DNA of 64,000 bases. Origin: Candidatus Methylobacter titanis. GTDB lineage: Bacteria > Pseudomonadota > Gammaproteobacteria > Methylococcales > Methylomonadaceae. A program made the position numbers and the translations under genes. The stretch spans positions 1 to 64,000 of the forward strand of contig JAQSDX010000007.1 in NCBI GenBank assembly GCA_029946125.1, given 5' to 3'. Below the pieces are notes generated by a model, which saw nothing but the letters and a program-made list of their open reading frames with translations, did no database searches and had not been told where the DNA came from. Of the stretch, positions 1-64,000 are shown piece after piece (the first letter of the stretch is position 1; the number at the start of each line of letters is the position of its first letter).

Positions 1-1
1 A

Positions 2-67
2 CTGTATATCGGTGCTATCCAACAGGCCTTGAGGGAATTGAAAGAACTCAGGGCTGCTTGTGCGTAA
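2..67 (+). CDS. C-terminal end of an unidentified protein (partial)
   Basis: The first 67 bases read open in one frame and end at TAA (65-67), giving 21 residues that finish KELRAACA. The predicted helical, charged tail (QQALRELKEL) resembles a real protein end, but the gene lies mostly outside the window and I cannot identify it. It converges with the CBS-domain gene that ends at 116, leaving about 50 bp between the stops. Confidence 0.4.
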   Translation: MYIGAIQQALRELKELRAACA

Positions 68-115
68 CATCAGTTATTTTAGTTATTCAAGAAATTCCAT
101 TTTTTGGCTTATCGC

Positions 116-1381
116 TTATTTGGTATTGCGATAAAGGTTTGTTTTTTTCGGCAGAAATTTAACCAGTTTAACGGTATTCTCATCCCGTTTTATGATCTCC
201 AGAGGGTATCCATGCAGTTTGATACTGGTTCCGGTCTCGGGTATGGTTTCCATAAACTCAATGATAAGTCCGTTAAGCGTCTTTGGTCCTTCCGTAGGCA
301 GTGACCATTGATTGACGCGGTTTAATTCCCTGATAGTAATATTGGCGTCAACCAGATAGCTACCGTCACTTTGGACTCTTACGGCGATATCGTCGGTGAT
401 CAGTTCCCCTACGATTTCCTGAAGCAAATCATCCAACGTAACCAGTCCCTGGACATCGCCATATTCATCAACCACCAGACCTATACGGATTTTTTCATGT
501 TTAAAGCGATGCATTTGGTTGTGCACCGGGGTGCTCTCAGGGATAAACGAAGGTTTGTCCAGGCAGTTGATGAGGGTTTGCTTGTCAAAATCATCATGAT
601 TAATCAGTATCAGTATTTTTCTTAAATGGATAAAACCGATAATTCTGTCGATACTGGTTTTATAGACGGGCAAACGGGTATGCGGGCTGATTTTTATTTG
701 GGTAATGATGTCTTCAATCGACATCTCAAGATCGATACCAAAAATTTCATTGCGTGGTGTCATGATGTCTTCAACAGTCGCCGACTCGAGATCAAGGATG
801 CCCATCAGCATTTTTTGGTAGCGTGCGGGCATTAGGCTTTCTGATTCGCTAATAATGCTTTTTAATTCGTCTTTATTAAGTGTGTCATGGCGTTTTTTTT
901 GGGCATCGACACCGACTATGCGGAGTAATTGATTAGCAAATAAATTGACGAACCAAACGATAGGGTAAAATAATTTTAATAAAGGGGTGTAAATCCAGGC
1001 GGCAGGGAAGGCAAGTAGCTCCGGTTTTATAGCGGCAAATGTTTTTGGGGTTACTTCTGAAAAGATAAGCATTACGATAGTCAAAATTCCGGCGGCGATA
1101 GCGATACTGGATTCTTCATTTGCGTAAAGCTTAATGGCAATGACAGTTGCTATTGAGGATGCGAAAATATTAACAAAGTTATTGCCCAGTAGAATCAAGC
1201 CGAGCAGGCGATCCGGTCTTTGCAGTAATGTAGTGGCTTTAATAGCGCCAGAATGTTTTAGTTTAACTAGATGTCTTAAACGGTAGCGATTTAGTGACAT
1301 CAAGGCCGTTTCCGAGCCTGAAAAAAAAGCAGAAAGAATAAGCATAGCTGCAAGTATGCCAAACAGCATACTAAGGGACAT
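116..1381 (-). CDS. DUF21/CNNM membrane protein with CBS pair and CorC_HlyC domain
   Basis: HlyC/CorC-family integral membrane protein (YfjD/CorB-like), linked in this family to divalent cation (Mg/Co) export or homeostasis. The N-terminal DUF21 region has about four hydrophobic segments within residues 4-150, opening with FFSGSETALMSLNR, the family hallmark. A CBS pair follows (about 205-325, with VEDIMTPRNEI and VVDEYGDVQGLVTLDD), then a C-terminal CorC_HlyC transporter-associated domain. The ATG at 1381 is chosen; an in-frame TTG at 1390 is the alternative, and neither has a strong ribosome-binding site. It is divergent from fleQ and monocistronic as far as can be seen. The substrate cannot be deduced from sequence. 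Confidence 0.9.
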   Translation of the reverse strand: MSLSMLFGILAAMLILSAFFSGSETALMSLNRYRLRHLVKLKHSGAIKATTLLQRPDRLLGLILLGNNFVNIFASSIATVIAIKLYANEESSIAIAAGILTIVMLIFSEVTPKTFAAIKPELLAFPAAWIYTPLLKLFYPIVWFVNLFANQLLRIVGVDAQKKRHDTLNKDELKSIISESESLMPARYQKMLMGILDLESATVEDIMTPRNEIFGIDLEMSIEDIITQIKISPHTRLPVYKTSIDRIIGFIHLRKILILINHDDFDKQTLINCLDKPSFIPESTPVHNQMHRFKHEKIRIGLVVDEYGDVQGLVTLDDLLQEIVGELITDDIAVRVQSDGSYLVDANITIRELNRVNQWSLPTEGPKTLNGLIIEFMETIPETGTSIKLHGYPLEIIKRDENTVKLVKFLPKKTNLYRNTK

Positions 1382-1691
1382 ATCGTTCAAAGAAAGTGTA
1401 CTCTGGGTTGTGAAAACAACTCTAGTGTCTATGATGAGAAATTTTTGTCAAGCCCATATCTGAGTTGCGGGTTGACTTAATTGTGTAAGCTACATTAAAA
1501 AGATCTTAGAACAGTATGAAATAAAAAGAATTTTGATATGATACTGATTCGATGCTTAACTTTGACAAATCGCTAAATAATTAAAATAGATTATTTTTAA
1601 GATGCTGGATAATGAGGCGCAATGATTATTACGGCGGAAAGTGTAAGGTTTAAATCTAAATGGCCTCAATGTGAATAATGAGTGTAAAAAT
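1382..1691. other. Divergent intergenic region upstream of fleQ
   Basis: This AT-rich 310-bp spacer separates the CBS-domain gene (minus strand) from fleQ (plus strand) and must hold both promoters. A TTGACA hexamer lies at 1562-1567, but no well-spaced -10 box is convincing. I see no gene or strong hairpin here. Confidence 0.4.
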
Positions 1692-3164
1692 ATGGCGTTG
1701 CCGCGTATTTTATTAATTGATGATAATAAAACAAGAATTCAACAACTGGAGACGATTTTTCAGTTTATGGGATACAGGATAGAAATCGCAGGTTCAGCGG
1801 ATTATATATCGCATTTTAGCGAAATCGATCAGTTATGTGGCGTTTTTGCCGGTGATGGTATTGAAAGACAAGCAACTGTGCTCAGTGATATTGTGGGACG
1901 GGCGAATAATGTCCCGGTTATTTTGTTAATTAACAAAGGAACTCTGCTCCAGGTTTCTACCGCAATTACGCATAGTGTATTTCAGGTGTTGGAATGGCCG
2001 ACTACGCATCCTGTGTTGAAGCCGATACTCGATAAACTGTCAGTATTCGGTATGCAAACGACTTTTACGGTACGCGAAAAGTCTGATCGGCGTTCGTCTT
2101 CAGTTGAGCGGCTAAAAGGTAAGAGCCAAGCTATTGTCGGTATCCGTAAGTTGATTGACCAAGTTGCGGAATCCGATGCGACGGTGCTAATTCTTGGCGA
2201 ATCAGGAACAGGAAAAGAGGTGGTTGCCCGCGCTTTGCATGACGCGTCCTTTCGAAAAGAAAAGCCGTTCGTGCCGATCAATTGCGGCGCTATTCCGGGT
2301 GAATTACTGGAAAGCGAGCTGTTTGGTCATGAGAAAGGGGCATTTACCGGCGCTTTAAGCGCCCGGCAAGGTCGTTTTGAAATGGCGGAAGGCGGAACTC
2401 TTTTTCTGGACGAAATTGGTGATATGCCTCTGGCTATGCAGGTCAAATTATTGCGCATTTTGCAGGAACGCACCTTTGAACGCGTAGGCAGCAACAAAAC
2501 CCTACATTGCGATGTGCGGATTATTGCCGCAACACACCGATTTCTTGAAGATGAAATAAAAGCAAACCGGTTTCGGGAGGATCTGTTTTATCGTTTAAAT
2601 GTTTTTCCTATCGAAATACCGGCGTTAAAGCACAGGGCTGAAGATATTCCACTGTTAGTGAATGACCTTATCGCTCGTATGGAAGCGTCCAATCGCGGCT
2701 CGGTGCGACTGACCAATGCCGCATTGGCGGTGTTGATGCTGTATGAATGGCCGGGTAATGTCAGAGAATTGGCGAATTTGATTGAACGTTTGGCTATTAT
2801 TAACCCTAAGGGACTCGTCGAAGCGGCTGATTTACCCGAAAAATTTCAACGATATAATGTTTCTGAGTCATTAGTTGAACAAATAATTGATGATACAGTT
2901 GCGGTTAATATAGAGACAGAAGATAACGCTCAGTCCGAGGAGCAACTTGAAGTTGTCGGTGCTTTTGATGGATCATCTACCGCATTAGCGCAGTTACCGG
3001 AACAGGGTATGGATTTAAAAGAATATTTGAATGTTTTAGAGGTCAATTTGATACGTCAGGCGTTGAGCGAATGCAATGGGGTGGTGGCTCATGCCGCCAA
3101 ACGATTAAATATGAGACGTACAACGCTGGTTGAAAAATTACGCAAATATGATTTTCAGCGTTAA
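1692..3164 (+). CDS. fleQ: Sigma-54-dependent flagellar master regulator FleQ
   Basis: This bacterial enhancer-binding protein switches on the flagellar cascade with RNA polymerase sigma-54; Pseudomonas FleQ also binds c-di-GMP. The N-terminal FleQ-type pseudo-receiver (LLIDDN) has no clear phospho-acceptor Asp. The central AAA+ domain carries Walker A GESGTGKE (about 170-177), the sigma-54 contact loop GAFTGA (about 216-221) and Walker B GGTLFLDEIGD. A Fis-type helix-turn-helix ends the protein (AKRLNMRRTTLVEKL). The ATG at 1692 puts the start where FleQ proteins begin; a GTG seven codons upstream (1671) is possible. It heads the order fleQ-fleS-fleR-fliE seen in Pseudomonas-type polar flagellar loci. 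The 491-residue length is normal for the family. Confidence 0.95.
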   Translation: MALPRILLIDDNKTRIQQLETIFQFMGYRIEIAGSADYISHFSEIDQLCGVFAGDGIERQATVLSDIVGRANNVPVILLINKGTLLQVSTAITHSVFQVLEWPTTHPVLKPILDKLSVFGMQTTFTVREKSDRRSSSVERLKGKSQAIVGIRKLIDQVAESDATVLILGESGTGKEVVARALHDASFRKEKPFVPINCGAIPGELLESELFGHEKGAFTGALSARQGRFEMAEGGTLFLDEIGDMPLAMQVKLLRILQERTFERVGSNKTLHCDVRIIAATHRFLEDEIKANRFREDLFYRLNVFPIEIPALKHRAEDIPLLVNDLIARMEASNRGSVRLTNAALAVLMLYEWPGNVRELANLIERLAIINPKGLVEAADLPEKFQRYNVSESLVEQIIDDTVAVNIETEDNAQSEEQLEVVGAFDGSSTALAQLPEQGMDLKEYLNVLEVNLIRQALSECNGVVAHAAKRLNMRRTTLVEKLRKYDFQR

Positions 3165-3228
3165 GGATAGGCAGTCAATTTCCTGTCATCTTATTCTCAA
3201 GGTCTTGAAAACAAGGTGAATATATATT

Positions 3229-3244
3229 TGGTCTGGTTTTTGCT
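3229..3244 (+). promoter_or_regulatory. Candidate sigma-54 promoter of fleSR
   Basis: The bases TGG at 3229-3231 and TTGCT at 3240-3244 match the -24 GG and -12 TTGC elements with exact spacing (GG to GC 12 bases apart). It lies about 50 bp before fleS, directly behind a sigma-54 activator gene. In Pseudomonas, FleQ activates fleSR through sigma-54, so this is the expected arrangement. Confidence 0.65.
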
Positions 3245-3292
3245 TAATTTTTATTAATTAATTTACGCTGTAGAAAATCAAAGCAATTAGAT

Positions 3293-4603
3293 ATGAATAC
3301 GCAGAAAAAGCAGAAAACCGAACAGCTTACCGATGCATTCCGTATTTTTAACGAGCTATCCCAGAATTTATCTGTTTCTTTCCAAGGACTGGAAGAACAA
3401 GTTGCTAAGCTGCACGGTGAGCTTGCTTTTGCCCATAGTGAGCGACTCAAAACCCTTGAGGAAAAAGAAAAACTTGCCAGCCGTTTAGAAAAAATATTGG
3501 CAGCGCTTCCCGCTGGCGTCATTGTGTTGGATGCAGACGGAAAGGTTGTAGATTGCAATGCGGTAGCGATGGATTTTTTAGCTGAGCCGCTGATTGGCCA
3601 GGATTGGTTCGATGTTGTTGCTCGTAGTCTGATTCCCGTCGTTGGCAACCATCATGAGCGACAGTTGGGTAATGGTAAGCGGGTAAATATGACCATTAGT
3701 AGGGAAGTTGCCTGCAATGCCCCGACTGATTCCGGACAAATTATTTTGTTATCGGATGTCAGTGAAATGCGTAACCTGCAAGATATGCTCAATCAGCAAA
3801 AGCAGTTATCGGCCATGGGGGAAATGGTGGCGAGTATGGCGCATCAGGTCAGAACGCCGCTGGCGACAGCAATACTCTATGCATCGCAAATGAGTAGCCC
3901 GGCGCTGGATAATGAAAGGCGACTGCGGTTTTCACAAAAAATTCTTGAGCGTCTGCACTATCTGGAAAGGCAGGTTAACGATATGTTGATTTTTGCCAAA
4001 GACGGACGCTTGGCGATGGAGACTTTTTCCTTGGCCGAGCTGTTAAATCATCTCAGGGAAGCGGTCAAAGAATATACCGATAGCGGCGGAATTGATTTGC
4101 AGATTATTAATGAGGCACAAGATGACGCTATGTTGGGTAATGAAAATGCCTTGCGCGGCGCGCTGCTTAATTTATTGAATAATGCGGTTGATGCGGTAGG
4201 CCAGTCTGGATGTATACAAATATCGGTGGTTCAGCTTGATAGTTTTGAGCTGCGGATAGTCATTAAGGATGATGGGCCAGGCATTAATCAAGAGCTGTGT
4301 CAGCGGATTTTTGAACCGTTTTTCACCACCAAGACCCGTGGTATCGGCTTGGGTTTGGCTGTCGTAGACAGTGTGGTGCGGGCGCATGGCGGTCATGTGC
4401 AGGTTGAATCGGTTCTGGGGCAGGGCGCTGTTTTTTCATTAGTCCTGCCTTGTATACATCAAATATTTAGTTTGTCGCCCGGTGGTTTTTCACATCAGGC
4501 TATCCTGCCTGATGCCCTTCGGGTAAATGCAAATCTGTTCCAGACAGATTTGTCCGGTAAAAAATCACCATCAAAGCGACGATCAAAGAGGTCTGAATCA
4601 TGA
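3293..4603 (+). CDS. fleS: Flagellar sensor histidine kinase FleS
   Basis: This cytoplasmic two-component kinase phosphorylates FleR to switch on the middle (class III) flagellar genes. It has a coiled N-terminal region, a PAS domain (about 60-150), a HisKA dimerisation domain with phospho-acceptor His184 in SMAHQVRTPLATA, and a HATPase domain with N-box (NLLNNAVDA), DDGPGI and G-box GIGLGLAVVDS. No membrane segment is visible, as expected for FleS. The last codons overlap fleR (ATGA), so translation is probably coupled. The final 45-50 residues do not belong to the kinase fold: they are encoded by a structured repeat at 4474-4580, described separately. Confidence 0.93.
   Translation: MNTQKKQKTEQLTDAFRIFNELSQNLSVSFQGLEEQVAKLHGELAFAHSERLKTLEEKEKLASRLEKILAALPAGVIVLDADGKVVDCNAVAMDFLAEPLIGQDWFDVVARSLIPVVGNHHERQLGNGKRVNMTISREVACNAPTDSGQIILLSDVSEMRNLQDMLNQQKQLSAMGEMVASMAHQVRTPLATAILYASQMSSPALDNERRLRFSQKILERLHYLERQVNDMLIFAKDGRLAMETFSLAELLNHLREAVKEYTDSGGIDLQIINEAQDDAMLGNENALRGALLNLLNNAVDAVGQSGCIQISVVQLDSFELRIVIKDDGPGINQELCQRIFEPFFTTKTRGIGLGLAVVDSVVRAHGGHVQVESVLGQGAVFSLVLPCIHQIFSLSPGGFSHQAILPDALRVNANLFQTDLSGKKSPSKRRSKRSES
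4474..4580 (+). repeat. Structured multi-stem repeat forming the 3' end of fleS
   Basis: Outer arms 4481-4493 and 4557-4569 pair at 12 of 13 positions (one G-T), and GTCGC (4474-4478) pairs with GCGAC (4576-4580). Inside are a hairpin with ATCAGGC/GCCTGAT arms (4494-4513), a small CCCTTCGGG hairpin (about 4515-4523) and an 8-bp stem AAATCTGT/ACAGATTT (4531-4551). The whole folds like a cloverleaf. It is read in frame as the FleS C-terminal tail. The element looks mobile or repeat-derived, but no other copy is in this window. Confidence 0.75.
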
Positions 4604-5985
4604 AACAGTATGATGTGTTGGTTGTCGAGGATGATCTGTCGCTATGTGAGGCGCTTTGTGACACTCTGGAGATAGCCGGTTATCGTGTGGTTTCTGCTCG
4701 TAATGGTACTGAAGCCTTACTCAAACTCGAGCTTGGTAAGTTTAAACTGGTTGTTAGCGATGTGCAGATGCCGGTTATGGACGGCTTTCAGTTGTTAAAA
4801 AATATGCAGTATAAATATTCAAAAACACCGGTGCTGTTGATGACGGCTTTCGGAACCATTCCCAAGGCAGTCGAAGCTATACAGGCGGGCGCATCCGATT
4901 ATCTTATCAAACCATTTGATGCACAGGCGCTAGTCAATAAGGTGGCTGATTATGTGGTAGTCAACTCGGCTGCGGCCAATACAGAGGAAGATCAGCGCGT
5001 CGTGCAAGACGAAAGCATGAAAAAACTTTATGCGCTGACAGCTAAAGTCGCTAAAACCGATGTTACCGTATTGTTGCAGGGCGAAAGCGGAACGGGTAAA
5101 GAGGTTGTTGCTCATTATATTCATCATAATTCAACGTATCATCGTGGGCCTTTTATCGCAGTGAATTGTGCGGCTATTCCTGAAAATATGCTGGAAGCGA
5201 TGTTGTTCGGTTATGAAAAAGGCGCCTATACCGGAGCGGTTCAGTCCATGCCGGGAAAATTCGAACAAGCCCAGGGCGGTACCTTATTATTGGATGAAAT
5301 TGCCGAAATGGATTTAGGCTTGCAGGCAAAATTATTGCGGGTATTGCAAGAAAAGGAAGTCGAACGTCTGGGCAGTCATAAAAAAATCAAACTCAATGTC
5401 AGAATTTTGGCGGCCACTAATCAGAAGCTAAAAGAACAGATGGAGCAGGGGCTGTTCCGTGAGGATTTGTATTATCGTCTCAACGTATTTCCTATTAATA
5501 TTCCGCCGTTACGCAACAGACCAGGCGATATTTTGCCGTTGGCGCAGGAATTTATGCAACGTCATGGGCAAGAAGGCAAAAAATTGCCTGAATTTGACAG
5601 TCAGGCTGTTGAGAAAATGCAGGCTTACCGCTGGCCTGGTAATGTCAGAGAGTTGGATAATGTGGTGCAGCGGGCTCTTATTTTGCGGACTGACGATAAC
5701 ATTACCGTTGACGATTTGGTATTTGAGGACTCCGGTTCGATGATGGCGAGAGGGGCCTCGTTTGAGGCCGTACAAACGACTCAGGCAACGCCTATAGATG
5801 AAAAGCCTGAAATCGGCGGATTGGGTGTAGGGGTTAGATCTGCCGAAGAGAGCATTATTTTGCAAACCTTACAGATGGAAAACGGCAGCCGTAAGATAAC
5901 GGCTGAAAAGTTGGGTATTAGTCCCAGAACGCTCCGCTATAAAATGGCGAGGATGAAAGATTCGGGTGTTATTATTTCATGCTAA
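4600..5985 (+). CDS. fleR: Sigma-54 response regulator FleR
   Basis: Partner of FleS; it activates sigma-54 promoters of the basal-body and hook genes. An intact receiver domain has acidic residues VVEDD, phospho-acceptor Asp54 in VVSDVQMPVMDG and the conserved Lys in YLIKPFD. The AAA+ domain has Walker A GESGTGKE (about 161-168) and GAYTGA (about 208-213), the accepted variant of the sigma-54 loop. A Fis-type helix-turn-helix closes the protein (TAEKLGISPRTLRYKMARM). The start overlaps the fleS stop. At 461 residues it is full length. A candidate sigma-54 promoter follows its stop and serves fliE. Confidence 0.95.
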   Translation: MKQYDVLVVEDDLSLCEALCDTLEIAGYRVVSARNGTEALLKLELGKFKLVVSDVQMPVMDGFQLLKNMQYKYSKTPVLLMTAFGTIPKAVEAIQAGASDYLIKPFDAQALVNKVADYVVVNSAAANTEEDQRVVQDESMKKLYALTAKVAKTDVTVLLQGESGTGKEVVAHYIHHNSTYHRGPFIAVNCAAIPENMLEAMLFGYEKGAYTGAVQSMPGKFEQAQGGTLLLDEIAEMDLGLQAKLLRVLQEKEVERLGSHKKIKLNVRILAATNQKLKEQMEQGLFREDLYYRLNVFPINIPPLRNRPGDILPLAQEFMQRHGQEGKKLPEFDSQAVEKMQAYRWPGNVRELDNVVQRALILRTDDNITVDDLVFEDSGSMMARGASFEAVQTTQATPIDEKPEIGGLGVGVRSAEESIILQTLQMENGSRKITAEKLGISPRTLRYKMARMKDSGVIISC

Positions 5986-5989
5986 AATG

Positions 5990-6005
5990 TGGCATTAAAA
6001 ATGCT
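5990..6005 (+). promoter_or_regulatory. Candidate sigma-54 promoter of the fliE operon
   Basis: TGGCAT at 5990-5995 followed by TGCT at 6002-6005 places GG and GC at the correct -24/-12 spacing. It sits between the fleR stop and the fliE start (6045), where a FleR-dependent sigma-54 promoter is expected. Confidence 0.7.
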
Positions 6006-6044
6006 TTAAATTCTGTATTATTAAGAATGTAAGAGGACCTTCCG

Positions 6045-6362
6045 ATGAGTGAGATGAATGTAAATCAAGTTTTGGCTCAGATGCGGGCAATGTCACTTGA
6101 GGCTGGTAGCAGTAAAGTACCGGAAACAGGTGGCGGTGGCGCTGATTTTGCCGCAATGCTAAAGCAGACCATCGGTGCGGTTAATGATACCCAGCAAACT
6201 TCGGTAAAAATGACGGAGACTTTTGAGGCAGGCGATACTAACGTCAGTTTAGCTGAAGTTATGGTTGCTTCGCAAAAAGCTAGTGTTTCATTTCAGGCTA
6301 TGCTGCAGGTTAGAAATAAATTAGTTCAAGCCTATGAAGATGTTATGAAAATGCCAATGTAA
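6045..6362 (+). CDS. fliE: Flagellar hook-basal body protein FliE
   Basis: FliE forms the junction between the MS ring and the proximal rod and is secreted through the flagellar type III system. The 105-residue length fits the family. The conserved C-terminal region is visible: TNVSLAEVMVASQKASVSFQAMLQVRNKLVQAYEDV is read across 6237-6350, a typical rod-protein helix. A ribosome-binding site (AAGAGGA) precedes the ATG. It is the first gene of fliEFGHIJK, 23 bp before fliF. Confidence 0.96.
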   Translation: MSEMNVNQVLAQMRAMSLEAGSSKVPETGGGGADFAAMLKQTIGAVNDTQQTSVKMTETFEAGDTNVSLAEVMVASQKASVSFQAMLQVRNKLVQAYEDVMKMPM

Positions 6363-6384
6363 TCGGGCAAACTGTGAATAAAAA

Positions 6385-8193
6385 ATGAGCGAACAGAGTG
6401 GTAATAGTTTAATTGAGGCAAAGCGCCGGAATGAGTCAATGGCGCCAGGCAACGGGCACCTTGAGGGTGAAGCGTCTCATATTTTAGCTGCTAAGGTCGA
6501 TGTGCATCCCGCCATTAAAGGCTTGGCTGGGCTGACTATAGCGCGTCAACTGGGGCTGATGCTAGGTCTGGCCCTTAGTGTTGCTATGGGTGTTGCTATT
6601 GTTCTATGGTCACAGGAACCTTCTTATGGACGCTTGTATTCCGACATTGGTGAAAGTGATGTGGCGGAAATTCTTGAAATCCTCAATAAGGAGTCCATCA
6701 AGTATAAAGTCGAGAGTGGTTCTGGAGCCATTATGGTGCCGATGGATGACGTGAGTACAGTAAAACTCAAATTAGCGGCTCAGGGATTGCCCAGAAGTAC
6801 CAGCATGGGATACGAGCTTCTGGATAAAGATCAGGGCTTTGGTAGCAGCAAAAGTGTAGAAATGGTGCGTTTTCAACGAGCACTGGAAGGCGAGATTGCA
6901 CGGACTATTATGTCCATCCAGAATATAAAGACGGCCAGGGTACTCTTAGCTATTCCTGTTCAGTCGGTGTTTGTCAGGGAACGTAAGAAACCCAGCGCTT
7001 CGGTCATGGTTAATTTATATCAAGGCAGGTCGCTGGATAAAGGCCAGGTCGAATCCATTATTCATTTAGTTGCATCCAGTGTGCCGCAACTGGATGCCAA
7101 TCAAGTCACTGTCGTCGATCAAAAAGGTCAGCTGTTAAACAGCAATGACTCATCAGTGGCAGGTAATTTGACCTCCAAGCAATTCGAATATAAGAAAAAT
7201 ATTGAAGAGCATTTGATGGGAAGGATTCAGAATATTTTGTCACCTTTGGTTGGTGGTGACGGAATGCGTGTACAAATTTCAGCGGATGTGGATTTTACCG
7301 AGACTGACAGAACCCAGGAAATGTTCAATCCGGATTTGCCGGCTTTAAGAAGTGAGCAAACATCGGAAGAACAAAGTACCTTATCCGCTACTCAAGGTGT
7401 TCCCGGCGCGCTATCAAATCAACCAACTCCTGCAGGTGTCGCTCCTGAAGCAATACCCGGGTCAGCTGCTGCGGGGACAGAGACGACGGGTTCGCCGGGT
7501 TCGATAGCAAAAAATGCTACCAAGAATTACGAATTGGATAAAACCATTACTCATACCCGATTAGCGACAGGAGGCTTGCGCCGTTTGTCCGTAGCTGTGG
7601 TTGTTGATGATCGGCATTTACTTCAGAGCGATGGTACGTTTAAAGGGCAGGCCTTTTCTCAGGAAGATGTTAATCGTTTTAGTGACCTGATAAAACAGGC
7701 GGTAGGTTTTGATAGTAGCCGGGGAGATCAGGTTACCGTCACTAATGTGACGTTTAAAATGGATGAACTTATTGAGGCATTGCCGACAATACCTGTTTGG
7801 GAGCAAGGCTGGTTTCTTGATCTTATGAAACAAGCTGCTGCGGTGTTGGCTGTATTATTTCTGTTTTTTGGCGTGTTGCGACCCACGATGCGCAGTCTTG
7901 TCGGTCGGGACATAGAAGAGAAAAAAGCCCTGGATTTAGCTGAGGCGCAAGAAAAGGCTGTCGCTATAGGGGGATCTGTTCGCTTTAATGAGCAAGGTAC
8001 GCCTGTCGCAGTACCGAGCGGTCAACAAAGTGTGAATTTTTCGATGCCTAATGAAATGGAAATGCAGGATCTGCTGCTATTGGATGTGCCTCAGAGTTAC
8101 GAACATCGCTTGGAATATGTGAAGAGATTGGTCGATGATGATTCGAAAGTAGTCGCACAAGTTATTAAATCATGGATTAAAAAAGATGGCTAA
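6385..8193 (+). CDS. fliF: Flagellar MS-ring protein FliF
   Basis: FliF builds the inner-membrane MS ring that houses the export gate and carries the rotor. Two membrane segments bracket the periplasmic ring-building motif domains: one near residues 55-75 (GLMLGLALSVAMGVAIVLW) and one near 470-490 (AAAVLAVLFLFFGVL). The cytoplasmic tail that binds FliG follows. The 602-residue length is within range. A Pro/Gly/Ala-rich linker (about 345-370) is the usual variable region. The stop overlaps the fliG start by 8 bp, indicating translational coupling. Confidence 0.97.
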   Translation: MSEQSGNSLIEAKRRNESMAPGNGHLEGEASHILAAKVDVHPAIKGLAGLTIARQLGLMLGLALSVAMGVAIVLWSQEPSYGRLYSDIGESDVAEILEILNKESIKYKVESGSGAIMVPMDDVSTVKLKLAAQGLPRSTSMGYELLDKDQGFGSSKSVEMVRFQRALEGEIARTIMSIQNIKTARVLLAIPVQSVFVRERKKPSASVMVNLYQGRSLDKGQVESIIHLVASSVPQLDANQVTVVDQKGQLLNSNDSSVAGNLTSKQFEYKKNIEEHLMGRIQNILSPLVGGDGMRVQISADVDFTETDRTQEMFNPDLPALRSEQTSEEQSTLSATQGVPGALSNQPTPAGVAPEAIPGSAAAGTETTGSPGSIAKNATKNYELDKTITHTRLATGGLRRLSVAVVVDDRHLLQSDGTFKGQAFSQEDVNRFSDLIKQAVGFDSSRGDQVTVTNVTFKMDELIEALPTIPVWEQGWFLDLMKQAAAVLAVLFLFFGVLRPTMRSLVGRDIEEKKALDLAEAQEKAVAIGGSVRFNEQGTPVAVPSGQQSVNFSMPNEMEMQDLLLLDVPQSYEHRLEYVKRLVDDDSKVVAQVIKSWIKKDG

Positions 8194-9196
8194 AGCGCCA
8201 GTAAAAGAGTTAAGTCAGGTTGATCGCGCCGCTGTATTGTTGCTGGCACTGGGAATGGATAGGGCGGCGATGGTTCTAAAGCATATGTCTCCCAGGGAAG
8301 TGCAGGTTTTAGGTATCACCATGGCAAGCGTGGGGGAGATCTCCATCGAGATGATGGATGAAGTGGTTGAGGGCTTTATTGTCGCGGTAAAGAGGCAGAC
8401 GGCTCTGGGTATGGATACCGATGAGTATATTCGTACTGTGTTAATCAGTGCCTTGGGTGCAGATAAAGCGAACAGTATTCTTGATCGAATTTTACAGGGC
8501 GGTAACACTAAGGGAATTGAGCAACTGAAATGGATGGATACCCGGTCGATTGCAGACATGATTCGTTTGGAGCATCCTCAGATTGTCGCGACCATTATGT
8601 CTTTAATGGACAGTGAGCAGGCAGCGGATGTGATGATGTTTTTGCCCGAGAGTATGCGTTCTGATTTGATGATGAGAGTTGCAACGATGAAAGGCATACA
8701 GCCAGCTGCCTTACGTGAGTTGGATCAAATTATGGAGCAACAATTAACCGGCTCTGATAATGTCAAATCGACAACTATCGGCGGTGTTGATGCGGTGGCT
8801 AATATTTTAAATTTCCTGGATGGCGGTGCTGCCGATTTAGTGATGTCGGGAATTGCTGAGCACAGGTCGGAATTGGCTCAGGAAATTCAGGAGAAGATGT
8901 TTACCTTTGAAGACCTGACTACGGTTGATGAAAGAGGCATGCAAACCTTGTTGCGTGAAGTTTCAACCGGACAGTTGTTGCTGGCGTTGCGGGGTGTGGG
9001 TAGTGAGCTTAAGGAAAAAATATTCAGCAATATGTCTAAACGGGCAGCAGAAATGCTGCGTGATGATTTGGAGGCTTCACCGCCCGCTAAGTTAAGTGAA
9101 GTGGAGTTGGCGCAGAAAGATATATTGGCTATCGCTAAAAAACTAGCCGATGCGGGTGAGATACAAATGGGAATCGGTGGTGATGAGCTTATCTAA
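8186..9196 (+). CDS. fliG: Flagellar rotor switch protein FliG
   Basis: FliG is the torque-generating rotor protein that contacts FliF, FliM and the stator. The 336 residues cover the N-terminal FliF-binding domain, the middle domain with EHPQIVATIM (the EHPQR-like FliM contact) and the C-terminal charged torque helix with LREVSTGQLLLALRG. The usual Lys/Arg and Asp/Glu torque residues appear in this last region. The start overlaps the fliF end, and the stop overlaps fliH by 14 bp, so the three genes are tightly coupled. Confidence 0.97.
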   Translation: MAKAPVKELSQVDRAAVLLLALGMDRAAMVLKHMSPREVQVLGITMASVGEISIEMMDEVVEGFIVAVKRQTALGMDTDEYIRTVLISALGADKANSILDRILQGGNTKGIEQLKWMDTRSIADMIRLEHPQIVATIMSLMDSEQAADVMMFLPESMRSDLMMRVATMKGIQPAALRELDQIMEQQLTGSDNVKSTTIGGVDAVANILNFLDGGAADLVMSGIAEHRSELAQEIQEKMFTFEDLTTVDERGMQTLLREVSTGQLLLALRGVGSELKEKIFSNMSKRAAEMLRDDLEASPPAKLSEVELAQKDILAIAKKLADAGEIQMGIGGDELI

Positions 9197-10073
9197 GACA
9201 CCAAGATTTACAGTAGCCGAACTGGAATCGTTAAGATTATGGAGTCTGCCGGACGTTTCCGCAGCAGAGGCGTCTAGGGAGTCGGAGACGGTGGAAATAG
9301 AGACTGAGCCGACACCGATTTTAACGGTTGATGAAATTGAAACCATGCAAAAACAGGCGTATGACGAAGCCTTTGCGCAAGGTAAGATGCATGGCTTTCA
9401 GCAAGGTTTTGATGAGGGTTCAAAAAAAGGCTATGACGATAATTTGCACCTGATGCAAAGCCAAGCGGCGACACTGGTCAGTCTTTTGGAATCTTTAAGC
9501 GAGCCGTTTAAATTGCTAGATGAAGAAGTGGAAAAAGAGCTGGTTAAACTGACTATCGGTATCGCAACGCAAATAATACGTAGGGAAATCAAGTTGGATC
9601 CAGGACAAATCGTGGCTGTTGTTCGGGAAACCATTAATGTCTTGCCGCTGGCGTCACAAAAGATCAGCTTGAAATTACACCCTGAAGATGCCGAACTAGT
9701 GCGCTCTGCATTAGCGCTGGATGAAATGTCACCCAGTTGGAAGATAGTTGAGGACCCGTTAATTACCCGTGGCGGCTGTGCAGTTGACACTGATATTTCA
9801 CATGTTGATGCAACTGTAGAGCATCGGTTGGCTGCAGTTATCTCAGCTATATTGGGTGGTGAACGGGAGCACGACGGCCGAGGTTCAGGAGCAGTTGCCG
9901 ACGACTCCAGGGATGGAGGCGGTACGACTCCAGGGATGGAGGAGGTAGAGCAACGCAGGGAGCAGTTGCCGACGACTCCAGGGATGGAGGAGGTAGAGCA
10001 ACGCAGGGAGCAGTTGCCGAGGATAAAAACGAGTGATTCCGGATGTAGATCGGTCACAGATTTGGCTGGCTAA
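9183..10073 (+). CDS. fliH: Flagellar export ATPase regulator FliH with repeat-derived tail
   Basis: FliH binds and restrains the export ATPase FliI and docks it at the export gate. The ATG at 9183, overlapping the end of fliG, is preferred over longer starts. The N-terminal half has GxxxG-like helical repeats (QGKMHGFQQGFDEGSKKG), typical of FliH, and the C-terminal globular domain runs to about LAAVISAILGG. After that, the last 60-65 residues come from a tandem repeat: TTPGMEEVEQRREQLP occurs twice. This tail carries the stop codon 41 bp into fliI. The ordinary family end would be near position 9870. Whether the tail is tolerated or harmful is unknown. Confidence 0.92.
   Translation: MSLSKTPRFTVAELESLRLWSLPDVSAAEASRESETVEIETEPTPILTVDEIETMQKQAYDEAFAQGKMHGFQQGFDEGSKKGYDDNLHLMQSQAATLVSLLESLSEPFKLLDEEVEKELVKLTIGIATQIIRREIKLDPGQIVAVVRETINVLPLASQKISLKLHPEDAELVRSALALDEMSPSWKIVEDPLITRGGCAVDTDISHVDATVEHRLAAVISAILGGEREHDGRGSGAVADDSRDGGGTTPGMEEVEQRREQLPTTPGMEEVEQRREQLPRIKTSDSGCRSVTDLAG
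9888..10020 (+). repeat. 48-bp tandem repeat inside fliH
   Basis: Two identical 48-bp units lie at 9925-9972 and 9973-10020, each starting CGACTCCAGGGATGGAGG. A partial earlier unit is at 9888-9919. The length of 16 codons keeps the frame. The core CTCCAGGGATGGAG is nearly palindromic and recurs in the two elements in and around cvpA (36914-36993 and 37343-37440). Confidence 0.9.
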
Positions 10074-11397
10074 ATTAAAACCCTATTCCGAAAGATTAGC
10101 TGAAGTCCCAGAGCTGATTGTCGAAGGCAGGCTTTCCCGCATGGTAGGGTTGACGCTGGAAGCGGTTGGTTGTCGAGCGGCTATTGGTTCCCGCTGTCGA
10201 ATTGAGGCTAAGAATGGCAGGATGATTGAGGCGGAAGTCGTGGGCTTTGCCGATGCACGTATTTTTTTGATGCCGACCTCGGAAGTTCATGGACTGGAGC
10301 CGGATTGTCGGGTCATTCCCATGGGTAAAAATAGCTTGGCTAGAGTGGGTTTCGGTCTATTGGGGCGTGTACTGGATGGGGCCGGCAATGCGCTTGATGA
10401 CAAAGGCCCGCTTAAAACCGATGCGCTAATTTCGCTCAATGGTGTGCCGATCAACCCGTTGTCGAGAAGGCCGATACGTGAGCCGCTTGACGTTGGAGTT
10501 AGAGCGATAAATTCGATACTCAGCGTCGGGCGTGGGCAGCGTATGGGCTTGTTTGCCGGTACCGGCGTGGGCAAAAGTGTATTATTGGGCATGATGACCA
10601 AGTTTACCAAGGCTGATGTTGTGGTGGTTGGCCTGATTGGTGAGCGGGGACGAGAAGTTAATGAATTCGTACTGAAAACCTTGGGCGAAGAGGGACTTAA
10701 AAGAGCTGTGGTGGTGGTTTCTCCTGCAGATTGTCCGCCTTTGATGCGCGTTCATGCGGCGCTATTGTCAACCAGTATTGCCGAGTATTTTCGTAATCAG
10801 GGTCTCGATGTCTTGTTGTTGATGGACTCATTAACGCGATTTGCCCAGGCGCATCGTGAAATTGCCCTGGCTATTGACGAACCTCCTGCTACCAAAGGTT
10901 ATCCGCCTTCGGTTTTTGCCAAGTTGCCGCATTTGGTAGAGCGCGCCGGTAATGCCGATCACGGCGGGGGATCTATCACCGCTTTCTATACGGTTCTGGC
11001 TGAAGGCGACGATACTAATGATCCTATTGCTGATGCAGCCAGAGGGGTGCTGGATGGGCACGTCATATTGTCCAGGAGCTTGGCCGAATCGGGGCATTTC
11101 CCGGCCATCGATATAGAGGCGTCAATCAGTCGGGTTATGCCGGACATTATTGATGCCGGTCATTTGCAAATGGCGCGGGATTTAAGGCGAATGTATTCAC
11201 TTTATCAGCAAAACCGCGATTTAATCAGTGTTGGTGCATATCAGCCAGGATCGGACCCTAGAATCGACAAGGCCATTGAAAGAAATCCGGCGATTTTAGA
11301 TTTTTTGCAGCAGGACATGGATGAGCCGGTTGATATGGAAAGGAGTCTGCAGGAGTTGGCATTGTTATTGGGTGTAAACAGGCCGGTTTCCGGCTGA
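10033..11397 (+). CDS. fliI: Flagellum-specific export ATPase FliI
   Basis: This F1-beta-like ATPase energises substrate delivery to the flagellar type III export gate. Walker A is GTGVGKS (about 176-182), GERGREVNEF follows, and Walker B is LLLMDSLTRFAQ. The T3SS ATPase signature (AFYTVLAEGDD, ADAARGVLDGHVILSR) is intact. The GTG at 10033 is the start that gives a normal N-terminus; it lies inside the extended fliH tail, so ribosome entry occurs in a region already being translated. Length is 454 residues, normal. Confidence 0.96.
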   Translation: MIPDVDRSQIWLAKLKPYSERLAEVPELIVEGRLSRMVGLTLEAVGCRAAIGSRCRIEAKNGRMIEAEVVGFADARIFLMPTSEVHGLEPDCRVIPMGKNSLARVGFGLLGRVLDGAGNALDDKGPLKTDALISLNGVPINPLSRRPIREPLDVGVRAINSILSVGRGQRMGLFAGTGVGKSVLLGMMTKFTKADVVVVGLIGERGREVNEFVLKTLGEEGLKRAVVVVSPADCPPLMRVHAALLSTSIAEYFRNQGLDVLLLMDSLTRFAQAHREIALAIDEPPATKGYPPSVFAKLPHLVERAGNADHGGGSITAFYTVLAEGDDTNDPIADAARGVLDGHVILSRSLAESGHFPAIDIEASISRVMPDIIDAGHLQMARDLRRMYSLYQQNRDLISVGAYQPGSDPRIDKAIERNPAILDFLQQDMDEPVDMERSLQELALLLGVNRPVSG

Positions 11398-11416
11398 GGC
11401 TCAAGAAAGGATATAA

Positions 11417-11875
11417 GTGAAAAAATCGCAACGCATCAAAACCATAGTCGATATTAAGGCGACACAGGAAAAAAACGCTTTGGAAGTGCAGGGTGCTGTG
11501 CAGAGAAAACTGCTAGCCATGCAGACTCAAGTCGACGGGTTAAAAAATTATCGGCAAGAATACCAAGATAGATTTGACCTGTTAGGCAGTCAGGGTGTCA
11601 ATATTGCCCGGCTTCTGGAGTTTAGATCATTTATTGATAAGCTTGATAAGGCAATCATTGGCCAGGAGCAAGTATTGAGCTCAATTGAAGCTGATTTAAT
11701 GGTCAAAAGAAAGGTCTGGGAAGGGCTGCACCATAAAACCCAAAGTTTGCAGAAGGTATGTGATTCAGCTTTGGTGGCAGAAATGAAGCAGGAAGCTAAG
11801 CGTGAGCAACTGGAGCAGGATGAGCGAGCATCCAGAATCGGTCGTAATAACTCAGGTGGCACGGGGAATGCTTAA
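11417..11875 (+). CDS. fliJ: Flagellar export chaperone FliJ
   Basis: FliJ is the coiled-coil stalk of the export ATPase ring and an escort factor for FliH/FliI. The 152 residues are almost entirely charged and helical (for example QRKLLAMQTQVDGLKN and MKQEAKREQLEQDERA), with no membrane segment. Length and position between fliI and fliK support the call. It starts with GTG after an AAAGGATATAA ribosome-binding site. Confidence 0.9.
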   Translation: MKKSQRIKTIVDIKATQEKNALEVQGAVQRKLLAMQTQVDGLKNYRQEYQDRFDLLGSQGVNIARLLEFRSFIDKLDKAIIGQEQVLSSIEADLMVKRKVWEGLHHKTQSLQKVCDSALVAEMKQEAKREQLEQDERASRIGRNNSGGTGNA

Positions 11876-11905
11876 TAATTAATAATAGTCCGAGCGGAGT
11901 TGGTT

Positions 11906-13378
11906 ATGAATATAGAAAGTACAAATTTATCATCGTTGGCGCCAAGTAACGGTACAGTTGACAGTGTGGCGCTACCTTTGGCTGATGGTGGCGTTATTTC
12001 CAAAGGCTTCTCCAGTGCATTAGTTGCGCAGATTGAGTTGTTGAGCGATATAAAAACCGAGGGTTCGCTGCCTCTACAGACATCGGATATTGCTGTTTTG
12101 CAAGGTGTCAGCGATACTGCCGATTTGCCGACCGACAATGTGGGTACGCACGATTTTGCCGCTTTATTGGGCAAGGATTTGCCGTCGTCATACAAAACAA
12201 AAGACGATGTTGAGCGTGAGGCTGTTTTCGTCGCGATAACTGACGCATTAAAATATATTGCCGTAGGCACTACTACCGGAGAAAAAGCGGCAGTGGCCGA
12301 GCAGAACATCAAAGACGTGATTGCAATGGCTGTTCCGGTTGAGCAAAGTTTGGAAGATGTGATTGCAGCGGCTGTTTCCGCTGAGGCGAACATGAAAGAT
12401 AGGGTTATTGATGTTGAGCAAAGTCTGAAAGACGTTGTGACGGGTGCTTCGGTGCAAATGGGTTTGACGCCAGCAATTGATAGGCCGGATAAGCAGCAGG
12501 TTGAAGGTGAAGATCAAATGACGGGGGTTGAAGATAATCTCGGAAATCAAGGGGGGGCGGCAGTCATCATTCTTCCTGTGAAGATACTGGCTGAACCAGG
12601 AAGTCCAGTCAATAATTTGACGCCTGAAGATGCGATTAAAGAGGGTGGGACTTCATCTTTTATAAAGCCATTAATGGGGAATGCTACGCTGAATGAGTCT
12701 GCGAAAGTTTCCGATGATGCGCTGCAAAGTGAAACTATTTTTAGTCAGGCGGTTCAGGAAAAACAGGGTCTTAATTTAAAATATGTTGAGAATGTAGGGT
12801 TGGCGGAAAAGACTGGGCGGGGGGAGTTGCAGGCCTTAAATTTAGACGGGGAGAAGGGTTTACCCCGAGTTGGCGGGGACATAATGTCGCTTAATAGAGC
12901 GGTTGTTGACAATAAAGCAGATATTTCCGCCATAACCAAACCGCTATCGCATCCGGAATGGAATAAGGATTTAGGTGAACGGATTGTGTGGATGAGCAAC
13001 AGAGCGATACCCTCAGCAGAAATTAGATTGAATCCACTGCATCTTGGCCCTATATCCGTTCGTGTTGATGTAACTGATAATCAGGCAACCGTTGTTTTTA
13101 CAGCTCAGCATGCGGCTACAAGAGAGGCTCTTGAAGCATCCATTCCTAAATTACGAGAAATGATGGGTGCTCAGCAGGTCGACTTGGTGGAGGTGAATAT
13201 TTCCCAAGGCACTACGTCAGATCAGGGGCGTCAATCATCGCAAAGATCCGCACAAGCCGCTGATGGTCGGGGCCAAGGTGAGGGCGATGTGGACATTGAT
13301 GGGGTTGATGATATAGAGCCGGAAATTGAAAACGGACGGGCTGTGGTTAGCAAGGGCTTGTTGAGTATCTATGCGTAG
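11906..13378 (+). CDS. fliK: Flagellar hook-length control protein FliK
   Basis: FliK is the secreted molecular ruler that sets hook length and triggers the export specificity switch through FlhB. The conserved C-terminal Flg_hook domain is clear (about 355-455: LGERIVWMSNRAIPSAEIRL, NPLHLGPISVRVDV, REMMGAQQVDLVEVNIS). The N-terminal two thirds is low in conservation, as usual. Residues about 130-180 contain short internal repeats of the form VEQSLKDVIAMAV. The ATG at 11906 has a GGAG site six bases upstream. It is the last gene before a strong terminator. Confidence 0.93.
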   Translation: MNIESTNLSSLAPSNGTVDSVALPLADGGVISKGFSSALVAQIELLSDIKTEGSLPLQTSDIAVLQGVSDTADLPTDNVGTHDFAALLGKDLPSSYKTKDDVEREAVFVAITDALKYIAVGTTTGEKAAVAEQNIKDVIAMAVPVEQSLEDVIAAAVSAEANMKDRVIDVEQSLKDVVTGASVQMGLTPAIDRPDKQQVEGEDQMTGVEDNLGNQGGAAVIILPVKILAEPGSPVNNLTPEDAIKEGGTSSFIKPLMGNATLNESAKVSDDALQSETIFSQAVQEKQGLNLKYVENVGLAEKTGRGELQALNLDGEKGLPRVGGDIMSLNRAVVDNKADISAITKPLSHPEWNKDLGERIVWMSNRAIPSAEIRLNPLHLGPISVRVDVTDNQATVVFTAQHAATREALEASIPKLREMMGAQQVDLVEVNISQGTTSDQGRQSSQRSAQAADGRGQGEGDVDIDGVDDIEPEIENGRAVVSKGLLSIYA

Positions 13379-13411
13379 ACTGGATAGCCTAAGCCGATAA
13401 GCTAATTCATG

Positions 13412-13446
13412 AGGATTTATTCAAAGCTAGAATAAATCCTTTTTTT
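13412..13446 (+). terminator. Rho-independent terminator of the flagellar operon
   Basis: A perfect 11-bp stem (AGGATTTATTC 13412-13422 with GAATAAATCCT 13430-13440) and a 7-base loop are followed by a run of T (13439-13446). It lies 34 bp after the fliK stop. Confidence 0.93.
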
Positions 13447-13552
13447 GATAGCGATATTAAGTGGCGGATTTGCGCGTTAAGAGCGAACATATATTTCTGT
13501 TCACATTGTTTGGCTATTCGGTAGGATTAATGCGGTATCTTTAATGTTACAC

Positions 13553-13581
13553 TTTTCAATAGCTGAAAAAGCATTTATAAT
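13553..13581 (+). promoter_or_regulatory. Candidate sigma-70 promoter of the rpsF operon
   Basis: A perfect -10 box TATAAT (13576-13581) lies 17 bp after TTTTCA (13553-13558), a 4-of-6 match to the -35 box. It is about 85 bp before rpsF, leaving a leader of about 80 bases. Confidence 0.6.
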
Positions 13582-13587
13582 GGGCGG

Positions 13588-13666
13588 TTCTTAGGGGCTA
13601 CCAGCTCCTCCTTGCTTTACCATCTTTATAAGACAGAGGTGGGAGGCTTAACCGAAAGGAAAAATC
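13588..13666 (+). promoter_or_regulatory. Possible structured leader of rpsF
   Basis: The leader can pair AGCTCCTCC with GGGAGGCT around a loop, followed by TTAACCGAAAGGA next to the start codon. rpsF leaders in many bacteria bind the S6:S18 complex for autoregulation. Position and an ACCG motif fit, but I cannot confirm the consensus by eye. Confidence 0.35.
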
Positions 13667-14122
13667 ATGCGACATTATGAAATTGTCTTTTTAGTCCATC
13701 CAGACCAGAGTTCACAGGTTCCTGCGATGATTGAACGTTATAAATCAACCATCGAAGCCGCATCCGGTAAGATTCATCGTTTGGAAGACTGGGGTCGTAG
13801 ACACCTGGCTTACCCAATTAATAAAATTCATAAAGCGCATTATGTGCTGATGAATGTTGAGTGCGATCAGCCTACTTTGGAAGAGTTAGAAAGCGGCTTC
13901 CGCTTTAATGATGCTATTTTGCGTAGTATGACTTTATTGCAAAAAGCAGCTATTACTGAAGCATCTATCATTGCCACATCAACAGCTGAAGAAAATAAAG
14001 TGGCTGAATCAAGAGCTAAAGATGCTGCAGCTAGAGAAGCAGTAGCGGCTGTAGCTGACGCCGAAGGCGAAGCTGATGATGTCGACGAAAACCTTGATGC
14101 TGACGACACTACTTCTGAATAA
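13667..14122 (+). CDS. rpsF: 30S ribosomal protein S6
   Basis: S6 is a small-subunit platform protein that binds 16S rRNA as a dimer with S18. The N-terminal motif [15 protein letters not shown] and [10 protein letters not shown] are diagnostic. At 151 residues it is longer than most S6 proteins: an acidic C-terminal tail rich in Asp, Glu and Ala (about 118-151) is added, as known in several gammaproteobacteria where RimK can extend it. It is the first gene of rpsF-rpsR-DUF2232-rplI, with AAAGGA upstream. Confidence 0.98.
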
Positions 14123-14154
14123 CACTTTTAACACTTGGATTTACGAGAATTATT

Positions 14155-14382
14155 ATGGCACGTAACATTAGACGCAAAAAATTCTGCCGATTCAGTGCAG
14201 AAGGTGGCACTGCAATTGATTATAAGGATCTGGACTTGTTAAGTGATTACATCACTGAAACCGGTAAAATCGTTCCTAGTCGTATTACAGGAACCAGCGC
14301 CAAGTACCAAAGACAGCTAGGTGTTGCAATTAAACGGGCTCGTTTTATTGCACTACTGCCTTTCTGTGACGCACACAAATAA
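14155..14382 (+). CDS. rpsR: 30S ribosomal protein S18
   Basis: The 75-residue S18 pairs with S6 on the platform of the small subunit. [28 protein letters not shown] and [15 protein letters not shown] are characteristic. It follows rpsF by 32 bp in the standard operon. Confidence 0.98.
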
Positions 14383-14397
14383 TACGCTGGACGATCA

Positions 14398-15291
14398 ATG
14401 GGCTTTTTAGCGGAATACATTATGCGGGGGAGAATGCAAGCCATGATAGTGGCTTCTACTCTTGCATTAGTGTCGCTGGTTATGCCTCCAGTGAGTATAG
14501 TAAGTTCAGCCTCTGTTGCTCTGGTCACGTTAAGGCGAGGCGCTCTTGAGGGCTTTATCGTTTTGGCAAGCTCAATTGCAGTAGCGGGAGTGCTAGGATT
14601 TTTCTTATTAGGCAATTACCAATTTGTGTTGCTTTATGGGATGGTGCTATGGGTTCCTGTCTGGTTGATTTCAATTATATTAAGAGAAGGGCGGTATTTA
14701 TCTCTGACGATTGAAATTGCGGTATTGATTGGTGTTCTGGGGGTTCTTGGTTTTTATCTCTATAATGCCGAGGTGGCAGAGATGTGGAAGCATATACTTT
14801 CACAAATGGTGCCTCCGAATGCTCCGGTTGAAGATGTTCAGCATACTCTGGATGTATTGTCCCATTACATGACTGGGGTGGTTGCGGCCGCAGCAGTTTT
14901 TGGCCTACTGTTTGGCCTGTTTTTGGGACGGTGGTGGCAGGCTTTGCTCTATAATCCTGGTGGATTTAAGCAAGAATTTTTGTCATTGAATACGCATCCA
15001 AGGTTGGCAATAGGCAGTATTGTAATGGTGGTTATCGCATCATTAAGTTCCGGTGTGATTTCAGAGGTATCCTGGAACATCACTATTTTGCTGTTTGTGT
15101 TGTATACCTTTATCGGAACCGCAGTATTGCATACCGTATTTGCCTCGATGAAAATGGGTCGGTTTATAGTGCCAATGTTTTATGTGACATTATTTTTGAT
15201 ACCCCATGCCATGCTGCCTGTTGCTTTAGTTGGTCTGAGCGATGCGTGGCTGAACTTACGAAATAAAATTTCGAATCAACAAACGCCTTGA
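14398..15291 (+). CDS. DUF2232-like polytopic membrane protein
   Basis: The 297-residue protein has about eight hydrophobic segments (for example GVLGFFLLGNYQFVLLYGMV and AAAVFGLLFGLFLG) and few charged residues. A membrane protein of this type (YybS/DUF2232-like) commonly lies between rpsR and rplI in gammaproteobacteria. The function is unknown. It is 15 bp after rpsR and probably co-transcribed with the ribosomal genes. Confidence 0.75.
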   Translation: MGFLAEYIMRGRMQAMIVASTLALVSLVMPPVSIVSSASVALVTLRRGALEGFIVLASSIAVAGVLGFFLLGNYQFVLLYGMVLWVPVWLISIILREGRYLSLTIEIAVLIGVLGVLGFYLYNAEVAEMWKHILSQMVPPNAPVEDVQHTLDVLSHYMTGVVAAAAVFGLLFGLFLGRWWQALLYNPGGFKQEFLSLNTHPRLAIGSIVMVVIASLSSGVISEVSWNITILLFVLYTFIGTAVLHTVFASMKMGRFIVPMFYVTLFLIPHAMLPVALVGLSDAWLNLRNKISNQQTP

Positions 15292-15340
15292 TGGCGTAAA
15301 AAAATAGCCGGATAAAATCCGAAAAATGAGGTATTAAAAG

Positions 15341-15790
15341 ATGGAAGTCATTCTTCTTGAAAAGATAGCAAACTTGGGTAACCTGGGCGATAAAGTCGTC
15401 ATTAAATCAGGTTATGGCAGAAACTATCTTGTTCCATACGGTAAAGCTGTTCCTGCAACGGCTACTAAAATTGCTGAATTTGAAGCGCGTCGCGCAGAAC
15501 TTGAGAAAGCGGCAGCTGAAAAGCTGAGTGCGGCCCAAGCGCGTGCCAATGCATTGAGCAAGCTTCAAGTTGTTATTGCTCACAAGGCTGGCGATGAAGG
15601 CAAATTGTTCGGTTCAATAGGTACGCAAAATATTGCTGATGCCATTACCGAAGCGGGCGTTTCAGTTGAAAAGCATGAAATTCGTTTGCCTCAGGGCGTT
15701 ATTCGTCAAATCGGCGAATATCAGATCGACGTTAATTGCCATACCGATGTTGTCGTAAAAATGCCTATTAAAATTGCTGCTGAAGCATAA
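15341..15790 (+). CDS. rplI: 50S ribosomal protein L9
   Basis: L9 is a two-domain protein on the large subunit that helps frame maintenance. The N-terminal rRNA-binding motif [17 protein letters not shown], a Gly-rich [15 protein letters not shown], the long connecting helix (about 45-75) and a C-terminal domain ([15 protein letters not shown]) are all visible. Length 149 is standard. Confidence 0.98.
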
Positions 15791-15804
15791 TAAAGGCTCA
15801 AGGG

Positions 15805-15840
15805 AAAGGGTTGTGGGGCGACTTACAACCCTTTGCTTTT
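15805..15840 (+). terminator. Rho-independent terminator after rplI
   Basis: AAAGGGTTGT (15805-15814) pairs perfectly with ACAACCCTTT (15825-15834), followed by GCTTTTT. It lies 15 bp after the rplI stop and just before the waaA start. Confidence 0.88.
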
Positions 15841-15845
15841 TAACG

Positions 15846-17105
15846 ATGCGAGTTATTTACTCCTGCTTTTTTTATCTGATCATTCCCTTTATACTCATTC
15901 GCCTGATTTGGCGAAGTATTAAGGTTCCCGCATATCGGTACAGATGGAACGAGCGTTTTGCTCTCTATCAAAAAAAATTCCCCCAGAATGTCATTTGGTT
16001 TCATGCAGTCTCAGTAGGAGAGGCGGAAGCTTTATTTCCGCTAGTCAAGAAAATACAACGACAGTACCCCGATGCAAGGTTATTAATTACGACGACAACA
16101 GTTACAGGATCTGCCAGAATCAAGGCAGTGATGCAGGAAAGCGTGGAGCATGTCTATCTGCCCTATGACATTCCCTGTGCGGTTAGTCGATTTATGCGGT
16201 GTTTTAAACCCAAAATAGCCGTGATCATGGAGACTGAAATTTGGCCCAATCTTTTTGCCTGTTGCAGCAAAAATAAAATTCCGTTATATGTTGTCAATGC
16301 CCGCTTATCGGAAAAATCGGCGATGGGGTATCAAAAATATCCAGCACTTATTTCGCCGACTTTAGCTCACATCAAATTGATTGCTACACAAACTCAGGAT
16401 GACGCCAAGCGATTTGTCGCTATTGGAGCAAAAGCCGAAGCGGTTAGGACGCTAGGCAATATAAAGTTTGATGTTGAAGTTTCAACCGAAATTATTGAGC
16501 GGGGTCAGCAGTTAAAAGCCGATTTGTTTTATGGTCGGTTTGTTTGGTTGATTGCCAGCACCCATAAACATGAAGAAGTCATATTTCTTGAAATCTATAA
16601 AAAAATAAAGCGGGAAATCCCTGAATTATTGCTGGTTATTGTGCCAAGACATCCCGAACGTTTTGGCGAAGTAAAAAAACTGTGTGAGCAGTATCAGTTG
16701 GCGGTGGTGATGCGTACCTCCGGAGAGCATTGTCTTCAGCATACCGATGTTTATCTGGCTGATACCATGGGTGAGTTAAAGCTGCTTTATGCGACCTCCG
16801 ATGTCGCGTTTGTCGGCGGCAGCATGGTGCCTGTTGGCGGACATAATATTCTTGAAGCTGCCGCCGTTGAGGCTCCGGTTTTATTTGGTCCTTACATGGT
16901 GAATTTTAAGGAAATAGCTGAAGACGTGTTGCGTCAGGATGCGGCAATACAGTGCCAGGATGAAAGCGAGATAATCAGCGCGATTATTGCCTTGCATGCG
17001 GATCCCGCATACAGGCAATCGTTAGCTGAAAAGGGTAGGGCGTTTGTTCGGCAGAACCAAGGAGCGACGACCAGGATTTTTGACCTGCTTAGTCAGGATA
17101 TTTGA
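15846..17105 (+). CDS. waaA: 3-deoxy-D-manno-octulosonic acid transferase
   Basis: This inner-membrane-associated glycosyltransferase adds Kdo from CMP-Kdo to lipid A precursor in lipopolysaccharide synthesis. An N-terminal hydrophobic anchor (YSCFFYLIIPFILIRLIW) precedes the GT-B fold. WFHAVSVGE (acceptor-side active site), MVTEIWPN-like METEIWPN, and VGGSMVPVGGHNILEAAAV in the CMP-Kdo site are intact. The 419-residue length fits. The ATG at 15846 gives the standard N-terminus; upstream in-frame codons overlap the rplI terminator and are rejected. Confidence 0.95.
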   Translation: MRVIYSCFFYLIIPFILIRLIWRSIKVPAYRYRWNERFALYQKKFPQNVIWFHAVSVGEAEALFPLVKKIQRQYPDARLLITTTTVTGSARIKAVMQESVEHVYLPYDIPCAVSRFMRCFKPKIAVIMETEIWPNLFACCSKNKIPLYVVNARLSEKSAMGYQKYPALISPTLAHIKLIATQTQDDAKRFVAIGAKAEAVRTLGNIKFDVEVSTEIIERGQQLKADLFYGRFVWLIASTHKHEEVIFLEIYKKIKREIPELLLVIVPRHPERFGEVKKLCEQYQLAVVMRTSGEHCLQHTDVYLADTMGELKLLYATSDVAFVGGSMVPVGGHNILEAAAVEAPVLFGPYMVNFKEIAEDVLRQDAAIQCQDESEIISAIIALHADPAYRQSLAEKGRAFVRQNQGATTRIFDLLSQDI

Positions 17106-17358
17106 TTTTTGGTTCATACATCTCCTTGTTTGATCATATGCCATGTCGTCTCGGCATAAGGTTTATATATAGCAGCCCGTTCGACCAATTACTCCGCATA
17201 AATGTCATAAAAAACTATAGCCCGATATAAATAACCCCTTATTGGTAATGAAAGTCTATTTGATTAATAAGGTGCTGCAATGCTGTGTCAAGCCGATATG
17301 AAATCTGCTTTATCAAAAAAGTGTACTATAACTGACCACATTGAAGAGACGTGACACC

Positions 17359-17988
17359 ATGAGTGAAATAAAAGATAAATCGGTTCAAGCCTTTATTGAT
17401 GGCTTGGCCAGCAAGGCGCCTACTCCTGGTGGCGGTAGTGCTGCAGCGGTAATGGGTGCGCAAGCCGCCGCTTTAATCAGCATGGTTTGTAACCTGACCA
17501 TAGGTAAACCTAAGTACGCTGAAGTTGAAATTGAAATGCAGTCATTACTGGAAAAGTCAGAAGCGTTGCGTGAAATGCTGACCGGTATGATCAAAGCCGA
17601 TGTTGAGGTTTTCGAGCGTTTGATGGCGACGTATGGTTTGCCAAAAGACTCCGATGAAGAAAAGGCCGCGCGTAGTGAAGCTATTCAATCAGCATTAAAG
17701 GAAGCCACCGTCGTTCCTTTGAAGTGCGCACACGCTTGTGCGGAAACTATTGCATTGAGCAGAATTGCCGCAGATAAAGGTAATTTAGGTGTGATCAGCG
17801 ACGCAGGTGTTGCGGTTATGGCAGGTTACGGCGCACTAAAAAGCGCAGCGTTAAATGTTTACATTAATGCAGGCAGTCTTAAAGACAGGGCTTTTGCTGA
17901 TGCGAAATTAGCTGAACTGGAAGCGATCTTGAATGGTGCGGATTTGGCTGCAGAAGAAGTGTATCAGATCGTTAAAGCTAAGCTGTAA
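17359..17988 (+). CDS. fchA: Methenyltetrahydrofolate cyclohydrolase (FTCD_C family)
   Basis: The protein belongs to the cyclodeaminase/cyclohydrolase family. In methylotrophs, FchA interconverts 5,10-methenyl- and 10-formyl-tetrahydrofolate in one-carbon assimilation. The signature PTPGGGSAAAVMGA (about 21-34) and the helical body are clear, and the 209-residue length matches stand-alone FchA rather than the bifunctional animal-type enzyme. ATG 17359 is chosen over the TTG at 17341. mtdA, the usual partner, is not in this window. A strong terminator follows. Confidence 0.85.
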   Translation: MSEIKDKSVQAFIDGLASKAPTPGGGSAAAVMGAQAAALISMVCNLTIGKPKYAEVEIEMQSLLEKSEALREMLTGMIKADVEVFERLMATYGLPKDSDEEKAARSEAIQSALKEATVVPLKCAHACAETIALSRIAADKGNLGVISDAGVAVMAGYGALKSAALNVYINAGSLKDRAFADAKLAELEAILNGADLAAEEVYQIVKAKL

Positions 17989-18306
17989 ACATATTGTCAG
18001 TGCTCACCCAGGCAAACGCATTAAAACGGCTTTAAAAACAGGGAAGAAATATCCGATGAAATCCCCAAGAAATCCCCCGCTACCACAAATAGAAGCTATA
18101 ACTGATTAGCCGGTAAAACAGCTGCAATTCTTCCGACACAGGTGCAAAACAACCGTTCGGTTGTTTTGCACCTTAAGGTTTTTTGTTATTTCCGGCTAAA
18201 TAATAAAAATAACAATTAAAATCATATTGTTATGGTAATTAAATAAGGATGGCATACTAATCGCATGTAACTTCGATATGAACTTTTTATCATGACGAGG
18301 ATTTTT
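17989..18306. other. Intergenic region between fchA and the first SulP gene
   Basis: Apart from the terminator at 18141-18186, this 318-bp AT-rich spacer shows no gene. The last 100 bp must contain the promoter of the SulP cluster; no confident -35/-10 pair was found. Confidence 0.4.
18141..18186 (+). terminator. Rho-independent terminator after fchA
   Basis: A 14-bp perfect stem GGTGCAAAACAACC/GGTTGTTTTGCACC (18141-18154 and 18159-18172) with a GTTC loop is followed by TTAAGGTTTTTTG. Confidence 0.85.
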
Positions 18307-19995
18307 ATGACTGAGCCATCCCTGCCTAGGTTACCAAAATCTGGTTTAGCCGGTTTAAAAGAAAACTGGCGTAGCGATTTGTTATCCGGTTTTCTGGTTT
18401 TTCTTATTGCGTTGCCGTTGTGCTTGGGTATAGCGATGGCGTCCGGTTTTCCGCCATCGTCCGGTATTATCACGGCTATTATTGGTGGGATGCTGGTTTC
18501 GCGTTTCAACGGGTCATTTGTAACGATTAACGGTCCGGCCGCCGGGTTGATTGTGGTGGTTCTTGGTGCGGTACAATCGTTGGGTGAAGGCGATGCGATG
18601 GCCGGTTACCGTTATACGCTGGCGGCTATCGTTATTGCCAGTGTGTTACAGATTCTGCTGGGCTTTTTTAAGGCGGGGCGGCTGAGCTCGTTTTTTCCGG
18701 CATCGGTGGTGCATGGTATGTTGGCGGCTATTGGCATTATTATCATGGCCAAGCAAATCAACGTGGTATTGGGTACTGCGCCGGAAAAAGGCAGTAGTCT
18801 GTTTTCGACTATCGCCCAGATTCCGCACAGCATTGTTAACCTTAATCCTGATATTGCCATTATCGGTGTTTCAGGATTGGTGATACTGATAATCTGGTCG
18901 GTTATAAAAAATCCTATCTTAAAGATGATTCCGGCTCCGCTCATCGTGGTGTTGGTGGGTATGGGCTTGGCGCGGTATTTTGACCTGCAACATGAGCACA
19001 TGTATTTGTTTCTGCCGGATGCCGATTTTTTGCCGCATCATGAAGAAACCGTCGGACCGAGGTTTCTAGTCGCTATTTCTGATAATTTCATGTCCGGTTT
19101 TTATTTCCCCGATTTTTCAAAATCACTGAATCTTGAATTCTGGGAAGCGGTGGTGAGCATTTGTTTGGTGGGCAGTCTTGAGAGTTTACTCAGCGCGATG
19201 GCGGTAGATAAACTTGATCCCTATAAACGTCATTCCAATCTTGATCGTGATTTAACTGCGGTGGGTGTTGGTAATCTGGTGGCCGGATTAATCGGTGGTT
19301 TGCCGATGATAGCGGAGATCGTGCGTAGTTCGGCTAATGTGAACAATGGGGCAAAAACCCAGTGGGCCAACTTTTTCCACGGCGCATTTTTATTGTTATT
19401 CGTGGTGCTGTTTCCGCGTTTGATTCACAGCATTCCGTTAGCGGCATTGGCTGCGTTGCTGGTCTTTACCGGTTTTCGGCTGGCTTCACCTAAAGAATTT
19501 GCCAAGGTCATGGGTGTTGGCAAAGAACAGTTGTTTATGTTCGTGGTGACGATTATCGGTGTATTGGCGACCGATTTATTAATCGGTGTCGGTATCGGCA
19601 TTTTAACCAAGTTTGCTATCCACCTGCTACGCGGCGTCAGGCTGAATAACCTGTTCAAGATTCATTTTGTTATTGACCCCAAAGACGATGATTCTGTTGT
19701 AGTCTCAATAGTAGGTGCTGCCATTTTCTCCAACTTCATGCCCTTAAAAACCGCTCTGGCCAATCTGGAAAACGGTAAGACGGTTATCTTTCAATTGAAC
19801 AATGCGTACATGCTTGATCATACCGTGATGGAATTCATTCATGATTTTCAGCATAACTATGAAAGGCAGGGCGGACAATGCAAGTTTTTCGGCATGGAAT
19901 ATCATGATACTTTTTCAGGACATCCTTTGGCGGTGCGCAGAATGAAGCGGAATCACATGAGTCGTCGTAAAAGCGACCATTATGGAATTAATTAG
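18307..19995 (+). CDS. SulP-family anion transporter with STAS domain (copy 1)
   Basis: This inner-membrane SLC26/SulP transporter could carry sulfate or, as in BicA-type proteins, bicarbonate with sodium. About twelve to fourteen hydrophobic segments span residues 20-440, starting with the family motif LVFLIALPLCLGIAMASG. A cytoplasmic STAS domain ends the protein (about 445-550, FKIHFVIDPKDDDSVVVSI ... LDHTVMEFIHDF). ATG 18307 has GAGGA six bases upstream; an in-frame ATG at 18292 is less likely. It is about 70 percent similar by eye to the second copy at 20792. Substrate is not decidable from sequence alone. Confidence 0.9.
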   Translation: MTEPSLPRLPKSGLAGLKENWRSDLLSGFLVFLIALPLCLGIAMASGFPPSSGIITAIIGGMLVSRFNGSFVTINGPAAGLIVVVLGAVQSLGEGDAMAGYRYTLAAIVIASVLQILLGFFKAGRLSSFFPASVVHGMLAAIGIIIMAKQINVVLGTAPEKGSSLFSTIAQIPHSIVNLNPDIAIIGVSGLVILIIWSVIKNPILKMIPAPLIVVLVGMGLARYFDLQHEHMYLFLPDADFLPHHEETVGPRFLVAISDNFMSGFYFPDFSKSLNLEFWEAVVSICLVGSLESLLSAMAVDKLDPYKRHSNLDRDLTAVGVGNLVAGLIGGLPMIAEIVRSSANVNNGAKTQWANFFHGAFLLLFVVLFPRLIHSIPLAALAALLVFTGFRLASPKEFAKVMGVGKEQLFMFVVTIIGVLATDLLIGVGIGILTKFAIHLLRGVRLNNLFKIHFVIDPKDDDSVVVSIVGAAIFSNFMPLKTALANLENGKTVIFQLNNAYMLDHTVMEFIHDFQHNYERQGGQCKFFGMEYHDTFSGHPLAVRRMKRNHMSRRKSDHYGIN

Positions 19996-20010
19996 ACGCA
20001 GATGTTTACT

Positions 20011-20043
20011 GTTAATAGTATTAAATGTTAATGCTATTAACAT
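20011..20043. promoter_or_regulatory. Nested palindromes upstream of the ribbon-helix-helix gene
   Basis: GTTAATAG (20011-20018) pairs with CTATTAAC (20034-20041), and ATGTTAAT (20025-20032) with ATTAACAT (20036-20043). Such symmetric AT-rich sites suit binding by a small dimeric regulator such as the ribbon-helix-helix protein encoded 55 bp downstream. Without a T-run it is a weaker terminator candidate. Confidence 0.45.
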
Positions 20044-20097
20044 TCAATGCTAGTTTTGATAATATGATGATTTAATTAATAACGATAAAGTCTTCTT

Positions 20098-20286
20098 ATG
20101 GAAACCTATACTGCCCGTTTGACATTATTGGTCGACCCGGATAAAAAACGGCTGTTCGAGAAAATTTGTGCCGCTCAGGATCTAACATCCTCACAGGTTG
20201 TGCGTCGCTTTATCCGCGAATATATCGATCAGCATGCCGCTCTAATTGATCAGGAAGCTTTGGCCGGAGAAACTAGTGAACATTGA
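20098..20286 (+). CDS. Small ribbon-helix-helix (CopG/Arc-like) protein
   Basis: This 62-residue protein has the ribbon-helix-helix layout: a beta strand (ETYTARLTLLVD), helix A (DKKRLFEKICAAQD), the turn LTSSQ, and helix B (VVRRFIREYIDQH). Proteins of this type are dimeric DNA binders and often autoregulators or antitoxins. No toxin gene is adjacent. Its place between two SulP paralogues and after nested palindromes suggests a local transcription factor. This role is an inference. Confidence 0.7.
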   Translation: METYTARLTLLVDPDKKRLFEKICAAQDLTSSQVVRRFIREYIDQHAALIDQEALAGETSEH

Positions 20287-20791
20287 GATTCATCTTGCGA
20301 CCTGAAGATTGTGCGGCGACTAACGCGCAGGGGGTATTGTGTTGCGTGGAAATGATGACCCTGAAAGGTTCAGTCAATTCTGGAGCGAAACCCCGATTGT
20401 TGCTCACAGCCTGGCAAGGCCTCAACTTGCTGGCAGGTGTGGTTACTTGTATCGCTTGACGGTTAAACCCTGATGCCGCAAAAGGCATTGGGAGAAAACG
20501 GGTCGAACAGTCTATGGTTGCCCTGAATGCATAAAGCATCAGCAAATTCCATGTGTTCGTCAAACGCCATGATACTACCGCCTCAAACTTTTGGGGGAAG
20601 TTAGACTGGGAACTACGTAAGGATACCCCAGTGAATTCTTTTTCAGGGAATTGAAGTTTAACAATACGAATGATGAAACTGCGGACTACTTACGTTTCGG
20701 AATTCAAAAAACAACTATCCATGATGAGTTTTTGCAGGTCTCTGCAAAGTAAATGGATCAAACGGCAATGCTTGAATCAACGAGGAATGGT
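20287..20791. other. 505-bp unexplained region between the RHH gene and the second SulP gene
   Basis: No convincing gene occupies this stretch. Several local hairpins are visible: GCAAG/CTTGC near 20416-20433, ATGCC/GGCAT near 20471-20490 and ATGC/GCAT near 20528-20541. The last 130 bp reads open in one frame to TAA at 20750-20752, without a start codon. It may be an insertion-sequence relic, a structured RNA or a decayed gene. The minus strand has a 96-codon frame with no recognisable domain, which I do not call. Confidence 0.4.
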
Positions 20792-22387
20792 ATGAATAAG
20801 CTTTCTCTGTCAACTTCACCAAAAACCGGCTTGGCCGGATTAAAAGAAAACTGGCGCAGTGATTTACAGTCCGGTTTTCTGGTTTTTCTTATCGCGTTGC
20901 CATTGTGCCTGGGTGTCTCTGTGGCTTCCGGCTTTCCACCGTCGGCGGGTATTATCACCGCTATTATCGGGGGGATGCTGGTATCGCGTATTAGCGGTTC
21001 ATACCTGACTATCAATGGGCCGGCTGCCGGGTTAATTGTGGTGGTTTTGGGGGCGGTGCAAGCGCTGGGTGAAGGCGATGCTTTGGCCGGTTATCGTTAT
21101 ACCTTGGCGGCGATTGTGGTAGCCAGTGTTTTGCAGATTCTGATGGGGAGATTTAAAATGGGACAGCTGAGTTCCTTTTTTCCCACGTCGGTGGTACATG
21201 GCATGTTGGCTGCGATTGGCATTATCATCATCGCTACACAAACCCATGTGATGCTGGGGGTAACGCCGCAACCAGGTAGTCTGTTTTCAATCATCGCACA
21301 GATTCCGCATAGCTTGCTGAGCATGAATGCTAAAATCGGCCTGATCAGTTTTTTAGGTTTGCTAATACTCATTATTTGGCCGTTAATCGGCAGCAAGATT
21401 CCCGCTGCGGTCATTGTGGTGCTGGCAGGTATACTGTTCGCCTGGCATTTTGATCTGGCAAAAGACGCGGTCATCGGCGGGCCGAAGATTATGGTTCCGC
21501 TTCCCGATAATTTTCTGGCCGACTTTTATTTTCCCGATTTTTCCAAACTATTCACCGTAGCCTTTTGGGAAGCCGTGATTGCTATCAGTCTAGTGGGCAG
21601 TATTGAAAGCATGCTGAGCGCGACAGCGGTCGATAAGCTGGATCCCTATAAACGCACTTCTGATCTTGATCGCGATTTAACGGCTATCGGAATCGGTAAC
21701 ATGGTAGCCGGTTTAATAGGCGGTTTGCCGATGATTTCTGACATTATCCGCAGTTCGGCAAATGTCAGAAATGGGGCCAAAACAGCCTGGGCTAACTTCT
21801 TTCATGGCTTGGTATTATTACTGTTTGTGGTCTTGTTTACTGGAGTTATACAAAGTATTCCACTGGCTTCATTGGCGGCATTATTGGTCTATACCGGTTA
21901 TCGTTTAGCCTCGCCTGCAATCTTCGCCAGTGTATTGGCTATTGGCAAAGATCAGTTATTCATATTTGTTGTTACGATTATCGGTGTGTTAGCGACCGAT
22001 CTATTGATAGGCGTCGCTTTGGGCATTATTGTTAAATTTGCCATTGATCTGGTACGAGGCGTTTGGCTTGGCAATCTGTTCAAGATTTATTTTACGATTC
22101 AACAACAGGATAACGATACACTCGTTGTCAAACTCTTAGGTTCGGCGTTATTTTCAAACTTCTTGCCGTTAAAAAAAGCGCTTGCCAGACTGGAGCCGGG
22201 TAAAACCATTATTTTTGATTTCACCGAGGGTTACCTGATTGATCATACCGTGATGGGATTTATCCATGATTTTAGACAAAACTATGAAGCTCAGGGCGGA
22301 CGCTGTCAGAAAGTAGGTAAAGCCTTGGAAACGTTTTCAGATCATGCGCTCGCTGCACGGTTAATGACAGCTGATGATAGAGGGTGA
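20792..22387 (+). CDS. SulP-family anion transporter with STAS domain (copy 2)
   Basis: A paralogue of the transporter at 18307, with the same domain order: about twelve to fourteen membrane segments, then a STAS domain (about 425-520, with LIDHTVMGFIHDF). The motifs FLIALPLCLGVSVASGFPP and NGPAAGLIVVVLGAVQ are shared almost exactly, so the two arose by duplication. The STAS ends differ most. The ATG at 20792 has GAGGAATGGT upstream; an ATG at 20753 would add 13 residues. An 11-bp hairpin separates it from the Ehr-like complex genes, which probably share its transcript. Confidence 0.9.
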   Translation: MNKLSLSTSPKTGLAGLKENWRSDLQSGFLVFLIALPLCLGVSVASGFPPSAGIITAIIGGMLVSRISGSYLTINGPAAGLIVVVLGAVQALGEGDALAGYRYTLAAIVVASVLQILMGRFKMGQLSSFFPTSVVHGMLAAIGIIIIATQTHVMLGVTPQPGSLFSIIAQIPHSLLSMNAKIGLISFLGLLILIIWPLIGSKIPAAVIVVLAGILFAWHFDLAKDAVIGGPKIMVPLPDNFLADFYFPDFSKLFTVAFWEAVIAISLVGSIESMLSATAVDKLDPYKRTSDLDRDLTAIGIGNMVAGLIGGLPMISDIIRSSANVRNGAKTAWANFFHGLVLLLFVVLFTGVIQSIPLASLAALLVYTGYRLASPAIFASVLAIGKDQLFIFVVTIIGVLATDLLIGVALGIIVKFAIDLVRGVWLGNLFKIYFTIQQQDNDTLVVKLLGSALFSNFLPLKKALARLEPGKTIIFDFTEGYLIDHTVMGFIHDFRQNYEAQGGRCQKVGKALETFSDHALAARLMTADDRG

Positions 22388-22396
22388 TTATAGAGC

Positions 22397-22442
22397 TGAC
22401 TTTAGTGAAACAAGCGTCAGTGACACGGCACCACTAAAGTCA
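22397..22442. repeat. Palindromic element between SulP copy 2 and the hyfB-like gene
   Basis: Perfect 11-bp arms TGACTTTAGTG (22397-22407) and CACTAAAGTCA (22432-22442) surround a 24-base loop. There is no T-run, so read-through into the downstream genes is possible. It resembles the ACTAAAGTC part of the repeat at 24609-24665. Confidence 0.6.
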
Positions 22443-22471
22443 CTCCTCCTCCAACATTAACTGAGAATTTC

Positions 22472-24598
22472 ATGATCCTTGTATTAGCTTATTGCGCTGT
22501 TCTGTTAAGCTTTGCTTCCGGCTTGTTGGCATTGATGATGCATCAGCGCCACAATTTTCTGGCGCTTAGTCAATATTGGTTGAAAAAATCTCCTGACAGT
22601 AATCGAAATTACGAGTTAGTGATCGATAGTAGTCTGGAAGAAAAGCAGTTTTTGATTTTGCTACGGCAAGCGGTGTTTGTTTTGCTGGGTTTGTCCGGCA
22701 TTTTTGCCGTGCTGGCCGGGTTGAGCGTATTAATCAGTAAAGAGGTTGTCACCGATCAAATCAGTTTGGGCCTGCCTTGGCTGCCTTGGCATGTCCGTTT
22801 TGACTGCTTGTCAGGTTTTTTCTTTTTAATCGTGGGTATTGCGGTAAGCGCAGTCAGTCTATATGGGCCGGGCTATGTCAATAGTTATGACGAAAGCCAG
22901 CATCCATTTGCCGTTTTGGGCTTGTTTACCGGACTGTTCGTTGCCGGGATGTTACTGGTGCTGTTGGCCGATGACGCCTTCTTTTTCATGATTGCCTGGG
23001 AGTTGATGTCGGTTGCCAGTTATTTTCTGGTGGCGTTCCAGCATGAAAATTCAGCCAATCGCCGCGCCGCTTTTCTTTATTTATTGATGGCAGAAGTCGG
23101 TGCATTAGCCATTATTCTGGGCTTTGGCGTACTGGCCGGTTTTGCAGACGGCTTTACTTTCGATGCCTTGCGTGAGGCGAAGCTGTCAACTACCTGGGCC
23201 AGCATCGCCTTTATGTTGGCACTGCTCGGTTTCGGCATGAAGGCCGGTATAGTCCCCGTGCATGTTTGGTTGCCGGAAGCGCATCCGGTGGCGCCTTCGC
23301 ATATTTCCGCATTGATGAGCGGGGTGATGCTTAAAGTCGCCCTCTACGGACTGATTCGTTTCTGCTTTGATTTGCTCGGCGATGTGCACTGGCAATGGGG
23401 GGTGGTGCTGCTGATACTGGGAACTATTTCGGCGCTGGGCGGTATTTTGTACGCGATGATGCAGACCAATTTAAAACGCTTGTTGGCTTACAGTTCGGTC
23501 GAAAACATCGGCATTATCTTTATGGTACTGGGGCTGTCGATGATTTTTATGGCAAACGGTCAGCCGCAACTGGCTGCACTGGGTTTATTGGCGGCGTTGT
23601 TTCACGCCTTTAATCATGCCTTGTTCAAAAATTTATTGTTTCTGGGCGCAGGCATCATTCAACATCAAACCCATCAGTTAAATATCGACATGATGGGCGG
23701 ACTGATTAAAAAAATGCCGAAAACCAGTGTGTTATTTTTGATCGGCTGTATGAGTATCTCGTCATTACCGTTGTTTAACGGCTTTGTTTCGGAATGGCTG
23801 GCTTTTCAGACCGCATTACAGGTCGATGTGCTGGACAATGGCGTATTGCGCAGCTTGATACCGGTTGCCGCCGCCGCATTAGCCTTGACAGCGGCATTGG
23901 CGGCCGCCTGTTTTGTCAAAGTATTCGGCTTGATCTTTTTGGGACAACCCCGTTCTCATCATTGCGATAAAGCGCATGAAGTCCAGGACAAAGGCATGCT
24001 GGCAGGTCCTGCACTACTGGCCGGTTTGTGCTTTTTGTTCGGGATTTTTCCTGGCCCGGTAATCAGTCTGATCAACGGCGTTTCCGGGCAATTATTAGGT
24101 GAAACCTTACCGAATGACGCCGCTTTAGGCTGGTTGTGGCTGGCACCGGTTTCTGCTAATCAAGCTTCTTATGCTCCTCCGTTAGTTCTGATCGGAGCGC
24201 TGATTGCCGGCGGCATCAGTTTTTGGTATTTGCGGCGCAATCCCACAACGGCGTTACGCAGAGCTGAAACCTGGGATTGCGGTTTTGGCGGGTTAACGCC
24301 GAGTATGCAATACAGCAGCAGCGCTTTTACCATGCCTTTCCGGCGGATTTTCGCCAAAGTCTGGATTGTCGACGAGCAGATCGATAAAGACATGCACGGC
24401 GCAATGAATCAGGATGTGGCGGCGGTTCATTATCAGTTGCAGATTCAGGATCACAGTTGGCCGCGTTTGTATGAACCGATTGAACACGGGGTAAACGCAT
24501 TAGCCAAATTAGTGGGGCGCATTCAAACAGGCAATATCCGGCTTTATCTTAGCTATTCGCTTGCAACTTTACTATTACTGTTATGGGTAATCAGCTGA
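22472..24598 (+). CDS. HyfB/HycC-like antiporter subunit of an Ehr-type membrane complex
   Basis: This large membrane protein of the NuoL/NuoM/Mrp-antiporter superfamily translocates ions in complex I, Hyf and related complexes. About sixteen hydrophobic segments are visible, including the proton-channel motifs (DDAFFFMIAWELMSVASYF, GFGMKAGIVPVHVWLPEAHP, HAFNHALFKNLLFLGAG) with conserved Glu, Lys and His. The 708-residue length matches HyfB (about 670). It is the first of six consecutive genes, all in one direction. Confidence 0.88.
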   Translation: MILVLAYCAVLLSFASGLLALMMHQRHNFLALSQYWLKKSPDSNRNYELVIDSSLEEKQFLILLRQAVFVLLGLSGIFAVLAGLSVLISKEVVTDQISLGLPWLPWHVRFDCLSGFFFLIVGIAVSAVSLYGPGYVNSYDESQHPFAVLGLFTGLFVAGMLLVLLADDAFFFMIAWELMSVASYFLVAFQHENSANRRAAFLYLLMAEVGALAIILGFGVLAGFADGFTFDALREAKLSTTWASIAFMLALLGFGMKAGIVPVHVWLPEAHPVAPSHISALMSGVMLKVALYGLIRFCFDLLGDVHWQWGVVLLILGTISALGGILYAMMQTNLKRLLAYSSVENIGIIFMVLGLSMIFMANGQPQLAALGLLAALFHAFNHALFKNLLFLGAGIIQHQTHQLNIDMMGGLIKKMPKTSVLFLIGCMSISSLPLFNGFVSEWLAFQTALQVDVLDNGVLRSLIPVAAAALALTAALAAACFVKVFGLIFLGQPRSHHCDKAHEVQDKGMLAGPALLAGLCFLFGIFPGPVISLINGVSGQLLGETLPNDAALGWLWLAPVSANQASYAPPLVLIGALIAGGISFWYLRRNPTTALRRAETWDCGFGGLTPSMQYSSSAFTMPFRRIFAKVWIVDEQIDKDMHGAMNQDVAAVHYQLQIQDHSWPRLYEPIEHGVNALAKLVGRIQTGNIRLYLSYSLATLLLLLWVIS

Positions 24599-24608
24599 TG
24601 ATCACCAG

Positions 24609-24665
24609 TGTGGGAGCGACTTCAGTCGCCCAATGTATCAACGGGGGACTAAAGTCGCCTCCACA
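24609..24665. repeat. REP-like palindromic element
   Basis: TGTGGGAGCGAC (24609-24620) mirrors GTCGCCTCCACA (24654-24665) almost perfectly. Inside, GCGACT/AGTCGC forms a second stem. TGTGGGAGCGACTTCAGTCGC resembles REP elements common in gammaproteobacteria. It lies in the 80-bp gap before the hyfC-like gene. Confidence 0.75.
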
Positions 24666-24680
24666 GTATGGAGAAATGCG

Positions 24681-25625
24681 ATGAATTGGTTAATAGCCGT
24701 GTTACAAACCACCTTGTTTGTCATCCTGGCGCCGTTATTGGCCGGCTGGGTCAAATGCTGCAAATGTCGATTACAGAATCGCAAAGCCCCTTCTGTTTTT
24801 CAGTCTTACCGGGATTTGCTTAAATTAACCTATAAACAACCCGTAGTCTCGGAACAGGCTTCATGGTTATTTATTAAAGCGCCATACATTATTTTCTCAG
24901 CAACAGTGTTGGCGGCAACCGTGGTGCCGTTGATTGCCGTTGATTTGCCGACTTCGGCCAGCGCCGATGTCATTGTGATGGTGGGTTTTTTTGCCTTTGC
25001 CCGGTTTTTTCTGGCGTTGGCAGGTCTAGACGTTGGTACCGCGTTCGGTGGCATGGGCTCATCTCGGGAAATGACTATTTCATCGCTGGCGGAACCGGCG
25101 ATGTTGATGGCTATTTTTACCCTGACCATGGCGGCATCGACGACCAACTTATCCTTTGCTATCGCCCATGTGCTCGGTGAAGGTTTAGTTTTACGGCCTT
25201 CGTTTGTATTTGCTTTGGCTGCGTTGATACTGGTTGCCATTGCCGAAACCGGTCGCATTCCGGTGGATAATCCGGCGACGCATCTGGAGTTGACCATGAT
25301 TCATGAAGCGATGATTCTTGAATACAGCGGTCGTCATCTGGGGCTGATTGAGTGGGCGAGTCAGTTGAAGTTGATGTTGTATGGTGTGTTGATCGCCAAT
25401 ATCTTTTTCCCCTGGGGCATAGCCGAAACTCTTAGTCTTGAAGCGCTGGGCTATGGCTTGTTGGCTATTATGGGCAAACTTGCGGTGCTGGCGATTTTTC
25501 TGGCGATAGCGGAAACGCTGGTTGCAAAAATGCGCCTGTTTCGGGTGCAGGAATACCTCAGTTTTGCCTATTTGTTAGGCTTGCTGGGAATGTTAAGCCA
25601 CATCATTTTAGAGGCGTCGAGGTGA
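24681..25625 (+). CDS. HyfC/HycD/NuoH-like membrane subunit
   Basis: This is the subunit that connects the soluble arm to the membrane arm in complex I and group 4 hydrogenases (NuoH family). About eight hydrophobic segments, GRIPVDNPATHLELTMIHEAMILE (24 residues, at about 193-216) with its conserved acidic residues, and YRDLLKLTYKQP near residue 35 are typical. The ATG at 24681 follows GGAGAAATGCG; a longer reading into the upstream repeat is rejected. Length is 314 residues. Confidence 0.9.
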   Translation: MNWLIAVLQTTLFVILAPLLAGWVKCCKCRLQNRKAPSVFQSYRDLLKLTYKQPVVSEQASWLFIKAPYIIFSATVLAATVVPLIAVDLPTSASADVIVMVGFFAFARFFLALAGLDVGTAFGGMGSSREMTISSLAEPAMLMAIFTLTMAASTTNLSFAIAHVLGEGLVLRPSFVFALAALILVAIAETGRIPVDNPATHLELTMIHEAMILEYSGRHLGLIEWASQLKLMLYGVLIANIFFPWGIAETLSLEALGYGLLAIMGKLAVLAIFLAIAETLVAKMRLFRVQEYLSFAYLLGLLGMLSHIILEASR

Positions 25626-25632
25626 TGAGTGA

Positions 25633-25695
25633 TCAAGGTGCAAGGCAAAAACCGCGCATCGTATTCCTCCTTTTGCCTTGCATCTTTAACCTTGA
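25633..25695. repeat. Inverted repeat between hyfC-like and hyfE-like genes
   Basis: GCAAGGCAAAA (25640-25650) pairs perfectly with TTTTGCCTTGC (25671-25681), and the flanks TCAAGG/CCTTGA (25633-25638, 25690-25695) extend the stem. The AAGG-rich units resemble those at 39015-39076 and at the nusB end. Confidence 0.7.
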
Positions 25696-25704
25696 GTCTT
25701 AATC

Positions 25705-26382
25705 ATGAACATTGAACAATTAGATTTTTATACGCAGGCGATTTTATCGATGGCGGCATTGGTCGGGCTTACCTCGTTTCTTATGTTAGGGCAGGGACGG
25801 TTGCTGCGGCTGATTTTTGTCTTTGCCCTGCAGGGTTTTTTATTAACCTTGACCACGGTATTGGCGGCATACAGTCTGGATAGCCATCATCTGTATATTT
25901 CTGCGGTGCTGACTTTGCTGCTGAAAGTTATTTTTATCCCGTGGATGTTGAGGCGGCAGGTTTTAAAAATGGCTATGCATCGCGATATTGAAGCCTTAAA
26001 AAATAATACCGTGGTGATGATGGGCGGAGCCAGTCTGATGGTCTTCAGTTATTACGTGCTGCACCCTATTGTGCAATCCTCATCGGTGGTCATGCTGAAT
26101 GCTTTGGCCGTCAGTCTTTCCGTGATGCTGCTAGGCATGTTGTTAATGATTTCGCATCGGCAGGCTATCGCCCATGTGGTTGGCTTTATGTCGATAGAAA
26201 ACGGTTTGTTTTTCGCAGCCATTGTTGCCACTAATGGTATGCCGATGGTGGTTGAACTGGGTATTGCCTTCGACGTACTGGTGGCGGCGGTGCTGTTCGG
26301 CATCTTTTTCCTGCACATCCGCACCAGTATTGATTCGCTGGATGTCGATCTGCTAAACAAGTTACACGAGGTGGATAAATGA
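25705..26382 (+). CDS. HyfE-like small membrane subunit
   Basis: The 225-residue protein has about seven hydrophobic segments and resembles HyfE, the NuoK/MrpC-related subunit of group 4 membrane complexes. FMSIENGLFFAAIVATNG (about 165-185) carries a conserved Glu that NuoK-type proteins use in ion transfer. It overlaps the next gene by 4 bp. Sequence conservation in this subunit is low, and the call rests mainly on position and topology. Confidence 0.82.
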   Translation: MNIEQLDFYTQAILSMAALVGLTSFLMLGQGRLLRLIFVFALQGFLLTLTTVLAAYSLDSHHLYISAVLTLLLKVIFIPWMLRRQVLKMAMHRDIEALKNNTVVMMGGASLMVFSYYVLHPIVQSSSVVMLNALAVSLSVMLLGMLLMISHRQAIAHVVGFMSIENGLFFAAIVATNGMPMVVELGIAFDVLVAAVLFGIFFLHIRTSIDSLDVDLLNKLHEVDK

Positions 26383-27842
26383 TTGCCGTCTATTTGGTCT
26401 TATTGATACCGTTAGTCGGCATACTCTATTTTGCGCTGTCTGGACACCGAGAAGACACCGGAAGAATGAATGTCCGCTTCAACGGCATCACGTTGCTGGC
26501 CACTGTCTGGCTTGCGATTAATGTACTTAATCAGGGTACGATAATTTCAACAGACAAGGCTTTTTTAATCGATCCGTTTAATGTGTATTTGATTGTGTTA
26601 ACGGCTTTTGTCGGCTTCACCACGTCGATATTTTCCTCGCCCTATATGGCGCATGAAAAGGAAATCGGCAAGCTCAGTGATAAGCGCTTAAAACTGTATT
26701 ACTCCATGTTTCAGGGTTTTATGCTGGCCATGTACCTGGTATTGACCACCAATAATATGGGAATCATGTGGGTGGCGATGGAAGGCGCGACGCTGGCAAC
26801 CGTGATGCTGGTTAGTCTGTACCGTACACCGGAGTCTATCGAGGCGGCGTGGAAATATTTTATTTTGTGCGGTGTGGGTATTGCCCAGGCGCTGTTCGGC
26901 ACTATTTTGCTGTATTACGCGGCAGTGCAGATAGGCGACGGGGAAAATGCCTTGCTGTGGTCGGTGCTTTACGAAAACGCCGATAAATTAAATCCGGAAA
27001 TTCTTAATATTGCCTTTGTTTTTTTACTGATTGGTTACGGTACCAAAATCGGTCTGGTACCTTTGCATAACTGGTTGCCGGATGCCCATTCCGAAGGTCC
27101 GACGCCGATGTCGGCGGTATTGTCGGGATTGCTGTTAAACGATGCCCTATACGCGGTGGTGCGCAATAAAATGCTGGTGGATGGAGCGACAGACTCCAAT
27201 ATGGCCGGTTATCTGATGATGGGCTTCGGCCTGCTGTCGTTCCTGGTCGCCGCGATACTGCTGCACCGACAGAAAGATATCAAACGACTGTTCAGTTACT
27301 CATCCATTGAGCACATGGGACTGATGACCTTTGCCTTCGGCATCGGCGGTCCGTTAGCCACATTTGCCGCCTTGCTGCACATGACCGTGCATTCACTGAC
27401 CAAGTCGGCCATTTTTGTTACTGTAGGTTATGCGGCGCAGCTTGCCGGAACCCAGCGTATAGACCAGATACGCGGCCTGATTAAAACCCAGCCCAAGATT
27501 GGTTGGGGGCTGTTGATCGGCACCATTTCCATTGCCGGATTTCCACCGTTTGGCGTCTTCACCAGTGAATTTCTGGTGCTGCTGGCGACCATGCACAGTT
27601 ATCCGTGGTTGACGCTACCGCTGCTGCTGGGGATCGGCATCGCCTTTGCCGGACTGTTCCGGCATATCCAGCCGATGGTTTACGGCGACAGACCCGAAGG
27701 GCAGAATCCGATTAAAGCCAATTTGTGGCCGGTGACGATACATCTTGCCTTGGTGCTTTGGCTGGGTCTGGCTATCCCCGGCTTCCTGGCGCACTGGTTT
27801 TCACAAGCGACACTGTTGATTTCCGGGAGTACGCCGTTATGA
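26379..27842 (+). CDS. HyfF-like antiporter subunit
   Basis: This is a second NuoL/M/N-type antiporter-like subunit (487 residues, about 13-14 hydrophobic segments). YGTKIGLVPLHNWLPDAHSE and HMTVHSLTKSAIFVTVGYA contain the Lys and His residues of the putative ion path. It overlaps hyfE-like upstream (TAAATGA region) and the large-subunit gene downstream (ATGA). With the hyfB-like protein it gives the complex two pump-like modules. Confidence 0.88.
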   Translation: MIAVYLVLLIPLVGILYFALSGHREDTGRMNVRFNGITLLATVWLAINVLNQGTIISTDKAFLIDPFNVYLIVLTAFVGFTTSIFSSPYMAHEKEIGKLSDKRLKLYYSMFQGFMLAMYLVLTTNNMGIMWVAMEGATLATVMLVSLYRTPESIEAAWKYFILCGVGIAQALFGTILLYYAAVQIGDGENALLWSVLYENADKLNPEILNIAFVFLLIGYGTKIGLVPLHNWLPDAHSEGPTPMSAVLSGLLLNDALYAVVRNKMLVDGATDSNMAGYLMMGFGLLSFLVAAILLHRQKDIKRLFSYSSIEHMGLMTFAFGIGGPLATFAALLHMTVHSLTKSAIFVTVGYAAQLAGTQRIDQIRGLIKTQPKIGWGLLIGTISIAGFPPFGVFTSEFLVLLATMHSYPWLTLPLLLGIGIAFAGLFRHIQPMVYGDRPEGQNPIKANLWPVTIHLALVLWLGLAIPGFLAHWFSQATLLISGSTPL

Positions 27843-29413
27843 GTTCTTCAAACTGGACTACGGATTTTTTAAGCCGGCTGAGTACGGATATTTCGGTTAC
27901 CCGGATCAAACTACCGTCAATTATGCTATGGCAAATCGAAAGCCACGTATGGCAACGCTTTGCAGAACAGGCCGTACAGCAAAACCTGCGTTGGGCTGCC
28001 GGATGGGCGGAACAGGTTGATAGCCAGTTCTTCATCAATGCCTGTTTTGAAAAACACGGCGAGTATGTGCTGTTGCGCACGATCGTGGATGATTCAAGCC
28101 CGGAACTTCCCAGTCAGGCCACGGTTTATCCCGCTGCCAACCGCAGTGAACGTCATACGCAAGACCTATTCGGGATCAAATTTATTGGGCATCCCGATAA
28201 CAGGCGCTGGACGCGGCATCAAGCCTGGATTGAAAAAAACTATCCGTTGCGCAAAGATTTTCCGGTTCAGGGTACGCCGGTAGGTATCACGCCGCCCGAT
28301 AGGGATTATCCGTTTATTAAAGCCCACGGGCAGGGCGTGTATGAAATTCCTGTTGGACCTGTGCATGCCGGCATTATCGAGCCTGGGCATTTCCGCTTTC
28401 AGGCAGTCGGCGAACTGATCCTAAACCTGGAAGAACGTTTGGGTTATACGCATAAAGGCATAGAAAAAATTGCAGAAGGCAGGGAACCCGAATCTTTGGC
28501 CAGACTGGCGGGGCGTATTTCCGGCGATACCACGGTCGGACATTGCTGGGCCGCCTGTATGGCAATGGAGCAAGCAGCGGGCATTGAAATTCCAGCTCGC
28601 GCTGCGTTGATACGCGGCATTCTGGCCGAACGGGAACGCGTCGCCAACCATCTCGGCGATATAGGTGCGATTTGTAATGATGTCGCTTTTGTATTCGCGC
28701 AAATGCAGTTGACCCGCTTGCGCGAACTTTGGCTGCGCACCAATGCAACGGTGTTCGGCCATCGTTTGCTTATGGACACTATTGTACCGGGCGGCGTTGC
28801 CTGCGATTTGTCTTCGGCATCCTGCGCCTTGATCAAGAACGACATAGCCGAATTAAGAATGGAACTGGCGGAAGTCATACTCGTGCTGGATCTTAATTCC
28901 TCACTGGAAGACCGGCTGTATACGGCCGGTTTTCTGTCTGAAGAAATCGCCGCCGCATTTGGAACCTTAGGCTATGTCGGCCGCGCCAGCGGACAGGATA
29001 AGGATGTACGCCGCGATGCGCCCTATGCGCCTTATAATCGGGTAACCGTTAAGGTCGCGCTGGAAACACAAGGCGATATTGCCTCTCGGTTTTGGGTTAG
29101 ATACAAGGAGATCAGAACTGCTTTGCGGCTGATCGAAAATTTCATCGACCAACTGGCTGCCGGTGACATACGAAGCGAATGGAAAACACCACTTGCAGGT
29201 AGTGAAGGTTTGGGTATTGTTGAAGGCTGGCGCGGCGAAATTATCAGCTACATTCGTTTTGATGCCGATAACAAAATCGCCCGTTTTTATCCGCGCGACC
29301 CCAGTCAATTGAACTGGCCTGCGTTGGAAAAACTGGTGTTGAATAATATCGTGCCGGATTTTCCTGTGTGCAACAAATCCCTGAATGGCTCTTATTCAGG
29401 CAATGATTTATAG
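27839..29413 (+). CDS. Fused NuoC/NuoD-like large subunit lacking NiFe ligands (Ehr-type)
   Basis: This 524-residue protein fuses a complex I 30-kDa-like domain (about 55-145, with RHTQDLFGIKFIGHPDNRR) to a 49-kDa/hydrogenase-large-subunit-like domain (about 190-520), as in HycE and HyfG. In real NiFe hydrogenases two CxxC motifs hold the metal centre. Here the first site reads GRISGDTTVGHCW and the second DFPVCNKSLNG, so three of four ligand cysteines are absent. The protein therefore cannot bind a standard NiFe centre. It fits the described energy-converting-hydrogenase-related group. The ATG at 27839 overlaps the preceding stop. Confidence 0.88.
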   Translation: MSSSNWTTDFLSRLSTDISVTRIKLPSIMLWQIESHVWQRFAEQAVQQNLRWAAGWAEQVDSQFFINACFEKHGEYVLLRTIVDDSSPELPSQATVYPAANRSERHTQDLFGIKFIGHPDNRRWTRHQAWIEKNYPLRKDFPVQGTPVGITPPDRDYPFIKAHGQGVYEIPVGPVHAGIIEPGHFRFQAVGELILNLEERLGYTHKGIEKIAEGREPESLARLAGRISGDTTVGHCWAACMAMEQAAGIEIPARAALIRGILAERERVANHLGDIGAICNDVAFVFAQMQLTRLRELWLRTNATVFGHRLLMDTIVPGGVACDLSSASCALIKNDIAELRMELAEVILVLDLNSSLEDRLYTAGFLSEEIAAAFGTLGYVGRASGQDKDVRRDAPYAPYNRVTVKVALETQGDIASRFWVRYKEIRTALRLIENFIDQLAAGDIRSEWKTPLAGSEGLGIVEGWRGEIISYIRFDADNKIARFYPRDPSQLNWPALEKLVLNNIVPDFPVCNKSLNGSYSGNDL

Positions 29414-29422
29414 GAAGGGAAC

Positions 29423-29938
29423 ATGCTGAGCATTTTTAAAAAAATCCTGGCCACGGGTGTCGTTACTGAACAACTTACAATGCCCAAAGATGATGAACTG
29501 GAGCAGTTGGGCATCCACATCAAACGATATATCGACAAGAAATTTTCCGGCAGTATTGCAATACGCGCTGTCGATGCGGGTTCCTGTAACGGCTGCGAAC
29601 TGGAAATTCACGCATTGAACAATCCCTTTTACGATATTGAACGTTTTGGTATTCATTTTGTGGCATCCCCCAGGCACGCCGACGTGCTATTGGTCACAGG
29701 ACCGGTTTCAAGACACATGCAAACTGCATTACTGCGCACTTATGAAGCGACACCGAATCCGAAATGGGTGATTGCCGTCGGTGATTGCGCAGCCTGCGGT
29801 GGCGAATTCGGTGTGTCTTATGCCAGTTGCGGAGCGGTATCCAATGTCATTCCGGTCGATGCGGTGATTCCCGGTTGCCCACCTACACCTTTGATGTTGA
29901 TGCAGGGCTTGTTGGGTTTAATGGGTGTTAAGAAATGA
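29423..29938 (+). CDS. HyfI/NuoB-like small subunit
   Basis: This is the small subunit that carries the proximal [4Fe-4S] cluster next to the large subunit. The four expected cysteines are present: CNGCE near residue 54, GDCAACGG near 119 and GCPP near 153. The 171-residue length is between NuoB and HyfI. It is 9 bp after the large subunit. Its intact cluster site, with the altered large subunit, points to electron flow or redox sensing without hydrogen chemistry. Confidence 0.92.
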   Translation: MLSIFKKILATGVVTEQLTMPKDDELEQLGIHIKRYIDKKFSGSIAIRAVDAGSCNGCELEIHALNNPFYDIERFGIHFVASPRHADVLLVTGPVSRHMQTALLRTYEATPNPKWVIAVGDCAACGGEFGVSYASCGAVSNVIPVDAVIPGCPPTPLMLMQGLLGLMGVKK

Positions 29939-30099
29939 GAAAACTTAGTTGGTTTTTGTAACTGGAGACTTGCTCTCGTCCTTTGCCTTGTGCTTTTAGC
30001 CTTTTTCGTGTTTCCAGGATTAACCGCGTTGTAATGTTTCTTACTTATTTGCAATTGCCCAAATATCAAGTAGATTGTTTTCCTTTGTAAATAATAGTG

Positions 30100-30747
30100 A
30101 TGATTGATATGAATAATTTTTTGTCTTTTCAAATTCATGGTGGAGCCGATCACGGCGGTGGTGTTGCCGACAGCGTTTCTAGTCTGCTGGTTTTTTTTGA
30201 GGGACTTTCAACGCGTGATTCGGCAGATATTTTTTCGACATTAATGCCGGGTCTTTCCAGTATGGATAATATCCATCCAGTGTTGGTGCATTTTCCTATT
30301 GCATTGTTATCGGCTTTTTTTGCTTTGGACATGATGGGTACGCTGGTCAAAAAACAACATTGGCGTAACGTTGCCGGTTGGTTGTTGTACTTGGGCGCCG
30401 TCGCCGCCGTCTTTACAGTGATTGCCGGTTTCAGTGCGGCCGGTTCCGTAGCACATGGAGAGGAGGTTCATGGCATTATGGAACGGCATAAGAATTTTGG
30501 TGTAGCTGTACTTTGTTTGGCGATTTTATTATCAGCTTGGCGGGCAATCAGTGGCGGTGTCATTGAAGGCCTGGCTAATTGCTTTTTTCTGGCATTAGCG
30601 ACGTTATTGATTGGGTTAATGGTATTAGGCGCCGATCTAGGCGGATTGATGGTTTATCAATATGGTGTGGCCGTTAAGTCGCTTCAGATTGAAGTTCCTG
30701 GCTCTCATGAGCATGAGCATGGACATGAGCATACTCATCAGCATTAA
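30100..30747 (+). CDS. DUF2231-like membrane protein with His-rich tail
   Basis: The 215-residue protein has about five hydrophobic segments. [20 protein letters not shown] is the hallmark of DUF2231 (haem or metal-related membrane proteins of unknown role). The last 14 residues are a His/Glu repeat ([13 protein letters not shown]), a likely metal-binding tail. GTG 30097 and ATG 30109 are other possible starts. It is 161 bp behind the small subunit, so co-transcription is uncertain. Confidence 0.78.
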
Positions 30748-30964
30748 TGAAGTCGAGTGGCGCGCGAAGTAAGCTTGGCAGAAATGGGCTTCCCACTTAA
30801 GAGCAAGTGGCAGGCTTAGTCGTTCATCTGAGTGTAACCGAAAGACTCACCACGAACGGCTTATAACCTTAGGCTGGCCCCGGCTTAAGTTGGTAGTCTA
30901 AGTCGCATTGTTTTATGGTATTCTAGGCGGCTAGCTTTTTTTGGTTAAATTCTCATATCACTTT
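30748..30964. other. Structured intergenic region before trpF
   Basis: No gene is visible. Several stems are evident: CCACTT/AAGTGG near 30806-30824, and CGTTC/GAACG enclosing GAGT/ACTC near 30820-30865, followed by a GC-rich imperfect hairpin near 30870-30895. There is no T-run. It could be an attenuator or leader of the trp genes or a repeat element; I cannot choose. Confidence 0.4.
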
Positions 30965-31597
30965 ATGCGAACTCGCGTTAAAATTTGCGGTTTTACCCGT
31001 GTTGAAGATGCCGTTTGTGCGGCTCAATTAGGCGTCGATGCAATTGGTTTGGTGTTTTATCCGCCCAGTCCAAGACATGTCGGTATTGAACAAGCGGTTG
31101 AAATTGTTAAGGCCTTGCCGGCGTTTGTTACGGTCGTCGCTTTATTTGTCGATGAGCAGGAGTCACGGATACGCGAGGTTTTGGCGCAGGTACCGGTAGA
31201 TTGCCTGCAATTTCATGGTGATGAGTCGGCCGATGCTTGCAGGTTATATGGCAAACGTTATATGAAAGCGCTGCGGATGCAGGATGGTATCGATATTCCA
31301 GGTCTGGCTTTGCACTATCATGATGCGGCAGGATTGCTGTTGGATGCTTATCATCCGGGAGCGAAAGGCGGTACCGGTAGCCGATTTGATTGGAACAGAA
31401 TTCCTAAGCATTGTCAGTTGCCTATCGTGCTGGCGGGTGGTTTGGATGAGAATAATGCCAGGCAGGCGGTGCAGACAGTCAGGCCCTATGCTGTAGATAT
31501 CAGCAGTGGTGTAGAAGTAGAAAAAGGTGTTAAGGGTGCGCTAAAAATGGCGGCATTCATACGTGAAGTTAATGAGGGTGACAGAATACTACTATGA
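30965..31597 (+). CDS. trpF: Phosphoribosylanthranilate isomerase
   Basis: TrpF catalyses the Amadori rearrangement of phosphoribosylanthranilate in tryptophan synthesis. The (beta-alpha)8 barrel motifs are clear: [12 protein letters not shown] with the catalytic Cys, QFHGDE, and the phosphate-binding LAGGLDENN and VDISSGVE with catalytic Asp. Length is 210 residues from ATG 30965. The stop overlaps trpB (ATGA). Confidence 0.97.
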
Positions 31598-32796
31598 CAG
31601 AAAAATATAATATGCCCGATGAGCGGGGACACTTTGGCCCTTACGGCGGAATGTTTGTTGGAGAAACATTGATGCTGCCGATTCAGGAATTGAATGCTGC
31701 ATACCAGCAGTATTTAAAAGATCCTGAATTCATAGCGGAACTGGATGCCGATTTAACGCATTACGTAGGCAGGCCTTCGCCTCTATATCACGCTGAACGA
31801 TGGAGTCGCGAGTTGGGCGGCGCGCAGATTTATCTGAAACGCGAAGACCTTAATCATACCGGCGCACATAAAATAAACAACACGGTTGGACAGGCTTTAT
31901 TGGCCAAACGTATGGGCAAGACGCGCATTATCGCTGAAACCGGAGCCGGTCAGCATGGTGTGGCGACAGCGACCGTTGCCGCCAGATTGGGTCTGGAGTG
32001 CGTGATTTACATGGGCGCTGTCGATGTTGTCAGGCAGTCTTTAAATGTGTATCGGATGAAGTTATTAGGCGCGACCGTGGTGCCCGTTGAATCCGGTTCA
32101 AAAACGCTAAAAGATGCGTTGAACGAAGCGCTCAGAGATTGGGTGACCAATGTCGACAATACCTTTTATATTATCGGCACGGTTGCAGGTCCGCATCCCT
32201 ATCCTGCGATGGTCAGGGATTTTCAGGCCATCATCGGCCGCGAAGCGAAGCAACAATGCCTGGATCAAGTCGGACGCTTGCCGGATGCGCTGGTTGCCTG
32301 TGTCGGCGGCGGATCAAACGCCATCGGTTTGTTTTATCCGTTTATAGATGACCGTTCGGTAAAAATGATCGGTGTTGAAGCGGCGGGCGACGGTGTTGAA
32401 ACCGGGCGTCATTCTGCACCGTTATGCGCAGGTCGTCCCGGTGTATTGCATGGCAATCGCACTTATTTAATGGAAGATGACGATGGTGAAATTATCGAGA
32501 CGCACTCCATTTCGGCCGGTTTGGATTACCCTGGCGTAGGCCCCGAACATGCTTGGTTGAAAGATACCGGCAGGGCTGAATATGTCAATATTACCGATAC
32601 CGAGGCGCTGGAAGGTTTCCACGCATTAACCCGAATGGAAGGCATTATTCCTGCATTGGAATCGAGTCATGCGATGGCTTACACGATGAAGCTGGCGCCA
32701 ACCATGAAAAAAGACGAAATTATCATCGTCTGCTTGTCAGGTCGCGGCGATAAAGATATGCAAACCATGGCGCAACGCGAGGGAATAGAACTGTGA
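31594..32796 (+). CDS. trpB: Tryptophan synthase beta subunit
   Basis: TrpB is the PLP enzyme that condenses indole with serine. The PLP lysine lies in [10 protein letters not shown] (about 85-94), and the phosphate-binding loop GGGSNAIG (about 230-237) and [11 protein letters not shown] are intact. The 400-residue length is typical. It is coupled to trpF upstream and trpA downstream by ATGA and GTGA overlaps. Confidence 0.98.
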
Positions 32797-33596
32797 GTCG
32801 ATTAACTGCAACATTTGAAGCGTTAGCCAAAACAGGCCGCAAGGCGTTAATCCCGTTTATTACTGCAGGCGATCCTAACCCCGAGTTCACCTTACCGCTG
32901 ATGCATGCGATGGTTGAGGCGGGTGTCGATGTGATTGAGTTGGGTGTACCGTTTTCCGATCCTATGGCGGATGGACCGGTTATTCAGCGAGCCAGTGAGC
33001 GCGCTTTAGACTATAAAATGAGCTTAAGACGCGTATTGGCGATTGCAACAGAATTTAGAAAAACCAATCAACAAACCCCAGTTGTGCTAATGGGCTATGT
33101 GAATCCTATTGAAGCCATGGGTTATGAAGATTTTGCCAATGCTGCCCAACGCGCCGAGATTGACGGCGTTTTAACGGTTGATTTGCCGCCTGAAGAGGCG
33201 GAAGAATGCGTATCCTTGTTAAAGGCGCGCGACATCGATCCGATTTTTTTATTGGCGCCCAATAGCACCGATGAGCGCATTAAAAAGATGGATGCCGCAG
33301 GTTCAGGTTATCTTTATTACGTTTCACTGAAAGGCGTGACCGGTGCCGGACATTTAAATGTTGTCGATGTTGAAGCCAAGCTTAAGCAAATCAAGACGAA
33401 TACCCGTCTGCCTGTGGCTGTTGGTTTTGGCGTCAAGGACGCGCAAACAGCAAAGACGGTTGCCGGTTTGGGTGACGGAGTGGTTGTCGGCAGCGCCCTG
33501 ATCAGCAAGATTGAGGCGAATCTGGATGATCCGGAGCGTGCCAAAAGAGAGATAGTCGATTTGTTGGTCGCCATGCGCCAGGCAATGGATAACTAA
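32793..33596 (+). CDS. trpA: Tryptophan synthase alpha subunit
   Basis: TrpA cleaves indole-3-glycerol phosphate and channels indole to TrpB. The catalytic Glu is in [19 protein letters not shown] (about 48-66), and the second catalytic Asp is in [11 protein letters not shown]. The phosphate site GFGVKDAQ is present. The start is GTG. Length is 267 residues. Confidence 0.98.
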
Positions 33597-33611
33597 AGGA
33601 TAGATGGCTAG

Positions 33612-33638
33612 GATGGGCTGACGTAAGGAGTCCCATCA
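33612..33638. repeat. Short hairpin between trpA and accD
   Basis: GATGGGCT (33612-33619) pairs with AGTCCCATC (33630-33638) with one bulge around GACGTAAGG. No T-run follows, so it may be a small repeat rather than a terminator. Confidence 0.45.
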
Positions 33639-33666
33639 AACAATAGCAACACTAAAGGGCAGATGA

Positions 33667-34647
33667 ATGAGTTGGTTTGAAAAGTTAATCCCTTCAACAA
33701 TTAGAACGGAAGGGTCGAATAAAAAAGGCACTGTACCTGAAGGATTGTGGAATAAGTGCCCGAGTTGTAATGCGATTCTTTACAACACGGAGCTGGAAAG
33801 AAATTTCAGCGTTTGCCCAAAATGTGAGCATCACATGCGGATTTCGGCCAGAACCCGGTTGACCATGTTTCTGGATGAGGGCGATCATGAAGAAATAGGT
33901 AAGCATGTTAAGCCTATCGACCCATTAAAATTCAAAGACAGTAAGAAATATAAAGACAGAATTACCCAGGCGCAAAAACAGACGAAAGAAAATGATGCGC
34001 TGGTAGTGATCAAAGGTCAGCTAAAAGGTCAGGATATTGTTGCTGCGGCTTTTGATTTCGGCTTTATGGGCGGATCAATGGGGTCTGTGGTCGGCGAAAA
34101 ATTTGTTCGTGGTGTCAACAAAAGTCTGGAGTTGCGTGTTCCGTTTATTGTGTTTACCGCCAGCGGCGGTGCACGTATGCAGGAGTCGCTGTTTTCATTG
34201 TTTCAGATGGCCAAAACCAGTGCGGTATTGGCTAAATTATCCGATGCCGGTCTTCCGTATATATCGTTCATGACCGACCCGACGATGGGCGGCGTTTCAG
34301 CCAGTTTGGCTATGCTGGGCGACATTAATGTTGCCGAACCCAATGCCTTGATCGGTTTTGCAGGTCCCCGGGTAATCGAGCAAACCGTTCGTGAAAAACT
34401 GCCGGAAGGCTTTCAGCGTAGCGAGTTTTTACAGGAGCATGGCGCTATCGATATGATTATCGACCGACGTGAAATGCGCGATAAGATTGCCGGTATCTTG
34501 GCGCTGCTGATGGCGGGTAGAGACATTGCAGCACCGCAAATCCCCCTGGCAAGCTCTTCTCTTTTGACAACGGGGGAAGCCGAAGGTAAGGGGGGACTTG
34601 AAGTTGAAGCGGATGATGCGCTGCATCACTCGACTCAGGAAGACTGA
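33667..34647 (+). CDS. accD: Acetyl-CoA carboxylase carboxyltransferase beta subunit
   Basis: AccD forms the transcarboxylase with AccA, making malonyl-CoA for fatty acid synthesis. The N-terminal zinc finger has four cysteines (CPSCNAI near 30 and CPKCEHH near 52). The crotonase-fold body has [15 protein letters not shown] and [10 protein letters not shown]. At 326 residues it is slightly longer than E. coli AccD, with a non-conserved Glu/Gly-rich tail. The accD-folC-dedD-cvpA-purF order is the classical gammaproteobacterial one. Confidence 0.98.
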
Positions 34648-34662
34648 TATTATTGTCGGTTA

Positions 34663-35934
34663 ATGAGACGTTTTGATTCGCTAGAGGCTTGGTTGAAGTG
34701 GCAGGAAAGCTTGCATCCTTTAGTCATCGATTTGGGTTTGGAGCGGGCGGCGCAGGTTTTTCATGCGCTTAATCCCGATTATGCCAAGCCTCCAACTATT
34801 ACGGTCGCCGGAACCAATGGCAAAGGCTCGTCTGTTGCTTATCTTGAGGCTATCTACACGGCGCAAGGCTATCGGGTAGGAGCTTATACGTCACCGCATA
34901 TCCTGAAATATAATGAAAGAATAAAAATTGACGGCAAACCGGTGTCGGATGACAAAATTTGCGAGGCATTTGCAAGAATAGAGTCGGTACGAGGCAATAC
35001 TTCATTAAGCTACTTTGAATTTGGTACACTGGCCGCATTGGATATATTTTTCCGTGCCGGAGTCGATATTCAATTGCTTGAAGTTGGTTTGGGCGGGCGA
35101 TTGGATGCCGTTAACATTGTCGATCCCGATGTGGCATTGATCACCAGTATCAGTATTGATCATATTGAATGGCTGGGCGGTACGCGAGAAGCCATAGGAC
35201 GGGAAAAAGCCGGTATTTTTCGAGCGGGAATTCCCGCTGTCATCGGCGATCCGGAACCCCCGGAATCATTACTACAGAGCGCCCTTGAACAGCGTACTCT
35301 GCTGTATTGTCTCGGTAAGGATTTTGGCTTTAAAAAGCAGGCAATAGGATGGGATTGGTTCTCTGCCGACCGGCAAATGTTACAATTGCCTGAACCGGGA
35401 TTAAAAGGTGAGCATCAGTATCGTAATGCCTCGGCGGTTATTTTGGCGGTGACCAAGATGGCTGAGGTTTTGCCGGTTACTGAAGCATCGATTAAGCAGG
35501 GACTGGAAAATGTCCAGTTAGCGGGTCGATTTCAATTGATTGACGGCGAAATTCCGGTATTGCTGGATGTGGGGCATAACCCTCAGGCAGTCCGAACATT
35601 GGTTGATTACGTGACGGCTGTTTTTCCCGGAAGACGTATTCATGCTGTTTTTTCAATGATGAAAGACAAGGACATAGCCGGAGTCCTTGAAATTATGAAT
35701 CTGGTGGTTTACGACTGGTTTTTTGCGCCTTTGGCAAATCCTAGAGCGGTTACGGAACCGGTTATGCGTGAGATTTTTTCACAAAGTTCGGTGTCCAGGG
35801 TTTCTTTTGGTTTTTCTGGTTTTACTGAAGCATTTGCTGCGGCAAAAAACCAGTCAAAAGAAGGTGATTTGTTATTGGTTTTTGGATCTTTCTTTTTGGT
35901 ATCTGATTGCTTGGTTGAATTTGAGAATAAGTGA
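34663..35934 (+). CDS. folC: Bifunctional dihydrofolate/folylpolyglutamate synthase
   Basis: FolC adds glutamate to dihydropteroate and to folates. ATP-binding GTNGKGSS (about 48-55), TSPHILKYNERI, and the Mur-ligase-like central motifs (LEVGLGGRLDAVNI) are intact; LDVGHNPQAVR marks the C-terminal domain. The 423-residue length matches. It lies 15 bp after accD. Confidence 0.97.
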   Translation: MRRFDSLEAWLKWQESLHPLVIDLGLERAAQVFHALNPDYAKPPTITVAGTNGKGSSVAYLEAIYTAQGYRVGAYTSPHILKYNERIKIDGKPVSDDKICEAFARIESVRGNTSLSYFEFGTLAALDIFFRAGVDIQLLEVGLGGRLDAVNIVDPDVALITSISIDHIEWLGGTREAIGREKAGIFRAGIPAVIGDPEPPESLLQSALEQRTLLYCLGKDFGFKKQAIGWDWFSADRQMLQLPEPGLKGEHQYRNASAVILAVTKMAEVLPVTEASIKQGLENVQLAGRFQLIDGEIPVLLDVGHNPQAVRTLVDYVTAVFPGRRIHAVFSMMKDKDIAGVLEIMNLVVYDWFFAPLANPRAVTEPVMREIFSQSSVSRVSFGFSGFTEAFAAAKNQSKEGDLLLVFGSFFLVSDCLVEFENK

Positions 35935-35943
35935 GTAGACGAA

Positions 35944-36780
35944 ATGGATCATGAATTAAAACAACGTTTGATTGGTGCGGTCGTTGTTACGGCCCTATGT
36001 GCAATTTTTATCCCCATGTTGTTCGATGATCCTGTCGATAATAGCGGCAAATTAGTCAGTGAACTGAGTATTCCTACTCCAGGCTCAGATGGCCGGATGG
36101 TGCCGAGCAGTGCGGATCAGGTTTTAGGATTGCCGGATCCTGAGCCTTTATCTATCGAAAATGCCAGTGATACTCTTGAGAGTGCCGGTGTAGAAGAAGA
36201 ACCTGAGAAACAGGATCGTTCCGGGGAGTCTTTGTATGCCGAATCCGAAGGTTATACCGAGGATGCCAATACCAAAGATCTCGTTGAGCAGCCTTTATCG
36301 GCAGACGTTTCGGATGATGACGGAGAAAGCACTCAACTTAGTGATTCCCGAATAAAAACAGTGGTTAAAGTGCCCGAAAAGGTTCAGAAGGTTATAGAGA
36401 CGATAAAGCCAGTAACGGTTAAAAAGCCCGTGCAACCACCAGTGACCGTTAAGCAATCGACGCCTAAACCCTCTAGTGTCACGAAGGATCTTGCTGCCGT
36501 TGTAGCGGAAGCAAAAAAGCCTGTAGCTGCAGCGAAAGCGAGTTCAAAATTAGTGCGTTGGTATATTCAACTCGGTAGTTTTAGTAAAAAAGAAAACGCA
36601 GTTTCTTATTGGAAAAGCTTGAACGAACAAGGCTTACCCGCTTCGCTGGATACCGTTCAAACAGATAAGGGAATTACCTATCGACTTCGACTAGGTCCCG
36701 AACTTGACCAGAAAAAAGCGGCCGCAATGAAGGCGAGACTGGATAAAAAGAACATAAAGGCAGTTTTGATGTCTGAGTGA
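35944..36780 (+). CDS. dedD: SPOR-domain cell-division protein (DedD-like)
   Basis: This is a bitopic inner-membrane protein of the divisome: a short cytoplasmic start, one membrane helix (about 9-25, LIGAVVVTALCAIFIPM), a Pro/Lys/Val-rich periplasmic linker, and a C-terminal SPOR domain (about 200-278, LVRWYIQLGSFSKKENAVSY) that binds denuded septal peptidoglycan. Length is 278 residues. Location between folC and cvpA is the family norm. Confidence 0.93.
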   Translation: MDHELKQRLIGAVVVTALCAIFIPMLFDDPVDNSGKLVSELSIPTPGSDGRMVPSSADQVLGLPDPEPLSIENASDTLESAGVEEEPEKQDRSGESLYAESEGYTEDANTKDLVEQPLSADVSDDDGESTQLSDSRIKTVVKVPEKVQKVIETIKPVTVKKPVQPPVTVKQSTPKPSSVTKDLAAVVAEAKKPVAAAKASSKLVRWYIQLGSFSKKENAVSYWKSLNEQGLPASLDTVQTDKGITYRLRLGPELDQKKAAAMKARLDKKNIKAVLMSE

Positions 36781-36913
36781 TGGAAAGCGGCGTAGTTAGT
36801 ATAAAAGCATGATCTGGGTAGATTTTTTATGTATCGAGCTGATTTTTATTTTCTTGGTAATGGGGCTGTTGCGAGGATTTGTTAAGCAAGTTTTCTCGTT
36901 GGCATTAATGATT

Positions 36914-36993
36914 GCGACACTTCCGACCTCCATGGATGGAGGAAGTGCCGACGACTGCCGGGAGCAGTCGCGGCCACCATCCATGGCGGTCGC
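36914..36993. repeat. 80-bp palindromic element inserted in cvpA
   Basis: Terminal arms GCGAC (36914-36918) and GTCGC (36989-36993) close a structure with inner hairpins CCTCCATGGATGGAGG (36927-36942) and CGACTGC/GCAGTCG (36950-36970). TCCATGGATGGAGGA and GCCGACGACT are shared with the fliH repeat. The length, 80 bp, is not a multiple of three. Confidence 0.85.
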
Positions 36994-37342
36994 TGTTTTT
37001 ATGGAATCGACTATCAGCCTCCGTCAGCCAGAATAGTTGCATTTTTTGTGGTTTTATTTGTTATTACGTTGAGCTTTGGCGGTTTAATGCAGCGTCTCGG
37101 TAAAATGGTTTTTGGCGTTGTGCATGGCATGGTCGTCGTTACCGTGGTTATTATATTGGCGGGATTGACACTCTTGCTCAAGGATTTCTGGTGGACAGAA
37201 TCGGCAACCATTCCACCTTTTCAATTGCTCGCGGTTGGGTTGCGAGATCATTTTTCGTCAGGGTATGGCGGACGACTTGCATGGACAGGAAATGATCCCG
37301 TCATTTCTCTGCATTCCCCACATCCCTGTCGGTTATGCAGAA

Positions 37343-37440
37343 GGTACGACCCCACGGATGGGGGAGGTAGAATCGCGTCTGGAACAGCGATCGAGAGCAA
37401 TGCAGGAGCAATTGCCGAGGCGACGCAGGAGCCGTTGCCG
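37343..37440 (+). repeat. Third GGATGGAGG-family repeat at the cvpA 3' end
   Basis: GGTACGACCCCACGGATGGG, followed by GGAGGTAGA, then GAGCAATTGCCGA and GAGCCGTTGCCGA, parallels the fliH unit (GGTACGACTCCAGGGATGGA, GGAGGTAGAG, GAGCAGTTGCCGA). It covers what would be the end of cvpA and the gap before purF. Confidence 0.8.
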
Positions 37441-37502
37441 AATACATGAGTTATCAATAATTTCTTTCGCTAATTCTTACAAACAATTCAGGTTAAAAAA
37501 TA

Positions 37503-39011
37503 ATGTGTGGTATTGCTGCTATCGTTTCACATCAGGCTGTTAATCAAGAGTTATATGATGCTCTGACAGTGCTGCAACATAGGGGTCAGGATGCTGCAGG
37601 CATTGTGACTTGTGAGGCCGGACGGCTACATTTGCGCAAGGAAAACGGCTTAACCCGTGATGTTTTTACTAACGCCCAGATGTTGAGATTAAAAGGCAAT
37701 ATGGGTATTGCTCACGTTCGTTATCCAACGGCGGGTTGTACCAGTTCTGCAGAGGCGCAACCTTTCTATGTAAACTCGCCTTTTGGCTTGACGCTTGCGC
37801 ATAACGGCAATTTGACCAATACCGAAGAGCTAAAAAAGGTTTTGTTCATCGAAGATCAACGGCACATCAATACCGATTCCGATTCTGAAGTTTTGTTGAA
37901 TGTTTTTGCTCATGAACTGCAAAGTTTAGGTAAATTGCATTTAACTGTGGATGACGTTTTTCAAGCGGTATCCGGCGTTCATCGCCGCTGTCGTGGCGCC
38001 TATGCCGTTGTGGTTATGATTGCTGGGTTCGGTATTTTAGGTTTCAGGGATCCTCATGGCATTCGACCTATCGTGTTTGGTGAAAAAAAATCCGAGCAAG
38101 GTTCGGAATTCATGATTGCATCCGAAAGTGTCGCTCTGGATGTCCTGGGTTTTGAGCTGATTAGAGACGTTGAGCCCGGCGAAGCGGTATTTATTGAAGA
38201 ATCAGGCGTATTGCATACCAAACAGTGTGCTGAGAAAACGGATCATTGTCCGTGTATTTTCGAGTATGTCTATCTTGCCAGGCCGGATTCGATTATTGAT
38301 CGTATATCGGTGTATAAAGCGCGTCTGCGTATGGGTGAAAAGTTAGCCAAAAAAGTGCTAAGAGACTGGCCTGATCATGACATCGATGTAATTATTCCCA
38401 TTCCTGACACCAGCCGAACAGCGGCTTTGCAGATGGCTAATATTCTGGGTGTGAAGTACCGTGAAGGCTTTATAAAAAACCGGTATATTGGCCGGACGTT
38501 TATCATGCCGGGCCAGAAAATGAGGGAAAAATCGGTCAGGCAAAAGTTAAACGCCATTAGTCTCGAATTTGAAGGCAAGAATGTATTGTTGGTTGATGAT
38601 TCAATCGTCAGAGGCACAACGTCCGAGCAGATTATTCAAATGGCCAGAGATGCGGGTGCTAAAAAAGTCTATTTTGCCTCGGCTGCGCCGCCGGTACGCT
38701 TCCCCAATGTTTACGGTATCGATATGCCGGCCGCTCATGAGTTGATTGCCCATAATCGTACCGAAGACGAGGTGCGAGTCGCCATAGGCGCAGATCGGGT
38801 GATTTATCAGGAACTGAACGATTTGATTGATGCGGTTCGTAAAGGTAATCCGGATATCAAGCACTTCGATACCTCCTGCTTTAGTAATGAATACATCACC
38901 GGTGATATTGACGACGCCTATCTGGAACGTACCGAAGCGTTGCGCAATGACAACGCACAATTGACCAGAAACTCGGAAAATTTCATTATCGGCATGCAAA
39001 ATGGGGATTGA
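37503..39011 (+). CDS. purF: Amidophosphoribosyltransferase
   Basis: PurF makes phosphoribosylamine from PRPP and glutamine, the first committed step of purine synthesis. Cys2 ([10 protein letters not shown]) is the N-terminal glutaminase nucleophile, so no propeptide is present. The PRPP loop [16 protein letters not shown] (about 360-375) is intact. The 502-residue length matches E. coli PurF. No PurR site was identified upstream; the preceding repeat fills that space. Confidence 0.98.
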
Positions 39012-39029
39012 GGTGCAAGGCTAAAGGCC

Positions 39030-39076
39030 AAGGGCTAAGGGCCAAGGGCTAAGGGCTAAGGGCTAAGGGCTAAGGG
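39030..39076 (+). repeat. Heptanucleotide tandem repeat between purF and metZ
   Basis: The unit AAGGGCT (one copy AAGGGCC) repeats about 6.7 times without a break at 39030-39076, after looser versions from 39015. It lies immediately after the purF stop. Such runs are prone to slippage and vary in copy number. Confidence 0.92.
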
Positions 39077-39139
39077 TGGCCGTATTGAAGCCTGGTTTTT
39101 TGCCTGATCTTTTTAACAAACAAATGCGTTTAATTAAGA

Positions 39140-40321
39140 ATGAAAGATATTAACTGGAACGACTATTCACTGGAAACTCAGGCGATCAGAGCCGGGCATA
39201 AGCGCACTCATGAAGATGAGCATAGCATACCGATTTTTGTCACCTCCAGTTATGTGTTCAAGAGTGCCGAAGAGGCCGCTTTACGCTTTACCGGACAGAA
39301 ACCCGGTAACATCTACTCCCGTTTCACCAATCCAACGGTTAGCGCCTTTCAGGAAAGACTGGCGTTAATGGAAAAAGGTGAGCGATGCCTGGCATTTTCA
39401 TCCGGGATGGCAGCCATTATGGCGGTCGGCATGGGGTTGCTTAAAGCCGGTGATCATGTGCTGTGTTCGCGTGGCGTGTTCGGCAATACCGTATTGATGT
39501 TCCAAAATTATTTTAGCAAATTCGGGGTTGAAACCGATTTTGTCGATCTGATCGATACCGCAGCCTGGGAAGCGGCGATTAAACCGAATACCCGGTTTTT
39601 GTTTCTGGAAACACCGTCCAATCCGTTGATTGAAATCGCCGATATTTCGGCGCTTGCCGATATCGCCCATAAACACGGTAGCTTATTGATCGTTGACAAT
39701 TGTTTTTGTACGCCGGTATTGCAAAAACCTTTCGAACTGGGTGCAGATATTGTGATCCATTCGGCAACCAAATATATAGACGGGCAGGGGCGTTGTGTCG
39801 GCGGCGCGGTCATTGCCAGCGATGAGATCATCGAAAAGTTTATTTATCCGTATCTGCGCACCGGCGGCGCGACCATGAGTCCTTTCAATGCCTGGGTGTT
39901 TTTGTCCGGCTTAGAAACGTTGGCGGTCAGAATGAAAGCGCATTGCGATAACGCCTTTGAACTGGCCCGTTGGCTGGAGCAACAGCCCGGTATCGATAAG
40001 GTACATTATCCCGGTTTGGCATCGCATGCTCAGCATGAACTGGCCAAGCGGCAGCAAAGTCATTTCGGCGGCATCGTCAGTTTTGAGCTGATCGGCGGCA
40101 AAGAACACGCCTGGAAGCTGATCGACGCAACTGAAATGCTGTCAATTACCGCAAATCTTGGCGATGTTAAAACCACCATCACCCATCCTGCAACCACCAC
40201 GCATGGTCGATTGGCGCCCGAAGTCAGAGCGGCGGCCGGTATTAAGGACGGCTTGGTCAGGATTTCAGTAGGATTGGAAAGTCTTGAAGATATTAAAAAG
40301 GATATTTTAAGAGGGTTGTAG
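39140..40321 (+). CDS. metZ: O-succinylhomoserine sulfhydrylase
   Basis: This PLP-dependent Cys/Met-metabolism enzyme makes homocysteine directly from O-succinylhomoserine and sulfide. The PLP lysine lies in HSATKYIDGQGR (about 205-216), and SSGMAAIMAVGMG and the C-terminal SVGLESLEDI are family hallmarks. purF-metZ adjacency is typical of Pseudomonas-type MetZ and supports this over cystathionine gamma-synthase. Length is 393 residues. Confidence 0.95.
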   Translation: MKDINWNDYSLETQAIRAGHKRTHEDEHSIPIFVTSSYVFKSAEEAALRFTGQKPGNIYSRFTNPTVSAFQERLALMEKGERCLAFSSGMAAIMAVGMGLLKAGDHVLCSRGVFGNTVLMFQNYFSKFGVETDFVDLIDTAAWEAAIKPNTRFLFLETPSNPLIEIADISALADIAHKHGSLLIVDNCFCTPVLQKPFELGADIVIHSATKYIDGQGRCVGGAVIASDEIIEKFIYPYLRTGGATMSPFNAWVFLSGLETLAVRMKAHCDNAFELARWLEQQPGIDKVHYPGLASHAQHELAKRQQSHFGGIVSFELIGGKEHAWKLIDATEMLSITANLGDVKTTITHPATTTHGRLAPEVRAAAGIKDGLVRISVGLESLEDIKKDILRGL

Positions 40322-40323
40322 TT

Positions 40324-40375
40324 CGGGCATGCTGTTTATGCCCGACATATTATTGGGTAACGAAAAGCTGTTACC
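40324..40375. terminator. Paired hairpins between convergent metZ and grxC
   Basis: CGGGCAT/ATGCCCG (40324-40330, 40338-40344) and GGTAAC/GTTACC (40356-40361, 40370-40375) lie in the 80-bp convergent gap. They may act as transcription stops for both genes, though no long T-run is present. Confidence 0.45.
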
Positions 40376-40401
40376 TAACGCGCCTGCTTTAGGTGCCCGG
40401 T

Positions 40402-40659
40402 CTACGCAGCCGCCAACAAATCATCGAGTTTCTTTTGTTGTTCCAGCGCATGCAGTTCGTCAAAGCCGCCGACATGATAATCGCCGATATAGATTTGTGG
40501 CACTGTGCGGCGGTTTGTTTTAAGCATCATTTCTTCCCTTAAACCGGGTTTGGCATCCACATTAATTTCTGTATAGGATAGGCCTTTTTTGTCCAGCAGG
40601 CGTTTGGCCATCATGCAGTAGGGGCAAATATTGGTGGTGTAGATCAGTATTTCCGGCAT
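40402..40659 (-). CDS. grxC: Glutaredoxin 3
   Basis: This 85-residue cytosolic thioredoxin-fold protein reduces disulfides with glutathione. The active site CPYC is at residues 12-15, and the cis-Pro motif RRTVPQIYIGDYHVGGFDEL is intact. It converges with metZ and is followed on its strand by nothing in this window. Confidence 0.96.
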   Translation of the reverse strand: MPEILIYTTNICPYCMMAKRLLDKKGLSYTEINVDAKPGLREEMMLKTNRRTVPQIYIGDYHVGGFDELHALEQQKKLDDLLAAA

Positions 40660-40696
40660 ATTTTATTAAGAGTTGCTAATGATAGAGCCGTGTATC

Positions 40697-41347
40697 TTAT
40701 CGATTAATGCGTTGTTGTTCAATGCGGATAGCCTTCGATAAATGTTTGATGAGTTCCCACGCCGCTTCCTCCATGTTTCTGCCGAAAGCTATGACTCCAT
40801 CTTCATGCCCGAGCATGGTAAATAATGAAGTTTGCGTCAGCTTGCCGGATTGAAATAATTGTTCAACAGCCATCGCCATTTCAACTGTGCCGTAGGGAAT
40901 GTCGGCGCTAGTGTGGGGCAGTCCCAGCGCTACGGTATGTTTCCAGATTTCAGGGCTGTGTGCGTGAATAACGGCTTGAATAGCGGGGTTCTGGGCGTAT
41001 ACGCTGGCGTGGGTCAGGGATTCGGACGAAGGCTTGCACAAACCACGGGATTGAATCCGGTTTTGGTGAGGCTCTGCTTTAACAATCAGGCAATAATGCT
41101 CCGGGTTTAGTTGTTTAAGATGCCCGGTTTGAGTGCCGCTGATGATGAACTGAGCGCTGTGAGGGTCGATTCTCTGGCTGATATTGCCAAAACCGATATT
41201 CTGGTATCGCCCAAGGCTTTGTCCGATTAGTTCAAGCCGGACGGCAATGGTGCGCCAGGCGTTGATGTCGGTTAATGAGCATGGCTGGCTAATCGGTTGT
41301 TGTGTATGATTTAGCTGATATTTTATGACGCCTTCTTGTTGTTTCAT
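40697..41347 (-). CDS. Class II aldolase/adducin-family protein
   Basis: The 216-residue protein has the class II aldolase fold, which includes fuculose-phosphate aldolase, MtnB and adducin heads. ESLTHASVYA supplies the acidic residue, HAHSPEIW the two Zn-binding histidines and GHEDGVIAFG a third. GNISQRID is the usual substrate-side motif. The substrate is not clear: no sugar or methionine-salvage gene lies nearby. It is directly upstream of grxC on the same strand, 37 bp apart, and divergent from nrdR. Confidence 0.85.
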   Translation of the reverse strand: MKQQEGVIKYQLNHTQQPISQPCSLTDINAWRTIAVRLELIGQSLGRYQNIGFGNISQRIDPHSAQFIISGTQTGHLKQLNPEHYCLIVKAEPHQNRIQSRGLCKPSSESLTHASVYAQNPAIQAVIHAHSPEIWKHTVALGLPHTSADIPYGTVEMAMAVEQLFQSGKLTQTSLFTMLGHEDGVIAFGRNMEEAAWELIKHLSKAIRIEQQRINR

Positions 41348-41504
41348 TCGGCTATTTCTGGTGCGCTGTGATCGGGTAAGTATAAGCGTGGTTACCGGAT
41401 AGTCTAGAAAAATAAAATACAGATAACCGGCAGAGTGTTATAAAATTAACGGTTTTCGAGATTGAAGGCCGATTTTCCGGTAGACAAAAAACAGTGGCTT
41501 AATT

Positions 41505-41957
41505 ATGCGATGTCCGTTTTGCGGAGCACAAGATACGCGGGTTCTTGATTCCAGATTGGCCAATGACGGGGACCAGGTTCGCCGTCGGCGCGAGTGTAAT
41601 GCTTGTAAGGAACGATTTACTACGCACGAAGTGGCTGAGTTAACGCTGCCTCGCATTGTTAAGCGTGACGGGGTGCGTGAGCCTTTCGAGGAAAATAAAC
41701 TACGCGCAGGCATGCTCAGGGCGCTGGAAAAAAGGCCGGTAAGCAGCGATGATATTGAAGCCGCTATCAATCGTATAAAACAGGATTTACGGGCATTGGG
41801 CGAGCGTGAAATATCGGCACAGGTATTGGGCGAGCAGGTTATGAAAGAATTGAGTTTGCTGGATCATGTGGCTTTTGTGCGTTTTGCCTCGGTTTATCGG
41901 AGTTTTCAGGACGTCAGTGAATTCACCGACATGATTGAAGACTTGCGCCAAAAATAA
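41505..41957 (+). CDS. nrdR: Transcriptional repressor NrdR
   Basis: NrdR represses ribonucleotide reductase genes when dATP is high. The Zn ribbon ([17 protein letters not shown] then CNACKERF) is at residues 1-37, and an ATP-cone domain (about 49-139, [20 protein letters not shown]) follows. The nrdR-ribD junction overlaps (TAATG), as in most gammaproteobacteria. Confidence 0.97.
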
Positions 41958-43042
41958 TGTCAACGTCACGCGATGCTTTTTATATGGCGCGAGCCATTCA
42001 GTTGGCTAAAAAGGGCCGTTATACGACCGATCCGAATCCCCGTGTAGGCTGTGTTTTAGTCAGGGACGGTGTGGTGATCGGCGAAGGCTGGCATGCTAAA
42101 GCGGGCTTAGGTCATGCAGAAGTTGAGGCATTAAAAAACGTGCAGGATGCAACAGGCGCAACCGCCTATGTAACGTTGGAGCCTTGCAGCCACCAGGGCA
42201 AAACGCCGCCGTGTTGCGATGCGCTGATAAGCGCCGGAATCGCTCGGGTTGTTGCGGCTATGCAGGATCCCAATCCGCAGGTGTCCGGCAGCGGACTGGA
42301 AAAGCTCAAGGCGGCTGGGATTGAGGTGGGCTGTGGCGTATTGCAGGAAGATGCGCGGGCATTGAATCGCGGGTTTATCAAACGAATGACGGAAAATCGC
42401 CCGTTTGTGCGCAGCAAGCTGGCGATGAGTCTGGATGGTCGCACTGCGATGGCGTCGGGCGAAAGCAAATGGATTACCGGAGTCGAGGCCAGAGCCGATG
42501 TGCAGCGCTTAAGAGCGGAGAGTTCGGCAATTTTAACCGGCATCAATACGGTGTTGGCGGATGATCCGTCGCTGAATGCCCGTGTGGACTGGGTTGTCGA
42601 ACAACCGCTTCGGGTGGTGCTGGATACTCATCTGAACATGCCGGTTACCGCCAAGATGGCAAAATTGCCGGGACGCAGTCTGATTTTAACCTGTGCAGAT
42701 GATCCCCAAAAACAACGCGCGTTGCAACAGGCGGGTTTTGAAGTTTATAAACTGGGCGGAAAAAACGGGCGTTTAGACTTGCATGCGGTGATGGATTTTT
42801 TAAGCCAACAACAAATCAATGAGCTGCTGGTTGAGTCGGGTTCGGTGCTGAATGGCGAATTACTGACTGAAGGACTGGTTGATGAGTATATTATTTATAT
42901 GGCTCCGTGTATTTTAGGCGACCAGGGGCGCGGATTGTTTAAGCTGCCGGGACTACAGCAGATGGCCGATAAAAAGCCGTTAAAACTGCGTGATGTCAGG
43001 CAGGTCGGAGCGGATTTAAAATTAACTTATACACCATTGTAG
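41957..43042 (+). CDS. ribD: Riboflavin biosynthesis deaminase/reductase RibD
   Basis: This bifunctional enzyme deaminates the pyrimidine intermediate and reduces its ribosyl chain. The deaminase Zn motif is GHAEVEALKN and PCSHQGKTPPCCDAL (residues about 52-90). The reductase domain (about 145-360) begins RPFVRSKLAMSLDGRTA. The stop codon TAG is created within a palindromic element that starts at 43037. Length is 361 residues. Confidence 0.97.
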   Translation: MSTSRDAFYMARAIQLAKKGRYTTDPNPRVGCVLVRDGVVIGEGWHAKAGLGHAEVEALKNVQDATGATAYVTLEPCSHQGKTPPCCDALISAGIARVVAAMQDPNPQVSGSGLEKLKAAGIEVGCGVLQEDARALNRGFIKRMTENRPFVRSKLAMSLDGRTAMASGESKWITGVEARADVQRLRAESSAILTGINTVLADDPSLNARVDWVVEQPLRVVLDTHLNMPVTAKMAKLPGRSLILTCADDPQKQRALQQAGFEVYKLGGKNGRLDLHAVMDFLSQQQINELLVESGSVLNGELLTEGLVDEYIIYMAPCILGDQGRGLFKLPGLQQMADKKPLKLRDVRQVGADLKLTYTPL

Positions 43043-43085
43043 GGGCAACTTAAGTCGCCGAGGGCGAATGAATTCGCCCCTACAA
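43037..43085. repeat. REP-like palindrome overlapping the ribD stop
   Basis: TTGTAGGGGC (43037-43046) pairs with GCCCCTACAA (43076-43085), with an inner stem GGGCGAAT/ATTCGCCC (43062-43079). The TAG of the left arm is the ribD stop codon. Confidence 0.8.
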
Positions 43086-43102
43086 TTAATTACAGGGCAT
43101 CC

Positions 43103-43759
43103 ATGTTTACAGGCATAATTTTGGCAGTGGGAAAAATATCGGCAATCGAGCAGAAAGCCGGTGATTGTCGATTGACCGTGGCGACCGGAAGATTACCGCT
43201 GCAGGATGTCGCGTTGGGCGACAGTATTGCTGTCAACGGTGTATGCCTGACCGCAGTGGAGTTAGGTAAAAATCATTTTTGCGCCGATGTTTCTAATGAA
43301 ACCTTGTCCAGAACCATTTTAAATATCGCAACGGTGGGTACGCCGGTTAATCTGGAGCTGGCTTTAACGCCGTCAACCCGATTGGGCGGACATATCGTCA
43401 GCGGGCATGTCGATGGTATCGGTACGATAATAGAAAAGCAGGCTGACGGACGCTCGTTTCGTTTTACCTGTAAAGCCCCCGATAATCTGGCTAAATACAT
43501 TGCCGAAAAAGGCTCTATTTGTATCAACGGCATTAGCCTGACCGTCAATGAAGTTGATGGCGCGGTGTTCAGCGTTAATATTGTGCCGCATACGCTCGAA
43601 GAAACGACCTTGGGCGATGCGGTGGTCGGAACCAAAGTCAACCTGGAAGTGGATTTGCTGGCTCGCTACATAGAGCGGTTAATCAAGGGTGATGCGGCGG
43701 CTAAAAGTTGCGGCGGTATCACAGAAGAATTATTGCAAAAAAGCGGTTTTTTAGGCTAA
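43103..43759 (+). CDS. ribE: Riboflavin synthase alpha subunit
   Basis: The enzyme dismutates two lumazine molecules to riboflavin. Two homologous lumazine-binding repeats are seen (MFTGIILAVGKI and GGHIVSGHVDGIGTI). The start MFTGI is diagnostic. Length is 218 residues. It sits 60 bp after ribD and 13 bp before ribBA. Confidence 0.97.
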   Translation: MFTGIILAVGKISAIEQKAGDCRLTVATGRLPLQDVALGDSIAVNGVCLTAVELGKNHFCADVSNETLSRTILNIATVGTPVNLELALTPSTRLGGHIVSGHVDGIGTIIEKQADGRSFRFTCKAPDNLAKYIAEKGSICINGISLTVNEVDGAVFSVNIVPHTLEETTLGDAVVGTKVNLEVDLLARYIERLIKGDAAAKSCGGITEELLQKSGFLG

Positions 43760-43772
43760 GTCCAAAGGCAAA

Positions 43773-44876
43773 ATGAATACAATCGAAGAAATTATAGAAG
43801 ATTTACGCGTAGGCAAAATGGTCATCATCATGGATGACGAAGATCGTGAGAATGAAGGTGATCTGGTCATGGCGGCTGCTTTTACGCGTCCTGAAGATGT
43901 TAATTTTATGGCACGTTATGGTCGCGGCCTGATTTGTTTGACCTTGACCGGCGAACGTTGCCAGCAATTACGGTTGCCGTTGATGGTTAATGACAATCAA
44001 ACGGCTCATTCAACCAATTTTACCGTGTCTATCGAGGCGGCAACCGGTGTAACCACCGGCATTTCTGCGGCCGACCGGGCGCGTACCATTCAATGTGCCG
44101 TCATGGCCGATGCCAAGGCCGATGATCTGGTGCAGCCGGGGCATGTATTCCCGTTAATGGCGCAAGCCGGCGGTGTGTTAAACCGGGCCGGGCATACCGA
44201 AGCGGGTTGTGATTTGGCTTGGTTGGCAGGCTTGGAACCGGCGGCAGTGATCGTCGAGATACTCAATGAAGATGGTACGATGGCAAGACGGCCTGATTTG
44301 GAAGTATTTGCCAAGCAGCACGATCTTAAAATCGGCACGATCGCCGATTTGATCCATTACCGTATTCAGCACGAAAATACCCTGGAGCGCATCAGCGAGT
44401 GCGCTTATCCGACCGAATTCGGCGATTTCAGGCTATATGCTTATCAGGACAGAAACGACAATAACCTGCATCTGGCGCTGGTGATGGGGCAGGTTGCCGG
44501 CAACGAACCCGTTTTGGTTAGGGTTCATGCGCGGAATGTGTTGGATGATGTATTTGCCTCCAAGCGTAGCGATTGTAGCGTTCCGTTGCGTACAGCCATG
44601 CAAAAAATAGCCGAGGAAGGGCGCGGAGTGTTGGTGCTTATCAGGCAGCAAGAAGACAATAAGTCGCTGGCGGAATTGATACACCATTATCAGCTGGAAG
44701 ATAACGGTATTGTGAATCCAGTTCAACCTGCCGGTGCTGAAGATTGGCGTAACATCGGCACGGGTGCCAGAATACTGGCCGACCTGGGTGTACATAAGCT
44801 TAAGGTTTTAGGCCCCCAGAAAAAGTATGTCGCGTTGTCCGGGTTTGATTTGGAAGTCGCCGAGTATATGGGTTGA
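43773..44876 (+). CDS. ribBA: DHBP synthase fused to a degenerate GTP cyclohydrolase II domain
   Basis: The N-terminal RibB half (1-205) makes 3,4-dihydroxy-2-butanone 4-phosphate from ribulose 5-phosphate and is complete: DDEDRENEGDLVMAA, HSTNFTVSIEA, RAGHTEAGCDLAWLAG. The C-terminal RibA-like half (about 210-367) lacks two of the three zinc cysteines: the usual HSECLTGDVFGSLRCDCG reads HARNVLDDVFASKRSDCS. GTP cyclohydrolase II activity is therefore improbable, as reported for RibBX-type proteins in other gammaproteobacteria. A separate ribA should exist elsewhere. Confidence 0.93.
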   Translation: MNTIEEIIEDLRVGKMVIIMDDEDRENEGDLVMAAAFTRPEDVNFMARYGRGLICLTLTGERCQQLRLPLMVNDNQTAHSTNFTVSIEAATGVTTGISAADRARTIQCAVMADAKADDLVQPGHVFPLMAQAGGVLNRAGHTEAGCDLAWLAGLEPAAVIVEILNEDGTMARRPDLEVFAKQHDLKIGTIADLIHYRIQHENTLERISECAYPTEFGDFRLYAYQDRNDNNLHLALVMGQVAGNEPVLVRVHARNVLDDVFASKRSDCSVPLRTAMQKIAEEGRGVLVLIRQQEDNKSLAELIHHYQLEDNGIVNPVQPAGAEDWRNIGTGARILADLGVHKLKVLGPQKKYVALSGFDLEVAEYMG

Positions 44877-44899
44877 AAAAACTATCCAATAATATGTAG

Positions 44900-44925
44900 G
44901 TTGGGTTAGCGTAGCGTAACCCAAC
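44900..44925. repeat. REP-like hairpin between ribBA and ribH
   Basis: GTTGGGTTA (44900-44908) and TAACCCAAC (44917-44925) form a perfect 9-bp stem around GCGTAGCG. The sequence type is a common intergenic repeat in proteobacteria. Confidence 0.8.
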
Positions 44926-44986
44926 ATAAACCCTTAATTGTAGGGGTATGCTAATTTACAGTAACACATCACCATAGAGAAATATC

Positions 44987-45463
44987 ATGTCAACACTAAA
45001 AACCTTTGAAGGGAATTTACTTGTTCAGGGCGGGAAATTCTGCATCGTAGCCTCCCGGTTTAACAGCTTCATCGTTGAGCAATTGGAAGCCGGTGCGATT
45101 GATGCCTTGGTGCGTCACGGCGCCAATAAAGCCGATATTCATCTGGTTAAGGCACCCGGTGCGTTTGAGCTGCCGATGGTGGTGCAACGCGTGGCAGCGG
45201 CTAAAAAATATGATGCGATTATCGCCTTAGGCGCAGTGATCCGAGGCGGCACACCGCATTTTGAATATGTCGCCGGTGAATGCGTTAAAGGTTTGGCGCA
45301 GGTTTCTTTGCAATATAGTATCCCCGTCAGTTTTGGCGTATTAACCGTTGACAGTATTGAGCAGGCGATAGAGCGTGCAGGCACCAAAGCCGGTAATAAA
45401 GGCGCGGAAGCGGCAATGTCAGCCATTGAAATGGTCAATTTATTTAATAACCTGGAAAACTAA
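44987..45463 (+). CDS. ribH: 6,7-dimethyl-8-ribityllumazine synthase
   Basis: RibH condenses the pyrimidine and butanone phosphate to lumazine and forms icosahedral shells or decamers. [13 protein letters not shown], the PGAFELP substrate loop, and [14 protein letters not shown] with catalytic His are intact. Length is 158 residues. The stop overlaps nusB (TAATG). Confidence 0.98.
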
Positions 45464-45897
45464 TGAGTCAAGCTCGAACCAATGCCCGAAAGGCTGCTGT
45501 ACAGGCATTGTATCAATGGCAAATGGCCGGTCAGAATCTTAGTGAGATTGAACGGCAGTTTCTGGAAGAAGAGCGCTTGAAAGACGCTCAGAAAAGTTAT
45601 TTCATCGAGTTATTTTATGGCGTGCCTAAAAATCTGATTGTTATTGATCAGGTATTATCTGAGTTTGTGGACCGTCCTGTTGATATGATTGATCCTGTCG
45701 AAAGGGCAATTTTAAGAATCGGGGTATACGAATTGTTGCATCGACTGGATATGCCGTACCGGGTTGTGTTGAATGAAGGTATTAATTTAGCCAAGTTTTT
45801 TGGTGCCGATGGCAGTCACAAGTATGTTAATGGCATATTGGACAAGGTGGCTCAGCAAAAAAGGGCTGTGGAGATTAAGGCGAAAGGCGCAAGGTGA
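45463..45897 (+). CDS. nusB: Transcription antitermination factor NusB
   Basis: NusB binds boxA RNA with S10 for rRNA antitermination. It has ARKAAVQALYQWQ at the N-terminus and DRPVDMIDPVERAILRIGVYEL and VVLNEGINLAKFFGADGSHKYVNGILD further on. Length is 144. The last residues come from an AAGGCGAAAGGCGCAAGG run that resembles the AAGG repeats found elsewhere in the window, so the tail may be repeat-derived. Confidence 0.97.
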   Translation: MSQARTNARKAAVQALYQWQMAGQNLSEIERQFLEEERLKDAQKSYFIELFYGVPKNLIVIDQVLSEFVDRPVDMIDPVERAILRIGVYELLHRLDMPYRVVLNEGINLAKFFGADGSHKYVNGILDKVAQQKRAVEIKAKGAR

Positions 45898-45919
45898 AAG
45901 ACACTTTTAGCCTTTAAAA

Positions 45920-46855
45920 ATGCCACTTTCCGAATTTGCCTTAATCCAGCGTTTCTTTACTAAGCAGCGGGTCATAAATCCGTCAACGCTGCTGGGCATA
46001 GGCGATGACTGCGCGTTGCTGTCCATTCCTGATGGTTATGAGCTGGCGGTGACCACCGATACCATGGTCGAAAACGTGCATTTTTTTGCAGGAACCGATC
46101 CTGACTTGCTGGGCCATAAGCTGTTGGCCGTTAATTTGAGTGATCTTGCTGCCATGGGGGCAAAGCCCGTTTCGGTGACGCTGGCATTAACCCTGCCTAG
46201 GGTTGATGAAAACTGGTTGACGGCTTTTGCCCAAGGTTTTTTAAAATTAGCCGAGCGCTATTCGGTGGATTTGATCGGCGGCGATACCACCTCCGGCCCG
46301 TTGACCTTGACCGTTCAGGCCATGGGTTTAGTGCCGAAAGACCAAGCGCTTAGGCGTTCATCGGCCCATCCCGGCGATTTTATTTATATGACCGGCTTAT
46401 TGGGCGATGCCGGCCTGGGATTAAAAATAAAGCAAGGCTATGACTGCGCCGATTCCGAAGCCGCGTTAATGCGCTTTAACCGACCGGAGCCGCAAGTCGA
46501 AGCAGGGCAGGCCTTAATCGGCATTGCTAACGCCTGCATCGATTTATCGGACGGCTTGGCGGGCGATTTGGCTCATATACTGGAGCAAAGCCAAGTGGGT
46601 GCCTGTCTTGATTGGGATGCGTTGCCGTTGTCTAATGCTGTGCTGTCCTATATAACCGATACCGGCGACTGGTCTATGCCGCTGACTGCCGGTGACGACT
46701 ACGAGCTGTGTTTTACCGTAAGTCCCGGACAGGCAGATAAGTTGACTATAGCCGCCACCAAAATCGGCATCATTGAATCTCAACCGGGTTTGCGGCTGAG
46801 TAGAACGGGTCATATCGAACCACTAGAGGTAAAAGGCTTTGAGCATTTTTCTTAA
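45920..46855 (+). CDS. thiL: Thiamine-monophosphate kinase
   Basis: ThiL phosphorylates thiamine monophosphate to the active diphosphate. GIGDDCALLSI, the Asp-rich DLIGGDTTSGPL, and CIDLSDGLAGDLAHI are the ATP/Mg motifs. Length is 311 residues. It follows nusB by 22 bp, the standard order. Confidence 0.97.
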   Translation: MPLSEFALIQRFFTKQRVINPSTLLGIGDDCALLSIPDGYELAVTTDTMVENVHFFAGTDPDLLGHKLLAVNLSDLAAMGAKPVSVTLALTLPRVDENWLTAFAQGFLKLAERYSVDLIGGDTTSGPLTLTVQAMGLVPKDQALRRSSAHPGDFIYMTGLLGDAGLGLKIKQGYDCADSEAALMRFNRPEPQVEAGQALIGIANACIDLSDGLAGDLAHILEQSQVGACLDWDALPLSNAVLSYITDTGDWSMPLTAGDDYELCFTVSPGQADKLTIAATKIGIIESQPGLRLSRTGHIEPLEVKGFEHFS

Positions 46856-46862
46856 TACCCAG

Positions 46863-47345
46863 ATGGGTAAAAATAAATTGACACCTAAGCAGATACTGTC
46901 CGATCCTATCCTGTTTTTGGCTTTCGGTTTCGGTTCCGGCCTGGCAAAAAAAGCCCCAGGCACCATGGGTACCTTGGCGGCGATTCCGGTGTACTGGCTA
47001 TTTGCGCAATCCAATTTATTTATTTACAGCCTGTTGACATTAATCGTGACCATTATCGGTATCCCGATTTGTGAAATAGCCGCAAAAAAGCTGGACGAAC
47101 ATGATTTTGGCGGCATCGTCTGGGATGAGATTGCCGGTTATCTGATAACCTTATGGTTCGTGCCTTTTAGCTGGCAAGCGGTGATACTGGGCTTTATCTT
47201 GTTCAGATTCTTCGACATACTCAAGCCGTGGCCGATTAAGTGGATTGACAGGCAGATACACGGCGGTCTGGGTATCATGCTGGATGATGTGCTGGCGGGG
47301 ATATTTGCAGGTGCTTTGTTGCTATGGGCTTCAGCCTATTTCTAG
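46863..47345 (+). CDS. pgpA: Phosphatidylglycerophosphatase A
   Basis: This inner-membrane enzyme removes the phosphate from phosphatidylglycerol phosphate. KAPGTMGTLAAIP, GGIVWDEIAGYLITLW and KPWPIKWIDRQIHGGLGIM carry the conserved catalytic residues, and about four hydrophobic segments are present. ATG 46863 is chosen; a TTG at 46839 would overlap thiL. Length is 160 residues. It converges with the SpoIIE phosphatase, the two stops being 1 bp apart. Confidence 0.95.
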   Translation: MGKNKLTPKQILSDPILFLAFGFGSGLAKKAPGTMGTLAAIPVYWLFAQSNLFIYSLLTLIVTIIGIPICEIAAKKLDEHDFGGIVWDEIAGYLITLWFVPFSWQAVILGFILFRFFDILKPWPIKWIDRQIHGGLGIMLDDVLAGIFAGALLLWASAYF

Positions 47346-47346
47346 C

Positions 47347-49620
47347 TTAATTCCGCTTAAAAATCATTAAAGTAATATCATCATTAAAAGATTCGCTACG
47401 GCAAAATTGTTTGAGTTGTTCCAGCAGCACTTCAATGATGACTTGTGGGGATTGCTGCGCATATTGAACAAGAATATCACTGACGCGTTGTAAACCGAAA
47501 AAATCGCCATTGGCGTTTTCCGCTTCGGTTAAACCGTCGGTATACAGCAGGATTATGTCGCCTTGGGATAGTGCGGTGGTTTTTTCTTCAAACATCACAT
47601 TTTTGTGTACCCCCAATATTAATCCCTCCGCATCGAGTTGTTGGCATTCGGATTGAAACCGGCTATGTAACAAGGGGGGCGGGTGACCGGCATTGGCAAA
47701 GCTCAATTGCTGGTTGGTGATGTTATATTGCAAATAGAACAAAGTGATAAAGTAGTCGGATTTATCCAAATCCTCAAAAAGGAAATTATTGAGTATGGTC
47801 AGCGTTTCTGCGGGCGTACCCGAGCCGTTTGCCTGGCTTCGAATGGCGCTGCGGGTTTCCACCATAAACAGGGCAGGGCCGATTGAATGTCCCGAAACAT
47901 CGGCAATAATCATGTCCAGACAGTTTTCATTACGGTAAAAATAATCAAAATAGTCGCCGCCAACCTGGTCGGCCGGCAGACAGTAACCGGTGACTTCAAA
48001 ATGACTGGATTTAATCGGTGCCGAGGGCGAAAGAGATGCCTGAATGCGTTCGGCAATCTTGATTTCGCTTTGAGCAATAGCCAGATTGATTTGTGCCTGG
48101 CGAATTGCCGCTTCCGTCGCTTTTCGCGTGGTAATATCTACGATGGTGCTCAGTATCAGTGTTTCTTCATGGCTATCGATCAGGCTGAGGCCTATTTCAA
48201 CGGGAAATTCAGTTCCGTCTTTGCGTAAGCCGTAGAGTTCTTGGCCCACTCCCATAGGTCTGGACACAGGGGCGGCGAGGTACGCCTGACGGAAACCCCT
48301 ATGTGCGCTACGAAAGCGCTCCGGCACTAATATTTCAATCGGTTGTCCAATGAGTTCAGTGCGTAAGTAACCGAAAGACGCCTCTGTTTGCGCATTGATC
48401 ATCACAATCGTTCCTGATTCGTTTACCATAATAATCGCGTTGGGCGATGATTCCACCGCTTGTCGAAATCGATGCTCCAGGCGCTTACGCTTGGTAATAT
48501 CGTGGATAAAACCGCTGAATATATAGGCATTGCCAAGTTTTAACGGGGAAAAACTAAGTTCAACAGGAAATTCAGTGCCGTCGCGACGAATGGCGGTCTG
48601 CTCAAGCAATTGATTGAAAAGCGGACCTTGTCCTGTGCGCAGAAAGTGTTCCAATCCTTGTCGGTGCGCGTTGCGCAATTGTGGCGGTATGATTAACTCT
48701 TCAAGACGCTGGCCGATGGCTTCTTCCTTTGTCCAGCCGAATATTTTTTCTGCCGGGTGATTCCAATCGGTAACGATACCGTATGAATCCATAATCACGA
48801 TGGCGCTCAAGGAGCTCTCAATAATCATTCGGGTACGTTTTTCGCTTTCGATAAGTGCATCCTGAAAATGCATTCTGGCGGTAATATCCCGGTCGACGCC
48901 CCGCCATTTAAGCAGTTTTCCGGCTGCATCGATTATCGGCAATCCGGTTGATTCGGTCAGTATTGAGCGGCCGTCTTTATGCTGATAGTGAGCTAACAAC
49001 GCATAAAAAGGTCGATGGCTGGCTGCGTATTGTTGCTGCTCAGCTTTATCCTGGGGCGTTAAAAACTCGGTATAGTGTTTGCCCAGCACTTCATCCGGAC
49101 TATAGCCCAGTATTTGACTCACTGCGGCGCTGCTATAGCTATAGTAACCATCGGGATCCTGTTCCCATAACCATTCGCCGGCCATTTCCGCCATCTGTCG
49201 AAAACGTTCCTCACTTTCGGTAAGCGCCGATTCGGCGCTGAAGTCTTCGGCAGACTTGTCCTGAATCAATAAAACAATCTCGGTTTTGTTGGGTATTCGA
49301 CTGGATAAGGCAAACAGCGAGATGAATACCCGGATTTTGTTATGTTCCTTGGTAACAATTTCGCCAACAAAGCCTGTCCTGAGCGAAGTTGAAGGCGCTG
49401 TTTTGAGCGGAACCACGCCAATTACATTGGCAAGGGCGGCCTGCCATACGGCCTTGTCGTTTCCGGAAGCGTAGATAAGGTCAACAGGCTTACCGATGAG
49501 TTCTTCTTCGGTATAGCCTAAGAAAATAGCGGCAGAGGGGCTAAGCTGGGTAATACGCAATACGGTATCTTCTGAACGAATCAGCTCAAGGACAATGATA
49601 TGGGGTGTGAGCTGATGCAT
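47347..49620 (-). CDS. Multi-PAS SpoIIE/RsbU-type protein phosphatase
   Basis: A 757-residue sensor-effector with about four PAS domains (about 12-120, 135-260, 265-385, 390-510) and a C-terminal PP2C SpoIIE domain (about 540-755: GDYFDYFYRNENCLDMIIADVSGHSIGPAL, at about 563-592, and LYTDGLTEA). It probably dephosphorylates an anti-sigma-factor antagonist in a partner-switching pathway; no such partner is in the window. Residues 77-84 (STSLRTGF) in the first PAS region derive from an inserted repeat at 49372-49395. No membrane helix is visible. Confidence 0.9.
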   Translation of the reverse strand: MHQLTPHIIVLELIRSEDTVLRITQLSPSAAIFLGYTEEELIGKPVDLIYASGNDKAVWQAALANVIGVVPLKTAPSTSLRTGFVGEIVTKEHNKIRVFISLFALSSRIPNKTEIVLLIQDKSAEDFSAESALTESEERFRQMAEMAGEWLWEQDPDGYYSYSSAAVSQILGYSPDEVLGKHYTEFLTPQDKAEQQQYAASHRPFYALLAHYQHKDGRSILTESTGLPIIDAAGKLLKWRGVDRDITARMHFQDALIESEKRTRMIIESSLSAIVIMDSYGIVTDWNHPAEKIFGWTKEEAIGQRLEELIIPPQLRNAHRQGLEHFLRTGQGPLFNQLLEQTAIRRDGTEFPVELSFSPLKLGNAYIFSGFIHDITKRKRLEHRFRQAVESSPNAIIMVNESGTIVMINAQTEASFGYLRTELIGQPIEILVPERFRSAHRGFRQAYLAAPVSRPMGVGQELYGLRKDGTEFPVEIGLSLIDSHEETLILSTIVDITTRKATEAAIRQAQINLAIAQSEIKIAERIQASLSPSAPIKSSHFEVTGYCLPADQVGGDYFDYFYRNENCLDMIIADVSGHSIGPALFMVETRSAIRSQANGSGTPAETLTILNNFLFEDLDKSDYFITLFYLQYNITNQQLSFANAGHPPPLLHSRFQSECQQLDAEGLILGVHKNVMFEEKTTALSQGDIILLYTDGLTEAENANGDFFGLQRVSDILVQYAQQSPQVIIEVLLEQLKQFCRSESFNDDITLMIFKRN
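49372..49395. repeat. Short dispersed repeat inside the SpoIIE phosphatase gene
   Basis: GCCTGTCCTGAGCGAAGTTG followed by AAGG belongs to a known family of short intergenic repeats (usually seen as CTGAGCGAAGTCGAAGG). Here it is read on the minus strand as STSLRTGF inside the first PAS domain and keeps the frame. Confidence 0.7.
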
Positions 49621-49967
49621 GCTATTCAGCTTGTAGGATGTGCCGACGAAGAACGTATATCGTTTACGATGGATATGGCATGCTCAGGGAAAATTTTATG
49701 ACGTTCAGTACATTCTATGAATTCATGTGGGGTTGCGGTATCTGGTTCTGCAAATATCAATAAGTTCATCATCCGCTCACCTGAAGCCCACTGGAAAATA
49801 AATGCGGAATACTTACACGGGATAAGTTCAGCGTTATATCGATAATAAAAAACTCAATACCATTTAGCAATCTATATTTAGTGCGGTTGTGATACGGTAC
49901 GGGCTATTTTTCCGGTTTATGATGGTGCTTTGATGCAGGTGGATGTTGAGGTTAGAGCGAACTCGTC
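49621..49967. other. Region between the SpoIIE phosphatase and the HDAC-like gene
   Basis: Apart from the small frame at 49626-49772, this 347-bp stretch contains AT-rich promoter-like sequence (49830-49900), but no strong hairpin and no other gene. Confidence 0.4.
49626..49772 (-). CDS. Small protein upstream of the SpoIIE phosphatase
   Basis: A 48-residue frame starts ATGATG at 49772, preceded by a good ribosome-binding site (AGGTGAGCGG), and ends 5 bp before the SpoIIE phosphatase start. The close spacing suggests an operon with coupled translation. The sequence (MMNLLIFAEPDTATPHEF at the start) matches no family I know. It could be a regulatory small protein or a leader peptide. The evidence is only the start site, spacing and strand. 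Confidence 0.5.
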   Translation of the reverse strand: MMNLLIFAEPDTATPHEFIECTERHKIFPEHAISIVNDIRSSSAHPTS

Positions 49968-50894
49968 CTAGCCGGTCATAAGAGTCTTAACATGAATGGC
50001 AACACTGGCAGCCAATGCCTTGAGATGATAACCGCCTTCTAATGCTGAAATAATTCGGCCTTTACAGCAGCTGTCAGCGATAGTCATTAATTCTTCAGTA
50101 ATCCATTTAAAATCATCTTCAACCAGCATGATGGAAGCCAAGGGATCATCTTTATGTGCATCAAAGCCGGCTGAAATCAGCAATAAATCAGGCTTGAAGT
50201 TTTTTAGCGCCGGTAAAATAATACGGCTGTATTTTTGCCTGAACTCAACGCCTGAGTCACCCGCAGTCAGCGGCACATTGATTATATTGCCGACACCGGT
50301 TTCTGCCGGATGACCGGTGCCGGGATAATGCGGCATTTCATGACTGGATGCATAGAGTACCTTGGGCTGATGGTAAAAAGCCGCCTGCGTACCGTTGCCG
50401 TGATGGACATCAAAGTCAACAATTGCGATGCGTCCGAGTTGATAATGGTGAAGCGCATAACTCGCCGCAATCGCTATATTATTAAATAGGCAAAAGCCCA
50501 TGGCTTGCTCGGGTTCTGCATGATGTCCAGGTGGGCGTATCGCACAAAAGGCATTGTCGGCTTTGTCGGCCAGGACTTTATCGACGGCATCGCAAACCGC
50601 GCCAACCGCACGAAAAGCGGCTAGTCTCGATCCGGGCGACAGCACCGTGTCCTGGTCCAAATAGTGCTCACCTTGTACGGGTATGGCTTTTAGAATGGTA
50701 TCGATGTGGAATTGGGAGTGGATTAGCCTGATTTGCCGCTCTGTGCCGAGTGGCGGCGATTGCCGGGTTAAACCTGAGAATTCCGGTGCCGCCAATGCTT
50801 GTTCTATGCTCCTGAGTCGGTCGGCGCATTCAGGATGTCCAGTTCCTGTTTGATGAAAAAGAAAATCAGGATGACTGTAATAAAGTGTCTTCAC
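49968..50894 (-). CDS. Histone-deacetylase-family hydrolase
   Basis: This Zn-dependent amidohydrolase of the class II HDAC/acetylpolyamine type removes acyl groups from lysines or polyamines. RPPGHHAEPEQAMGFCLFNN (two catalytic His) and IVDFDVHHGNGTQ (Zn-binding Asp, His) are intact, and SAGFDAHKDDPLA carries the third Zn ligand. The length is 308 residues. The start is GTG. The true substrate is unknown. Confidence 0.9.
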   Translation of the reverse strand: MKTLYYSHPDFLFHQTGTGHPECADRLRSIEQALAAPEFSGLTRQSPPLGTERQIRLIHSQFHIDTILKAIPVQGEHYLDQDTVLSPGSRLAAFRAVGAVCDAVDKVLADKADNAFCAIRPPGHHAEPEQAMGFCLFNNIAIAASYALHHYQLGRIAIVDFDVHHGNGTQAAFYHQPKVLYASSHEMPHYPGTGHPAETGVGNIINVPLTAGDSGVEFRQKYSRIILPALKNFKPDLLLISAGFDAHKDDPLASIMLVEDDFKWITEELMTIADSCCKGRIISALEGGYHLKALAASVAIHVKTLMTG

Positions 50895-50933
50895 AAGGTC
50901 TCGCTTTAAAATCTGCTAGTAAAAAAACGGATA

Positions 50934-51818
50934 TTATCCGTAAATTGTAATTGCTTGAAGAGATGCATGACTATCTTCATTTTCTAAAATACCCGGCGGA
51001 TTCACTTTAGCAGACGCTGGTACGTTCAGTTTGTAGCCAAAACCTTTCACCGTCAAAATCCATTGCGGATTGTTCGGGTCGTGTTCAATCTTTTTTCTTA
51101 ATAAGTGCATGTATTGATAAAGATCTGACTTGGTTACCCGGTTATTTTCAGGCCAGATATGATTGATGATTTCATCAGTCATAAATACGCGATCAACATC
51201 TTTTGCCAATAATTCAAAAAGATCAAATTCTTTACGGGTTAAATTCAGCGATTTACCGTTAAAAAATACACATTTAGATCGTTGATCAATCTGAAAAGGT
51301 TCGACGATGAGATAATCGGTATGCCCATTTTTGGGTGTGTTATTAGACAACTGGTTATTGCCGGTAACCTCAAGCATTAACAGCCTTCGGTCATTAGTCA
51401 CCCGTCTCGAACGACTCCTTTTTTCTTGAATAAAGTGATGATGTTGCTTGAATTTATTGAGTAGATAGTTATCCAATTGATTAACATCAAGAGGGGAATC
51501 TAAAACAGTGTCAACCCAGCAAGCGATACCCTCTTCTAAACGGGAATCGTTATTAATGTCACGTAAGTAGCATACGGGGATTTGATGGTTAAGGCTGATT
51601 TCACGAATCAACTTAACGATAATTTTTTGGGTCTGACTTTGTACCGGATCGACAGCAAGAATAATGATATTCGGCTGCATCTGAGTTATTGCATTAAGTG
51701 ATTCTATATCGGCAGCGGTTTCAACAATTTTATAGCGATGTGCATGACAATATCCTTTTAATAAGCCCAGAAGATAAGGGTCATCACTAATCAGTGCAAT
51801 CCGGAAATCTGTATTCAT
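50934..51818 (-). CDS. OmpR-type response regulator with an atypical receiver
   Basis: The C-terminal winged helix is clear (about 190-285: NLTRKEFDLFELLAKDVDRV, YQYMHLLRKKIE, WILTVKGFGYKL). The N-terminal domain has the receiver pattern (IALISDDPYL), but the phospho-acceptor region reads IIILAVDP, with Ala where Asp is expected, and the usual Lys is not evident. It probably works without phosphorylation. No kinase gene is adjacent. The ATG at 51818, preceded by AAGGAC, is chosen over one 12 codons upstream. Length is 294 residues. Confidence 0.85.
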   Translation of the reverse strand: MNTDFRIALISDDPYLLGLLKGYCHAHRYKIVETAADIESLNAITQMQPNIIILAVDPVQSQTQKIIVKLIREISLNHQIPVCYLRDINNDSRLEEGIACWVDTVLDSPLDVNQLDNYLLNKFKQHHHFIQEKRSRSRRVTNDRRLLMLEVTGNNQLSNNTPKNGHTDYLIVEPFQIDQRSKCVFFNGKSLNLTRKEFDLFELLAKDVDRVFMTDEIINHIWPENNRVTKSDLYQYMHLLRKKIEHDPNNPQWILTVKGFGYKLNVPASAKVNPPGILENEDSHASLQAITIYG

Positions 51819-52752
51819 AGGAGTCCTTGAAAAATCCTTAAAGTAAACAGACACAGGGTCTGAGGGGACAACAAAAATAATTTACTGGCAACTAATAAAA
51901 TAAAAGTAACTACTCAGCAGAGACTGGCTTTAATAATAGAGCATCGGTAACGCTGATTAAATAGGCTGAAATGGTTTTTTATCAAAAATTACTCCTGACG
52001 CCGGACGAGGTATTCATGCCGCCCAAAACGTTTGATAATTCGCAAGTTCAGATCGTTTGCGACGAACATATTAGTCGATAAACATACCGAACGGAGTTGA
52101 AAAAATCTCGTTCTGCTCAGTGAATAACGATCTACAGTTGAGTACTTTTTGAATATTGTCGTATTTTTTATGTTGCCTAGAGGCAGCTGTTTTTAGTTTT
52201 CGTGGAGCAATTGATTTTTATAGGTTTATCAGTCAAATCCATGATTTATTTTTGTAACTGCTGAGTAGTTACACATTAAATAGCGTTAGCGATTAAAAAA
52301 GTCACAATAAATTAGCGAGTTATATTGAACATTATCACATTCATAGCGTAATACGAATTAGTAGTACTGCGTATTCTAAGAATATACTTATTCCAGACAC
52401 GGCAGTTGTTCTCGTTAATGATGGAATAGGCTAAAAGACCGGGTTGTTTTTCCCCCTTATTACCTTCTTAAAAATTATGCTGTCGTATAGCCAGTGTTTT
52501 GTTGATAGGTAAGTATTACCACGTATTTTATTTATGTTTTTGCTTTGTTAAGGTAATCAACATTAATTTAATCTTAAAAAATGCTTAAATCTTAAATTGA
52601 TGAGTGGTTCGTTTACGGTGCTAACCTTTTTTCAACTTATTACAAAATAGATAACTGATGATACGGTTCTTACTAAAAATCAGATGTCTTTGAAGGTAGA
52701 TTGCCAAGAAATGTTTTACCCGGGGTATTCCATAAACGTGTAAAGGTGCCGT
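51819..52752. other. 934-bp AT-rich divergent region between the response regulator and a PAS gene
   Basis: This is the longest gene-free stretch. It contains a 367-bp MITE-like element with 15-bp inverted ends (51906-52272), listed separately. The remainder (52273-52752) is AT-rich with no credible coding frame, and probably holds promoters for both genes. Confidence 0.5.
51906..52272. mobile_element. MITE-like element with 15-bp terminal inverted repeats
   Basis: GTAACTACTCAGCAG (51906-51920) and its exact complement CTGCTGAGTAGTTAC (52258-52272) bracket 367 bp with no transposase. No clear target duplication is seen. A one-mismatch copy of the end, GTAACTATTCAGCA, lies at 53744-53757, before the dehydrogenase gene. 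Confidence 0.55.
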
Positions 52753-53709
52753 ATGATAAATGAAGTAATTAAACAAAACTCGTTACCAGTAGAGCGTTAC
52801 CATCCTCTAATGACCGAAGCAGATGACCTCCCTATCGTAGAATGGCTACATAAACTACGGTTACATCAAATCGAACTGGATAAGAAAAACGATGAGCTGA
52901 GGTGTGCTCATGTTGTTCAGGACGAACCCCGTGACTGTTATGTGGGACTCTATGATTTTGCTCCGGTCGGTTATCTTACGCTCACGCGTGAGGGTAAGAT
53001 TGCAGAAATCAACCCTACTGCTGCCAGATTGCTTGGAGTGGATCGCAGAAAACTGCCATCCGATCATTTTTCTGCCTTTGTGACGCCTAAAGATATTGAA
53101 TGTTGCCAACTTTTTTTCTCAGGCATAAAAAAGCATAACCAGAGGAACAATACCGAGATGACGCTAAAACGCAGTGATGGTGCGGTATTCCCTGTTCAGA
53201 TGGAATGTCTGTCTGTACCATCTGCCGGCAAAGGTTCGATGTTGCGAATTACACTTACCGAAAGCAAAAAACAAGCAAAGAGGGTTTTGCATGAGGATCA
53301 GACGCACACGCTGGATATAGAGCAGGCTAGTGCCGAGATGGGTTCATGGGATTGGGATATTACAACCGGACGCGTCATTTTTAATGAACGCTGGGCTAAG
53401 ATACGCGGTTACCGGTTAGGCGATATAGAATCTCACATCGATACCTGGGAAAACAGTATCTACCCCAATGATTTCCCTGCTTATGATGCTGCTTTAACGG
53501 CGCATTTAGAAAATAGCACGCCGTTTTTTCAAGCTGAATATCGCGTCCGCACCCGGTCGGGATCCTTAATTTGGCTATTGAATCGCGGCACAGTAATTCA
53601 GCGCGATGCTGAAGGCAATCCCCTGCATATGGCCGGTATCGAGATGGACATCACCGAACGCAGGAATAGCGATAAAATTAAGACTCTGAAAATAAAAGAG
53701 TTGCACTAA
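52753..53709 (+). CDS. Orphan double-PAS sensor protein
   Basis: The 318-residue protein has two PAS modules (about 62-175 and 185-310, with ASAEMGSWDWDITTGRVIFN and the PAC end AGIEMDITERR) and no kinase, cyclase or phosphatase output. The typical extension is missing: the gene stops just after the PAC motif. It is either a natural stand-alone sensor or the N-terminal remnant of a larger kinase or GGDEF protein. AAGGTGCCGT precedes the start. No membrane segment is seen. Confidence 0.8.
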   Translation: MINEVIKQNSLPVERYHPLMTEADDLPIVEWLHKLRLHQIELDKKNDELRCAHVVQDEPRDCYVGLYDFAPVGYLTLTREGKIAEINPTAARLLGVDRRKLPSDHFSAFVTPKDIECCQLFFSGIKKHNQRNNTEMTLKRSDGAVFPVQMECLSVPSAGKGSMLRITLTESKKQAKRVLHEDQTHTLDIEQASAEMGSWDWDITTGRVIFNERWAKIRGYRLGDIESHIDTWENSIYPNDFPAYDAALTAHLENSTPFFQAEYRVRTRSGSLIWLLNRGTVIQRDAEGNPLHMAGIEMDITERRNSDKIKTLKIKELH

Positions 53710-53770
53710 ATTAGGCTATTGCAGTGGGTGACGTCATTGTCACGTAACTATTCAGCATGAAACATTATTT

Positions 53771-54712
53771 ATGAAAATTGCGATCATCGGAACCGGTCGC
53801 GTCGGTTCTACGCTCGCTTATGCCCTGGTGTTAAAACAGATTTGCGACCACTTGGTGATTGCCGGTCGTATCTATGAAAAAGCCAGAGGCGATGCTCTGG
53901 ATCTGCAACATACGCTGGCTTTTTGCTTACGGCCCATGCACATAGAGGGTTGTACTAATGAGCAGGTCAAGGATGCCGATATTGTGGTTATTACGGCATC
54001 GGTTGCAATGGATGGTCAGGTTTTAACCTCGCGTCTCCAATTGGGCGAGAAAAACACCTTATTATTCAAGGAATTGATCCCTGTGTTGGCGGCCAATAAT
54101 CCCAATGCCATATTCGTTATCGTGACTAACCCGGTTGACGTGATGACTTATGCCGCGTGTAAATTATCCGGTTTTGCGGCCAATCGGGTGCTGGGGGTCG
54201 GAACGCTGGTGGACTCTGCCCGTTTTCGTGCCTTATTGTCACAGGAAGAGCATATTCACCCCGATGATCTTCGGGCTTATATTTTGGGTGAGCACGGTTC
54301 TAATCAAGTGCCTATAATGAGTAGCGCAGAAGCGGGAGGTGAACCCATTGGTGACACTCCCATTCATCGACAGTTATTTACGCAGGTTACCGAAGCCGGT
54401 TTTGAGGTTTATCGACTCAAGGGTTATACCAATCACGCTATTGCCACGGCGACATGTATGGTTATTGAAGCCATCGTTTTCGACGAATACCGCACCATGC
54501 CTCTCGCAACCTGGTTTGACAACTGGATGGGCATTCGAGATAACTGCTTTAGTATTCCTGTGGTAGTTGGACGTAGCGGCATTATTCGCCATTTGCATCC
54601 CGAGTTGAACGACAGCGAACAACAAGCCCTGCGAACTGCGGCGGTCGCTATCAAGCACACTGTTGTTTCATTGATACCTGACTTGGTGGACAGTAGTCAC
54701 ATCGATATTTGA
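53771..54712 (+). CDS. Lactate/malate dehydrogenase-family oxidoreductase
   Basis: A 2-hydroxyacid dehydrogenase of the LDH/MDH fold (313 residues). The nucleotide loop GTGRVGST (residues 7-14) is present. At the end of the second strand, where NAD enzymes have Asp, the protein has Gly32-Arg33 (VIAGRIYEKA), which suggests a preference for NADP. NPVDVMTY, DSARFR and the catalytic His in GEHGSNQVP are intact. The substrate-selecting loop is unusual (TASVAMDGQVLTSRLQ, two residues longer than normal, with no Gln or Arg at the discriminating position). Lactate or malate cannot be chosen. The gene follows the PAS gene by 61 bp. Confidence 0.82.
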   Translation: MKIAIIGTGRVGSTLAYALVLKQICDHLVIAGRIYEKARGDALDLQHTLAFCLRPMHIEGCTNEQVKDADIVVITASVAMDGQVLTSRLQLGEKNTLLFKELIPVLAANNPNAIFVIVTNPVDVMTYAACKLSGFAANRVLGVGTLVDSARFRALLSQEEHIHPDDLRAYILGEHGSNQVPIMSSAEAGGEPIGDTPIHRQLFTQVTEAGFEVYRLKGYTNHAIATATCMVIEAIVFDEYRTMPLATWFDNWMGIRDNCFSIPVVVGRSGIIRHLHPELNDSEQQALRTAAVAIKHTVVSLIPDLVDSSHIDI

Positions 54713-55478
54713 TTGATGCATCGTTTATTGCAAGTGGCTCGATAGGCTTGATTCCAAGTTCATGCTTGATGAAACAATGCCTGTAATCATCATTCTCATA
54801 CCGTAAATTTAACGGCAACTTCCCAACTGTCTGTTTATTTGTCTATCTGTACCACTCGGCCTTCACAGCGCAGCATTACATGAGGTTTAATGGCCTGTCC
54901 CGTAGAGCAAACCCCGCAGTACTCAAGTTGCGTGTTTCGTCCGTATCTGAATAGAGTAGGGGCGACCGGTTGGTCGCCCATTGCACAAAGACATGAGTTA
55001 TTTAATTCTCATACGATAGCGTTAACCGGATTTTGCACCGGGAAGCCTATACAGGACGAGACTTATACAATGTAGTCAAGCTTACCTTGAATTGGAACGG
55101 CGGCACATTACACCGATGTGCATGGTCGGCACCCGTTCAGTAGCTTTCGTGTGTATAACCAGGTCGGAGGCAAAGCCAAAAATGATTATTCCAGGGACAC
55201 GGAATACGGTTGGTATTCTAATAGATACTGCCTCATTCTGTATTGGAAGAGGCTGAGGCTTACTTATTTTGTATGAATTAGGTAAAATTACTTAATTGAG
55301 GCTACTTCGGTATTTTTTAAAAAACCTGGCTTGCTGTTTGTTTAAAGGAGGGTTTTAGGTTTGCCGGTAATGCTTACATTTTTGGTAAGGAAAGTCATCA
55401 ATCATCCATTCGTCCCCCATTAACCGATGGGCGCTCTTTTTGTTGTGTACCGTGTGTGTACCTATTTTTTCATAAAAC
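54713..55478. other. 766-bp gene-free region between the dehydrogenase and prfC
   Basis: I find no real gene. The region holds a perfect REP-like hairpin (GGGCGACC/GGTCGCCC at 54960-54979), short imperfect repeats and a possible Thr/Ile-rich frame that I reject. It looks like decayed intergenic or mobile-element sequence. Promoters for prfC are probably in 55320-55470. Confidence 0.45.
54960..54979. repeat. REP-like hairpin
   Basis: The arms GGGCGACC (54960-54967) and GGTCGCCC (54972-54979) surround a 4-base loop. Sequence and length match the REP-like group in this window. Confidence 0.75.
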
Positions 55479-57065
55479 ATGTCGATTACTGAAATAAGTT
55501 CCGAAACCAAACGTCGTAGAACCTTTGCCATCATCTCCCATCCTGACGCGGGAAAAACCACCATCACCGAAAAACTGCTGCTGTTCGGCGGCGCGATTCA
55601 GCTTGCAGGCTCGGTAAAAGGCCGTAAAGCGGCACGTCATGCGACCTCTGACTGGATGGAAATGGAAAAGGAGCGGGGCATTTCGGTGACCACCTCGGTG
55701 ATGCAGTTCGAACATAAAGACTGCATTATTAATCTGCTCGATACACCGGGTCATGAAGATTTTTCCGAAGATACCTACCGCACCTTGACGGCGGTCGATT
55801 CAGCACTGATGGTGATAGACGTCGCCAAAGGCGTCGAACAAAGGACCATCAACCTGATGGAAGTCTGTCGTCTGCGTACTACGCCGATCCTGACCTTCAT
55901 TAACAAGCTGGACAGGGAAGGGCGGGAACCGATTGAATTGATGGACGAGGTTGAAGATGTGCTGAATATCAAATGCGCACCGATGACCTGGCCTATCGGC
56001 ATGGGTAAACGATTTAAAGGGGTTTATCATCTGTATAAAGATGAAATTCACCTGTTTAGCGCTCAACATGGCGGCAAGATTGCACAGGCTGAAATCATCA
56101 AAGGCTTGCATAACCCAAAGCTGGACGAGTTGCTGGACGATCAGGCCGAAGAACTCAGGGATGAAATTGATTTGGTCAAAGGCGCCAGTCATGAATTCAA
56201 TCTTGAAGACTATCTGGCGGGCAACTTGACACCGGTTTTTTTCGGTTCGGCCATCAACAACTTCGGGATTATTGAGTTACTCGATGCATTCGCCGAATAT
56301 GCGCCGTCACCCCGACCCAGACAGGCAGAGCAGCGTCAGGTTTTACCGGAAGAACCGGCATTTAGCGGTTTTGTGTTTAAGGTTCAGGCCAACATGGATC
56401 CGTCGCATCGGGATCGGATTGCCTTTTTAAGAATCTGTTCCGGAAAATTCGACAAAGGCATGAAGATTCATCATGTGCGTATCGGTAAAAGTATTCAGGT
56501 TGCCAATGCGATCACCTTTCAGGCCGACAGCCGGAAAAGCGTAGAAGAAGCCTACCCCGGCGACATTATCGGTCTGCATAATCACGGCACTATTCAGGTC
56601 GGCGATACCTTTACCCAAGGCGAAACGCTTAAATATGGCGGCATACCTTATTTTGCGCCGGAATTATTCCGCCGCGTAGTGTTAAAAGACCCGTTAAGAG
56701 CCAAAGCCCTGCAAAAAGGACTGGTACAGTTGACCGAAGAAGGCGCGACCCAGTTATTCAAGCCGCTAAAAAATAACGACCTTATTTTAGGCGCGGTCGG
56801 TATTTTACAGTTTGACGTCACCGCGTTCAGGCTTAAAAGCGAATACAATGTCGAATGCGTTTATGACGCGATACCCATCTCCGCAGTACGCTGGGTAAGT
56901 TCCGATAAACCGGCCAAGTTGGAGGAATTCAGGAACAAAGCCTTTGATAACCTGGCTGAAGACGGCGGCGGTTATTTGGTTTATGTCGCCAACAGCCGGG
57001 TTAACCTGCAACTGACCGAAGAACGCTGGCCGGATATTAAATTCAGCGCAACGCGGGAATTGTAA
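55479..57065 (+). CDS. prfC: Peptide chain release factor 3
   Basis: RF3 is a translational GTPase that recycles RF1/RF2 from the ribosome. G1 SHPDAGKTT (residues about 20-28), G2 TSVMQF, G3 DTPGHED and G4 NKLDRE are intact. The 528-residue length is standard. It is distinguished from EF-G by length and by the N-terminal motif [20 protein letters not shown]. It is monocistronic, and converges with the GGDEF-EAL gene. Confidence 0.98.
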
Positions 57066-57365
57066 GTTTTTTTCGACGTTAAGGCATGAACATAAAATAA
57101 CCTGAACGTGTACTAAATTGTGGGGGTGACGGAAGGCGTCCAGTTAATATGAGCGGGTTCCTAAGCGCCTACTTTCCTATTTAATGCACAAGTACCTCCC
57201 GATGGGGTTTGTAACTTTAACCGTCTGTATGTTAACGATTTGGTCTCTTTGTGGGCGCGAATGAATTCGCGCCCACAAAGAGACGGCCAGCAGAATAGGC
57301 AGCAGCGATCCTGGAACTTATGTATAACGATGAGAGCCTCCTGCGTGGAAGCCAGCGTAAAAATT
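57066..57365. other. 300-bp region between convergent prfC and the GGDEF-EAL gene
   Basis: It holds the perfect palindrome at 57243-57284 and otherwise no gene. A 77-codon minus-strand frame overlapping the GGDEF-EAL end is not accepted. Confidence 0.45.
57243..57284. repeat. Perfect 20-bp-arm palindrome between prfC and the GGDEF-EAL gene
   Basis: Bases 57243-57262 and 57265-57284 are exact inverted complements with a GA spacer; the core is GTGGGCGCGAAT/ATTCGCGCCCAC. The two genes converge on it, so it may terminate both, although it has no T-run. Confidence 0.85.
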
Positions 57366-60300
57366 TTAAACTTGATCGCGCAATAACCGGGCAAATTCTT
57401 CGGCCGGCAGCGGTTTGCTTTTGATAAAACCCTGGTAAGCGTCGCAGCCTTTTTCCCGCAGGAATGCTAATTGCTCAAGCGTTTCTACGCCTTCGGCTAA
57501 TACCTTGAAGCCTAAAATATGCCCCATCGCAATTATCGTCGCGGTAATTTCCATATCGTCTTGTGCCGAGGGAATATCATCAATAAAGCTCTTGTCAATT
57601 TTTAGCACATCCAGCGGAAAGCGCTTCAGGTAGGCCAGCGACGAATAACCGGTGCCGAAATCGTCAATGGCCAGTCGAATGCCTTGAGCGCGCAAATTAT
57701 TGAGTACCTCGACGGCTTTTTCTTCGTTTTCCATTAAGCCGCTTTCGGTTAGTTCCAGTTCTAATCGTTCAGCCGGAAAGCCGGTTTCGTGCAACACCTC
57801 TGCTACCAGAGCATTGATGTCGCTACGGCGGAACTGGTGCGGCGATACGTTGACCGCTAAAGTTATCGATGGCAAATCCATATCTATCCAGCGCTGGCCT
57901 TGCAGGCAAGTTTCACGCAGCACCCAGGCGCCAATTTCCAAAATTAGGCCTGTTTCTTCGGCAATAGGAATGAAGTAGGCTGGTGAAATCAGTCCTTCGT
58001 TGGGGTCTTGCCAGCGTACCAACGCTTCGGCACCGACGATCAGGCCGCTGACGATGTCGATTTGTGCCTGATAATAGACACACAATTCCTGTCGTTCAGT
58101 GGCGCGACGCAGGCGAGTTTCCAAGGCAATGCGTTCACGGGCGATAACGGTAAATTCTTCGGAAAAATAGGCAAAACAACTGCGTCCTTCATCTTTGGCA
58201 CGGTAAAGTGCAATGTCGGCATTATCCATCAGCTTTTCAGGGCTGTCGCCGTGCTGTGGAAACAAGCTAATGCCGATGCTGGCGCCGATTATGACCTTTC
58301 GGCTTAGCTCAGGATGGTTTTTTTTGCTTTTAAGTAATTGAAAAGGTTTGTTTAAATCGTCTATGATATTTTTGGCGATCCGCGCCGCATCTTCCGGGTG
58401 AGTAATATCTTCCAGCAGCACGACAAACTCATCACCACCCAAACGAGCAACCATATCGACATCGCGCAATCTGGCTTTGATACGGGTAGCGACTTGTTGC
58501 AGTAATTCGTCACCGGCCAAATGTCCCATGCTGTCATTGACCGCTTTGAAACGATCCAGATCAAGCATCAGCAATGCCAGTTGTTTGCCGTCACGTCGCT
58601 TCATTTCGATGGCATGCGTCAGTCGCTCCGATAGCAGGCGGCGATTTGGCAGTGCCGTAAGCGGATCGTAATAAGCCAGATTGTGAATAGTTTCTTCAGC
58701 TTCTTTGTTTTTGGTGATGTCGGTGAAAGCGGAAACGTAGTTAATGATCTGGTTATTCGTATCGCTAACTGTGGTAATACTGAGCCATTCGGGGTAGATG
58801 TCGCCGTTTTTACGTTTGTTCCATATTTCGCCCTCCCAGTAGCCATCCTGTTTTAAGCTATGTTGTAACGCTTGGTAAAAGTCGACATCCTGACGGCCCG
58901 AATTAAGCAAAGCGTGGGTTTGTCCAATAACTTCTTCCGGGCTATAGCCGGTGATGCGGGTAAACGCCTTGTTGACTTTCAGGATAATCTGATTGGCATC
59001 GGTGATGGACATGCCTTCTTGCGATTCAAAAGCGGTTGCCGCGATACGGAGTTCCGTCTCAGCCTGTTTCTGCTCGGTAACATCGCGAAAACTCCACACC
59101 CTGCCGACCACTTTATGGTTAATTATTTGGGGGATGGAATAGCGCTCGACAACTTTTCCATCCTTAAATTCAATAATATCGAAGGAATGAGCTTCCGGGG
59201 TTGCATACAGTTCGGTTGTTTTTCTTGAGAAAGTCTCTGCGTCCTTGATTTGATTAGGGCCGTACAATAGTTCTGGACTGCCGTCTTTAGCGTTCATTTT
59301 GGCGGCGATGACTTCATCGGGAATTTGCCACAAATCAGAGAATTTTTGGTTATGCAACAGCCAATTGTTGTTCAGATCTACAGCCAGAATGGCCTCACCG
59401 GTGGATTCCAAAGTGGCTCTTAGTATGGATAGCGATTCCGCTATTTGTAACATTGACCGGCTTCGTTCAATGGCTAATTGGGCTAGGCCGACATAGTGGT
59501 TTATCAGGTTAATTTCGGTATCGGTTGGTTGCGCCGGTAGTCGATGATAGACGGCGAAAGTCCCGATAACCCCCCCCAGGTTATTTTTAATCGGCTGTGA
59601 CCAGCAGGATTGCAGGTTGGCTTGCTTGGCGAGATCGCGATACGCTTCCCAATAAGGATGCTGTTGCACATCTTCCACGATAACGCGTTCGCCGAGATAC
59701 GCCGCCGTACCGCAAGAACCGACGCCGTTGCCAATCGCCAGGCCATTAATAGCTTGATTGTAAAAGTCGGGTAAGCTGGGTGCTGCACCATAGCGTAGAT
59801 GTTTGTTGTCTTCATCCAACAGTAAAATTGAGCACAACATATTAGGATGTAGCGCTTCAATTTGAAGGGCTAATGTATTCAATACTTCGGGTAGGTCGAC
59901 TCCCCGGTTAATCAGTTGAAGAACTCGATTTTGTAAAGCCAGTTCATTGGTACGGGTATGTAAATCATTTTCGATGACCTTGCGCTTGGTGATGTCGCGC
60001 CAACAGGCATGGACAATAAGCTTGCCATGCACTGTCATAGGCGTTAACGACACCTCGACAGGAAGGAGTGATCCATCGGCTCGCAGATACTGCCATTCGA
60101 ACCGGTGATAACCCACCTGCACAGCAATGGCTATCATTTCAGGCGCCTTTTCCTTTGAAGTTCGGTTGTCGGTTTGATAGTCTGGAGATATTTCACTGGG
60201 TCTGCAATTGATCAGTTCAGATTTTGAATGATACCCGAGTTGCATCAAAGCAGCGGCGTTGCAGTCGATGAATCGACCTTCTTGGATAAGCAAAATGGGG

Positions 60301-61796
60301 TCTCTGGAATCTTCAAACAGGTGCCGAAATGCCTCTTCGCTTTCGCGTAGGGCGGCTTCCGCTTGTTTGCGTTTGGTAATATCCTGGATGGTACCAACCA
60401 GTTTTACGGGTTTTTTGACGTTGTCGCACTCGATGTCGCCATGATCAATGACCCAGCGTGTTTTGTTATCGCTAGGGCGGACGATGATATATTCCATCGA
60501 AAACTGTTCGTGATTACGGATTATTGTCTGATGCTGGTCAATTACCTGTTGACGGTGTTTCGGATCAATCAACTCCGCCCAATTCGGGGTATTCTGTTCG
60601 AAGTGTGTGTCGATGCCGAAAATCTGATCCAGCATAGGCGAGCTTTCCCAGCGATCACTTGCAAGGTCAATCACGTAGTAGCCGATGCCCGCAGTATCGT
60701 GCGCCAAACGTAACAGTTTTTCGTTACGGTCGGCTATTTTATTTTTGCGTTTTTGCGCTCTATAGGACGTTAACAGGATTAAGGTAACAACACCGGTCAA
60801 TAGGCTAATGACGACGGCAATTTTGACATATTGAAGCAGCTTTTTTTGATCGGCTTTGGGATTGGGATCATAACTAAAACCTTGCAGAAATTGATCGTTT
60901 TTAACCATGCCCGCTTCGATGAATGTTTCCGTCATGTGTCGCCAGCGCCAGGGATTCATGTGTCCCAGATCAATTATATCAGGCACTATCAATGAGCGTA
61001 TTGCCTCGGCTTCAAATTCAAGATGGTCCCTGGATTTGGTCACTTTATATTTGTTGAGCAACAGATCAATAATTTCTTGCGTGTGATTCATGGCGTAATA
61101 CCAGCCTTCGAGACTGGCTTTACGGAAGGCTTTGACGCGTTCGGGATGCTGTTTAAGCTCGTCTTCCGTGGTGAACAGGATGTCGCTGTAGAAGTCGATG
61201 CCGTAGCTGCGCGGGTTCAGCACGGTGAATTCAATGCCTTGCTGCTTTAGAAAATAAGGCTCGTTGCTTAGGTACGAATTAAATGCGTCTACTTTGCCAG
61301 TGACTAGATCGCTAATGTCATAACTGCTGGGGATGACGTGAAGAAGATTTACATCTATGCCTTCATTATTGAACATCGCGACAAAATCAGCGTCCATGGT
61401 TTGATCCATTAGCATGATTTTTTTTCCGACTAAATCGTCAGGTGAAAAAATGCCGGCATCTTTGCGTGCCAGTAACACCGAAGGAGAATGCTGGTATATC
61501 GCAGCCAAGGCGACTAGCGGTGCGCCGCGCAACCGTTCCAGTAGTAATTCGCTATTGGCCTCGCCATACTGGGCATGACCTTGAAGGACTTCCCGTACCG
61601 GTTTTTTTTCCGGGGTACCTTCGTGAATAATGACGTCGAGTCCGGCTTTTTGGTAATAACCTTTTTCTAACGCCGCATAATAGCCGGCGAATTGAAACTG
61701 GTGATGCCAACGTAGCTGTAGATGAATGGGTTCTGCTGATGCCGAAAAGCAACCGCAGACCAGCGCTACAGCAAGTATAGAACGGGGTCGCATCAT
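57366..61796 (-). CDS. NMT1-PAS-GAF-GGDEF-EAL membrane c-di-GMP enzyme
   Basis: A 1476-residue c-di-GMP signalling protein. A signal peptide (about 1-21) is followed by a periplasmic NMT1/ThiY-like binding domain (about 22-310; LRWHHQFQFAGYYAALEKGY), one membrane helix (about 324-345), then PAS (about 365-475), PAS (480-600), GAF (630-800), two more PAS (805-1045), GGDEF (about 1055-1215) and EAL (1230-1470). The cyclase motif GGDEF and the inhibitory RDVD five residues before it are intact, as are EALVRW and DDFGTGYSS of the phosphodiesterase. Both activities are likely possible. The NMT1 domain family binds pyrimidine or thiamine-related molecules; the ligand here is unknown. The start is ATGATG at 61796. 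Confidence 0.92.
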   Translation of the reverse strand: MMRPRSILAVALVCGCFSASAEPIHLQLRWHHQFQFAGYYAALEKGYYQKAGLDVIIHEGTPEKKPVREVLQGHAQYGEANSELLLERLRGAPLVALAAIYQHSPSVLLARKDAGIFSPDDLVGKKIMLMDQTMDADFVAMFNNEGIDVNLLHVIPSSYDISDLVTGKVDAFNSYLSNEPYFLKQQGIEFTVLNPRSYGIDFYSDILFTTEDELKQHPERVKAFRKASLEGWYYAMNHTQEIIDLLLNKYKVTKSRDHLEFEAEAIRSLIVPDIIDLGHMNPWRWRHMTETFIEAGMVKNDQFLQGFSYDPNPKADQKKLLQYVKIAVVISLLTGVVTLILLTSYRAQKRKNKIADRNEKLLRLAHDTAGIGYYVIDLASDRWESSPMLDQIFGIDTHFEQNTPNWAELIDPKHRQQVIDQHQTIIRNHEQFSMEYIIVRPSDNKTRWVIDHGDIECDNVKKPVKLVGTIQDITKRKQAEAALRESEEAFRHLFEDSRDPILLIQEGRFIDCNAAALMQLGYHSKSELINCRPSEISPDYQTDNRTSKEKAPEMIAIAVQVGYHRFEWQYLRADGSLLPVEVSLTPMTVHGKLIVHACWRDITKRKVIENDLHTRTNELALQNRVLQLINRGVDLPEVLNTLALQIEALHPNMLCSILLLDEDNKHLRYGAAPSLPDFYNQAINGLAIGNGVGSCGTAAYLGERVIVEDVQQHPYWEAYRDLAKQANLQSCWSQPIKNNLGGVIGTFAVYHRLPAQPTDTEINLINHYVGLAQLAIERSRSMLQIAESLSILRATLESTGEAILAVDLNNNWLLHNQKFSDLWQIPDEVIAAKMNAKDGSPELLYGPNQIKDAETFSRKTTELYATPEAHSFDIIEFKDGKVVERYSIPQIINHKVVGRVWSFRDVTEQKQAETELRIAATAFESQEGMSITDANQIILKVNKAFTRITGYSPEEVIGQTHALLNSGRQDVDFYQALQHSLKQDGYWEGEIWNKRKNGDIYPEWLSITTVSDTNNQIINYVSAFTDITKNKEAEETIHNLAYYDPLTALPNRRLLSERLTHAIEMKRRDGKQLALLMLDLDRFKAVNDSMGHLAGDELLQQVATRIKARLRDVDMVARLGGDEFVVLLEDITHPEDAARIAKNIIDDLNKPFQLLKSKKNHPELSRKVIIGASIGISLFPQHGDSPEKLMDNADIALYRAKDEGRSCFAYFSEEFTVIARERIALETRLRRATERQELCVYYQAQIDIVSGLIVGAEALVRWQDPNEGLISPAYFIPIAEETGLILEIGAWVLRETCLQGQRWIDMDLPSITLAVNVSPHQFRRSDINALVAEVLHETGFPAERLELELTESGLMENEEKAVEVLNNLRAQGIRLAIDDFGTGYSSLAYLKRFPLDVLKIDKSFIDDIPSAQDDMEITATIIAMGHILGFKVLAEGVETLEQLAFLREKGCDAYQGFIKSKPLPAEEFARLLRDQV

Positions 61797-61980
61797 ATTG
61801 AGGTCATCGGTTTTCTCTGTTTAATAGTCGTTTTTATGGTACAAACGCATAAAAAGCGACAGTCTTTTATCGAGAGGTATTATCCGTAGTTGAAGATTGG
61901 CTTAGGTAGAAGGAGGCGGCATTTGGCATCCTTGTGCCTAGTCTTAAGAATAGGCTGCCTTTAAGTAATGAAGTCGACTA

Positions 61981-62007
61981 GGGTGGGCAGAAAAGCGCTG
62001 CCCACCC
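61981..62007. repeat. REP-like hairpin after the multicopper oxidase gene
   Basis: GGGTGGGCAG (61981-61990) and CTGCCCACCC (61998-62007) form a perfect 10-bp stem with a 7-base loop. It is just downstream of the multicopper oxidase stop and may help terminate that gene, or be a REP element. Confidence 0.75.
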
Positions 62008-62015
62008 CGCGTGCC

Positions 62016-63749
62016 TTATTTATTAATCAGTTTACGAACACGGTCGTAAATCATCTTCCGGTTAATTATCAGCACATAGCTTAATAAACCCAGTATTAAA
62101 CCGAATACCAATTTTCCAAAAGCAGAACTTTCCGGTTCGGCTTGCGGAGTTGCAGGCGCCCATTGTTCTTTTACGGTTTGTACCGCAACTTTAGAGGGTT
62201 GGTAGTCTGCTTTCAGATCAGGTAGACCTAAGCTGTGCCATGCATCGTAATCCTGCCATATCGGATACTTGCCTTTCCATAATCCCTTAGTGAAATAAGG
62301 CGCAAGACTCATGCCGTGCGATTTGGGAATGCCTTTTTCATCCAGGAAATCTTTATAGACGACCAAGCTGATATCACCGCCTTCACCGATACCATTCGTG
62401 GTAAAGGCTTTTTCAACATGGTCATGGAACATCCAGATGCCTTGGCCAAAGCTGTTTAAGCCGTCATCGGTACCGTTCAATTCCAGATCAATACGCTGTG
62501 CCGGCACCATGCCGTGTACATCGCGCTGAATATAGGAACCGGGGCCATTATCGACGCCGTCATAATGAGTTATGGTAGGCTTATGACCGTGAATGTGTAC
62601 CGCCATGGCTTCGGTGTGACCATTCAAAATCCGCAGTTTAACTTTTTCATCCTTTTGCATTTCAATCAACGATTCCCTTAAGGTATAAGGGAAAGACCGA
62701 CCGTTGAGCATGAAATAATCGTCGGTGGCATCGGTGCTGTCGTATTCCATGTTCATGTGCTTAGCAATCAGACGCGGATCGTTGGCTGACCGGGCAACAA
62801 GCTCATGTAATTCTTTATCTGCCGATTGATAATGCAAGTCGTACTCGCGGGCATATTTTTCCAGCACTGCTACCGAAGGGTGACGTACTTGACCGGCGCC
62901 GACATTCAGCGTTTGCGGCCAGTTATTGGGACGGTTTTCCTCAACAATAAAAATACCCTGTAAACCCATTGGAATATGAGTGTGCGGTTGGACATGGCAG
63001 TGGTAATACATGGTGCCCGGTTGGCGTGGTTTGATCACGTAGGTTTTACTTTCGCCCGGCATAATGTCCATGTTGCTGCTTTGCGCAACACCATCATTGC
63101 CGACGCCGGCATGATCCATAAATGGATGATCGATACCGTGCAAATGTAAGGAATGCGGCAAATAATGGGTATTTTCGACAATCAGCCAAATCACATCATC
63201 CTGTTCAACACGAATGACCGGAGACGGTACGCGCAGCAATGGATTAGCAATCGGCTCGTAAATGCTCAGTGTAGACATATCGCGGGTTTTTGGAGCAAAA
63301 ACCCAAAAAGTAGGTTGTATGCCCGGCGCTATATCGAAGGTGGTGGTGGGGTCTTTCATATCCGGCGAATGGCCGTTGAGTTCGGCAATTTCGAGCCGGA
63401 TAATGATTTTATCAGGGTCGCCGTCGCCATCGATATCGTCCGACATGGTGATGGCGTCGGCAGCGAGTTGGGTTTCCATCAGTGTTTTCATGGAAATGCC
63501 GTTGGTACCTTTGACAAAGGCGGCGATGTCGGACGGATTGTCGGGATTACATAGCCGTGAAGCCTGTATTTCTACGCCATCAATGACTTGTGCTTTACGC
63601 CATTCGGGAGAAATAAAGTCGGAACAGACTTCTTCTACCGGCCCCATATCTACCTTGGCCGTAGGGGGTAAATCGCTGGCCGCTTGACTCCATGAGTGTG
63701 TAAGGAGCATTGTTGCGCCCCAAATGAAGGTAAGAAGATTTTTATGCAT
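62016..63749 (-). CDS. Membrane-anchored two-domain multicopper oxidase
   Basis: An exported copper enzyme: signal peptide (about 1-24), cupredoxin domain 1 with HSLHLHGIDH and HCHVQPHTHIPMGL, cupredoxin domain 2 with HIHGHKPT and WMFHDHVEKAF, and a C-terminal membrane anchor (about 547-566). The type 1 copper ligands Cys, His and Met are in domain 1, and the usual Cys in domain 2 is replaced by Asp (HDH). Trinuclear-site histidines are present in both. This layout corresponds to a type C two-domain oxidase. An insertion with DDIDGDGDPDK (about 105-115) may bind calcium. The substrate is unknown. Length is 577. Confidence 0.85.
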   Translation of the reverse strand: MHKNLLTFIWGATMLLTHSWSQAASDLPPTAKVDMGPVEEVCSDFISPEWRKAQVIDGVEIQASRLCNPDNPSDIAAFVKGTNGISMKTLMETQLAADAITMSDDIDGDGDPDKIIIRLEIAELNGHSPDMKDPTTTFDIAPGIQPTFWVFAPKTRDMSTLSIYEPIANPLLRVPSPVIRVEQDDVIWLIVENTHYLPHSLHLHGIDHPFMDHAGVGNDGVAQSSNMDIMPGESKTYVIKPRQPGTMYYHCHVQPHTHIPMGLQGIFIVEENRPNNWPQTLNVGAGQVRHPSVAVLEKYAREYDLHYQSADKELHELVARSANDPRLIAKHMNMEYDSTDATDDYFMLNGRSFPYTLRESLIEMQKDEKVKLRILNGHTEAMAVHIHGHKPTITHYDGVDNGPGSYIQRDVHGMVPAQRIDLELNGTDDGLNSFGQGIWMFHDHVEKAFTTNGIGEGGDISLVVYKDFLDEKGIPKSHGMSLAPYFTKGLWKGKYPIWQDYDAWHSLGLPDLKADYQPSKVAVQTVKEQWAPATPQAEPESSAFGKLVFGLILGLLSYVLIINRKMIYDRVRKLINK

Positions 63750-64000
63750 ACGACGGCCTCAGATTGATTCATTAAATAAAATGATACACCGCCAACTCAA
63801 AGCGGAGGTTTTTAACGCACTCATTTTAACTGAATATTAAGGGGAATTCATGTTTAACGCTAGAATAAACATGAATTATCAATTTAACGGTTCACCGAAT
63901 ATGGACTCAGCTTTATACATAAATGTCTACGAGACACGATCATACTGGCAGGGATGCCTGACCCGATAGAGCGGGAAGCAACTTCAGACATAGGAATGCG
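63750..64000. other. Upstream region of the multicopper oxidase, to the window edge
   Basis: It holds the hairpin at 63845-63879, a short CCCG/CGGG hairpin near 63962-63975, and one weak short frame. The oxidase promoter must be in 63750-63850. No other gene is seen. Confidence 0.4.
63845..63879. promoter_or_regulatory. Hairpin upstream of the multicopper oxidase gene
   Basis: AATTCATGTTTA (63845-63856) pairs with TAAACATGAATT (about 63866-63878) in a stem of about 12 bp, roughly 95 bp upstream of the oxidase start. It may be an operator or terminator of a neighbouring gene. A 39-codon frame begins in it at ATG 63850 (AAGGGGAATTC upstream) and ends at 63969, but it is too uncertain to call a gene. 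Confidence 0.35.

What the first reader, a model, noticed from the sequence alone, without database searches (positions are those of the whole stretch)
18307..29938. Two SulP transporters linked to a hydrogenase-like complex without NiFe ligands
Two paralogous SulP proteins (BicA-like bicarbonate or sulfate type), a small DNA-binding protein and six same-strand genes of a Hyf/complex-I-like complex form one block. The large subunit lacks three of the four NiFe-binding cysteines, so hydrogen chemistry is excluded and the complex fits the Ehr group. I infer that an ion-translocating, redox-linked module may energise or regulate anion or inorganic-carbon uptake in a C1-using organism. The link of transport to this complex is, to my knowledge, not well described.
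Basis: partly seen in the sequence, partly recalled or inferred. Interest (0 to 1): 0.85.

Follow-up and report, generated by a model that had tools for sequence, protein, structure and literature searches.

The report
SulP transporters joined to hydrogenase-like complex
In many methane-eating bacteria genes for a probable bicarbonate transporter sit beside those for a relative of respiratory complex I that has lost its hydrogenase metal site, apparently under one shared switch, which gives a poorly understood class of complexes a testable role in ion-driven carbon or anion uptake.

Summary
The block is real: two SulP genes (66% identical), an RHH_9 regulator gene and hyfB-C-E-F-G-I on one strand in a Methylobacter-group genome. 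One detail is wrong: the large subunit lacks all four NiFe cysteine positions, not three. Adjacency is conserved: of 29 assessable Methylococcales loci, 24 have SulP beside or inside the Ehr operon, 2 have decayed SulP remnants there, 3 have none. In Methylocaldum sp. 14B sulP lies between hyfF and hyfG. Outside the order, 5 of 46 genomes carry a SulP within 2 kb (0.12 expected, relatedness not corrected). A sigma-54 site (window 18250-18265) precedes the first SulP in 20 of 21 Ehr-linked cases tested (1.2% of random 100-mers). An NtrC-type regulator pair lies beside Ehr in some genomes and beside unlinked SulP copies in others. SulP1/2 group with SulPs of the same genome that include a carbonic anhydrase fusion, so bicarbonate is the likelier substrate. 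No RuBisCO was found in the 23 genomes of the genus searched, so Calvin-cycle fixation is not the purpose. Best reading: a sigma-54-controlled bicarbonate or ion-homeostasis module with an Ehr ion pump. Transcription as one unit, substrate, pumping and coupling are inferred.

The parts
18140..18173 (+). intrinsic-terminator-like hairpin (15 pairs) that would end the upstream transcription unit
   Evidence: the longest stem of 22 terminator-like sites found (18.1 expected by shuffling)
18250..18265 (+). putative sigma-54 promoter TGGCATACTAATCGCA (GG-N10-GC) before SulP1
   Evidence: only match of TGGCAYN5TYGCW in the 64-kb window (33 of 100 shuffles have at least one); such a site within 100 nt of the first SulP in 20 of 21 Ehr-linked genes against 1.2% of random 100-mers
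18307..19995 (+). SulP1 anion transporter; an ATG at 18292 is also open, but an AGGA stretch lies just before 18307
   Evidence: PF00916 E 3e-64; groups with SulPs of the same genome that include a SulP-carbonic anhydrase fusion
20098..20286 (+). 62-aa RHH_9 ribbon-helix-helix protein, probable DNA-binding regulator
   Evidence: PF19839 E 2e-22; 0-2 matches per genome in 46 genomes; RHH matches in 11 of 120 Ehr loci besides the window
20753..22387 (+). SulP2, paralogue of SulP1, 84 bp before hyfB
   Evidence: PF00916 E 2e-55; 66% identical to SulP1
22472..24598 (+). hyfB-type antiporter-like membrane subunit
   Evidence: NCBIfam hydrogenase 4 subunit B, 817 bits over a cut-off of 667; E177 107/107, K257 108/108, K386 112/112
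24633..25625 (+). hyfC/NuoH-type membrane subunit
   Evidence: PF00146 E 2e-34
25705..26382 (+). hyfE-type membrane subunit
   Evidence: NF008556 83.5 bits, below its cut-off of 136; no Pfam match; place in the operon conserved
26379..27842 (+). hyfF-type antiporter-like membrane subunit
   Evidence: NCBIfam hydrogenase 4 subunit F, 777 bits over a cut-off of 543; E135 112/112, K223 112/113, K342 115/115
27836..29413 (+). hyfG (NuoCD-like) large subunit without NiFe ligands
29423..29938 (+). hyfI/NuoB-like small subunit with a complete four-cysteine [4Fe-4S] site
   Evidence: C55, C58, C122 and C152 in 112 of 112 relatives

Best explanation
The block is one sigma-54-controlled transport module. 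An NtrC-type response regulator (in this genome on another contig) would switch it on together with sigma-54. SulP1/SulP2 most likely carry bicarbonate. Ehr would be an ion-translocating membrane complex that keeps one [4Fe-4S] site and the charged residues of the pump modules but has neither a NiFe site nor the usual quinone ligands. It would maintain the H+ or Na+ gradient or pH balance that SulP works with, supplying bicarbonate for anaplerotic carboxylation or pH control in a methanotroph without RuBisCO. Shown: gene content, loss of the NiFe ligands, conserved adjacency, conserved sigma-54-type site, regulator linkage in some genomes. Inferred: transcription as one unit, promoter activity, bicarbonate as substrate, ion pumping, energetic coupling.
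For: Adjacency: 24 of 29 assessable Methylococcales loci have SulP beside or inside the Ehr operon and 2 more have decayed SulP pieces there; in Methylocaldum sp. 14B sulP lies between hyfF and hyfG, and the Methylocalor plasmid has SulP remnants at that same place and before hyfB. Outside the order 5 of 46 genomes have a SulP within 2 kb, 0.12 expected; in three of them (L102, L128, L141) it ends under 90 bp before hyfB on the same strand. Regulation: sigma-54-type site in 20 of 21; rpoN present. The kinase and NtrC-type regulator lie within 8 kb of the large-subunit gene in 5 of 24 genomes that have both and beside SulP copies not linked to Ehr in G004 (no Ehr; 83-86% identical), G034 and, regulator only tested, G027 and G039. 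Substrate: SulP1/2 share the KLDPYKR insertion and the GLIGGLP...RS motif with three SulPs of the same genome, one fused to a carbonic anhydrase, and group with them under midpoint rooting (1.00); PMC6458275 (section 14 read) ties the carbonic anhydrase-linked SulP clade to a bicarbonate transporter. Carbonic anhydrases near Ehr: alpha type in L159 and L161; a weak CsoSCA-like match in L102 with a 67% identical homologue in L172.
Against: 41 of 46 genomes outside the order have no SulP within 2 kb. Each partner occurs alone: SulP without a detected Ehr in G004, G005, G020 and G024; Ehr and SulP apart in G027, G034 and G039. The regulator is not near Ehr in 19 of 24 genomes with both, the window genome included, and G002 has the regulator pair with neither Ehr nor a close SulP. 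Only 4 of 11 SulP genes of this type away from Ehr have the sigma-54 site. RuBisCO: 0 of 23 genomes of the genus; in the class 19 of 35 with Ehr against 15 of 41 without, p = 0.17. Calvin-cycle genes near Ehr in 3 of 120 loci. The Ehr-linked SulPs outside the order that were put in the tree (L102, L128, L141 a and b, L176) fall among STAS-type SulPs, not with the carbonic anhydrase group. BicA sodium-site positions (recalled) are not kept. Burkholderia Ehr clusters sit beside spermidine synthase, YoaK and YjdM genes, and spermine/spermidine synthase is as frequent as STAS upstream of Ehr outside the order (6 of 113 ORFs each).
Confidence: 0.42

Rival explanations
1. SulP1/2 carry sulfate or an organic anion such as a C4-dicarboxylate. 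Ehr is a general redox-driven pump needed under the same conditions. The link is shared regulation, not inorganic carbon.
For: DauA (C4-dicarboxylate) is the best NCBIfam hit of both SulPs, though far below its cut-off (196 and 177 of 614 bits). Ehr-linked SulPs outside the order are STAS-type. NtrC-type pairs commonly control organic-acid uptake (recalled).
Against: Grouping with SulPs that include a carbonic anhydrase fusion; carbonic anhydrases near Ehr in L159 and L161 and, weakly, L102.
Confidence: 0.3
2. Ehr is a respiratory or fermentative electron-transfer complex (for example taking electrons from a formate dehydrogenase), and SulP is a passenger or only balances charge.
For: PMC6349859 (passages) proposes FDH-Ehr complexes in other phyla, and PMC7735108 (passages) a formate role for the Acidithiobacillus ferrooxidans Hyf. 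The [4Fe-4S] cysteines are invariant.
Against: No ferredoxin-type or dehydrogenase subunit among the nine proteins scanned. Formate dehydrogenase is not among the 25 commonest families of the flanking ORFs outside the order (113 of 124 and 114 of 152 listed ORFs were given). SulP inside the operon and a promoter kept in 20 of 21 argue against a passenger.
Confidence: 0.18
3. Conserved adjacency in Methylococcales is mostly inherited synteny with no working link between SulP and Ehr.
For: No SulP beside Ehr in L161, L165 and L166, and decayed SulP in L159 and L214 while Ehr stays.
Against: Associations outside the order with another SulP subfamily; SulP inside the operon in Methylocaldum; adjacency kept down to 55-60% SulP identity.
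Confidence: 0.1

Closest known systems
Ehr (energy-converting hydrogenase-related) complexes, Marreiros et al. 2013 (seen only as a reference entry in PMC10284858)
   Same: Hyf/Hyc-type subunits with antiporter-like modules and no NiFe ligands
   Different: Here joined to SulP with a sigma-54-type promoter; the passages read call Ehr function unknown (PMC10284858) or only suspected to be charge translocation (PMC6349859)
E. coli formate hydrogenlyase / hydrogenase 4 (HycE, 7z0s)
   Same: Closest solved large subunit, E 2e-97; HyfB and HyfF pass the NCBIfam equivalog cut-offs
   Different: All four NiFe cysteines replaced; no HyfA/HyfH-like subunit in the block
Carbonic anhydrase-linked SulP transporters (clade C of PMC6458275, section 14 read)
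   Same: Groups with own-genome SulPs that include such a fusion and shares sequence signatures
   Different: No carbonic anhydrase fused or adjacent in the window; the clade C sequences of that paper were not available for the tree
DAB complexes (PMC13144422, passages) and cyanobacterial NDH-1MS (recalled)
   Same: Complex-I-type membrane subunits linked to inorganic carbon
   Different: No DabA (PF10070) among the proteins scanned and no known CO2-hydrating subunit; keeps NuoB/NuoCD-like subunits
Acidithiobacillus hyfBCEFG(I) clusters (PMC3826726 and PMC7735108, passages)
   Same: Hyf without hydrogenase-type catalytic sequence (PMC7735108); one cluster beside a beta-carbonic anhydrase, another with carbon fixation genes (PMC3826726)
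   Different: Read there as hydrogenase or formate systems; no SulP linkage in the passages seen

Membership tests
Ehr complex | Hyf/Hyc-type large and small subunits plus antiporter-like membrane subunits | tested here: met
Ehr complex | Loss of the NiFe-binding cysteines of the large subunit | tested here: met
   all four positions replaced; in relatives Cys at 229 in 1 of 119 and at 232 in 2 of 119, none at 519 and 522
Ehr complex | Ion translocation coupled to a redox reaction | not testable with these tools
   only conserved charged residues and cluster cysteines seen
[NiFe] group 4 hydrogenase | Two CxxC motifs binding Ni and Fe | tested here: not met
Respiratory complex I | His and Tyr quinone ligands of NuoD (positions recalled) | tested here: not met
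   the alignment to 7q5y_B puts Ile181 and Gly230 there; Ile181 in 119 of 119, Gly230 nearly invariant in 24
Respiratory complex I | NADH module and NuoI-like ferredoxin subunit in the cluster | tested here: not met
   none among the nine proteins scanned; the rest of the genome was not searched for them
BicA bicarbonate transporter | NCBIfam equivalog score over 880 bits | tested here: not met
   139 and 134 bits
Carbonic anhydrase-linked SulP | Tree position and signature motifs | tested here: inconclusive
   beside, not inside, the group of own SulPs with the fusion; midpoint rooting, 25 sequences
Carbonic anhydrase-linked SulP | Carbonic anhydrase fused or adjacent | tested here: not met
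   none in the window block; an alpha-CA precedes the decayed SulP in L159
DAB complex | DabA (PF10070) subunit | tested here: not met
   no PF10070 among the nine proteins scanned; whole genome not searched
Sigma-54 regulated operon | GG-N10-GC promoter element, rpoN and an NtrC-type activator in the genome | tested here: met
Sigma-54 regulated operon | Promoter activity dependent on rpoN and the activator | not testable with these tools
   needs transcript or reporter data

The most novel reading that the evidence does not exclude
Ehr is a further complex-I-derived inorganic-carbon machine besides DAB and NDH-1MS: the pocket that held NiFe in hydrogenases has become a conserved polar site (D231, N513-K514-S515, N517, S519-Y520, D524) that handles CO2/bicarbonate or gates ion flow, and the complex directly powers SulP bicarbonate transport under sigma-54 control.
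Probability: 0.1. Interest if true: 0.88.

Novelty: new variant of a known kind. Interest (0 to 1): 0.6.

Why it matters
Ehr-type complexes are widespread (large-subunit relatives at E <= 1e-60 in 37 of 276 genomes sampled from the class, the window genome included), and the papers seen offer proposals but no established function. A conserved transporter partner, a sigma-54-type promoter and a candidate two-component system give a short list of direct tests in methanotrophs. If the bicarbonate reading holds, methanotrophs without RuBisCO have a dedicated, energised bicarbonate system, and complex-I relatives linked to inorganic carbon extend beyond autotrophs.

Tried and rejected
Calvin-cycle purpose: rejected for this genus (several of the 23 genomes are under 90% complete). 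The class-level association with RuBisCO was not significant (counted by me at E < 1e-100; the 41 comparison genomes were the first by handle of the 239 without a match, not a random draw). Calvin-cycle genes and beta-CA beside Ehr were sought in all 120 loci L067-L186 with 8 queries; hits in L102, L110 and L170 only. SulP next to RuBisCO in G034 was dropped because a gene that reads as polA lies between them (name recalled). A clustering of neighbouring ORFs was dominated by antisense shadow ORFs, so family statements rest on Pfam; saw 113 of 124 upstream and 114 of 152 downstream ORFs listed. BicA identity was rejected on score. The L172 protein gave no Pfam hit; its carbonic anhydrase label rests on 67% identity to the L102 protein, itself a weak CsoSCA hit (1.6e-5). 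Names CbbO, CbbQ and aldolase in L203 and L110 are recalled from sequence; only VWA domains, RuBisCO and beta-CA were confirmed there. A structure prediction of the large subunit did not run.

Sets. L069 and L147 count as present although the contig begins inside SulP (in L147 only a 114-nt end is seen). L067, L071, L104, L157 and L160 were left out because the contig ends at or in the cluster; G003, G014 and G026 were not fetched (short contigs). On rechecking, L214 moved from 'no SulP' to 'decayed SulP'. The sigma-54 set of 21 leaves out L069, L091 and L147. In the 46-genome test relatedness was not corrected for; L075, L120 and L176, which also have a SulP near, were outside that set.
Full report
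What is there. The window lies in a 3.5-Mb genome (G000, 99.98% complete). SulP1, an RHH_9 gene, SulP2 and hyfB, C, E, F, G and I follow on the + strand from 18307 to 29938. A 15-pair hairpin with a T-rich tail at 18140-18173 lies between the upstream gene and SulP1. The six hyf genes overlap or lie less than 90 bp apart, and SulP2 ends 84 bp before hyfB.

Large subunit. The nearest solved relative is HycE of formate hydrogenlyase (E 2e-97). Its four NiFe cysteines align with Ser229, Thr232, Ser519 and Gly522, so all four are gone. The quinone His and Tyr of complex I (recalled) align with Ile181 and Gly230 (7q5y_B). Instead D231, N513, K514, S515 and Y520 are invariant and N517, S519 and D524 nearly so. 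HyfI keeps four cysteines in 112 of 112, and charged residues of HyfB, HyfC and HyfF are kept. The block holds no ferredoxin or dehydrogenase subunit.

Conserved link. Of 29 assessable Methylococcales loci, 24 carry SulP beside or inside the operon, 2 have decayed SulP pieces there (L159; L214) and 3 have no SulP match (L161, L165, L166). In Methylocaldum sp. 14B the SulP gene sits between hyfF and hyfG; the plasmid of Ca. Methylocalor cossyra has SulP remnants at that same place and also before hyfB. In the genomes of the three loci without it, SulP of this type is elsewhere (G027, G034, G039). Outside the order, 5 of 46 genomes have a SulP within 2 kb of the cluster (L085 on the opposite strand, L102, L121, L128, L141) against 0.12 expected (relatedness not corrected). 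In L102, L128 and L141 it ends under 90 bp before hyfB. Among 113 upstream ORFs outside the order the commonest Pfam families were STAS (6), spermine/spermidine synthase (6) and SulP (5).

Regulation. A GG-N10-GC site with at least 9 of 11 consensus matches lies within 100 nt of the first SulP in 20 of 21 Ehr-linked genes (not in L077), in 4 of 11 SulP genes of this type away from Ehr, and in 1.2% of random 100-mers. In the window it is the only match of the family pattern (33 of 100 shuffles have at least one, so the strength is in conservation and place). rpoN is present. After hyfI 20 Methylococcales loci carry a DUF2490 gene, and 9 carry all or part of an NtrC-type regulator with a GAFTGA loop, mostly with a histidine kinase. 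Of 24 genomes with both regulator and Ehr, 5 have them within 8 kb (G013, G022, G023, G029, G040) and 19 do not. Kinase and regulator flank SulP in G004, which has no detected Ehr; they and the DUF2490 gene flank a SulP in G034; the regulator lies near SulP in G027 and G039 and near a more distant SulP in G028. In the window genome the pair is at C72:6239-9162. G002 has the pair with neither Ehr nor a close SulP.

RHH_9. 17 of 46 genomes have a match, none more than 2. RHH matches lie in 11 of the 120 Ehr loci besides the window, often just upstream of hyfB, and two annotated Burkholderia plasmids show a CopG-type RHH gene there.

Substrate. In a FastTree of 25 SulPs, midpoint rooted, the window pair and its orthologues group (1.00) with three SulPs of the same genome, one fused to a beta-carbonic anhydrase, and share signatures with them. 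PMC6458275 (section 14 read in full, other parts as passages) reports that the carbonic anhydrase-linked SulP clade contains a bicarbonate transporter. Alpha-carbonic anhydrases lie upstream of Ehr in L159 (same strand) and L161 (opposite strand). A weakly CsoSCA-like protein and its 67% homologue follow hyfI in L102 and L172. RuBisCO with CbbQ- and CbbO-like genes follows hyfI in Thiomonas L110. In G313 an aldolase-like gene (name recalled) starts about 2.3 kb and RuBisCO about 6 kb after hyfI, with a beta-carbonic anhydrase further on. These are few among 120 loci and were not tested formally. RuBisCO is absent from the 23 genomes of the genus searched and not significantly tied to Ehr in the class (19 of 35 against 15 of 41, p = 0.17).

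Literature. The searches listed no paper that I could see joining SulP to Ehr; these were title and abstract-start listings, and only the papers named here were opened, as passages unless stated. PMC10284858 and PMC6349859 state that Ehr lacks the Ni/Fe-binding residues; the first calls its function unknown, the second suspects charge translocation and proposes FDH-Ehr complexes. PMC3826726 describes an Acidithiobacillus caldus hyf cluster beside a beta-carbonic anhydrase and another with carbon fixation genes. PMC10880623, on inorganic-carbon toolkits, has no occurrence of 'hydrogenase', 'hyf', 'complex i' or 'ndh'. PMC12810054, on Methylobacter genomes, has no occurrence of 'ehr'. PMC10974252 and PMC11540253 were looked at and gave nothing that bears on the link.

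Verdict. A real, conserved and probably co-regulated association of known parts. Ehr membership is met on the features that could be tested; BicA membership is not. The bicarbonate and ion-pump reading is the best supported but unproven.

Noticed in passing
L119, L123, L142: Two Hyf/Ehr-type clusters, one of them partly read, lie close together in these loci (betaproteobacterial, Burkholderiales and Geobacter MAGs).
   Followed up: no
G000:C66:6625-9782 (L003, L004): A second tandem SulP pair in the window genome, the second fused to STAS and a beta-carbonic anhydrase.
   Followed up: partly
window 30097-30747: A DUF2231 membrane protein follows hyfI; among the loci a match appears only in the closest relative, G015 (L147). 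20 other Methylococcales loci have a DUF2490 gene after hyfI.
   Followed up: partly
L214, L215, L216, L217: Large-subunit relatives occur in 83 plasmid records, including Rhodococcus; two Burkholderia clusters have YjdM, spermidine synthase, YoaK and CopG genes beside them.
   Followed up: partly
L214:6060-6158 and 11506-11843: Decayed SulP pieces before hyfB and between hyfF and hyfG on a Ca. Methylocalor plasmid, with transposases nearby.
   Followed up: partly
L175 (G070): Only the large-subunit gene is found in the 17.8 kb read, without the other Ehr genes; whether they lie elsewhere was not checked.
   Followed up: no
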